Part shown: positions 1-36,976 of the stretch, piece by piece
Layout: every line of letters begins with the position of its first letter
Numbering within the stretch: the stretch's first letter is position 1
Assembly: GCA_003228915.1 (NCBI GenBank)
Contig: QIGL01000022.1
Coordinates: 1-36,976, forward strand
Direction: 5' to 3'
From: Acidiferrobacteraceae bacterium
GTDB lineage: Bacteria; Pseudomonadota; Gammaproteobacteria; Acidiferrobacterales; SZUA-150
Length of the DNA stretch: 36,976 nt
Notes under the pieces: generated by a model
Seen by the model: only the letters and a program-made list of their open reading frames with translations
The model's database searches: none
Told to the model about the DNA's origin: nothing
Program-made: the position numbers and the translations under genes

Positions 1-159
1 TATGAGACGCTAACCAAATCCAATCGCTACGCAATTGCTTATGGATTGGAATCTGCAAAGAAACCTGAAACCAGACAGAGGAGGTTCAAAAAATTCATGG
101 ATAAGCTAATCCGCAGAGAGAAGCCTGGCTTTGGCTTCAACAAGGGGGAAAAGGCATGA
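1..159 (+). CDS. YdeI/OmpD-associated family protein, C-terminal end (partial)
   Basis: The window opens inside this gene; the last 52 codons and a TGA are present. The visible tail has the SNRYAIAYGLESAKKPETR signature, followed by a basic helix, which I recognise as the C-terminus of YdeI/OmpD-associated (bacteriocin-protection-like) proteins. The biochemical role of that family is poorly defined. The stop codon lies inside an attC-like site (154-206), as is usual for integron cassette genes, so I read this as a cassette gene. The start, promoter and N-terminal domain lie outside the window. The family call rests on about 50 residues only, but the motif is distinctive. Confidence 0.7.
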   Translation, partial: YETLTKSNRYAIAYGLESAKKPETRQRRFKKFMDKLIRREKPGFGFNKGEKA

Positions 160-206
160 CAAGTCGTTCAAAATCATAGGGCTTCCAGCCCTGCTCAACG
201 TTAGAT
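154..206 (+). other. attC recombination site (integron cassette end), site 1
   Basis: The right end is GTTAGAT (200-206), matching the consensus GTTRRRY, preceded by CTCAAC. The left arm reads GACAAGTCGTTCAA, very close to class 1 attC left arms (TAACAATTCGTTCAA). The core contains a perfect AGGGCT-TCC-AGCCCT hairpin (178-192). The left core (GCATGAC at 154-160) is degenerate against RYYYAAC. The short length of about 53 bp and its position across the stop codon of the preceding gene fit the 57-bp-element type. Confidence 0.75.
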
Positions 207-223
207 TCCAAGGAGGAATTATC

Positions 224-772
224 ATGAAACAATTTTTCTGTATTGCACTTATAGTTTTGCTTATATCTGCGTGTGCTCCCATTCAGCACAAGCCTTCGTA
301 TCAAGAATTTCTAATGGGAGGTTTTGAAATGAAAGAGTGGACTATAGGAAATCAAACCTCTGATCAAAACCAGCGCGTCACTGAGTTTGTACGACCCAAT
401 GAGAATATCGATAATTGGACTGAGCTATTAACATCTCAAATTATTAGAAAGTCGTCTAATGTTGAGCCAATCGATGTCTTTGTAGCCCGTATACATAATG
501 AAGACAGAAAGTTGTGTCCTGAAGGTTTCGAGCAAAAAGTAATATCGCGAGGTCAAAAAACAGATACTGAAGAAGCAAGCGTTATTTATGAATGGGAGAT
601 GAAGAATTGTGCTCCAAATGCAGACCAGCATGAAGTAGCAAAGATCATATATGGTAAGTTTAGTATCTTCCGCCTTGCTTATGTAGAAAGAACCAAGAAG
701 TTATCGCCTGAGAAAAGACAAAAGTGGATTAATAACCTTAAAGAAGCAAAAATTATAGTTAACAAAAAATAG
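224..772 (+). CDS. Predicted lipoprotein of unknown function (integron cassette gene)
   Basis: This is a 182-residue protein. I chose the ATG at 224 because AAGGAGG lies at 210-216, 7 nt upstream, and a signal peptide begins there; an in-frame extension back to 131 would run through the attC site. The N-terminus MKQFFCIALIVLLISAC is a lipoprotein signal with lipobox ISAC, so the mature protein should be lipidated at Cys17. The remainder is soluble and charged, with a Cys at about residue 103 (LCPEG) and another near 134 (NCAPN), and ends in a lysine-rich helix. I recognise no domain. It sits between two attC-like sites and is therefore a whole cassette; its tandem neighbours are decayed while this one is intact. 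Confidence 0.8.
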   Translation: MKQFFCIALIVLLISACAPIQHKPSYQEFLMGGFEMKEWTIGNQTSDQNQRVTEFVRPNENIDNWTELLTSQIIRKSSNVEPIDVFVARIHNEDRKLCPEGFEQKVISRGQKTDTEEASVIYEWEMKNCAPNADQHEVAKIIYGKFSIFRLAYVERTKKLSPEKRQKWINNLKEAKIIVNKK

Positions 773-774
773 GA

Positions 775-853
775 ATCTAGCAAGGCAAATTCACTCGGAG
801 GTCAAAAAGCACCGCTTCGCTCTGCTTTTTGCCGCCGGTGAATTGCGATAGAC
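775..853 (+). other. attC-like site 2 (degenerate core boxes)
   Basis: The left core ATCTAGC (775-781) differs from RYYYAAC at one base and the right core GATAGAC (847-853) differs from GTTRRRY at one base. The arms GCAAATTCACTCGG and CCGGTGAATTGC pair except for two unpaired bases on the left, the extrahelical-base pattern expected of folded attC bottom strands. An inner hairpin pairs CAAAAAGCA with TGCTTTTTG. The site begins just after the stop of the lipoprotein gene. The core mutations suggest it is now poorly recombinogenic. Confidence 0.65.
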
Positions 854-1039
854 CTGCAAGAGGGTGTCGATAAACTGAAGCAGTTCCCTCAAATAGGTCT
901 ACCCGTTTTAAAAGCTCCTGGCCCGGAGCTAATCCGCGATCTTTACATTAGTAATTATACAGTACGTTACCTGATTACCGACGAAATTATTTATATATTA
1001 ATAGTTTGGCGCAGCAAAGAGAATGAAAAGAATTTATAA
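845..1039 (+). pseudogene. RelE/ParE-family toxin fragment, N-terminus missing
   Basis: An open frame of 64 codons ends at TAA 1037-1039. Its product contains LKQFPQIGLPVLKAPGPELI and then a beta-rich YTVRYLITDEIIYILIVWRS tail, which is the C-terminal two thirds of a ParE/RelE-type mRNA-interferase or gyrase toxin. There is no start codon: an in-frame TGA lies a few bases upstream (839-841), and the frame emerges directly from the preceding attC-like site. About 30 N-terminal residues and any antitoxin gene are missing. Toxin-antitoxin cassettes are common in chromosomal integrons; this one appears to have been beheaded, probably by deletion or aberrant recombination at the attC, and should be inactive. 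Confidence 0.7.
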
Positions 1040-1114
1040 CAAGGCGTGTCATCAAAACGCCTACTGCCACCTCGTTCGCGCCAGTAGGCACCGCATGCAC
1101 TTACAACGTTAAGT
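1034..1114 (+). other. attC-like site 3
   Basis: The right core is GTTAAGT (1108-1114), an exact GTTRRRY match preceded by ACAAC, as in site 1. The left end reads TTATAACAAGGCG, resembling attC left arms, and overlaps the stop of the toxin fragment. The centre folds as CCTACTG...CAGTAGG. Length is about 81 bp. Pairing of the outer arms is weaker than in site 2. Confidence 0.6.
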
Positions 1115-1126
1115 GTATATAAAAAC

Positions 1127-1483
1127 ATGGGAATAGCTCTTATCATTTTAGACCTTTTCCTTTGGTTCGCTCTCGAGTTTAACGGTTCAGTGGGAGAACC
1201 ATTTGTAAATTATTCTTTTTTTATTAGCGCACTCTTAATGGTTATTACTGGATTATTGAAAATTGCTAACTCCAATTAGGAGGTTGCTCGTATTTTTTGT
1301 GCTGCTGCTTTAGTTTTTTATCTTCCAATGATTTGGCAACGATTTAATTTCGAGTTCAGCACCGCTACTGATGGGCCTGAATTGTATTTCGATATCGGGA
1401 TTCTAATTTTCATGCTTATCTTTATTACAAGAAAACCTAACAACCCGATCAAGTCAGGGGCGCCGAAAAGCGGCGCCCCATAG
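1127..1483 (+). pseudogene. Small multi-pass membrane protein gene interrupted by an in-frame amber codon (cassette gene)
   Basis: From ATG 1127 the frame runs 50 codons to TAG at 1277-1279, then continues open in the same frame for 67 more codons to TAG 1481-1483. The product before the stop has two hydrophobic segments (GIALIILDLFLWFAL and FISALLMVITGLL). The part after it has two more (ARIFCAAALVFYLPMIW and DIGILIFMLIFI). The four-helix layout reads as one protein of about 117 residues broken by a nonsense mutation. The alternative is a functional 50-residue product with a non-coding remainder, or amber read-through. The downstream half has no ATG near its beginning. The 3' end overlaps attC-like site 4, as expected for a cassette. 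I do not recognise the family. Confidence 0.6.
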
Positions 1484-1497
1484 CTCGAACATTAAGC
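1435..1497 (+). other. attC-like site 4, last of the array
   Basis: The left core ACCTAAC (1435-1441) is an exact RYYYAAC match followed by AACCCGATCAAG. The centre is a perfect 9-bp hairpin GGGGCGCCG-AAAAG-CGGCGCCCC (1457-1479). The right end is CTCGAAC followed by ATTAAGC (1491-1497), a GTTRRRY core with G changed to A. No further attC-like site is convincing beyond this point, so the array appears to end here, 5 bp before the stop codon of the facing Tat-signal gene. Confidence 0.65.
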
Positions 1498-1501
1498 TAC
1501 T

Positions 1502-2440
1502 TCACACGCCGCAATTACTGGCGCCACCAAGCTGGGCACGTGGTAATAAACCTGCCTTGATCATCGGCTTGTGTACATTCTTTTGCCAACCCCTGATGGA
1601 GGAATATTTTTTATCCAGGATTGTCCTGGATGGAACCTGGTTCCAGGGCTTATTATGCAATTTCCGAAAGTAATAGGCCATCTCGATATATTCATTGGTA
1701 TACCAGAAGCTATTGGCACGACGGCCAATATCGTAAAGTTCTGCAACACTTGCACCCTGGGACGCAGCCAGTTCATAGAGCCCGAGTAACGCCGAGCCAT
1801 GGTTGCAGTCCTGTAAAAAGGTGTCGTTATTGCAACATGGCCGGTAACTGTTTTTCGCGACTTCGAGCACCCTGGCATCTTGCTCGCTAGTCAGGTCTAT
1901 GGCAGAAATCTTATTAAAGTATTCCCCACCTTTGCGCGCTTTTCCAAGTACCCAGCCACCGGTACTGGCAAAACGGTTTACCTTTGGGCCATTGAGTGCA
2001 CTTTTTTCATTGAACCGGGTTTTTGTTGCTATTCCCAGCGGCCACATTAGATTAAGCATAATCGGTGCCGTCTGAAAACTCATGGTGATGGGTTCCGATG
2101 AAGGCTCAACAAATAATTTCTCAGCCCATTCTGGAAGGCCGCCCCGCTTGTAGTACGCGTATCTAAATTTTTGTGGATCTATCACGCCCGCTTCCACCAG
2201 CCTTACAATGGAATCGCCAAATGAAACTTTTAGTTGAAATCCCTGTAGCGGTAACACGTCGCGCGACATTTTTCCCAGGGCTGCCTGTTGCTCCCCCTTG
2301 ACATACATTAAAAATCTCGTGCTGTTACTGGCCCAGAACAACGAGCCTGCTACGCCCCCTACTACACCAACACCGAGTGCGGCTGATGTTGTTAGCAAGA
2401 AACGTCGTCGCGAGTTAACAGGTTTTTCAGGATTGTCCAC
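1502..2440 (-). CDS. Tat-exported protein of unknown function with CC...CxH motif
   Basis: This encodes 312 residues starting at GTG, supported by AAGGAGA about 10 nt upstream. Residues 10-16 (SRRRFLL) followed by a hydrophobic Ala/Gly/Val stretch to about residue 37 form a twin-arginine signal, implying export of a folded, possibly cofactor-bearing, protein. The mature part carries a conserved-looking block around residues 202-214 (PCCNNDTFLQDCNHG) whose three Cys and one His could bind metal or form a disulfide. It is followed by helices with an SFWYTNEYIEMAYYF segment. I do not recognise a named domain and would not assign a reaction. The gene faces the cassette array and appears monocistronic. 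Confidence 0.75.
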   Translation of the reverse strand: MDNPEKPVNSRRRFLLTTSAALGVGVVGGVAGSLFWASNSTRFLMYVKGEQQAALGKMSRDVLPLQGFQLKVSFGDSIVRLVEAGVIDPQKFRYAYYKRGGLPEWAEKLFVEPSSEPITMSFQTAPIMLNLMWPLGIATKTRFNEKSALNGPKVNRFASTGGWVLGKARKGGEYFNKISAIDLTSEQDARVLEVAKNSYRPCCNNDTFLQDCNHGSALLGLYELAASQGASVAELYDIGRRANSFWYTNEYIEMAYYFRKLHNKPWNQVPSRTILDKKYSSIRGWQKNVHKPMIKAGLLPRAQLGGASNCGV

Positions 2441-2529
2441 GTAAGCTTTCTCCTTTCAGGATAGGGGTTAATGTGAATAAAGTGTAGCTTTTGGGTAACG
2501 CTATAGCCAGCCCCTGTTATTCCAGGTTT

Positions 2530-2545
2530 AGTGATAAATATCACT
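2530..2545. promoter_or_regulatory. CRP/FNR-like palindromic operator candidate
   Basis: AGTGATAAATATCACT is a near-perfect palindrome with 7-bp arms. It contains GTGA-N6-TCAC, the core arrangement of CRP-family sites (TGTGA-N6-TCACA). It lies in the 195-bp gap between the divergent genes starting at 2440 (minus) and 2636 (plus), 89 bp from one start and 90 bp from the other. The binding protein is inferred only; no CRP gene is in this window, although a class III adenylate cyclase is. Confidence 0.4.
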
Positions 2546-2635
2546 TATAGTTGAAAAAAGGGTATTATTGGTCAGATTTTCACCAGGAAATACCTATAAA
2601 ATAACTCATCTTCATTTGGTTGCAACGACTAGCTA

Positions 2636-2971
2636 ATGAGAATTCTGGACGAAGAAATACCGCTCAAGAAAAACCTAACTACATCATTCCGTAAATACCG
2701 ATATTTATGGATAATCCTGTTAGTCACTGTTTTTTTTGATTTTGTGACAACATTAATGTTTATGCATAATGATGGCATACAATTTGAGAGAAATTTAGTT
2801 GTTCGCTGGCTGGCTTTCACCTTTGGCATCGCCCCTGGTGTTTTCATTGGAAAATCTCTGCAAATATTGGCTGCTCTTATCTTTTCTGCACTGTCGCTGA
2901 CGCTGGCCAGGGCCACGTTACTACTGATACTGCTGTTAAATTTATTGGCCGTTATCGTTAACTTACTGTAG
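2636..2971 (+). CDS. Small integral membrane protein, DUF5658-like
   Basis: This 111-residue protein has a charged N-terminus and three or four hydrophobic segments: about 22-38, 57-75, and two closely packed segments over 76-111. The segment DFVTTLMFMHNDGIQFERN resembles DUF5658-type small membrane proteins (helix with D and T, then an E-R/N-N motif), a tentative family call from memory. The start ATG 2636 has no strong ribosome-binding site. No function can be assigned. It is divergent from the Tat-exported protein and shares its regulatory gap, which contains a palindromic operator candidate. Confidence 0.6.
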   Translation: MRILDEEIPLKKNLTTSFRKYRYLWIILLVTVFFDFVTTLMFMHNDGIQFERNLVVRWLAFTFGIAPGVFIGKSLQILAALIFSALSLTLARATLLLILLLNLLAVIVNLL

Positions 2972-3029
2972 AAAGAAACTGACAATAGCGATCAACTGGT
3001 AATCATTAGTAACCACACGAGGGGGAAAC

Positions 3030-3596
3030 GTGAGCAATAAGAAAGACATTGATTATGGGCCATTAAAGGGATTGATCGGTGCCTGGCAAGGCAATAAAGG
3101 CCTGGATGTTGCGCCTGAGCCAGACGGTACGGAAAATAACCCTTACCATGAGACCATTACCTTTTCGGCTATCGGAGACGTGACAAATGCTGAATCACAA
3201 ACATTAGCTGCTATTCACTACCGTCAAATCGTGCAGCGTAAATCAAATAACGAGATATTTCACGATGAAACCGGGTACTGGATGTGGGATGCGGCGGCAG
3301 GCATTATCATGCACTCCCTGAATATCCCCCGGGCAGTCAGCCTGCTTGCTGGCGGGAAATATAACGGGGGGGAAAGTGCTGGCGGTAGTGTTGTTCTTGA
3401 GGTTTCTGCAGCACAGGATGATAAAAACTGGCAAATAATTCAATCGCCCTTTATGCAAAAAAATGCGCGAACGACTGGATTCCGCCATAAAATTACCATA
3501 GATAATGATAAACTCTCGTATTCAGAAACAACCATTGTCGAAATTTACGGGAAGGTATTTGAACATACTGATGAAAACGAGCTGGTTCGCCAGTAA
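3030..3596 (+). CDS. Nitrobindin-like heme-binding beta-barrel protein (FABP/THAP4-like family)
   Basis: 188 residues from a GTG start backed by GAGGGGG about 6 nt upstream. The opening GPLKGLIGAWQGNKGLDVAPEP is typical of nitrobindin and related heme-binding domains, which begin with the LxGxWxGxG strand. Later elements fit too: an HYRQIV strand, HDETGYWMWD, and IMHSLNIPRA (the heme-side segment). Known members bind heme in a ten-stranded barrel and some isomerise peroxynitrite; whether this one holds heme is inference. Length is slightly above the usual 160-170 residues. There is no signal peptide, so it should be cytoplasmic. It appears monocistronic. Confidence 0.75.
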   Translation: MSNKKDIDYGPLKGLIGAWQGNKGLDVAPEPDGTENNPYHETITFSAIGDVTNAESQTLAAIHYRQIVQRKSNNEIFHDETGYWMWDAAAGIIMHSLNIPRAVSLLAGGKYNGGESAGGSVVLEVSAAQDDKNWQIIQSPFMQKNARTTGFRHKITIDNDKLSYSETTIVEIYGKVFEHTDENELVRQ

Positions 3597-3719
3597 TATA
3601 TAACGTCCTAAAATATCATCGTCTTTAAATAATTACCTGGTACGACTGTGTCAACGTTAAGCTCATAACATTAACTTCAATATATTATTATACTGATAAT
3701 TACACTGGGACAGAAATAT

Positions 3720-4109
3720 ATGAAAATACTATTTAGACTCTTTTTCAGGGCCATTCGAATTATCATTGGCCCAATCATTTTATTTATTAACTGGATTACC
3801 ATGCCAAAAGGTTTGCGCCGCGCCGTCGATGAACAACAACAAATTGATGAGCAAACAAAAAATATGACCCTCTACCAGTTCCGAACCTGTCCCTTCTGCA
3901 TCAAGGTACGCCGTGAAAAAAAACGCCTGTCTCTTAATATTGAAATTCGGGATGCACAGCATAATACAGAATACCGGGAACAGTTACTCAAGGGTGGTGG
4001 TAAAATAAAAGTGCCTTGCTTAAAAACTACTGATGAAAATGGTGAGACTACCTGGATGTATAATTCAAATAATATTATCCAGGTCCTTCAGAACAAATTT
4101 GCTGTATAA
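3720..4109 (+). CDS. Membrane-anchored glutaredoxin-like protein
   Basis: 129 residues. An N-terminal hydrophobic helix (about 3-28, flanked by arginines) anchors the protein. A thioredoxin fold follows, beginning MTLYQFRTCPFCIKVRREKK with the dithiol CPFC active site at about residues 59-62. The KVPCL segment provides the cis-proline preceding the glutathione-binding loop, and the tail YNSNNIIQVLQNKF matches the last helix of glutaredoxin/GST-N domains. It probably reduces disulfides or glutathione adducts with the domain on the cytoplasmic side of the membrane. The next gene begins 17 bp downstream in the same direction, so the two may be cotranscribed. Confidence 0.85.
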   Translation: MKILFRLFFRAIRIIIGPIILFINWITMPKGLRRAVDEQQQIDEQTKNMTLYQFRTCPFCIKVRREKKRLSLNIEIRDAQHNTEYREQLLKGGGKIKVPCLKTTDENGETTWMYNSNNIIQVLQNKFAV

Positions 4110-4126
4110 AAAAGGAAGGTAATTTA

Positions 4127-4423
4127 ATGCGATATATTCTTGTAACTTTGTTGCTGTCTGTCTCAATCTCTGTTTCGGCCGGTTACAAAAAAGACGTCAT
4201 GGAGACGTGGGTGGATGCGACCAGGGACGAACTTACTGCAGGTTGGGGATACCCACAGGCAGCCGGTGATCACTTTAAGGTAAATGACAAAACAACCATA
4301 TATACGTACCGTTCCAATCGCAATAATGTTTCGTGTGTAATCTCATTCACAATTAGAAATGACATAGTAGTTGGGTACAAATACGAAGGCGGCAATTGCC
4401 CCAGGAAAAAACGAAAAAAATAG
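4127..4423 (+). CDS. Small secreted protein of unknown function
   Basis: 98 residues with a strong ribosome-binding site (AAGGAAGG about 8 nt before ATG). A signal peptide is clear (MRYILVTLLLSVSISVSAG, cleavage near residue 18). The mature part has a METWVDATRDELTAGWGYP start, a TIYTYRS strand, and two cysteines (VSCVISF and GGNCPRKK) that may form a disulfide. It ends in a strongly basic tail. This layout resembles small periplasmic proteins with a BamE-like 'GxP' turn, but I cannot name the family. It lies 17 bp after the glutaredoxin gene. Confidence 0.7.
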   Translation: MRYILVTLLLSVSISVSAGYKKDVMETWVDATRDELTAGWGYPQAAGDHFKVNDKTTIYTYRSNRNNVSCVISFTIRNDIVVGYKYEGGNCPRKKRKK

Positions 4424-4474
4424 TTATTGCCTCACGGTTGACAGAAATACATCAAAATTAGATTAGTGAAATAA

Positions 4475-5011
4475 ATGGCTAAGCAATATCCTGAAATTAC
4501 TGACACGCTCAAACAATTTATTACACAACAAAAGATATTCTTTGTTGGGACGGCCGATGTTGATGGTCGCGTAAATGTTTCTCCCAAAGGCGCCGATTCG
4601 TTGCGGGTGCTTAACAAAAACCGGGTGATTTGGCTGAATTTAACCGGCAGCGGCAATGAAACGGCCCCACACCTGGCCGCAACCAACAGGCTGACGTTCA
4701 TGTTTTGCTCATTTACTGAAAAACCGGTGATCCTGAGATTGTACGGAAGCGGAAGCGCCATTTACCCAAAAGATAATGAATGGCCTGAACTAATAAAATT
4801 GTTCCCGAAAAATATTGGCGCAAGACAAATTTTTGATATCAATATTGATCTCGTACAAACATCCTGCGGTTTCCAGGTACCTTTTTTTGAGTACAAAGGC
4901 GAAAGAGATCTTTTGGATAAATGGGCCGAAAATAAAGGTCAAGATGGCATAGCACAATACTGGCATGAAAAAAATAAACTTAGCCTGGATGGAAAACCAA
5001 CTGACATATAG
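4475..5011 (+). CDS. Pyridoxamine 5'-phosphate oxidase-family (PPOX, FMN-binding split barrel) protein
   Basis: 178 residues. The N-terminal half carries the typical PPOX pattern: a helix (DTLKQFITQQKIFFVGTA), the strand pair DGRVNVSPKGAD, then VIWLNLTGSGNETAPHL for flavin-phosphate contacts. LTFMFCSF and LRLYGSGSAIY form the next strands. The family includes general-stress and pyridoxamine-oxidase-like flavoproteins; the substrate here cannot be told. The C-terminal half (about 110-178) contains CGFQVPFFEYKGERDLL and helices common to the 'pyridoxamine 5'-phosphate oxidase family protein' subgroup rather than to PdxH. No signal peptide. The gene stands alone; the hairpin terminator downstream serves the facing gene. 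Confidence 0.85.
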   Translation: MAKQYPEITDTLKQFITQQKIFFVGTADVDGRVNVSPKGADSLRVLNKNRVIWLNLTGSGNETAPHLAATNRLTFMFCSFTEKPVILRLYGSGSAIYPKDNEWPELIKLFPKNIGARQIFDINIDLVQTSCGFQVPFFEYKGERDLLDKWAENKGQDGIAQYWHEKNKLSLDGKPTDI

Positions 5012-5061
5012 CCTGATACGATATTAAAAAACTGTACGCCAACCAGGAGTGTCAGTCTCAT

Positions 5062-5085
5062 AAAAAACCCCGCTCACTGGCGGGG
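5062..5085 (-). terminator. Rho-independent terminator of the MBL-fold gene
   Basis: On the minus strand, CCCCGC-CAGTGA-GCGGGG is followed directly by six T residues. The stem is 6 bp and the loop 6 nt. It lies 37 bp past the stop codon of the gene at 5123-6163 and, by position, also separates it from the convergent PPOX gene. Confidence 0.85.
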
Positions 5086-5122
5086 TCTCGTAATTTTGGT
5101 CTTGCAATCAGGAAATGATTTT

Positions 5123-6163
5123 TTAGTCGTGATGACCCAGGTTGTAAACCTTCAAATCTTTCGCTTTTTTGATTTTCCCTGTGTAACCCTGGTCGCGAAT
5201 AACTGTTTCAACTGCTTCTAATCGCGGTCCAGTCACAGGTGTGATATGTGACAACACCAGTTTTTTTACTTTTGCCATAGCTGCGACCTCACCAATTCGT
5301 GTTGGCGAAGTGTGTAACACATGAAAAAGTGGGTTAGCCGGCAGATCATCTGTAATGGCGGTATCGTAGATTAACAAATCTGCATTATCAGCAATGGTTG
5401 CCATGTTTGGCCCCCTGGAACCGGTATCTCCTGAATACACAACACTGTATCCCTTGTACTCGATTCGAAAGGCAAGTGAAGGCACAGGCCCGTGATCAAC
5501 CGCAATGGCAGAAATACGTAAACCGTCAGCTGTGTTTAACACTTCTTGCACAACAGCGCCTGCAACCGTTGAGTTCAAATCATTAGCGGTATAACTAAAA
5601 CTGCTGGCACCACGACTAATAGCCTTGGCGAAAATATTAAGATAACGCTCAACACCATTTGGCATGGCATAAAAACCATTTACATAGTTACTGGTGGCCG
5701 GATACTGGGGAATGGTGGTGCCGGGAAACGGTGCGCCATTTGCCGCTGGCCCATAAATATTGATGGGACTTCTGCGAGCTGTGCCAGCCAGGTTATTATG
5801 AAAATATATCGTCTTGATTACCGGCGACAAATCACCCGTATGATCAATGTGCAGGTGGCTTAGCAGGACGATATCAAGATCCTTAATATTGACACCACTT
5901 TTGGCGACACGCTGGAAAGTACCACCGCCAACATCCATTAATATACGAGGCTTGCCATCTGTAAAAATAAGATAACCGGCACTGGCACGACCTGCAGCAG
6001 TAGCGATTGGTCCACCGGAGCCAAGCACCATCACTGAAAGCGGGCCCTTTACCTTGTCGACGGCTAAATCATCATCGTCAGCGATTGCGGTGTTTATGTA
6101 ACCGGTCAATAACAGTATTGATATTAATATTCTCGAAACTGGTTGGCACATTGATTTGTACAT
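5123..6163 (-). CDS. Secreted metallo-beta-lactamase-fold hydrolase
   Basis: 346 residues from an ATG with a textbook AGGAGGAG ribosome-binding site. A signal peptide covers about residues 1-28 (hydrophobic RILISILLLTGYI, cleavage near AIA-D). The MBL fold starts at PLSVMVLGSGGP, followed by RILMDVGGG and the metal motif HLHIDH at residues 103-108. The third metal ligand region is VVYSGDTG, and HVLHTS and LVLSHITP supply further histidines. The arrangement, including GDTG, resembles ribonuclease Z/arylsulfatase-type members. However, this protein is exported, so an extracellular esterase or phosphodiesterase role is more likely than tRNA processing. The substrate is unknown. It has its own terminator. 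Confidence 0.85.
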   Translation of the reverse strand: MYKSMCQPVSRILISILLLTGYINTAIADDDDLAVDKVKGPLSVMVLGSGGPIATAAGRASAGYLIFTDGKPRILMDVGGGTFQRVAKSGVNIKDLDIVLLSHLHIDHTGDLSPVIKTIYFHNNLAGTARRSPINIYGPAANGAPFPGTTIPQYPATSNYVNGFYAMPNGVERYLNIFAKAISRGASSFSYTANDLNSTVAGAVVQEVLNTADGLRISAIAVDHGPVPSLAFRIEYKGYSVVYSGDTGSRGPNMATIADNADLLIYDTAITDDLPANPLFHVLHTSPTRIGEVAAMAKVKKLVLSHITPVTGPRLEAVETVIRDQGYTGKIKKAKDLKVYNLGHHD

Positions 6164-6435
6164 TAGGCTCCTCCTGCCAGATGGTTATTAGTGTTATCAA
6201 TTTAATTAAGGGTGTGAAAAATCCTGATGGAAAATAATTACAGACAAGAATTTACAGTAATTACCTGGATTGTTCAGTAACACTAGTCACAGTCTCGCGT
6301 TTTTTTAATATTGCCTATTAAATGGATGTACAATAGTCAGACAATACGATTTCCTCATATATCTGGTTGAAATAAAATGATTGCTAACTTACTGCTAAAC
6401 AGGCTTTGGCCATGCTTATTTATCTGGAATAGATC

Positions 6436-6617
6436 TTGAAATTAAACATAAAGGTAGTGCCAGGCGCCTCCCGTGATTGTCTTGCAGGCTGGTTGGATGA
6501 ATCGCTAAAAGTATGCGTTAAGGTTGCGGCGGTAATACTTCTGCTCACAAGGTGATTGAGATCTCTGGCATGAGCGAATCAGCGGTATACAAAAAACTTG
6601 AACACACCAGGCCATGA
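6436..6617 (+). pseudogene. DUF167/YggU-family gene, internally deleted
   Basis: The frame from TTG 6436 gives LKLNIKVVPGASRDCLAGW then LDESLKVCVKVAA, the unmistakable N-terminal half of DUF167 (YggU) proteins. It then breaks. A second frame gives SAHKVIEISGMSESAVYKKL, the family's C-terminal end, and stops at TGA 6615-6617. The central helix region of about 30 residues that normally joins the halves is absent and the frame shifts at the join (near 6528), so an internal deletion has destroyed the gene. The stop overlaps the thpR start (ATGA at 6614-6617), the relic of translational coupling. The 270 bp upstream (6164-6435) shows nothing I can assign. Confidence 0.8.
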
Positions 6618-7162
6618 AAAAACTATTCGTTGCGCTTGATTTACCTGTTTCCATCAGGGAGAGATTAACATCATTGCAACCGAGATCCGGGACGGGTATT
6701 CGCCTCGTTAATCAAGGCCAGATGCATGTCACGCTTTACTTCATTGGAGATGCAAAACTGGATCCAATACGAACTGCCCTTGATTCTGTTATCGGCAAAA
6801 CCTTCTCCCTCACGATGCAGGGGCTTGGACAGTTCAGGACCTCCAGCAGGAAAACCGTGCTGTGGGCAGCTATTAAAGAATCATCTCAACTGAATGAATT
6901 ACGCGAAACCATCGCTTCTGTATTACACAATCACGGTGTACAAAAAGAATCGAAATCTTATACGCCTCATGTAACGCTGGCTCGCTGTAACCCCCAAGCG
7001 CCGGCAATAATAATTGATAAATTTATGAAGCAAAATAATAACCTGGATCTGCCTGAATTCGAGATTAACAAGTTTGGCTTGTATACCAGTACCATTATTA
7101 ATAAGCTTCTCGTTTATACGCTAGAGAAGTCGTATTTATTAAATAATGCCCGGAATAATTGA
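6614..7162 (+). CDS. thpR: RNA 2',3'-cyclic phosphodiesterase (2H phosphoesterase, LigT/ThpR)
   Basis: 182 residues. The two HxTx motifs that define the 2H superfamily are at residues 38-41 (HVTL) and 119-122 (HVTL, in PHVTLARC). The N-terminus MKKLFVALDLP and the LYFIGD that follows the first motif are typical of ThpR. The enzyme hydrolyses RNA 2',3'-cyclic phosphate ends to 2'-phosphates and was first known as a 2'-5' RNA ligase. The length is normal. The start overlaps the stop of the broken DUF167 gene by ATGA, so loss of upstream translation may have lowered its expression. An imperfect GCCCGG/CCGGGC hairpin spans its stop codon without a T-tract. Confidence 0.9.
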   Translation: MKKLFVALDLPVSIRERLTSLQPRSGTGIRLVNQGQMHVTLYFIGDAKLDPIRTALDSVIGKTFSLTMQGLGQFRTSSRKTVLWAAIKESSQLNELRETIASVLHNHGVQKESKSYTPHVTLARCNPQAPAIIIDKFMKQNNNLDLPEFEINKFGLYTSTIINKLLVYTLEKSYLLNNARNN

Positions 7163-7189
7163 TCCCGGGCACAGGTAAAAAAAACAATC

Positions 7190-7681
7190 ATGAAATTTTG
7201 CCCCGCATGCGGAAACAGCTTAATCAGCAAACTGGTTGATGACACTAACAGGCTTGCATGCAAAAACGAGACCTGTGGTTATATTTTCTGGAATAATCCT
7301 GTGCCAGTCGTTGCTGCCCTGGTTTTCTGTGCAGATCGATATGTCATCGCCCGTAATGCAGCATGGCCAAAAAGCATCTATTCCCTCATTACCGGTTACC
7401 TGGAACAAGGGGAAAACCCGGACAAAGCCGTATTACGAGAGGTAAAAGAAGAACTGGGACTGGATGGTCATATTCACCGTTTTTTTGGCAACTATATATT
7501 CTCCGAAAAAAATCAACTAATTATCGCCTATGAAGTACACGCAACCGGTGACCTTAAATTAAATCACGAATTGGCTGAAATAAAACACCTGGCCCCGGAC
7601 GAACTGTTACAATACGATTTTCATCCATTATACATTACCGAGAAAATTATCAGGGACTGGCGGAAGCGCGAGCAGGATTAA
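7190..7681 (+). CDS. NUDIX hydrolase with N-terminal zinc ribbon
   Basis: 163 residues. A zinc ribbon is formed by C4, C7, C24 and C29 (CPAC and CKNETC). The NUDIX box runs from residue 69 (GYLEQGENPDKAVLREVKEELG region) and keeps the REVKEELG core that binds the metal. The zinc ribbon followed by a NUDIX domain is the NudC/NADH-pyrophosphatase layout. However, the SQPWPFPxS specificity motif that follows the box in NudC is not present, so the substrate is uncertain. It starts 27 bp after thpR and may be cotranscribed with it. Confidence 0.85.
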   Translation: MKFCPACGNSLISKLVDDTNRLACKNETCGYIFWNNPVPVVAALVFCADRYVIARNAAWPKSIYSLITGYLEQGENPDKAVLREVKEELGLDGHIHRFFGNYIFSEKNQLIIAYEVHATGDLKLNHELAEIKHLAPDELLQYDFHPLYITEKIIRDWRKREQD

Positions 7682-7744
7682 TCAACTTTAAGTATTATAA
7701 TGTTGTGATTCTCGACCTGTATATAAATTAAAACGAGGTTTTAA

Positions 7745-7924
7745 ATGCCTGAAGACTTACCCGAAGCAGTAAAAATACTTCTCTGGTTGCTCATCGGTAT
7801 AATCGTGTTTGGTTACCTGATCATGGATCATACCATCATTATTGGCCTTACTTTTGCCCTGGTTTATTTTGGCCTGCCGGTACTCTGGCGTTTAAAGAAT
7901 AATCGCGATAAAAAGAATGTCTGA
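7745..7924 (+). CDS. Small two-helix membrane protein of unknown function
   Basis: 59 residues from ATG 7745 with GAGG about 7 nt upstream. Two hydrophobic segments are present (about 10-27, ILLWLLIGIIVFGYLIMD, and 30-46, IIIGLTFALVYFGLPVL), followed by a basic tail RLKNNRDKKNV that should face the cytoplasm. The acidic N-terminus PEDLPEA and the positive-inside tail fit a hairpin membrane protein. It follows the NUDIX gene by 63 bp. The size and codon pattern look like a real gene; no family is recognised. Confidence 0.55.
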   Translation: MPEDLPEAVKILLWLLIGIIVFGYLIMDHTIIIGLTFALVYFGLPVLWRLKNNRDKKNV

Positions 7925-8232
7925 GAATTAGCACAGCAAACTTTTTGCTTTTGTCTGGATGCTCGGCGCTATGATGATTGCATTAATTATCGCAAACAAA
8001 AAAATCATTATGCCGAACCACCTGTCGGTCCCGCATAAGCTGTCCGGTTGCCACTGAACACCGGTACACAGAAGAACAAATTAACTACCACTATTCCAGG
8101 TCCTTGCAAACAATCTTAAAATACGCATAACAGGCAAAATATTGGTAATTTTGTTCCAGGCCCTACTGCTATTCCGGGCAGATGTTCTATAATTTCAACA
8201 AATAGTATCGTTAATATCAGGCGGGTAAATTT
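7925..8232. other. Gene-poor gap with a possible peptide remnant and a -10-like box
   Basis: This 308-bp gap contains a 32-codon open frame (7959-8057, LGAMMIALIIANKKIIMPNH...) with a hydrophobic start but no ribosome-binding site; it may be the tail of a lost small membrane protein gene. A TATAAT at 8188-8193, 40 bp upstream of the SRG-repeat gene, is a plausible -10 box, but no good -35 hexamer is visible 17 bp before it. Nothing else stands out. Confidence 0.35.
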
Positions 8233-8514
8233 ATGGCCTATATATATGAAGTCGAATCTCGCGGACAAGCCGATGTGCTCGTCTGCGTAACAGAGTCAAG
8301 GGGATTGGCTGATTTGCTCGTGTGCAAGGTAACGTCACGAGGTGAAGCCCGGAAAAATGAAGGACTCTGGTGCACTGTTGATTCGCGAGGTATCGCCTCC
8401 TCTACCATATGTCTTGTTGATAGCCGCGGTACCGCAGATCTGGTTATTTGTTATGTTGAATCCCGGGGCGACGCGGGCTGGCGAAAAAATCATGCCCTTA
8501 AAGGCAAGATCTAG
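8233..8514 (+). CDS. SRG-repeat protein, 7(1) septoil-knot (DUF6150) family
   Basis: 93 residues built of six copies of a unit with core SRGxAD, strand, Cys, Val. SRG falls at residues 9, 22, 35, 51, 64 and 77, i.e. every 13 residues with a single 3-residue insertion in the middle. Cys recurs at 18, 31, 47, 60 and 73 with the same spacing. The C-terminal AGWRKNHALKGKI matches what I remember of the end of DUF6150, now named for the 7(1) septoil knot seen in a Ureaplasma protein. In many members the repeated turn reads Y-K/E-SQAD; here it is SRG. There is no signal peptide or known function. It is preceded by a TATAAT and appears to stand alone. Confidence 0.75.
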   Translation: MAYIYEVESRGQADVLVCVTESRGLADLLVCKVTSRGEARKNEGLWCTVDSRGIASSTICLVDSRGTADLVICYVESRGDAGWRKNHALKGKI

Positions 8515-8534
8515 CCCAACCCCGGAATCAATAT

Positions 8535-9083
8535 TTAATTCTTTTTGGCCTTCGAGTTTGGCGCGCTCTTTTTTTCGCTTTCTTTGCCTTTGCTTGTTTT
8601 GGCCGAGCTTTTCATAAAACGCTCAATATCTTCGCCAGTAATGGGACCAATATTTTTTGCCACCAGGTCACCCGCTGGATTATAAATATAGAATGTCGGC
8701 GTCCCAAAAAAAGGCCCGCCGCCAAATTTAATCAGCACCTCGTGTTCTGGTTCCGCAATCAGGTTGGGGAAATTCACTGAATTGCGTTTTATAAACCCCC
8801 GGGCCTTATCAATCTGCTCCATACCGTCTATTGAAACTCCGAGCACAATGGCATCCTTGTCCTTGTGTTCATCGTGGAAAAACGTCATTTGATGGACTTC
8901 CTGGTTGCAAATGTGACAATCATGGGCCCAGATCATCACAGCCACCCATTTTCCTTTACCTATGTATTCATTGATATTGCGGTCTTTGCCATTGAAATCC
9001 TTTAACACCAGGTCAGGTGTCGCAAATACAAAAAACGGTACTAACAAGAGCAGTAAGCCTGCAATTAATTGCTTTCTTTTCAC
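8535..9083 (-). CDS. TlpA/ResA-like exported thioredoxin-fold protein
   Basis: 182 residues. I chose GTG 9083 rather than the ATG 18 bp upstream, because GAGG sits 8 nt before the GTG and the product then begins MKRKQLIAGLLLLLVPFFVFA, a clean signal peptide. The fold follows with PDLVLKDFNGKD, the strand KWVAVMIWA, and the active site C56-H-I-C59. Other family marks are a resolving cis-proline in FGTPTFYIYNPAG and the helix SVNFPNLIAEPEHEVLIKFG. It resembles periplasmic TlpA/peroxiredoxin-like reductases, perhaps acting in cytochrome c maturation or thiol repair, but no partner genes are near. The C-terminus is a lysine/serine-rich tail of about 27 residues, unusual for the family. Confidence 0.85.
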   Translation of the reverse strand: MKRKQLIAGLLLLLVPFFVFATPDLVLKDFNGKDRNINEYIGKGKWVAVMIWAHDCHICNQEVHQMTFFHDEHKDKDAIVLGVSIDGMEQIDKARGFIKRNSVNFPNLIAEPEHEVLIKFGGGPFFGTPTFYIYNPAGDLVAKNIGPITGEDIERFMKSSAKTSKGKESEKKSAPNSKAKKN

Positions 9084-9258
9084 TATTTTTACCTCATTCA
9101 CACTAGCGTTAACATAATAGACAACTCTAACAACACGGGATATTTGCCCAAATTGTTACCAGTACCGATCCTTTTTGACTATTTTTGGCCAATTCTGTAC
9201 CAGATGCATTCCCAAGCCAACCTACCTATAATCCCTTCGTACACCCTTGGAGTGCAAA

Positions 9259-10653
9259 ATGGCAGAAAAATTCCGCAAAGAGAAAGATAGTCTTGGTGAA
9301 TATAAGGTACCAGCAGATGCCTGGTATGGCATACAAACTGCCCGTGCGGTCGAAAACTTCCCCATATCCGGACGTCGACCAGATACAGACTTTATAATCG
9401 CCCATGCCCGCATCAAGCAGGCCGCCGCAATGGCCAACCAGGAAAGTGGCTGGCTGGAAGCGGATATTTCAAAAGTAATTATCGATGCCGCCAGCGATAT
9501 AACGACTGGAAAATACCATGACCAGTTCGTGGTGGACCGGTTTCAGGCCGGTGCCGGCACCAGCCACAATATGAACACCAACGAGGTCATCGCCAACCTG
9601 GCCAATGTGGCCCTGGGCAAAAAGAAAGGTGATTATTCGCCCGTGAACCCCAATGATCACGTCAACATGGGGCAAAGCACCAATGACACGATCCCTACTG
9701 CCATTCGCCTGGCCGCTCTGGCCAAGTTGCCCCGGTTACTGACAGCAATTGATGAACTGGCCAACCACTATGAACGAATTGGCCAGGCAGAAGCCGGGAC
9801 CGTAAAAAGCGCCCGCACCCACTTACAAGATGCTGTGCCCACCACCCTGGGACGGGAATTTTCTGCCTACGGCTGGACGCTGAAACGAAATGCCAAACAA
9901 ATTGCGGCTTGTCGAAACAGGTTGTCCGAGATCGGTCTGGGTGGCTCTGCGGCAGGGACCGGTCTCAATACCGCGCCGGGTTACATTAAAAATGTAGCCA
10001 ATGCATTGGCCGCCTTGACCGGCGAAAAGATATCCACCACTGAGAATATGGCAGGACAAATGCAATCCATGGCCGATATTCAGCATCTTGCCAGCACCAT
10101 TCGAACGTTGGCACTGGAGCTGACCCGTATTAGCAATGACATGCGACTACTGGCATCCGGCCCACGCACGGGCCTGGCGGAGATAAACCTGCCGCCAGTA
10201 CAGCCAGGCTCAAGCATTATGCCGGGCAAGGTCAATCCAGTCATGTTCGAAATGCTGAACCAGGTCTGTTACCAGGTGATAGGCCAGGATGCAGCAATCG
10301 CTGCCATGAGCCAGGCAGGTCAGCTGGAGCTTAATGTCATGATGCCTGCATTGGGATCAGCACTATTCGATGCCATGGACTGGCTTACCAATGCGATTAG
10401 TGTGGTTAGCAGTAAAAATATGGCAAATATCACAATAAACCGGGATCGTTGTCGCGACTACGCCCATACCAGCGTGGGCCTGGCGACGCTGTTAAATACG
10501 GCAATTGGTTATGCAAAAGCCGCGGAAATAGCCAAAGAATCGGAAAAAACAGGTCGGCCGGTTCGAGATCTGGTCGCCGAAGCGGGTCTCATGGAAAAAG
10601 CCGCTTTTGATAAACTGGTAGAAAAAGCTGCGATAGCAGGCATTATTGAGTAA
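9259..10653 (+). CDS. Aspartate ammonia-lyase-like enzyme (aspartase/fumarase superfamily)
   Basis: 464 residues; ATG 9259 is preferred because GGAG lies 6 nt upstream and homologues begin near AEKFRKEKDSLGE. The superfamily signature GSSIMPGKVNP is at about residues 315-325. NMNTNEVIAN, NPNDHVNMGQSTND (with the catalytic-site Thr/Asn) and TVKSARTHLQDAVP supply the rest of the tetrameric active site. Several segments (WYGIQTARAVENFPISG; NQVCYQVIGQD; AGQLELNVMMP) are closer to aspartase than to fumarase, so conversion of aspartate to fumarate and ammonia is my first reading. The C-terminal IGYAKAAEIAKESEKTG is fumarase-like, so a class II fumarase remains possible. Monocistronic. Confidence 0.85.
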   Translation: MAEKFRKEKDSLGEYKVPADAWYGIQTARAVENFPISGRRPDTDFIIAHARIKQAAAMANQESGWLEADISKVIIDAASDITTGKYHDQFVVDRFQAGAGTSHNMNTNEVIANLANVALGKKKGDYSPVNPNDHVNMGQSTNDTIPTAIRLAALAKLPRLLTAIDELANHYERIGQAEAGTVKSARTHLQDAVPTTLGREFSAYGWTLKRNAKQIAACRNRLSEIGLGGSAAGTGLNTAPGYIKNVANALAALTGEKISTTENMAGQMQSMADIQHLASTIRTLALELTRISNDMRLLASGPRTGLAEINLPPVQPGSSIMPGKVNPVMFEMLNQVCYQVIGQDAAIAAMSQAGQLELNVMMPALGSALFDAMDWLTNAISVVSSKNMANITINRDRCRDYAHTSVGLATLLNTAIGYAKAAEIAKESEKTGRPVRDLVAEAGLMEKAAFDKLVEKAAIAGIIE

Positions 10654-10882
10654 ATTATAATAAAATCATTTAAAGTCTGGTATTTTTACCTGGCTACGTG
10701 ATGGGTTTTTTGGGTACGACTGAATATTTGCGGGGTGCACATCATTCAGCTTGTCAGTAACAAGGCAGCCTGTTGCCTGTGATATTAGTTCACAAGTTAA
10801 CAGTAGTTAGTTATGTTCTTGATCTGGTTATTTCGGCAAAAGTAAAAATAACGACAACGATATATAAAGAGTACATTGGACT

Positions 10883-12556
10883 ATGGAACTAACACTTTCT
10901 ACGCCTGCGCTGAATAACGACAGCCAGGACAGTGACCAGCACAAGCCGGAACAAGTACAGGCGTGGTTGCAGCGCCTGCCCTTGATAAATATCAACGAGA
11001 CCAGTCACCAGCTACACAAGGCCTTGATGGCCGCCAATCGCGCGCCCATGAAAGAAGAATGGCGCTTGCAAAATCTTGAAGCATTTCGCGAGTTTGTCCG
11101 CCTGGTCACTGAAAAACTCGAGCAGAAATACAACAATAAACCTTTACCTTTATCTGAAGAAGACGGCCTGACTGCTGAGCTGGTTCGTCACTTTCAAATT
11201 GAGATGGCTAACGGGTATAAAAAATTCATTAATGATGTTTATCGTCGCTATAAACCAAAGTTGACTGGTAAAAATGCAGCTGCGCTGGTTGTTCCGATAC
11301 ACCGGGCCATTCGTTACCTGACTGCGACATTATTACATTCATACCAGTTCTACACGCTTTGTCCTGTCGGTACCTGGCATGAAATTCACCAGCTCTTTAA
11401 ATTGGCTGATAACCACCAGTTGACTGATATTGAAATCGATGATCCGTTAAACACGGCCATCCCGAAAAGTTCTATTGCCCACGCTTACAAGCAGGCATTG
11501 TTACTCGACTTAAGCGACCCCTATCATTTATCGGCTGGCATGATGAGTAAGGTCGGGAAATATCTTGATCGCTGGGCATCACAATCAACAATTAAAAGAG
11601 CCGACCCTGAGCTAAGGGATAGTTGTCAATTTTTAATCAATGCTACTGCTGATCGTGGTGGAGAAGTGTTAACCGAAGCCAGTTGTCCAGAAGGTGACCC
11701 CAAGAACTGTTACCTCCTTACTACCCTGGAATTAGCCAGAACAATACATGGACAACTGTCAGCTTATAAAGATGGGGACAAACCCATTCCTGACGGCCTC
11801 GACGAGAATTTTTTTAATCAGAATACCCATCAAATGCTCTTGAGACTTATTAACTCATGGGGTGTAAATCCTAAAAGGATTTTTCCGCGCACAGCGCAAG
11901 ATGAAAAAACCATTGAACTTATATTCGGCCTCAAGTCTATTTGTTTTTATACAAACCATGGTCACAAGTTCATTACCAGTGCAGAATTAATGGGGCCAAA
12001 CAAGCAACGTACCCGTATCGGCTCGCTCTACGCAAAAACAGAATCGCTTGAAGAGCCAGATCACGAGCCCGCCGGAATTTTCGACGAAGCCGACAGCCAG
12101 AACCACTCTACCTGGGATCTTATCGATGAAAGCGCTGGCGGGCTGGCGCTTGGCGCAACAGATCTAACCCATGTAAAGGTGCGCGTTGGCGATCTTGCCG
12201 GCATACAGGAACGTGGTGAAAAATCATGGGGCCTGGCAATTGTGCGCTGGGTAAAATGTTTAAGTGCAAACAAAATGGAGATCGGTATCCAGAGACTGGC
12301 ACCAAGAGCAAAACCGGTGGCGATCAAAGTTCTCTCGTCTAATAATGAAGAAAGTGAATTTATGCCGGGCATCCTGGTACCGGAATTACCTGCGCTCAAA
12401 CAGGCGGAGACATTAATCACGCCGCGAGGAATTTTCAAGCCAGACAGGATTATTTATATGGATGATGGCAATATGTTATATCGCATCAAAAGCAAAGAAC
12501 TGGCAGAGCTTACTGGCGCCTTTGAGCGATTCCATTATGGCGAAGTCGATATATAA
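10883..12556 (+). CDS. Large cytoplasmic protein with C-terminal PilZ-like (candidate c-di-GMP binding) region
   Basis: 557 residues, no signal peptide or membrane helix. The first 360 residues are helical, with a block near residues 30-60 (LPLININETSHQLHKALMAANR) and conserved-looking aromatic/Arg helices. The C-terminal third carries QRTRIG (about 373) and then WDLIDESAGGLAL (about 411-424). The DxSxxG there, after a basic RxR, is the PilZ c-di-GMP pattern, although the spacing is longer than usual. The protein may therefore be a c-di-GMP-responsive regulator, but that is inference. It is followed by arsC after 54 bp. Upstream 229 bp (10654-10882) shows no clear element. Confidence 0.6.
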   Translation: MELTLSTPALNNDSQDSDQHKPEQVQAWLQRLPLININETSHQLHKALMAANRAPMKEEWRLQNLEAFREFVRLVTEKLEQKYNNKPLPLSEEDGLTAELVRHFQIEMANGYKKFINDVYRRYKPKLTGKNAAALVVPIHRAIRYLTATLLHSYQFYTLCPVGTWHEIHQLFKLADNHQLTDIEIDDPLNTAIPKSSIAHAYKQALLLDLSDPYHLSAGMMSKVGKYLDRWASQSTIKRADPELRDSCQFLINATADRGGEVLTEASCPEGDPKNCYLLTTLELARTIHGQLSAYKDGDKPIPDGLDENFFNQNTHQMLLRLINSWGVNPKRIFPRTAQDEKTIELIFGLKSICFYTNHGHKFITSAELMGPNKQRTRIGSLYAKTESLEEPDHEPAGIFDEADSQNHSTWDLIDESAGGLALGATDLTHVKVRVGDLAGIQERGEKSWGLAIVRWVKCLSANKMEIGIQRLAPRAKPVAIKVLSSNNEESEFMPGILVPELPALKQAETLITPRGIFKPDRIIYMDDGNMLYRIKSKELAELTGAFERFHYGEVDI

Positions 12557-12610
12557 TAACCTGCTCAATATCTGTTAAAAAAATAATCTCAGAGAATTTA
12601 TTAGAAAATT

Positions 12611-13557
<947 letters not shown>

Positions 13558-13670
13558 AAAAGGTTCGCTAGATAACCTGAACCTCAAAACTGGCGTTTGT
13601 TAGCAGTTATGGTGAACAGTGCCCGCCCCTCTTGGTGATACATGGCTATGAAATTTTATACAAAGAAAAA

Positions 13671-13791
13671 CGTCATACCGCGCGCCCGAACGAAGTGACA
13701 AAGTGCCCTTGGGGTAAAAGCGGGTATCCAGTAAGTAACTAACTAGATTGTGCATTCATGAACGTGGATTCCCGTTGCCACGGGAATGACG
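13671..13791. repeat. REP/MITE-like palindromic repeat overlapping the hda 3' end
   Basis: The element begins CGTCATACCGCGCG and ends CGGGAATGACG, so its ends are inverted (CGTCAT / ATGACG). It contains AAGCGGGTATCCAG and a GGATTCCCGTTGCCACGGG hairpin (CCCGT-TGCC-ACGGG). Such 'GTCATTCCCG...GGGAATGACG' units are dispersed in many bacterial genomes. The right end supplies the last codons and stop of hda. No transposase is present. Confidence 0.7.
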
Positions 13792-14532
13792 AGTTTGTGG
13801 AACAGGAACGATGTTATCGAGTGTTTTTAAAAAAGGCACGGTCAACCGTCGTTGTTGTGACATGGCGGCCACATCAACTCGCTCCAAAAGATCGAGCATG
13901 GATTTCAGGTTACGGGGAAAACGGTTAAGGATATAACTGCCGACCTCCTGGTTTAGTTCCAGTCCACGAGTATTGGCGTAATCTTGCAATACCAGTAACT
14001 TTTCCGGGTCTGACAAGGTATGCAATTGATATGTCACTGGCCAGCCACTGGTTCTTGTTTTCAAATCTGGTAGCTTGAATGGAATATCAGCAGGCGTAAG
14101 GCTTGCAGAAAACAATAATAAACCATCGGTCTCACGCCACTTTCTAATGTAAGTAAACAGTGCCTGCTCCCAATTGTCATGGCCGGCAATACTATCCACA
14201 TCGTCAATGGCAACCAGGTCGCACTGTTCCAGGCCATCGAATATTTCTGGTTGTAACTCTGTTAATTGCCTGCATGAAAAATAGGCGACTGATTTGCCTG
14301 ACGTATGGACCTGCTTGCAACATGCCTGTAATAAATGACTTTTACCACAGCCGGACTCGCCCCAGAAAAAAAGAAAGCGATCGTCCCTCGTGTTCGCATC
14401 AGCAATATTTGTGAGCTGTGCCAGTTGTGCCAAATGGGCCAATGCGTTTTTATTTTTACCGGGATAAAAACTTTCCATCGTGATTTCCTTGCGAAATTTG
14501 AAATCAAGTGGAATTTGAAAACCGGTGGCCAT
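13756..14532 (-). CDS. hda: Hda, DnaA regulatory inactivator
   Basis: 258 residues. The N-terminal QIPLDFKF is the beta-clamp binding motif (QLxLxF type) essential for Hda. The AAA+ core has Walker A GESGCGKSH (about 58-66), Walker B LVAIDDVD, the arginine-finger region, and the C-terminal sensor helix PRNLKSMLDLLERVD. With the DNA-loaded clamp it stimulates ATP hydrolysis by DnaA and prevents re-initiation. The last dozen residues (RHSRGNGNPRS) are not Hda-like: they are translated from the overlapping palindromic repeat, which replaced the natural stop. It follows the permease gene by 30 bp, in a conserved gammaproteobacterial cluster. Confidence 0.93.
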   Translation of the reverse strand: MATGFQIPLDFKFRKEITMESFYPGKNKNALAHLAQLAQLTNIADANTRDDRFLFFWGESGCGKSHLLQACCKQVHTSGKSVAYFSCRQLTELQPEIFDGLEQCDLVAIDDVDSIAGHDNWEQALFTYIRKWRETDGLLLFSASLTPADIPFKLPDLKTRTSGWPVTYQLHTLSDPEKLLVLQDYANTRGLELNQEVGSYILNRFPRNLKSMLDLLERVDVAAMSQQRRLTVPFLKTLDNIVPVPQTRHSRGNGNPRS

Positions 14533-14562
14533 AGCAATTATATACAGTTATTTTCCGGGTGT

Positions 14563-15702
14563 TCAGGCGCTTGCAGATGCCGTTGTTTTTCGTTTTGAGG
14601 TTTTTTTCTTTTTCTGTTTTTTGGAACGTTTTTTATTTTTTATTCCTGTATCAGCATCGCGATACATCTGTCCCAAGTTGTGTAATGCTACCACCAGAAT
14701 TGCAGCTACGGGCAAAGCTATCAGGATGCCCACAAAACCAAAAAGCTCAGCCCCAGCCATGATGGCAAAAATGACGGCAACGGGATGCAGCCCCAAACGA
14801 TCACCGACCAGGTAAGGCGTTAAGACAAAACTCTCAAGTAATTGGCCGACACCGAATACGGCTAAAACCGCAAGCAACATTGTGTAATCATTAAATTGCA
14901 TCGTCACCGCAATACCGGCCAGCACTATACCAACAATAAACCCAAGATAAGGCACAAAACTGACCAGGCCAGCAACCAGGCCAAGTAGTATCGCCATATC
15001 CAGTCCGACAATCGACAAACCAACCGAATAAATAATTGCCAGTGCCAGCATCACCAATAACTGGCCCTTGAGAAAAGCGCCCAGGACATAATCACTTTCA
15101 GTGGCGAACTTGTTAATACGAACTCGATAACCTGGCGCAATAAGACCATCAATACGCGCCACCAGGACATGCCAGTCCCGCATTAAATAAAATGTAATCA
15201 AAGGCAGTAATACCAGGCTGGCCAGTAATCCAAAAATCTGTAACCCTGACTGGGAAAGTTTCGACAGAATACGCCCCATCCAGCCACCCACGTCCTGCCA
15301 ATTTGCCAGTACAGTCTTTCGCAGTGCTGTCAAATCCAGCGCCGAGAAATCCAGCCCAAGTTTTAACTCAAGCCAGGGCAGCAGTGAATATTGCAAGGTA
15401 TCAGCGTAAGCCGGTAGTTTCTGGGCCAGCTTGAGTAATTGTTTTTGCACCACCGGCACCATGATCAACACCAGGCCCAACGCAACCAGGATAAGCAAAC
15501 AAAACACGAGACTAACTGCCAATGAACGCGTCAGGCCTGTTTTCTGTAATCGCTCTACCAGGGGATTGCTGATATAAGCCAGTATAAATGCCAACACAAA
15601 AGGTGTCAGGATTGGCATAAGTAAATATGCCAACATCAAAAAACCCAGTGTCAGGCTGACAGCAATAACAGAACGTTGATTAATTACATTATCTGTTTTC
15701 AT
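14563..15702 (-). CDS. AI-2E family (PerM-like) membrane permease
   Basis: 379 residues with about eight hydrophobic segments spanning residues 15-350. The opening LMPILTPFVLAFILAYISNPLVERLQK and the block VPYLGFIVGIVLAGIAV, then FVLTPYLVGDRLGLHPVAVIFAIMAGAELFG, are hallmarks of the AI-2E/PerM transporter family. Members include AI-2 exporters and Na+/H+ antiporters; the substrate here is not known. The C-terminus is an extended Lys/Arg/Ser-rich tail of about 25 residues. Its start overlaps the phosphatidyltransferase gene by 14 bp, so translation is coupled. hda follows 30 bp later. Confidence 0.88.
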   Translation of the reverse strand: MKTDNVINQRSVIAVSLTLGFLMLAYLLMPILTPFVLAFILAYISNPLVERLQKTGLTRSLAVSLVFCLLILVALGLVLIMVPVVQKQLLKLAQKLPAYADTLQYSLLPWLELKLGLDFSALDLTALRKTVLANWQDVGGWMGRILSKLSQSGLQIFGLLASLVLLPLITFYLMRDWHVLVARIDGLIAPGYRVRINKFATESDYVLGAFLKGQLLVMLALAIIYSVGLSIVGLDMAILLGLVAGLVSFVPYLGFIVGIVLAGIAVTMQFNDYTMLLAVLAVFGVGQLLESFVLTPYLVGDRLGLHPVAVIFAIMAGAELFGFVGILIALPVAAILVVALHNLGQMYRDADTGIKNKKRSKKQKKKKTSKRKTTASASA

Positions 15703-16285
15703 TTTTATTTTTCCGTTCCAGGTCTACTGATAGCTCAACCTCTGTCATGATTTCTTTTTTAACAATCCATATCCAGAAATAATGAACGCCACTGGAAATT
15801 GTGGTGATCAGGACAATGTAAATGAGTACGATCATAAATAACGGGTAATCCTGGCCAGCTGCTTTTTCAGCCAATATCGCAATCACCAGTAATATCTGCA
15901 TCAGTGTATTGAGCTTGCTTAACAGGCTGGGGCTCATAGTGACCGTGCCCATTAACGAGGTGACGACCATGTAACCCCCGACAATAAACAAATCCCGGGT
16001 GACAATGGCCAATACCAGCCAAAACGGCACCTGGCCAATAATGGCTAGCATGATATAGGCGCTAACCAGTAATAATTTGTCGGCAACGGGGTCCAGTACT
16101 GCGCCAAAATGACTGACAAAATTATATTTTTTAGCAATATAACCGTCCAGGGCATCGCTAATACCTGCAACCAGGAATATCAATAGCGCCAACTGGTAAT
16201 TTTCATTCTTCAAGACCAAAATCAGGACTGGCACCAGGAGCAAGCGCGCTAGCGTGATTGTGTTTGGAATTTGGTCCCATCGCAT
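15689..16285 (-). CDS. CDP-alcohol phosphatidyltransferase (PgsA-like)
   Basis: 198 residues, multi-pass membrane protein. The family motif DxxDGxxAxx...GxxxDxxxD is present as SDALDGYIAKKY...GAVLDPVADK (about residues 43-70); the usual AR is AK. This aspartate cluster binds the metals that activate CDP-diacylglycerol. The start IPNTITLARLLLVPVLI matches the N-terminal helix of PgsA-type enzymes, so phosphatidylglycerophosphate synthesis is the likely reaction, though a second non-PgsA paralogue cannot be excluded. It is first in a pgsA-like/permease/hda transcription unit, divergent from purM, with 209 bp between the two starts. Confidence 0.88.
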   Translation of the reverse strand: MRWDQIPNTITLARLLLVPVLILVLKNENYQLALLIFLVAGISDALDGYIAKKYNFVSHFGAVLDPVADKLLLVSAYIMLAIIGQVPFWLVLAIVTRDLFIVGGYMVVTSLMGTVTMSPSLLSKLNTLMQILLVIAILAEKAAGQDYPLFMIVLIYIVLITTISSGVHYFWIWIVKKEIMTEVELSVDLERKNKNENR

Positions 16286-16494
16286 ATTCAGTTTCCGTCG
16301 TAAAATTGTACCTGAGCAATTATTCAGCTACTTACAAACCCATGCCAGCTCAAATAAGGCAATTTGATTTTTATTTTGCAAATCATGGTTTACAGCTCCG
16401 GGTCATAGCCCTACCATACCGGCTTTCTCACTCAGGGCCTACCGGCACCAGGCTCGAAGTTGAATTTTAGATCAAAACAAAACAGGCTATCACT

Positions 16495-17568
16495 ATGACC
16501 ACGTCCGACAAAAAACCATCACTCACTTATAAAGATGCGGGTGTGGATATTGATGCCGGCGAAGACCTGGTAAAAGCCATCAAACCCCTGGCGAAATCCA
16601 CGCTACGCCCGGAAGTCCTGACCGGCCTGGGCGGCTTTGGCGCCCTGTTCCAGATCCCCATGAATAAGTATCGAGAGCCCGTACTCGTTTCCGGCACCGA
16701 TGGGGTTGGCACCAAATTAAAACTGGCAATCGAGCTAGGCAAACATGATTCCATTGGCATAGACCTGGTGGCTATGTGTGTTAACGATATTATCGTCCAG
16801 GGTGCCGAGCCGTTATTTTTTCTGGATTATTTTGCCACAGGAAAACTCAATATCGAACATGGAACAGATGTCATTAGTGGCATTGCCGAAGGCTGTCGCC
16901 AAGCAGGTTGCGCCCTCATAGGCGGTGAAACTGCTGAAATGCCCGGCATGTATGCTGGCGATGATTATGACCTGGCAGGCTTTAGCGTTGGCATAGTCGA
17001 AAAGTCAGATGTTATTACTGGCGAAAAGGTAACCGAAAACGATATTTTGCTTGGCCTCGCGGCTACTGGCCTGCACTCAAACGGTTACTCCCTGGCGCGC
17101 AAAATCATAGAAGTCAGCGGCGCCGATCTCAACGATAATTTCAATGGTGCGCCTGTTTATACAGATCAAAAAACAAGCCTGGGTGAAACCTTGTTAACAC
17201 CGACTCGTATTTACGTTAAATCAATACTGGCGGCACTAGCCATGGCACCGATTAAGGCCATTGCCCATATTACCGGTGGCGGTTTAACCGATAACGTGCC
17301 CCGGGTGATGCCGAAAAATACCTGCGCGAAAATTGACCGCGATAGCTGGTCCCGGCCGGCTATTTTTAACTGGTTACAAGACCAGGGCAATATCGATGAA
17401 GACGAAATGTTACGCACATTTAACTGTGGTATTGGTATGGTGTTAATTGTCGATGCCGGTAATGCCGATAAAATTCAAGCATCATTGACACAATCAGGCG
17501 AGACCGTTTTTCGTATTGGCCGCATTACCCGCCATAAAGGCTCACCCATTGTTGATATGACCACGTAA
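16495..17568 (+). CDS. purM: Phosphoribosylformylglycinamidine cyclo-ligase (AIR synthetase)
   Basis: 357 residues, normal for Pur[18 protein letters not shown] is the conserved start. [14 protein letters not shown] is the ATP/metal loop, and [29 protein letters not shown] and [16 protein letters not shown] complete the active site. The C-terminal [13 protein letters not shown] and FNCGIGM segments are canonical. The enzyme converts FGAM to AIR using ATP, step 5 of purine synthesis. purN starts 15 bp downstream in the same direction. The upstream gap to the divergent phosphatidyltransferase should contain the promoters of both, but no PurR box is obvious. Confidence 0.96.
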
Positions 17569-17583
17569 TACCGACAAGTATTA

Positions 17584-18246
17584 ATGGCAGCTTTTAACAT
17601 AGTAATATTAATTTCGGGTCGTGGCAGCAATATGCAGGCCATTATCGACCAGGCCTTGTCAGGTAACTTGCCCATAACAATCAAAGCAGTTATCAGTAAC
17701 CGACCTGATGCACCGGGGCTGGCGCTTGCTAGCAAACACGGCATAAACACCCGGGTCGTCGACCATGAAGACTACCCGGACAAACAAAGTTTCGAGACGG
17801 CCCTGTCAGCCTGTATAAATGAATACCAGCCCAGGTTAATCGTGTTAGCAGGGTTTATGCGGGTGCTCAGTAGTGATTTTGTTGGTAAATATAAAAACCG
17901 CATGATCAATATCCACCCGTCCCTGCTACCACAATTCACGGGCTTAAATACCCATCAACGGGCAATTATGGCCGGCGCCCGGGAACATGGTGCCTCGGTA
18001 CATTTTGTCACTGCAGATATAGACAGTGGCCCTATCATTATTCAGCGCCGCATCCCGATCGAGGCTACCGACACCCCGGAGACCCTGGCCAGCAAGGTGC
18101 TAATACAAGAACACCAAATTTACCCCCTGGCAATCAAGTGGTTTGCCGAATCCCGGCTCAAGGTACGAGCAGGCTCTGTTTTGCTGGATGGAGAAATCCA
18201 GCCCCAGCAAGGCTTTAAAAATGGCGTGAATAAACAAAATAATTAA
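17584..18246 (+). CDS. purN: Phosphoribosylglycinamide formyltransferase (GART)
   Basis: 220 residues. IVILISGRGSNMQAI is the phosphate-binding start. NIHPSLLPQF contains catalytic Asn and His, and HFVTADIDSGPII contains catalytic Asp. It transfers the formyl group from 10-formyl-THF to GAR in step 3 of purine synthesis. One oddity: PurN normally reads FxGxxxHxxA, and here it is FTGLNTHQRAI, still acceptable. It follows purM by 15 bp and forms the usual purMN operon. Downstream, a short AGCAT/ATGCT hairpin is the only terminator-like structure. Confidence 0.95.
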   Translation: MAAFNIVILISGRGSNMQAIIDQALSGNLPITIKAVISNRPDAPGLALASKHGINTRVVDHEDYPDKQSFETALSACINEYQPRLIVLAGFMRVLSSDFVGKYKNRMINIHPSLLPQFTGLNTHQRAIMAGAREHGASVHFVTADIDSGPIIIQRRIPIEATDTPETLASKVLIQEHQIYPLAIKWFAESRLKVRAGSVLLDGEIQPQQGFKNGVNKQNN

Positions 18247-18371
18247 GCATATTCATGCTAAGCCATTGTTTTAATTAAATAATAATCATATTTTTCACAT
18301 AACCGGATCAGCGGCATGGCATGGAAAGACGATAAATGTCACCATAGCTGCGATTTTCTTGCCTCTCATTG

Positions 18372-18397
18372 GGAATAAATTCATTCGCAACTGCGTC
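18372..18397 (+). promoter_or_regulatory. Candidate ECF sigma promoter (GGAAT-N17-CGTC)
   Basis: GGAAT at 18372-18376 and CGTC at 18394-18397 are separated by 17 bp. This is the GGAA...CGTC arrangement widely seen for ECF-type promoters. It lies 43 bp before the start of the ECF sigma gene, so it could make that gene self-activating. I found no second copy with this spacing before other genes in the window. Confidence 0.45.
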
Positions 18398-18439
18398 GAT
18401 TTAAATATGCTGGGCTAACCCAGGGCAACAGGTTTAAGT

Positions 18440-19015
18440 ATGTTAAGGATTTTTCGTCGAACTAAAGAGGCACGCAAAAAGCTGGAAACACAGCGTGTCA
18501 GGCTATACCGGGTTGCCTATGCCTGGAGTCGTAACCCGGCATTGGCTGACGATCTGGTCCAGGAAACATTGACAAAAGCATTACAAAAATCTTCCCAGTT
18601 ACGTGATCCTGATGCCGGTGAGGCGTGGTTATTCACGATTATGAATAATTGCTTTCGAGATCATTTTAGACGTTTACGGGAAACAGAAGATATCGATAAC
18701 GTCACGCTAATAAGCGAAGGTACACCCGAAGAAGACAATGCCCAACTGGAAACCGTGCAGAAAGTGAGAAATGCCGTCGCACAATTATCGCAAGACAAAT
18801 GCCAGGTGGTAACGCTCGTGGACCTGGAAGGTTTTAGTTACATTGAAGTCGCGAATATTTTGGGAATACCGGTTGGAACAGTCATGAGCAGGCTCTGTCG
18901 TGCCAGAAATATACTTAAATCGAAGCTCCTGGCTGAATATAAGGAAGTAACAGGTAATGAACCTGCGGTAGCTTCGACAAAAAAAGAAGAAAAACGATTA
19001 CGGAGAATCAAATGA
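18440..19015 (+). CDS. ECF-type RNA polymerase sigma factor
   Basis: 191 residues. Sigma region 2 spans about 15-80 (RLYRVAYAWSRNPALADDLVQETLTKAL... with WLFTIMNNCFRDHFRR for -10 recognition). Region 4 spans about 110-170 (LSQDKCQVVTLVDLEGFSYIEVANILGIPVGTVMSRLCRAR), the -35-binding helix-turn-helix. Regions 1 and 3 are absent, as in ECF sigmas. The C-terminus is a basic tail of about 20 residues. The stop overlaps the anti-sigma start (ATGA), so the two are translationally coupled, the standard ECF/anti-sigma arrangement. A GGAAT-N17-CGTC promoter candidate precedes it. Confidence 0.93.
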   Translation: MLRIFRRTKEARKKLETQRVRLYRVAYAWSRNPALADDLVQETLTKALQKSSQLRDPDAGEAWLFTIMNNCFRDHFRRLRETEDIDNVTLISEGTPEEDNAQLETVQKVRNAVAQLSQDKCQVVTLVDLEGFSYIEVANILGIPVGTVMSRLCRARNILKSKLLAEYKEVTGNEPAVASTKKEEKRLRRIK

Positions 19016-19848
19016 ATAAAGATCGACCGCCAATATCTGATGAGTTTCTAAGCGCCTTTGTTGATAATCAATTAACTCAGGAAGAAAAAGCTGATGCTTA
19101 CGACCAGATCAGCGAGAACAAAGAAATCAATATGCGAATTTGTGAATTACGCAAGGTATCAGATCTTGTACGACTGGCTTATGCCAACCCGCCAGCTGCG
19201 CCTAATGCACAGGAAAAATCAATCACTAAAAGCCCCCGGTTAAATATTGCTGCCTGCCTGCTGGCCGGACTTACCCTGGTGCTTGGTGTCGTCTTAGGCT
19301 GGAATATCGGACCAGCCCAGGAAAACCAGGCCAAGCTGGCTGAGCATGAAAAAATGAAAATAGATCATACTCAAATGTCTCAGCGTCATAAAAAAATGGC
19401 GGCCAAAATGACAGCTGGTAATACGGTTGGCAAACAGATATCTAGTGATGCGGCAGCAACTGATGTTCAGACTGACCCGGAACTAGTCAAGATCCTGATT
19501 CACCTCAATTCGGGTGAACCTGAACTGGTTCAGGAGTCTCTCGATGCTTTGGAGAACGTACTCAGGTATTACCGTAAAATTGGTCAGGATGCACGCATCG
19601 AAATGGTGGCCAATGGTGACGGTATTAATCTTCTACGGAAAGATGTCTCGCCATTTCCGGAAAGAATCAAGCGCATGCAACAAGAATATGACAATTTAAC
19701 TTTTGTTGCCTGTCAAAATTCGATAACCCGTTTAGAGGATGAGCGCGGCGTGGTTGCCAAGCTTATCCCCGGTGTCGTCGTGATCGACTCTGGCGTGGCG
19801 CAGCTTATGCGTCGCCAACATCAGGGCTGGGCCTATATTCGGGTCTAG
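19012..19848 (+). CDS. Membrane anti-sigma factor with C-terminal periplasmic DsrE-like domain
   Basis: 278 residues. Residues 1-60 look like a cytoplasmic anti-sigma domain (DEFLSAFVDNQLTQEEK, the usual opening, and a helix ending in an Arg-rich face). A single membrane helix spans about 78-99. A Lys/Met-rich linker with coiled-coil character covers about 105-135. Residues 157-278 form a DsrE-like fold: ILIHLNSGEPELVQESLDAL, then ARIEMVANGDGINLL, then LTFVACQNSI with Cys234, and GVAQLMRRQHQGWAYIRV at the end. This C-terminal part aligns over its whole length with the next gene's product, including the C[QA]N[ST]I motif. I infer that the periplasmic domain senses a sulfur or redox signal and releases sigma. 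Confidence 0.8.
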   Translation: MNKDRPPISDEFLSAFVDNQLTQEEKADAYDQISENKEINMRICELRKVSDLVRLAYANPPAAPNAQEKSITKSPRLNIAACLLAGLTLVLGVVLGWNIGPAQENQAKLAEHEKMKIDHTQMSQRHKKMAAKMTAGNTVGKQISSDAAATDVQTDPELVKILIHLNSGEPELVQESLDALENVLRYYRKIGQDARIEMVANGDGINLLRKDVSPFPERIKRMQQEYDNLTFVACQNSITRLEDERGVVAKLIPGVVVIDSGVAQLMRRQHQGWAYIRV

Positions 19849-19906
19849 ATAATTACACTAGAGATTACATCTAGTTCAACACACTAGTACTATCAGGAGA
19901 AGCTAC

Positions 19907-20344
19907 ATGAAAAAACTGATTGCAATTGCAATAATGGCCGCTCTTGGCTTTGGCGTTACAGTGGCCAATGCCGGAAGTTATGGCAAACAAAAAGTTGTCT
20001 ACCATATCAACTACAAGAAAGAAAAACGCCAGTTTGGTGCCTTACGTAACATCCAGAATCACATCAACGCTGTTGGTAAAGAAAACCTGGATCTCCGCGT
20101 TGTCATGCATGGCGGTGGTTACACACTGTTAAAGCGTGCTAACACAGACCCAAACATGCAAAGCAAGGTTGTCAGCCTTAAAAAGCAAGGCATCAAGTTC
20201 AACATTTGCGCGAACACAATTCGTGGCAAAAAACTGAACTACAAGAATGACCTGTATGACGTAGAGCAAGCTGACATCGTTCCATCTGGTGTTGCTGAAC
20301 TGGCTCACCTGCAAGCTAAAGGTTTTACCTACATCAAGCCTTAA
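19907..20344 (+). CDS. Periplasmic DsrE-family protein
   Basis: 145 residues with AGGAGA just before the ATG. A signal peptide covers residues 1-22 (MKKLIAIAIMAALGFGVTVANAG). The mature part has the DsrE-like opening KVVYHINYKKEKRQFGALRN, the strand LDLRVVMHGGGY, then IKFNICANTI with the single mature Cys at 101, and DIVPSGVAELAHLQAKG. The full length aligns with the C-terminal domain of the anti-sigma factor upstream. The family (COG1416-like) relates to DsrE sulfur-trafficking subunits. The role may be to bind or relay a sulfane sulfur or thiol signal, which is inference. It ends in a strong terminator. Confidence 0.85.
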   Translation: MKKLIAIAIMAALGFGVTVANAGSYGKQKVVYHINYKKEKRQFGALRNIQNHINAVGKENLDLRVVMHGGGYTLLKRANTDPNMQSKVVSLKKQGIKFNICANTIRGKKLNYKNDLYDVEQADIVPSGVAELAHLQAKGFTYIKP

Positions 20345-20394
20345 AACTTGTTAGTAACTTATAATTAATAATAAATAAAGTTTTATAATTACCA

Positions 20395-20420
20395 GGCCCG
20401 CACTTGTGCGGGCCTTTTTT
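20395..20420 (+). terminator. Rho-independent terminator of the sigma/anti-sigma/DsrE unit
   Basis: GGCCCGCA-CTTG-TGCGGGCC is a perfect 8-bp GC-rich stem with a 4-nt loop, followed directly by TTTTTT. It lies 50 bp after the DsrE stop codon and closes the unit beginning at 18440. Confidence 0.92.
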
Positions 20421-20433
20421 ATGCTTAAGGAAA

Positions 20434-20662
20434 CCCTGATCAATGATATGATTGTCATTCCGACATGTATTTGTCATTCCGACCGAAGCGGAGGAATCTT
20501 GAACTCCCTGATACTGCTGAAGTTCCGTGGGTTGAGATCTCTCGGCAACTCGATTGCTGTTCCCGACGCAATTCTACATCCTCCATCTGACCGCCAGGGA
20601 CGGCGGGAATGCAATAGGCATGGAGTCGTCCACTGCGGTCGAGATGACAATTGATCAGACCT
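20434..20662. repeat. MITE-like dispersed repeat with inverted ends
   Basis: The left end reads CTGATCAAT...ATTGTCATTCCGAC and the right end is its inverted counterpart GTCGAGATGACAATTGATCAG. Within it GTCATTCCGACCGAAGCGG and GGAATCTTGAA belong to a sequence type seen as dispersed palindromic repeats in many genomes. TGTCATTCCGAC is present twice near the left end (20453-20464 and 20471-20482), suggesting internal duplication. About 229 bp, no protein; short open frames inside are spurious. It fills the gap between the terminator and the NUDIX gene. Confidence 0.65.
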
Positions 20663-20708
20663 TCATTAATATAATTGACGCGCTTAATTTTACTTGTGCA
20701 TTTTCAGT

Positions 20709-21125
20709 CTAATTAACTGCTCGCCATTGCTGGTAATCTGACAGTATCTGGTTGTGATCAAACACGAGATTATCGGGCAACTCTTTGACAGGCCAGGCTT
20801 CAGCAGCGGCTGCATCATCCTGACCAATCGGCTCACCCTTGGCCTCGGCCACGTAAACCACCGAAACCGTATGGCCACGGGGATCGCGGGCAGGATCGGA
20901 GTACACGCCTAACAACGCTTTGAGACTTACATCAAGCCCCGTTTCTTCGCGCGCTTCCCGTCGTGCTGCGGTCTCTACTGTCTCCCCCACTTCCACAAAA
21001 CCGCCCGGAAGCGCCCGACCCAGCGGTTCGTATTTTCGCTGAATCAGCACAATCGGCCGATTTGGCTGATCTAGCAATTCAATAATAATATCCACAGTCA
21101 ACTCGGGTGTTTTGGGTCTAGTCAT
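20709..21125 (-). CDS. NUDIX hydrolase, ADP-ribose pyrophosphatase-like
   Basis: 138 residues. The NUDIX box is GGFVEVGETVETAARREAREETGL (about residues 41-64), with all metal-binding glutamates. The flanking IVLIQRKYEPLGRALPGGF and the following YSDPARDPRGHTVSVVYV are typical of the ADP-ribose pyrophosphatase subgroup, which cleaves ADP-ribose to AMP and ribose 5-phosphate. The substrate is inferred from that motif. There is no strong ribosome-binding site before the ATG. The gene stands alone beside a palindromic repeat. Confidence 0.85.
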   Translation of the reverse strand: MTRPKTPELTVDIIIELLDQPNRPIVLIQRKYEPLGRALPGGFVEVGETVETAARREAREETGLDVSLKALLGVYSDPARDPRGHTVSVVYVAEAKGEPIGQDDAAAAEAWPVKELPDNLVFDHNQILSDYQQWRAVN

Positions 21126-21317
21126 TCTAAATTACTGGTCTTGAGGTTAAAATTATCGAGAAAATTCAATTTTCAGCCGCTTGACTTGGGGAGATAATGA
21201 GCAAACAGGCCCATAGCAACAAAATTGTCATCACAAATTCCCGTTAAATTCAAATTCATCTGATCAAAATTAAAGACCTGGCAATTGAAATTCCCATCGG
21301 GCGGCCCTATTTTGGTT

Positions 21318-21323
21318 TATAAT
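21318..21323 (+). promoter_or_regulatory. Candidate -10 box for the desaturase gene
   Basis: TATAAT, a perfect sigma-70 -10 consensus, lies 44 bp before the desaturase start. A -35 hexamer is not convincing at 16-18 bp upstream, so the promoter may need an activator. The ribosome-binding site AGGAGGAAA precedes the ATG. Confidence 0.5.
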
Positions 21324-21367
21324 ACACTTGTACACGTAAAGATATTCAAGCAGGAGGAAACCGTTAC

Positions 21368-22558
21368 ATGTTGTCTGGTCTAATTACGCTGCCCTGGTGG
21401 GGCTACATTGTCATCACGCTAATTGTTACACACATAACAATCACTGGCGTCACACTCTATTTGCATCGTTGTCAGGCACATCGAGCGCTAAATTTACACC
21501 CGATCGTCAGCCATTTCTTCCGATTCTGGTTGTGGTTAACAACGGGCATGATTACAAAAGAATGGGCATCAATCCATCGTAAACACCATGCAAAATGCGA
21601 AACAGCCGAAGACCCGCACAGCCCGGTTGTCGAAGGCATTAACAAAGTACTCTGGGACGGTGTTGACCTGTATCGCCAGGAATCCAGAAACCCTGACACC
21701 ATGGAGAAGTATGGACACGGCACCCCGGATGACTGGATAGAGAAAAATCTCTACTCAAAACATTCTGGCATGGGTATTCGCCTTTTATTGGCGATCAACC
21801 TTGTCCTTTTTGGTCCAGTTGGCTTATCGATCTGGGCAATTGAAATGATCTGGATTCCTTTCTGGGCTGCTGGCATGATCAATGGCGTCGGCCATTACTG
21901 GGGTTACCGAAACTTCGAGGTAGCTGATGCCAGTACCAATATTTCACCGTGGGGAATTATTGTCGGCGGTGAAGAAATGCATAACAACCACCATACCTAC
22001 CCCAGTTCAGCCAAATTCTCCATCAAATGGTGGGAGTTTGATATCGGCTGGCTATATATCAGCATCCTGAGGATGTTGGGCCTGGCCACAGTTAAAAAAA
22101 TAGCACCAAAACCGGTCTATGATAAAAGCAAAACATTTTGCGATATTGAAACTGTCAAAGCCGTCATTCATAACCGCTTCCAGATCATGTCGCATTTTGC
22201 AAAAGATGTATTAAAAAGTGTCCATAAAGAAGAAGTTCGCAAGGCCGCCGACAATGACCCCGAGCACTGGAATATCATCAAAAGAGCGCGGCGTTTACTG
22301 GTGCGTGATGTCAACCGCCTGGATGAAATCGCCCATAGACGACTGGCCCAGATTCTGGACAGCAACCACACACTTAAAACTGTTTATCACATGAAAGAAA
22401 AACTTCAGGATATCTGGCAACGATCTGCGACTAACCAGGAAAATCTGTTGCACGCGCTTGAGGAATGGTGCCGTCAGGCCGAAGCGACAGGTATCCATGC
22501 TTTACGTGAGTTCTCAATGAAATTACGCACTTATAGCATTTCACCGCTACCAGCCTGA
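21368..22558 (+). CDS. Acyl-lipid/acyl-CoA desaturase (DesA type) with C-terminal helical extension
   Basis: 396 residues. The three histidine boxes of the membrane diiron desaturases are HRCQAH (33-38), HRKHH (70-74) and HNNHH (205-209), with the extra GVGHYWG His at 176. Membrane helices flank them (about 10-30, 45-62, 138-172). The oxygen-dependent enzyme introduces a Delta9 double bond into fatty acyl chains, tuning membrane fluidity. Residues 250-396 form a basic, helical extension with several His and Arg, as in the roughly 394-residue Pseudomonas DesA proteins; its function is unknown. Ribosome-binding site AGGAGGAAA and a perfect TATAAT upstream. Converges on the HNH gene 38 bp downstream. 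Confidence 0.92.
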   Translation: MLSGLITLPWWGYIVITLIVTHITITGVTLYLHRCQAHRALNLHPIVSHFFRFWLWLTTGMITKEWASIHRKHHAKCETAEDPHSPVVEGINKVLWDGVDLYRQESRNPDTMEKYGHGTPDDWIEKNLYSKHSGMGIRLLLAINLVLFGPVGLSIWAIEMIWIPFWAAGMINGVGHYWGYRNFEVADASTNISPWGIIVGGEEMHNNHHTYPSSAKFSIKWWEFDIGWLYISILRMLGLATVKKIAPKPVYDKSKTFCDIETVKAVIHNRFQIMSHFAKDVLKSVHKEEVRKAADNDPEHWNIIKRARRLLVRDVNRLDEIAHRRLAQILDSNHTLKTVYHMKEKLQDIWQRSATNQENLLHALEEWCRQAEATGIHALREFSMKLRTYSISPLPA

Positions 22559-22596
22559 CCACAAGTGGCGAGCGGCTGATTACCAGCCACAAGTTA

Positions 22597-23193
22597 CTAG
22601 TTACTAGCCAAGCGCTGATGCAATGGGCTGGTGCGCGGGAAGTGTGCCACCAAAAAATCCATTTGATCAGCCAGTACCCGTTTGCCTTGCAAATAAACGT
22701 ATTCTGCATGGGTCGGAATAAAAGGAACTGCCAGCAGCTCCATATTCGCCTGCTCAGGGGTTTGACCGGCCTTATGGTTATTGCATCGCTTACAGGCAGT
22801 GACAACATTCTGCCAGTGATCCTGGCCGCCCTTGCTAATCGGTTTTATATGGTCACGCGATAAATCACGAGCCAGGAAATGATTGCCGCAGTACATGCAA
22901 AGAAAGGCATCCCGGGCAAACAGGGCCTTGTTATTGAGTGGCGGCAGGTACTTGTCCCGATTACGCAGCCAGCTGTAACTTTCTCCTGCCGTGGCAATAA
23001 TTGAGTTTACCTCAATGACGCTACGCTTCCTGGTGACGGCATTGGTACCGCCATAAACCTTATATAGCGTGTTGCCGCATGAATAGGCGACCTGTCCCAG
23101 GTGATAAATACGAACAGCATCCCGATAATCAATCCACTCCAGTGGCATACCTGAAATATCAGTTCTCAAGATTTGCTGATTAAGTAAATGCAT
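22597..23193 (-). CDS. HNH endonuclease family protein
   Basis: 198 residues from ATG 23193; an in-frame TTG directly before it is an unlikely start. The zinc-finger HNH domain spans about 95-150: CMYC and CKRC supply the zinc, RDHIKPISKGGQD contains the catalytic DH, and WQNVVTACKRCNNHK the N and final residues. This compact HNH layout matches a widespread stand-alone chromosomal family. Such proteins nick or cut DNA in general; no restriction or phage partner is nearby, so its cellular role is unknown. The N-terminal 90 residues precede the nuclease as an unassigned domain. Its upstream gap to 23408 (214 bp) shows no clear element. Confidence 0.88.
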   Translation of the reverse strand: MHLLNQQILRTDISGMPLEWIDYRDAVRIYHLGQVAYSCGNTLYKVYGGTNAVTRKRSVIEVNSIIATAGESYSWLRNRDKYLPPLNNKALFARDAFLCMYCGNHFLARDLSRDHIKPISKGGQDHWQNVVTACKRCNNHKAGQTPEQANMELLAVPFIPTHAEYVYLQGKRVLADQMDFLVAHFPRTSPLHQRLASN

Positions 23194-23407
23194 CAACTTT
23201 CATCCGGCTTAAAATGTTGTCCGTGCTTAACAATATAGCCTAAGTATATGGTATTTCTGATTATTCTGACAGGCAATTAACAATAATAACTTTTTCTTTT
23301 AATGATATACGCTGTTATTTGAGCAATAAAACAGGCTTGATTTATAACGACGGGTTCTTTTTAATGGATGCTACAAGTTACGTATTTACTCAACAGGAAC
23401 TTCAAAG

Positions 23408-23722
23408 ATGCTGCTTACGAATCTGGAAATTGTGCCGGGAAAAAGAATCACCAAACACCTGGGATTGGTACAGGGCAGTTCTGTACGCGCCAAACATGTT
23501 GGGCGTGACATTATGGCCAGCTTAAAAAATATTTTTGGTGGTGAATTGAAAGGTTACACGGAGCTGCTCCAGGAGTCTCGCGAAGAAGCAATTAACAGGA
23601 TGCAGGCCCAGGCTGAAAAAGTAGGTGCAAATGCAATTCTGAATGTAAGATTTTCGACATCTTCAATCGCCCAGGGTGCAGCAGAGTTATTTGCTTACGG
23701 CACTGCCGTTGTCCTGGAGTAA
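23408..23722 (+). CDS. YbjQ/UPF0145 family protein
   Basis: 104 residues. The full length matches YbjQ: opening EIVPGKRITKHLGLVQGSSV, middle IMASLKNIFGGELKGYTELLQESREEAINRM, and end GANAILNVRFSTSSI...ELFAYGTAVVL. The family is annotated as a putative heavy-metal-binding, pentameric beta-barrel protein of unknown function. The next gene encodes a second, membrane-anchored copy 29 bp downstream, and an M48 peptidase follows, so the three form one operon. Confidence 0.88.
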   Translation: MLLTNLEIVPGKRITKHLGLVQGSSVRAKHVGRDIMASLKNIFGGELKGYTELLQESREEAINRMQAQAEKVGANAILNVRFSTSSIAQGAAELFAYGTAVVLE

Positions 23723-23751
23723 TTTTTGGGAGTAATGTTTGAGGAATAACG

Positions 23752-24204
23752 ATGGTTGATCTGATAGTCTTGCTGGTATTGCTCGCGCTCGGATACGGCT
23801 TTGGTCGGTATGCTGAAAAAACTCACTATCGTTCCATTATCAAACGTGAAAAACTGTTACGAAAAATACCCGCCATCGCCTCAAAATTTCCACCCATGTA
23901 CCGGAATCCCCCCGAAACCATTTTGGTAACTGGTGGTATTGTGATTTCTGTGGACTATTTCAAACGTTTTGTTGCCTCTCTGCGAAATATTATTGGCGGC
24001 AGGATCACCTCCTATGAGTCATTGCTGGATCGTGCCAGGCGCGAGGCAATTTTGCGTATGAAAGAACAGGCGAGAGATCAGGGTGGCAGCATGGTTTTTA
24101 ATGTTAAAATCGAAACCGCCTCAATCTCAAAAGGCAGAAAAAATACCATTGGATCAGTTGAGGTCTTTGCCTATGGCACCGCCCTGCTAATAAAGAGCAA
24201 CTAA
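23752..24204 (+). CDS. Membrane-anchored YbjQ-like protein
   Basis: 150 residues. Residues 1-17 are a hydrophobic helix (VDLIVLLVLLALGYGFG) acting as an anchor. A basic linker with KFPPMYRNPPETILVTGG follows, then a YbjQ domain over about 57-150. It keeps KRFVASLRNIIGGRITSYESLLDRARREAILRMKEQA and VFAYGTALLI but lacks the VPG start of its neighbour. Ribosome-binding site GAGGAATAA. It is the second member of the YbjQ-YbjQ-M48 operon. I infer that it forms hetero-oligomers with the soluble YbjQ protein at the membrane, but this is only suggested by the pairing. Confidence 0.82.
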   Translation: MVDLIVLLVLLALGYGFGRYAEKTHYRSIIKREKLLRKIPAIASKFPPMYRNPPETILVTGGIVISVDYFKRFVASLRNIIGGRITSYESLLDRARREAILRMKEQARDQGGSMVFNVKIETASISKGRKNTIGSVEVFAYGTALLIKSN

Positions 24205-24226
24205 TTAGTGGTCATGAGAAATCAGA

Positions 24227-25123
24227 TTGGAATACACTAACCCAAAAATTCCGGAAGGCATTAACACAACGACTGAACATCCCCTGAAAGAATTTTTTAT
24301 CCTGACGGCCGGTGTACTGGCGCTCATAGCAATCGTTGTTTTCATGTTGGGATTAGCGGCACAAACGATTGCCAGGAAAATCCCGTTTCAAATGGAGCTG
24401 GAACTCGCTAAAAATTACCAGGTAGAACCTTCATCCAATCCGGAAATTCAAAAGTATTTACAAAAACTTGCCGACCGGCTGGCAACCGCACAGGGCTTGT
24501 CTAAAACACTAAAAACAGATAGCCCGGTAACCGTACATTTTTATGAGGACAACATCATTAATGCCTTCGCCACCCTCGGCGGGAATATTATTTTCTATCG
24601 AGGCATGCTCGAAAAATTACCCAGTGAAAATGCACTGGCCCTGGTCATGAGCCATGAAATTGCCCACATCAAACTCCGTCATCCAATTATGGCGCTTGGG
24701 CGGGGCGTGGTCATTGGCCTGGCAGTTTCAGCTATTACCGGCGCCTCAGGCCAGGGATTAACCGATCAAATACTGGGAGATGCCGGCCTGCTCACCATGC
24801 TAAAATTTGGTCGTGACCAGGAACAAGAGGCAGATAAAACAGGCCTGGCAGCAGTTGCAAAAATTTACGGGCATATCAATGGCACAACCGATCTTTTTGA
24901 GATGTTTAACGAATTGCCAGGGGGTAATCAACAACTGCCCCAATTTTTAAGCAGCCACCCTCAAAACGAGAATCGTATAAAATTCATCAGACAGTATTCA
25001 ATAGATAATAACCTGGCCACCAGGGGGAAAATATTACCCATGCCAAAGTTAATCAGAAAATACCTGGAATCCACATCGACACCAACACCTGCGCCGGCGC
25101 CTAAAGAAAAAATAAAAAATTGA
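24227..25123 (+). CDS. Membrane-anchored M48 family zinc metallopeptidase
   Basis: 298 residues from TTG 24227; no upstream in-frame start exists because TGA precedes at 24215-24217. A membrane helix covers about 24-48, with a cytoplasmic N-terminus. The zinc motif HEIAH is at 143-147 and the third ligand glutamate is in DQEQEADKTGL (about 200). NAFATLGGNIIFYRGMLEKL is the conserved strand before the active site, as in BepA/LoiP-like peptidases. It presumably degrades or matures envelope proteins on the periplasmic side. Third gene of the YbjQ operon, 22 bp after the previous stop. The Pro/Thr-rich C-terminus TSTPTPAPAP is unusual. Confidence 0.87.
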   Translation: MEYTNPKIPEGINTTTEHPLKEFFILTAGVLALIAIVVFMLGLAAQTIARKIPFQMELELAKNYQVEPSSNPEIQKYLQKLADRLATAQGLSKTLKTDSPVTVHFYEDNIINAFATLGGNIIFYRGMLEKLPSENALALVMSHEIAHIKLRHPIMALGRGVVIGLAVSAITGASGQGLTDQILGDAGLLTMLKFGRDQEQEADKTGLAAVAKIYGHINGTTDLFEMFNELPGGNQQLPQFLSSHPQNENRIKFIRQYSIDNNLATRGKILPMPKLIRKYLESTSTPTPAPAPKEKIKN

Positions 25124-25220
25124 GGCTTGATCGGCACACTAATTCGCACGCCTCGGTAAAATTCAGGTCTAAACGAGCACAGAAAAATTCTGCATTAATA
25201 CTTTTATTTATATTTTTCAT
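25101..25220 (-). CDS. Possible small peptide (39 residues), antisense to the M48 3' end
   Basis: On the minus strand GAGGGAGGA precedes an ATG at 25220 by about 8 nt, and a frame of 39 codons ends at TAG 25103-25101, overlapping the M48 tail by 23 bp. The product MKNINKSINAEFFCARLD... ends FLFFL and has three cysteines. The ribosome-binding site is strong but no other support exists; chance occurrence is quite possible. Confidence 0.25.
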   Translation of the reverse strand: MKNINKSINAEFFCARLDLNFTEACELVCRSSLNFLFFL

Positions 25221-25333
25221 TAGAAAAATCCTCCCTCAATAAGGAAATGATGAAATAGCCTGTGCCTCAAAATAACCAGGGAATAAACGATTGATGCCTG
25301 AATGATCAAAGAAATTGTGGTAGGTTGAAAGCC

Positions 25334-28300
25334 ATGAGCAAATCTATTTCACTGGCAAAAATAACCAAACCCGGACTGCCTGAAGTCTATAATCGGACGC
25401 GGCTATTTGATTTATTAGACAAGGCCAGTACCAGGCAATTAATCTGGGTTGCCGGTCCACCCGGTGCTGGCAAAACAACGCTGGTATGCAGCTATATCGA
25501 CCAAAGAAAAATTAACTGCTTGTGGTATCAGATTGATGAAACCGATTCCGACCTGGCAAGTTTTTTCCATTACCTGGGGCTGGCGGCTAAAAAAGCCGCG
25601 CCCAGGAAAAGAACACCGCTGCCACATTTAACGCCAGAATATCAGGCCGGAATTTCTGCGTTTACCCGGAGTTTTTTCCAGGAACTTTTTAGTCGCTTAA
25701 AGTCACCTTTTACCATTGTTTTTGACGATTATCAGCAGATTCCTGATCAGTCGGCTATTCACGAGGCAATCAAGGATGGTTTGATTGTATTACCAGAAGG
25801 CGGCACTGTAATCCTTTTAAGCCGAACCGAACCCCCGGCGACACTTGCCCGAACTCACATGAACCAGGCCATGTCGATTCTCGGGTGGAAAGATTTGTCC
25901 CTGACACCAGACGAATCCAGAGGTATCGCAAAAATCTGGGGTCTGCAAAAATCTGTTACCAGTATCCTGAGATTATTACATGGCAAGGCTGAAGGTTGGG
26001 CAGCCGGTCTGGTGCTTATGCTGGAACGAATCAGTAGCGGCCATGATACGCCACAAGCGATTAATGATTTAGGCACTGATACCCTGTTTGATTACTTTGC
26101 CGGTGAAATATTGCAAAAAGCTGAGCCAGAAATCAGGGACTTTTTGTTAAAGACTTCCCTATTGCCAAGTATGACCATAAACATGGCTGAGGCCCTGACT
26201 GGAAATACAAATACAAAAAAAGTTCTCGCCCAACTTAATCGTAATTATTACTTCACAGAGAAAAAAGTTAAAACAGAAGCTGTCTTTCAGTATCACCCCA
26301 TGTTTAGGGAATTTCTACAAACCAGTTTTGAGCAATTATTACCCAGCGAAGAAAAAAAACAATTACAAGGCAAGGCAGCATTTATCCTGGAAGAAAATGG
26401 ACATCTTGAGGCGGCCGTAACCCTGGTATTGACTATTAAAGACTGGAAAAGACTGGCGCTAATTATCAGCACTCATGCGCCCGAGTTAATGAAACAAGGT
26501 CGTTATGAAACATTACATGGCTGGCTAAAGGCATTGCCTGACGAAATGATCAATCTGCAACCCTGGTTACGTTTCTGGCTGGGCACCTGTCGAATGCCGT
26601 TTAGCGTTGCAGAAAGTCGTCAGCAATTTGAAGCAGCCTATAATTTATTTGAAAAAACAGATGATATCCAGGGACTCTGCCTTTGCTGGTCTTCAGTAAT
26701 AGAAACCTATCTCTATGAATGGGGGAATTTTAAACCGCTCGATGGCTGGATTGAAAAACTTGACGATCTCATCGCCCGCCATAAAGAACCGCCATCGGCA
26801 GAAATCGGTGCCCGAATTACAGCCAGTATGTTCAGTGCATTAATGTACCGACAACCGCAACACAAGGATTTCCCGGTCTGGGAACAGCGGGCACGGACAT
26901 TAATAGATAGCGAAATGGATCTCCATCACCGGATCATGATTGGCAACCAGTTGGTGCTTTTCTATAGCTGGATTGGAGATTTAGCCAAGGCCTCACTGGT
27001 AATTGAAATCCTGGGCCCTGCAGTGGCCAAAAAGAATGTCGCACCGCTTACTTTAGTGATATGGCACTCCATGGAGGCCATGTACTTATGGCTCACATTA
27101 AAAAATGATGCCTGCCTGGAATCTATCGACAAGGGCCTGGAGCTAGCACGCACTACTGGTATCCACATTTGGGACTTTATGTTGTACGCACAAGGCATGT
27201 ATGGTGCTGTTAATAATAACGACTTAAACAAGGCGGAAGATCTGCTTAAAGCTATGTCCGAAAGTATGCATGGGAACCGACGTCTCGATTCTGCCCATTA
27301 TCACTACCAGGCGGCATCCCTGGCCCTGTTAAAAGATGATTTACCGCTGTCACTGGAACATGCCCGTAATGCCAAAGAAAGGGCCGAAGAAGCAGGCAGT
27401 CCCTTTCCGCTAACCCTCGCCCTACTGGCGCTGGCACAAGCATTGTTCGAGCGTGAAGAAGATGATGAGGCATATAGTCAACTTGAACAGGCCCTGGAAA
27501 TTAACAAGGCTATCAAGAGTCAGTACATCGAATACCACAAACACCTGCTTGAAGGTTATTTCCACAGCCAGCGTGGTCGCGAAAAAGAGGCACTGCCCTG
27601 TATCAAAGCCGCTTTTGCACTGGGCAAACAACATGGCTTTATGACCATGACATGGTGGCGACCTGATTTAATGGCCGCACTTTGCGCCTTGGCAATCAGG
27701 CACAACATTGAGACTGAACATGCAGTCTCCCTGATTCGCAAACAAAATCTTGCGCCGATAGGCGTTGCGACAGAGATTGAAAACTGGCCCTGGCCGATCA
27801 AGATTTATACATTGGGAAGATTTAGTATCGCCCTGAATGATACGCCTTTGCGTTTTAATAGCCGCGCCCAAAGTAAACCACTTGAACTTTTAAGAATACT
27901 GGTTGCTTTTGGTGGCCGTGAAGTCAGCGAGCTCAGGTTCGTTGAAGCACTTTGGCCTGATGCCGATGGTGACTCTGCGCACAGGGCTTTTGATACCACC
28001 TTACATCGGCTGCGCAAGCTTATTGGCAATGACAAAGCCCTGACACTGCAGGACGGTCGCCTGACCCTGGATCCCAAACATTGCTGGGTGGATGTCTGGG
28101 TGTTTGAACGGTTACTTGGTAAACTGGAAAGCAATCTCCATAATGAACTGGACACTAATATAATCGAACTAACCGATAAAATTTTTAACCTATACCAGGG
28201 ATATTTTCTCGGTGAGTCGCCTGATATGATTTGGGCGATAGCATTACGGGATCGATTACACAGCAAGTTTACCCGCCAGATAAGTGCTGTCGGCACCCGC

Positions 28301-28528
28301 CTGGAATCGCAAAATCAATGGGACCGGGCGATGGATTATTACCAACGGGCCCTGGAAATTGACCCCCTCACAGAGTTCTTCTACCAGAGACTGATAGAAG
28401 GATATCAGCAACAGGGTCGATTTGCCGAAGCTACCCGCACCTACCAGCGCTGTAAAAATACCCTCAAAGCGTTATTAGACGTTAATCCCTCACCAGCCAC
28501 CCAGGCACTTTTTGATAAAATTAAATAA
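25334..28528 (+). CDS. BTAD-domain (SARP-like) transcriptional regulator with N-terminal ATPase
   Basis: 1064 residues; ATG 25334 preferred over the TTG 9 bp upstream. Residues 41-49 (GPPGAGKTT) are Walker A of a MalT-like STAND ATPase, and FTIVFDDYQQI is Walker B. A winged-helix-like segment and long TPR-type helical repeats fill about 280-810. The C-terminus has the SARP layout: an OmpR-like winged helix from about 820 (IKIYTLGRFSIALNDTPLRF, then LELLRILVAFGGREVSELRFVEALWPD), then the BTAD repeat (MDYYQRALEIDPLTEFFYQRLIEGY) to the end. The DNA-binding end is thus C-terminal, the reverse of actinobacterial SARPs. Two TGTAAG direct-repeat operators (28558, 31218) downstream are its probable targets. 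It should act as an ATP-dependent activator that integrates a ligand signal. Confidence 0.9.
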   Translation: MSKSISLAKITKPGLPEVYNRTRLFDLLDKASTRQLIWVAGPPGAGKTTLVCSYIDQRKINCLWYQIDETDSDLASFFHYLGLAAKKAAPRKRTPLPHLTPEYQAGISAFTRSFFQELFSRLKSPFTIVFDDYQQIPDQSAIHEAIKDGLIVLPEGGTVILLSRTEPPATLARTHMNQAMSILGWKDLSLTPDESRGIAKIWGLQKSVTSILRLLHGKAEGWAAGLVLMLERISSGHDTPQAINDLGTDTLFDYFAGEILQKAEPEIRDFLLKTSLLPSMTINMAEALTGNTNTKKVLAQLNRNYYFTEKKVKTEAVFQYHPMFREFLQTSFEQLLPSEEKKQLQGKAAFILEENGHLEAAVTLVLTIKDWKRLALIISTHAPELMKQGRYETLHGWLKALPDEMINLQPWLRFWLGTCRMPFSVAESRQQFEAAYNLFEKTDDIQGLCLCWSSVIETYLYEWGNFKPLDGWIEKLDDLIARHKEPPSAEIGARITASMFSALMYRQPQHKDFPVWEQRARTLIDSEMDLHHRIMIGNQLVLFYSWIGDLAKASLVIEILGPAVAKKNVAPLTLVIWHSMEAMYLWLTLKNDACLESIDKGLELARTTGIHIWDFMLYAQGMYGAVNNNDLNKAEDLLKAMSESMHGNRRLDSAHYHYQAASLALLKDDLPLSLEHARNAKERAEEAGSPFPLTLALLALAQALFEREEDDEAYSQLEQALEINKAIKSQYIEYHKHLLEGYFHSQRGREKEALPCIKAAFALGKQHGFMTMTWWRPDLMAALCALAIRHNIETEHAVSLIRKQNLAPIGVATEIENWPWPIKIYTLGRFSIALNDTPLRFNSRAQSKPLELLRILVAFGGREVSELRFVEALWPDADGDSAHRAFDTTLHRLRKLIGNDKALTLQDGRLTLDPKHCWVDVWVFERLLGKLESNLHNELDTNIIELTDKIFNLYQGYFLGESPDMIWAIALRDRLHSKFTRQISAVGTRLESQNQWDRAMDYYQRALEIDPLTEFFYQRLIEGYQQQGRFAEATRTYQRCKNTLKALLDVNPSPATQALFDKIK

Positions 28529-28557
28529 ATTCAATAAGTTATAATTATTTTTAGAGT

Positions 28558-28590
28558 TGTAAGCCCGCTGTAAGCTGGCCTCCGTAGAAT
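28558..28590 (+). promoter_or_regulatory. SARP-type promoter 1: TGTAAGC direct repeats and -10
   Basis: TGTAAGC occurs at 28558-28564 and again at 28569-28575, 4 bp apart (11-bp period). TAGAAT at 28585-28590, 9 bp after the second heptamer, fits a -10 box. Known SARPs bind heptamer repeats with a 4-bp spacer about 8 bp before the -10, replacing a -35. The site starts 30 bp after the regulator's stop and points at the structured RNA. Confidence 0.65.
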
Positions 28591-28596
28591 CCCCAA

Positions 28597-28820
28597 TGAG
28601 CATGCGTCACCGTCGGGAAGATCGACTGGTAACCGTGAATCCACCTGAAAATTGTTCAGGGAGGGACGGTGACGTTTGTTCGCCCATATTCGTAGGTTTG
28701 TCCCTATATATATTTAGGCGGACAGGCCAGCTTTTAGGTTCAACTAGTAAAAAATTTATGCGAGAGCATATCCAGCTCCCTCGTCTTTACCGGTAACTTA
28801 CATGGTTACCGGTTTTTTTT
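28597..28820 (+). ncRNA. Candidate structured small RNA (about 224 nt)
   Basis: The interval begins at the predicted start point and ends in a terminator. It folds into several strong helices. CGTCACCGTC (28605-28614) pairs perfectly with GACGGTGACG (28665-28674), enclosing CCTGAA/TTCAGG (28644-28649 / 28655-28660). GTTCGCC (28678-28684) pairs with GGCGGAC (28717-28723, one G-U), enclosing TAGG/CCTA. TATGC-GAGA-GCATA (28757-28770) has a GAGA loop. No convincing coding frame exists: the 66-codon one has no ribosome-binding site and starts at the likely transcript end. I do not recognise a known riboswitch or RNA family. The strand and start are inferred from the promoter. Confidence 0.6.
28789..28820 (+). 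terminator. Rho-independent terminator of the small RNA
   Basis: ACCGGTAAC (28789-28797) pairs with GTTACCGGT (28805-28813) as a perfect 9-bp stem, followed by a run of T to 28820. It ends 7 bp before the stop codon of the convergent cyclase gene, so it insulates the small RNA from that gene. Confidence 0.9.
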
Positions 28821-28826
28821 GTCTCG

Positions 28827-31064
28827 TTACTTTGACTCGTGGGTGAAAACCCCGTCCCAACCACTGGCAGGTGGTTTAATTCGATAACTGGTAATTCGAC
28901 TGACATAAAGCCGGTATAATTTTCTGGCGGGATTTTGATTCGATAACGACAAAAATTGCATTTCTGCCCCATCCCAATCCTGGCGTCGATATCTTTTTAA
29001 TGCCTCACCATACAGGCCAAGCTCCTGCTGCTGTGTGTCTGTCAAATCCTGCTCATGGCAGACAGGCTCATAAATCCGCACCGGTTTTTTCTTGCCCTTA
29101 ACCCGGACTATATCCAGCTCCCGAACCGCCCAGCCATTTGTTGCTGCTACCGTTGCTTCGCTAATAATTATATCCACGCCATATTGTTTTGTTAATCCTT
29201 CAAGGCGTGAACCAAGATTAACCTCGTCACCCATTACAGTATAAGCCATGCGAAATTCGGAACCCATATTGCCCACGTTCATTTCGCCGGTATTAAGGCC
29301 GACACCAATTTTAATTTCTGGCCAGCCATTGGCGATGTATTGCGCACGCAACCGTGATAGTTCATCAATCATTTCCATGGCCGCTGTTAACGCGTGTTCG
29401 GCATGGTCATTGTCCTGAACAGGCGCGCCCCAGAATGCCATGATGGCATCACCCATGTACTTGTCAATTGTTCCCCTGTTGCGATGAATGATTTCTGTCA
29501 TGGGCGTAAGAAAGGCATTCATTAGTTCAGATAATTGTTTGGGATCCATGTTTTCGGAAATTGCTGTAAACCCACGGACATCAGAAAACATAACCGTAAG
29601 ATTTCGCTTTTCTCCTGCCAGTGAGTAAGCCTCGGGGTTTTCACTCATTTCCTCGACCAGCTCTGGCGGCACATATTGACCAAACAAATGGCCAAGATAA
29701 CGTTTACCCCTGGCTTCAACAAAAAATCCATGGGACATATTCACGACAAATAAGGTCACAACCAACATCAGAGATGAGGCCAGTGGCAGTATCATAACCA
29801 GGTCAAACCATCCGTACAGGTTAATGCCTATAGACACCGCCAATGCAAGCAATGAAACTATGGTGGCAAATAAAGGTGTCAAAAATGGCAGGGCCAGTGC
29901 CAGTCCCAGGCCAAGTACCAGCACCATGGTTATTTCAATGCCAGCGACATAAGCCGGCCGGGCACGAAAAGACTCATCAAGAATACCGGCTAAAATATTG
30001 GCATGAATCTCCACGCCTGGATAAACGTTGCTTACCGGGGTTGCCCGCAAATCAAACAAACCCTCAGCTGTGGTCCCCACCAGGACAATTGCATCTTTCA
30101 ATAAATCAGGATTTGCCACTGTGCCACGAATCACATCAGTCGCGGATATATAATAAAAACCACCTTGCGCATTTCGATAAGGCACCCAGACGGCCAGATC
30201 TTCATCTACGGGTATTTCATTTTGGCCAACTCGCAAGGTTTCCAGGGCAGGATATTGATCACCCCGTTTTATTTTGTCGGCAAACTCGAGTTTCACATCA
30301 GATTGCAAGTAAGTACGGGCCATGGCCAAAGATAAAGTATCGTAATAACCATCTTTGAACTTAATCAACAGCGGTACGCGGCGAATAATACCATCTTCAT
30401 TAACTACTGGCGGAATGCTGAAGTGGCCAGCGCCAAGCGCGGCGTTCTGTAACAACGGAATATTGGCACCAAAGCCGAATGCCTCAATGGCCGTGACAGT
30501 CTTGCCTCTTGTTTCAGCGGAAGTAAACAAGGGTTCTGGTAACACGCCAATTTGTTGTCTGCGGGCCGGATCATCAATCATAAAATAACCCAGCAATACG
30601 GGTTTCCCCCTAATCGCCTCAGCCAATGCGTTATCGCTGCCAAGTATCTCTCTCGCGTTGGCCAGGTATTTTTTTACTGATTGATTGCCCTGTGCGTCCG
30701 CAAGTTCTTCCAGCCGAGCCAGGGTATGATCTTTATCTTCCTCAACAAAGGTAATATCAAAACCCAGGACATTAATCTTATACAAATTAAATAACTGGTT
30801 GGTCAGGGTGGCCAGCTTTTGTCGTGACCATGGCCAGCGTCCCTCGGCCGATAAACTCGCTTCATCTATATCGACAATGACAATTCTTTTATCGAGATTT
30901 TTAGGCAGACTAAAATTTAACCTGATGTCGTAAACCAGGTTCTCCATGCGCTGGATAAAATCAAATTCCAGTAAACGGGTTGCGTGTAACAAGAATATAA
31001 AAGTAACCGCCACCCCAAGCCCAATGGGGATTATTTTTTTTCTAAATGTTTCCGGATTAATCAC
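28827..31064 (-). CDS. CHASE2-domain class III adenylate cyclase
   Basis: 745 residues from GTG 31064. A first membrane helix is at about 12-29. The periplasmic CHASE2 sensor follows (about 40-370, with LNFSLPKNLDKRIVIVDIDEASL, the RWPWSR motif, VLGFDITF and VGTTAEGLFDLRATPVS typical of CHASE2). Three close helices lie at about 375-445. The cyclase domain has the metal Asp in MFSDVRGFT (about 489), K and D in DKYMGDAIMAFWG (about 533-540), and NLGSR for the transition state. At the adenine-specifying position the second Asp is Thr (YTVMGDEVN), a Lys-Thr pair as in class IIIb cyclases, often bicarbonate-responsive. A TPR-like tail ends the protein. It is divergent from the exported-protein operon at 31308. 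Confidence 0.92.
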   Translation of the reverse strand: MINPETFRKKIIPIGLGVAVTFIFLLHATRLLEFDFIQRMENLVYDIRLNFSLPKNLDKRIVIVDIDEASLSAEGRWPWSRQKLATLTNQLFNLYKINVLGFDITFVEEDKDHTLARLEELADAQGNQSVKKYLANAREILGSDNALAEAIRGKPVLLGYFMIDDPARRQQIGVLPEPLFTSAETRGKTVTAIEAFGFGANIPLLQNAALGAGHFSIPPVVNEDGIIRRVPLLIKFKDGYYDTLSLAMARTYLQSDVKLEFADKIKRGDQYPALETLRVGQNEIPVDEDLAVWVPYRNAQGGFYYISATDVIRGTVANPDLLKDAIVLVGTTAEGLFDLRATPVSNVYPGVEIHANILAGILDESFRARPAYVAGIEITMVLVLGLGLALALPFLTPLFATIVSLLALAVSIGINLYGWFDLVMILPLASSLMLVVTLFVVNMSHGFFVEARGKRYLGHLFGQYVPPELVEEMSENPEAYSLAGEKRNLTVMFSDVRGFTAISENMDPKQLSELMNAFLTPMTEIIHRNRGTIDKYMGDAIMAFWGAPVQDNDHAEHALTAAMEMIDELSRLRAQYIANGWPEIKIGVGLNTGEMNVGNMGSEFRMAYTVMGDEVNLGSRLEGLTKQYGVDIIISEATVAATNGWAVRELDIVRVKGKKKPVRIYEPVCHEQDLTDTQQQELGLYGEALKRYRRQDWDGAEMQFLSLSNQNPARKLYRLYVSRITSYRIKPPASGWDGVFTHESK

Positions 31065-31217
31065 AGTTTGGCAAACCAGTCATAAATATCGCTCGCATAC
31101 TCAAATACATTATTAGAATGGCGTTTAAACAGTCTAATTCCGATCAATATTCATTTTATAGCTGTAAAAACAATAAGTTGCAATATTTTGATATTGATCA
31201 CTGGTTTGAGATCGCCG

Positions 31218-31251
31218 TGTAAGTGCCCTGTAAGGGTCGCTATCGTATAGT
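31218..31251 (+). promoter_or_regulatory. SARP-type promoter 2: TGTAAG direct repeats and -10
   Basis: TGTAAGT at 31218-31224 and TGTAAGG at 31229-31235 are spaced 4 bp apart (11-bp period), the same architecture and half-site as at 28558. TATAGT at 31246-31251 follows by 10 bp as a -10 candidate. It lies 57 bp before the start of the exported-protein operon, in the 243-bp gap shared with the divergent cyclase. The TGTAAG doublet occurs nowhere else in the window. Confidence 0.7.
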
Positions 31252-31307
31252 ATGGTGCTAAGTAGGGCGACCAACAAAGTAAAATTTTTCTGCGGAGTAA
31301 ACAAACC

Positions 31308-34211
31308 ATGCGATCCCTGTCTCTCCCGATCCATTATTCCGGCTGGTGCCGTTATTTCTTTTGCCTGTTTATTATTGCTGGCAGCCTGGCCCCCGGGCAA
31401 GTCCTGGCGCAGCCTGAAATACCGACACCTGGAACATCGTTAAAAGGTAAGCCCTTATCATCATCCTTACCCTTTTATTTTGAAGCCAACCAGGGCCAGG
31501 TACCGGGTAATGTAAAATTTATCACACGCACAGGGGGTTATTATCTCTACCTGGGTCCATCTGCAGCAGTCCTGGGTTTACGCACAATACGAAAATCTAA
31601 AAATAGCAGCACCGAATTTGAAGCAAGCAGCCTTTCTGAATATCACTTTATTCAAACACAATTTGTTGGCGCCAATCCTGATGTAAAAATTACTGGCCTG
31701 GATAAACAACCCGGTAAAACTAATTATTTAATCGGCAATAATAAAAAAGAATGGTTTACTGGCATCCCCCATTTCGCAAAAGTAAAATACGAAAACCTGT
31801 ACCCCGGCATTGATCTTGTTTATTACATGGGTGAGTCAGGCCTGGAATATGATTTCATCGTTCACCCCGGTGCAGATCCAGATTTAATTAAATTAAAATT
31901 TAATAATGTTAAACATTCAAAAATAGATAAATATGATAATTTATTACTTGAGATAGCCGATCTTGAATTAAAGCAACATAAACCCGTCAGTTATCAACTT
32001 GCAGGGTCTGACAAAGAAAAAATCGCCAGCGCCTATAAAATATTAAAAAATAATACCATCGGTTTTAAGCTTGCCGCATATAATAAATCAAAAACATTGA
32101 TCATAGACCCGGTTATAGACTACTCAAGTTATTTCGGTGGCACAGGCAGTGATAGAATTCAGGATATTGCAACCGATGATACCGGCCCACCAGCATTTAC
32201 GGAACGATTTTACCTGACCGGTAGTACTGACATTCCAGATCTGGCAAACAATGCGCCAAGTGCAACAATAGGCACAGGCGGAGCTACTGACATTTTTGTT
32301 GCCCGGCTCATCTCACCACCTGACACAAGCTCACCACCGACCATCGACTACATTACCTATATTGGCGGCACGGGTAATGAAATCGGTAATGGCATCAAGG
32401 TATTTGGTAATATTGCTTACGTCGTGGGTTCAACTGGATCAGACCAAACAACATTCCCGGTGAGCGCCTCAGCAACACAAGCCACCTATGGCGGTGGTAT
32501 TAGCGATGGTTTTATCCTTGGTGTTAATTCTACAGGGGCTTCACTAAGCATATCCACATATTTTGGTTCTACAGATTTTGATACCATCCAGGATTTAGCA
32601 CTAGATGTTCTTGGCAATATTCAATTCGCCTTGAATTATAATGTTGGTGTAAATCAGTTCTCACTGCCTGCCGTATCAAACAATACCAATACTGCCATGG
32701 ATTTTGGTGGTTGTTCTTTTTCAGTTAGTTCCGGAAAAGTAAGTACGCGAGCAATTTTTAATGATGGTGGCGCCACGTACCTGGCTGGCACTGCTTTTAA
32801 TACCGGACTATCTTGCGGAACAATCCTTTCCGGTACTACATTACCAATTCAAACAATAGCCGCAGTGCCAATTGGTGCTGTTTTTCAGGGCGGACTCACT
32901 GATGCTTTTGTGGCGCGCATTATTTATCCTACTTCCGTAATTGGTGGTGCTTTTTTTAACACCTATACTAACCTGTCTTACCTTGGCGGTAGTCAAACAG
33001 ATGAAGGCCTGGGTATTACTGCATCTGGAAACGCCCTTTTCATCACGGGTTATACCACTTCTACAAACGCCGCTACGCCACCAATATTCCCCACCACAGC
33101 CACAGCCTATAACCCAACGCCATTGGGCGGACAAGATGCATACCTGGCACGTATTGATATTGGTGCGGGTGTACCTACTATGACATTGGTAGAATCCAGC
33201 TTCATTGGCGGCAATGGTACGGATAAAGGTAATGACATCGCCCTGGTCACCTCCAACCCGCCATTAGGCGTGACCATCACCGGCACGTCTGACTCCGGGG
33301 ATTTCCCCATTAGCAATTTTGCGCCTGGTGGACGACCCGCGGGCAGTAATGCCTATATCATGCGTTTTGGTGATAGGCCAATACCTACTGATTTAGTTTA
33401 TTCAGGCATGGTTGGTGGCAGTCTTAATGAAAATTCCGAAGCTTTGGCTATCGGCCAGTTGGGCCAAACATTTATTGCCGGCAGGACAGCTTCGACGAAC
33501 TTTACTGCTATTGATGCCCTGCAGACCAGTAATGCCGGTGGCGCAACGGACGGCTTTTTTGTCAAGCTCGCCAACGGTGCCGATTTGGCAGTAAGCATTA
33601 GCGGCCCGACACCGCTAACAATCAATCAGCCTGTTCGTTATCGCGTGACTGCCAGCAATCTTGGCCCTGATCAGGTTATGCTCACCAATGTCGTTTATAC
33701 TGTTCCCGCCAATCACGCTCCATCAATCTCCTCATCGAATCCGGCCGGTGCTTGTGCTCTGGTCTCACTGACCATCACCTGTAATTTTGGCCCCACCAAT
33801 CCGGGTCAAGTTGTATATGTTGATGTTGATATGACGGTCGCCACTATTGGTGACTATACACATACAGCCAGCGTCAAGGCTTTAGATACTTTTCCCGTTT
33901 CGGTTGACCCCGTGCCTAGCAACGATATCAGCGTCCTGGCGGCACAGGTACTGAATCCTTCTTTTTGTGATAACAGAAAACTGTCAGCCGCAAGCAATAA
34001 TTTAATAAAGCCAAATGCCAATCAGGCCCAGTGTGTAGTGAAAGTATCCGCTGCCAACGGTGGCGGTGGGTCCATAGATTTCTGGATGATATCTATATTG
34101 CTCGCTTTTTCCCTGTTGCTAAACTATCAGCATTTGCAGTCGAAACGGCAACGCGTTTTTACTAAAAAAGTGTGCGCCATAATTCGCAGTAAAGTTAAGT
34201 CCCGGAAATAA
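31308..34211 (+). CDS. Large exported SBBP/DUF11 protein with GlyGly-CTERM sorting signal
   Basis: 967 residues. A signal peptide ends near AQPEI (about residue 35). The segment PFYFEANQGQVPGNVKFI is the start of the DUF7948/SBBP N-terminal domain. Repeats with the pattern YFGGTGSDRIQDIATD..., YIGGTGNEIGNGI and SYLGGSQTDEGLGI recur from about 275 to 755, forming a beta-propeller. A DUF11 immunoglobulin-like domain covers about 759-880 (ADLAVSISGPTPLTINQPV). The C-terminus has NGGGGSIDFWMISILLAFSLLLN, a glycine-rich turn then a membrane helix and basic tail: a GlyGly-CTERM signal cleaved by rhombosortase. The cut surface protein may then be released or transferred. It begins the operon under the TGTAAG promoter. 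Confidence 0.85.
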   Translation: MRSLSLPIHYSGWCRYFFCLFIIAGSLAPGQVLAQPEIPTPGTSLKGKPLSSSLPFYFEANQGQVPGNVKFITRTGGYYLYLGPSAAVLGLRTIRKSKNSSTEFEASSLSEYHFIQTQFVGANPDVKITGLDKQPGKTNYLIGNNKKEWFTGIPHFAKVKYENLYPGIDLVYYMGESGLEYDFIVHPGADPDLIKLKFNNVKHSKIDKYDNLLLEIADLELKQHKPVSYQLAGSDKEKIASAYKILKNNTIGFKLAAYNKSKTLIIDPVIDYSSYFGGTGSDRIQDIATDDTGPPAFTERFYLTGSTDIPDLANNAPSATIGTGGATDIFVARLISPPDTSSPPTIDYITYIGGTGNEIGNGIKVFGNIAYVVGSTGSDQTTFPVSASATQATYGGGISDGFILGVNSTGASLSISTYFGSTDFDTIQDLALDVLGNIQFALNYNVGVNQFSLPAVSNNTNTAMDFGGCSFSVSSGKVSTRAIFNDGGATYLAGTAFNTGLSCGTILSGTTLPIQTIAAVPIGAVFQGGLTDAFVARIIYPTSVIGGAFFNTYTNLSYLGGSQTDEGLGITASGNALFITGYTTSTNAATPPIFPTTATAYNPTPLGGQDAYLARIDIGAGVPTMTLVESSFIGGNGTDKGNDIALVTSNPPLGVTITGTSDSGDFPISNFAPGGRPAGSNAYIMRFGDRPIPTDLVYSGMVGGSLNENSEALAIGQLGQTFIAGRTASTNFTAIDALQTSNAGGATDGFFVKLANGADLAVSISGPTPLTINQPVRYRVTASNLGPDQVMLTNVVYTVPANHAPSISSSNPAGACALVSLTITCNFGPTNPGQVVYVDVDMTVATIGDYTHTASVKALDTFPVSVDPVPSNDISVLAAQVLNPSFCDNRKLSAASNNLIKPNANQAQCVVKVSAANGGGGSIDFWMISILLAFSLLLNYQHLQSKRQRVFTKKVCAIIRSKVKSRK

Positions 34212-34214
34212 GCC

Positions 34215-35537
34215 ATGAGTAAAATTAAAAAAATAATAATACTTTTTTTATTATGGGGCATCAGCGCCACGGTCATGGCAGATGCAAAAAACGATCAAAT
34301 CCAAAAACTACTTGATAACAAACAATATCAAAAAGCCTACACCACGGCCGAAAAATTAATGGATGACAGGATTGGCCAGGTTGAATTCGATTACCTTTAT
34401 GGGCAGGCCGCAACAGGTATTGGCAGAATTGGTGAGGCAATTTTTGCCATGCAAAGAGTAATAACTTCCAAACCAGATCATTACCAGGCGCGACTTAAAC
34501 TGGCACGGCTTTATCTGGCACAAAAAGATACCGAGGCGGCATACAAAGAAGTTGCTTACCTGTTGCAATTGAAGCCACCGGTTAAAATACATGCCCAGGC
34601 AATAGTTATCCTCAAAAAAGCAAGATCGCAACAAACCCGATATTTTACCAATTCTTTGACTGGTTATGTTTCTCTTGATTTTGGCTACGACAGCAATGTC
34701 AACAGCACAATTGCGTTAGACGGCGGTTATCTTGTAGCCGGTAACACACTCTTGGTATTTGACGAAAGTGCAGAAAGTAAATCTGATAATTATTTCAAAC
34801 TGGCGGGTGGCATCACCAGTGCCTACGGACTGGGAAATGATTTCTTTGTATTTGGTGGCCTCGATGCCTATGAGAAAAAGAATCAAAAAGAAGATGATTT
34901 TGACGCAACATTAATGAGCCTGTTTGGTGGGCCAGGTTTTGATCTACAACAGCACCGGTTTACCCTGCCCATTTATTATCAAAAATACCTGGTGGGCCAC
35001 AACGCTTACCTGGCTCGTACCGCCGTATCTGCTGACTGGCAATACCTTTACAGTAGTGATGCTGAGGTTGGCGCCTCACTTTCATATGGTGCCAACAAAT
35101 TCGATTACCTTCAGGAGCGGGACGTCGATAATTTAGCGCTAATTATTGGCTGGAAAAAACATATGAAAGATGAGCTCAATCCACGGCTAGGCGTCAATCT
35201 TCAATTTGGCACTGATACCGCAAAAGATAAACTCTACGACCAGTATGGCCGTAACTACACACAAATAGATCTTGAAGGCAGCCTGACAATCTGGCGAGAC
35301 CATGCCCCCTATATCAATGCAACTTATCGTACCAGCACCTACAATGCTGAAGATCCGCTCTACAATGAAACCAGGCAAGACACCTTTGCGTACTTTGAGA
35401 TAGGCTGGCGTTGGTACTTTATCGATAGTACTTTTGCTCGCCTCGGTTATTCATATACCAAGAATTCTTCCAATCTTGAATTGTACAAATTTGACCGCAA
35501 CCAGTATTTCCTGGGTGTGCAATATAATTACTTTTAG
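34215..35537 (+). CDS. TPR plus outer-membrane beta-barrel protein, Slam-like
   Basis: 440 residues. A signal peptide ends near VMA-DAK (about 22). TPR helices cover about 25-130 (KNDQIQKLLDNKQYQKAYTTAEKL, then IGEAIFAMQRVITSKPDHYQAR). The rest is amphipathic beta strands beginning GYVSLDFGYDSNVNST, a phrase characteristic of the DUF560/Slam barrel, and ending in NQYFLGVQYNYF with the terminal Phe of outer-membrane proteins. Slam proteins move lipoproteins or exported cargo across the outer membrane; I infer a similar job for the SBBP protein encoded 3 bp upstream. Second gene of the operon; FecR gene follows after 18 bp. Confidence 0.8.
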   Translation: MSKIKKIIILFLLWGISATVMADAKNDQIQKLLDNKQYQKAYTTAEKLMDDRIGQVEFDYLYGQAATGIGRIGEAIFAMQRVITSKPDHYQARLKLARLYLAQKDTEAAYKEVAYLLQLKPPVKIHAQAIVILKKARSQQTRYFTNSLTGYVSLDFGYDSNVNSTIALDGGYLVAGNTLLVFDESAESKSDNYFKLAGGITSAYGLGNDFFVFGGLDAYEKKNQKEDDFDATLMSLFGGPGFDLQQHRFTLPIYYQKYLVGHNAYLARTAVSADWQYLYSSDAEVGASLSYGANKFDYLQERDVDNLALIIGWKKHMKDELNPRLGVNLQFGTDTAKDKLYDQYGRNYTQIDLEGSLTIWRDHAPYINATYRTSTYNAEDPLYNETRQDTFAYFEIGWRWYFIDSTFARLGYSYTKNSSNLELYKFDRNQYFLGVQYNYF

Positions 35538-35555
35538 CCGATTGGTGATGCCATC

Positions 35556-36350
35556 ATGAAACAGTTTCAAAAGTTATCTACGCCCTGTTTATATATTCCC
35601 TATTTATCTTTTAATAGACAAACAGCTATTAATTTATTTTTAGCTTTATCGCTATTAATAATAACGCCCAACACCTTTGCAGCTGTCGCCGGCAAAGCCT
35701 TGACGGTCACGGGCGAAGTATCAGCGGTACGTACTGGCGGTGAAGTTCGGGTGCTGCGCAGTGGTTCACCGGTTTATGGTGGCGACAATATAATCACGGC
35801 AATTAATGCGAGCACACAATTACGATTACAAGATGGTTCTTTGATTAACCTGTTTTCAGAAAGTGATTTCCGGATTGAAAGTTACAAACTCAATGCCAAC
35901 AAGAGCAAACTGCTGGAGTCTTTCTTTAGCCTGGTCAAGGGTGGTTTCAGATCCCTGACCGGTGCCCTGGTGCAACGCAACAAAAAAGCCTATCGACTCA
36001 AAACGCCAGTTGCCACCATTGGCATCCGTGGCACAGATTTTTCTATTCGTATATGCAGCAATGATTGTCCGCGTGGTTATCTAAATGGTGCCCTGGTGAC
36101 AGTTTTTGAGGGAGAATTACAAGCCGACACGGCCAGTAAAACCTATCACATCAAAACAGGTGAAAGTGTTTTTATACCTGGCGGCAAAGAACCAATGAAA
36201 TACCTGCCTGCTGTTCCGGACATCCTCAGCCCTGAACCTACTCTGCTGGGCGCAATCAAGCGCCCGAAACGACCGGGGCGAAAACAAGTGGACCCAAGGC
36301 TAAGGACATTAAGCTTTCAATCGGTAGAGCGTTTGATTTGTATCAAGTAA
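35556..36350 (+). CDS. Exported FecR-domain protein
   Basis: 264 residues. A signal peptide is present, with the hydrophobic stretch about 25-42 ending in TFAAVAG; the long polar N-terminus before it is unusual. The FecR domain (about 50-180) includes TVTGEVSAVRTGGEVRVL, GSPVYGGDNIITA, ALRL-type strands and the signature YRLKTPVATIGIRGTDF. FecR domains outside sigma systems are found in surface and secreted proteins next to TPR/CHASE2 cyclases. Two Cys (ICSNDC) may be disulfide-bonded. The C-terminus is Pro/Arg/Lys rich. Its last 34 bp overlap the 3' end of the convergent rhombosortase gene, which could give antisense interference between the two transcripts. Confidence 0.87.
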   Translation: MKQFQKLSTPCLYIPYLSFNRQTAINLFLALSLLIITPNTFAAVAGKALTVTGEVSAVRTGGEVRVLRSGSPVYGGDNIITAINASTQLRLQDGSLINLFSESDFRIESYKLNANKSKLLESFFSLVKGGFRSLTGALVQRNKKAYRLKTPVATIGIRGTDFSIRICSNDCPRGYLNGALVTVFEGELQADTASKTYHIKTGESVFIPGGKEPMKYLPAVPDILSPEPTLLGAIKRPKRPGRKQVDPRLRTLSFQSVERLICIK

Positions 36351-36940
36351 CGACGAACCAAAATAATAATAACAAGAATAGTTCCGCTGGTTACGCCATA
36401 TAAATGCGCAACGGTTATTACTCTGTAGTTTTTTATTACCGCACTCGTGGGCAAGGGGCCGATTATTTGCTCATAACCAATCTTGATTAGCAATAAAACA
36501 ATAAGAAGAATGCTGTAATATTTTCTGTTTGAATTCGTTTTATCAAAAACCGCCATTATTGCTGCAAATATCAACAAACCGTGCAATAAACCAGACAGGC
36601 CCACATACCAGGCAAGACCTGGACTAAACCACAACAGGCCAATACTCACCCCAAAGGCAATACCGAGAACAGCCGCAATTCCCTGGCCGCCAATCAAATA
36701 TCGATAAAAAACCAGGTACGTCAATATCAGGCCGGCCAGGTTGAGCAACAGGTGTTGCCAACCGAGATGTACAAGATGACCGGTAAATAATCGCCATAGT
36801 TGACCTTCCAGGATGGCCTGCCGGTCATAACGCAGCCAGAGGTTTACCGGGTCGCCAACCAGCTCGATTAAAATCATCAGGGCGATGAACCCGATAATTA
36901 ACCACCAGAAGAGATTACTTATTTTCAACTTTGATTTCAT
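36317..36940 (-). CDS. rrtA: Rhombosortase (rhomboid-family protease for GlyGly-CTERM proteins)
   Basis: 207 residues with six or so membrane helices. YDRQAILEGQLWRLFTGHLVHLGWQHLLLNLAGL is the conserved start. GLSGLLHGLL holds the catalytic Ser in the GxSG motif (YVGLSGLLHG). The catalytic His is in VAHLYGVTSG. The layout matches rhombosortase, which cleaves GlyGly-CTERM tails. The only candidate substrate here is the SBBP protein 31308-34211, encoded 2 kb away. The gene is convergent with the FecR gene and overlaps it by 34 bp. Full-length including start; the region beyond 36940 (36 bp) holds no further feature. Confidence 0.88.
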   Translation of the reverse strand: MKSKLKISNLFWWLIIGFIALMILIELVGDPVNLWLRYDRQAILEGQLWRLFTGHLVHLGWQHLLLNLAGLILTYLVFYRYLIGGQGIAAVLGIAFGVSIGLLWFSPGLAWYVGLSGLLHGLLIFAAIMAVFDKTNSNRKYYSILLIVLLLIKIGYEQIIGPLPTSAVIKNYRVITVAHLYGVTSGTILVIIILVRRYLIQIKRSTD

Positions 36941-36976
36941 ATTATTGTGACAATCAAAATAATACTCGTACTCACT

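Follow-up and report, generated by a model that had tools for sequence, protein, structure and literature searches.

Organization of the locus

The window analysed here is a stretch of 36,976 nucleotides from an Acidiferrobacteraceae genome, and seven elements are found between positions 25325 and 36940. The regulator gene (25325–28528, forward strand) encodes a protein with a MalT-like STAND ATPase/TPR N-terminus and, at its C-terminus, a winged helix (residues ca. 823–925) and a BTAD domain (residues 922–1066). The operator box TGTAAGCCCGCTGTAAG (28558–28574, forward strand) is located 32 bp behind this gene and is identical in a sister species of the same genus. It is followed, 10 bp past its second repeat, by the −10 element TAGAAT (28585–28590, forward strand) and by a predicted structured small RNA of ca. 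224 nt (28597–28820, forward strand), whose start was placed according to the −10 element and which carries CUCCC near its terminator-ended 3′ part. Convergent to the RNA runs the gene of a class III adenylate/guanylate cyclase (28827–31064, reverse strand) with CHASE2 (195 bits) and Guanylate_cyc (83.6 bits) domains. A second operator box, TGTAAGTGCCCTGTAAG (31218–31234, forward strand), with the −10 element TATAGT (31246–31251, forward strand) 11 bp past the second repeat, precedes an operon on the forward strand for an exported DUF7948/DUF11 protein of the SBBP type (31308–34211; DUF7948 222 bits), a TPR and outer-membrane barrel protein (34215–35537) and an exported FecR-domain protein (35556–36350; 41.7 bits). 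The SBBP-repeat model itself was not reported for the first of these at E 0.001, and the barrel protein belongs to the SlipAM (Slam) Pfam family PF04575 with 29.6 bits at a gathering cut-off of 22. The SBBP-type protein, situated next to this Slam-like barrel, does not look like a lipoprotein, many of which occur elsewhere in the regulon. The reverse-strand gene of a rhombosortase, the GlyGly-CTERM protease (36317–36940; TIGR03902 141.3 bits, cut-off 84), closes the series. A preceding sequence-only reading had named these seven elements together with tandem gaps of 3 and 18 bp and a convergent overlap; all of them were recovered with agreeing reading frames and strands, the overlap of the FecR and rhombosortase genes measuring 34 bp.

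The same reading had ascribed a GlyGly-CTERM tail to the SBBP-type protein. A tail of this kind (34059–34208, forward strand) is visible as GGGGS, the hydrophobic stretch IDFWMISILLAFSLLL and basic residues, and the Gly tail is kept in the sister species, there with RRRR; its TIGR03501 score of 10.3 bits, however, stays below the cut-off of 15.5. Even so, the genome has no other TIGR03501 match, and the tail adjoins the only rhombosortase match. Rhombosortase systems are known for many-to-one pairing (PMC3237569, PMC6219818). The arrangement found here resembles them in having a rhombosortase above the cut-off with an adjoining substrate-like tail, and differs in that there is apparently one substrate, encoded in the same gene cluster.

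Architecture of the regulator

In profile searches the BTAD domain of the regulator scored 70.7 bits. Its MalT-like half matched NF003420 with 214.8 bits over residues 18–416, which is below the MalT equivalog cut-off of 537, and the N-terminal ca. 400 residues matched the structure 8bob (E 2.5e-30). At the C-terminus, where MalT/LAL activators carry a LuxR-type HTH, a winged helix and a BTAD domain are found instead. An AfsR model matched residues 855–1066. The AlphaFold model of the C-terminal part (residues ca. 823–1066) has a low mean pLDDT of 67.9 and is weak in its first 33 residues; its best Foldseek matches over the whole length were AfsR in transcription initiation complexes (8k60/8hvr) and EmbR. 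An OmpR-type winged helix followed by BTAD, as characteristic of SARPs, is thus present in a model of moderate confidence, while the SARP part lies at residues ca. 823–1066 of a gammaproteobacterial protein rather than at the N-terminus of an actinobacterial one. The regulator of the sister species is 94% identical.

The TGTAAG box and its putative regulon

Motif scans were carried out as pattern searches. The exact direct repeat TGTAAG-N5-TGTAAG occurs in the window at 28558, before the RNA, and at 31218, before the SBBP operon, and nowhere else, which bears out the promoter design that had been proposed as common to both transcripts. This genome has 13 exact boxes and the sister species 12, the reversed control pattern giving none. 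TANNNT, expected by chance at 10 or 11 bp with a frequency of about 0.04 per site, starts exactly at one of these distances past the second repeat in 20 of the 25 boxes of both species and in 10 of the 13 of this genome (P about 1e-12). The repeat period of 11 bp and its vicinity to the −10 element correspond to those of SARP sites, which are direct repeats 11 bp apart with the 3′ repeat about 8 bp from −10 (PMC10936776); here, the −10 element lies 10–11 bp past the hexamer. One-mismatch sites, likewise 13 in this genome, have a −10 element at the correct 10 or 11 bp in five cases, and all five precede exported proteins or lipoproteins. Within 104 regulator flanks, the exact direct repeat was encountered with a gap of 5 twenty times and otherwise only with a gap of 16, twice. 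TGTAAG tandem repeats in the genus g6 (TGTAAGCACTATGTAAGCAGTTGG) seem to represent another kind of element and were not taken as evidence. The papers searched yielded no description of the operator, and searches linking BTAD with PEP-CTERM gave nothing relevant.

The genes downstream of the boxes are mostly exported or matrix-related, and the surface theme of the sequence-only reading is borne out. They comprise lipoproteins with Gly linkers, including a subtilase with a P-domain, an NHL propeller, a DUF5122 propeller and others, further a lipoprotein gene upstream of SoxY, a PilZ protein, a long lipoprotein-like protein and exported proteins. An XrtA/PEP-CTERM polysaccharide-export operon is also preceded by a box; TIGR03027 and TIGR03007 exceed their cut-offs there, and the kinase (TIGR03018) and ATPase (TIGR03015) score just under theirs. 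The remaining predicted targets are the SBBP operon, a small protein starting MDSYIVHFDRH and two terminator-ended RNAs, that of the window and one of ca. 103 nt on contig C75, which contains CUCCUCC and hardly differs from its counterpart in the sister species. For at least one of the 13 exact sites, on contig C30, no plausible target could be recognized. The sister species retains about nine or ten of the promoters, and targets of the PilZ and NHL lipoprotein types recur in other genera. The cyclase and the rhombosortase of the window have no exact TGTAAG box of their own within it. As a separate observation, a one-mismatch box stands directly behind the gene of the second CHASE2 cyclase of this genome.

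Linkage of box and regulator across genomes

Among 96 relatives, boxes occur in 16 of the 28 genomes with a regulator-like (P0001-like) gene and in 10 of the 68 without (P 7e-5), and in a class-wide sample in 23 of 50 regulator-bearing genomes and 29 of 319 others (P 2e-9), counts which are not independent as they are taken over related genomes. Boxes are hence also present in some genomes lacking the regulator. Regulator-bearing genomes contributed 83 listed exact boxes, and 21 of these are no more than 500 bp away from a regulator gene, where 0.04 would be expected; the 21 belong to 20 regulator genes from 16 genomes and 10 families, whereas for 68 of the 88 regulator genes no exact box is that close. 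A common position, as in the window, is 32–160 bp behind the regulator gene and pointing away from it, whereas other boxes are placed in front. A Nitrospirae relative displays the same layout, with a one-mismatch box and −10 element 47 bp behind a regulator gene whose reading frame appears shifted near its end in that assembly. This genome further encodes three short BTAD paralogues (contigs C1, C52 and C2) with related recognition helices. Behind the gene of the C52 paralogue, the variant TGTAAC-N5-TGTAAC is found in both species of the genus, as would be expected if each regulator marks its own box.

RNAs and small proteins behind the regulator

The RNA of the window folds better than its shuffled versions (z = −4.0; 0 of 200 shuffles) and ends in a strong canonical terminator. 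No Rfam family was matched at the gathering threshold; a DnaX match at a relaxed threshold is on the opposite strand and due to chance. DNA searches found a related sequence in the sister species and no homologues outside the genus. A coding function was rejected, as the sister species does not preserve the 66-aa frame. A non-coding stretch with a terminator follows the box in seven genomes of the survey (G000, G001, G003, G025, G239, G345 and G099), and G057 has a comparable stretch that is directed back at the regulator gene. These RNAs are alike in sequence only between members of one genus, the trio G239, G345 and G099 keeping the terminator and an outer helix. In place of an RNA, a protein of ca. 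60–85 residues with a start resembling M-x-S/A-Y-x-V-R-I-Y-R-R, here termed RIYRR, is encoded in eight other genomes (G017, G056, G136, G026, G010, G019, G002 and G203) and behind the paralogue of this genome, some of these loci possessing a variant box (CGTAAG, TGTCAC). Three RIYRR members gave no Pfam match above the gathering cut-off. Base pairing is plausible for the RNAs because Hfq is encoded in this genome. It is conceivable, although we would not yet call it probable, that these loci represent a widespread undescribed cassette, in which an 11-bp YGTAAG tandem box immediately behind the gene of a STAND-SARP activator would drive a structured RNA or RIYRR protein cognate to that activator, with feedback on it or an adjustment of the surface programme as the outcome, position and box being kept and the RNA sequence being replaced between families.

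Alternative assignments

The boxes might belong to an OmpR/PhoB-family response regulator, with the BTAD gene as a mere neighbour or target. Direct repeats of 11 bp at −35 are the binding sites of OmpR-family proteins, and the box stands in front of the BTAD gene in some families, as it would for a target. We nevertheless regard this assignment as improbable: about half of the regulator-linked boxes are behind the gene and read away from it and therefore cannot drive it, across families the boxes go along with the BTAD gene, a BTAD paralogue has a matched variant box, and the BTAD protein possesses an OmpR-type winged helix and a SARP fold of its own. Alternatively, the short paralogues on C1, C52 or C2, singly or jointly, might act at the TGTAAG sites and the window protein on another target, for which the largely common recognition helix could be invoked. 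Such a division of labour is unlikely in view of the TGTAAC boxes that mark the C52 paralogue itself, of the TGTAAG boxes adjoining full-length regulators in other families and of the lack of any box with up to two mismatches within 5 kb around the C1 and C2 paralogues. The half-site word is also that of the GacA box, TGTAAG-N6-CTTACA, and RNAs are targets in both cases, the Gac/Rsm RNAs (CsrB, RsmX/Y/Z) being CsrA sponges with many GGA motifs. The sites described here are, however, direct and not inverted repeats, the inverted form remaining at background level in the 104 regulator flanks, most of the RNAs show no enrichment of GGA, and an Rfam match is missing; membership of the RNA in the Gac/Rsm system is hardly credible and excluded as far as sequence allows.

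The sequence-only reading had regarded the seven linked elements as a conserved unit acting jointly in surface display and signalling. The sister species keeps the order regulator, RNA, cyclase, SBBP and barrel with both boxes up to the contig end, and the only GlyGly-tail match of the genome resides beside its only rhombosortase match. Outside the genus, however, this linkage disappears: in the survey of 96 relatives, SBBP-like proteins were found in 9 genomes and rhombosortases in 20, and SBBP-like protein, rhombosortase and regulator are on separate contigs or missing. SBBP-like protein and rhombosortase are encoded on different contigs in G002, G077 and G078, and no rhombosortase match accompanies the SBBP-like protein in G042, G071, G075 and G089. 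The only widely kept gene pair is that of barrel and FecR protein (8 of 8 other homologous loci). Together with the missing boxes of cyclase and rhombosortase and a box regulon that spans the genome, these data leave little probability for a joint seven-gene function. The true unit is the predicted genome-wide regulon of 13 exact and about 5 one-mismatch promoters, and the window genes are one part of this larger, apparently undescribed control circuit.

Comparison with known activators

Among the closest known counterparts is AfsR of Streptomyces, a global regulator which shares with the regulator the sequence of winged helix and BTAD, the predicted fold, the 11-bp direct repeats beside −10 (PMC10936776) and additional nucleotide-binding and TPR domains. 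In contrast to AfsR, the domain order is reversed with the SARP part at the C-terminus, the STAND part is MalT-like, the hosts of the family are Gammaproteobacteria and Nitrospirota, and the targets are surface/matrix genes and small RNAs instead of antibiotic genes. PimR, a SARP-LAL protein, likewise combines a SARP domain with a LAL/MalT-type ATPase and recognizes repeats one helical turn apart, but its SARP domain is N-terminal, its operator is positioned upstream of −35 and it has a single target gene (PMC5930380). With the MalT/LAL (STAND) activators the regulator has the N-terminal 400 residues in common, the LuxR-type HTH being replaced. EmbR (2fez) shares the winged helix and BTAD, but contains an FHA domain and no MalT-like half. 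Salmonella HilA, too, has a winged helix and BTAD and no MalT-like half.

Proposed mechanism and implications

On the basis of sequence, predicted fold and promoter geometry, we consider it likely that a SARP-type activator is encoded in the window together with two of its target promoters, that its C-terminal half reads the TGTAAG boxes and that it controls an envelope regulon of ca. 18 promoters. SARPs bind as side-by-side dimers touching sigma region 4 (PMC10936776). In this scenario, the MalT-like STAND/TPR half would be switched on by some signal, upon which the winged-helix/BTAD half would bind as a side-by-side dimer to the two TGTAAG half-sites, which have a spacing of 11 bp and closely precede the −10 element, and presumably recruit RNA polymerase in the manner of AfsR. 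The ca. 18 promoters turned on for the cell envelope or matrix would include those of the Gly-linker lipoproteins, the subtilase, the XrtA polysaccharide-export operon and the PilZ protein, besides the SBBP/barrel/FecR operon and at least two small RNAs. From the box behind its gene, each activator might obtain an immediate output in the form of an RNA or a small protein, which would probably serve feedback or repress competing genes through Hfq. The neighbouring rhombosortase would probably trim the one GlyGly-tailed protein of the genome for surface display.

BTAD/SARP regulators are understood mainly in actinomycetes. For a large family of hybrid STAND-SARP regulators in Gammaproteobacteria and Nitrospirota, the analysis supplies a specific operator sequence, a rule for the promoters and a list of candidate targets, and it draws attention to a small-protein family without a name and to several unlisted RNAs. 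The hybrid regulators would thereby be connected with small RNAs, with lipoproteins of the cell surface and with the XrtA/PEP-CTERM matrix.

The FecR-domain gene always follows next after the gene of the SlipAM-type barrel, and this two-gene pair is kept in eight other genomes (loci L146-L152 and L154). Another CHASE2 cyclase gene in the window's genome, G000 (L014, contig C1, near 28.8 kb), is followed by a TGTAAG box with one mismatch and then by the gene of an exported protein.

A second predicted box-driven RNA of ca. 103 nt, which contains a CUCCUCC stretch, is present in G000 (L012/L103, C75:8125) and in the sister species G001 (L092, C38); it is near-identical in the two genomes, whereas the flanking sequence differs. 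Both genomes also carry a variant box, TGTAAC-N5-TGTAAC, located 3' of the gene of a short BTAD paralogue (L106, G000 C52:16109-16125; L246, G001 C23:30791-30807), and two more copies in G000 lie upstream of genes that encode a large exported product and a lipoprotein.

Genome G108 has two copies of the regulator (L216, L217); behind each come a box and an exported protein of ca. 380 aa, and these two proteins resemble each other, with C-x2-C-H-E-Q at their ends. The different TGTAAG tandem repeat of genus g6, at times triple and with another surround, TGTAAGCACTATGTAAGCAGTTGG (L055-L060, L080), occurs in genomes devoid of the regulator and is probably unrelated.

Proteins of ca. 60–85 aa starting with M-x-S/A-Y-x-V-R-I-Y-R-R constitute a family without a name; three of its members were compared with Pfam, and none had a hit that exceeded the gathering cut-off. 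Their genes are positioned directly 3' of BTAD regulator genes in several families (L106, L246, L113 at 7.7 kb, L044 at 3.6 kb, L047, L048, L120, L121, L174 and L197).
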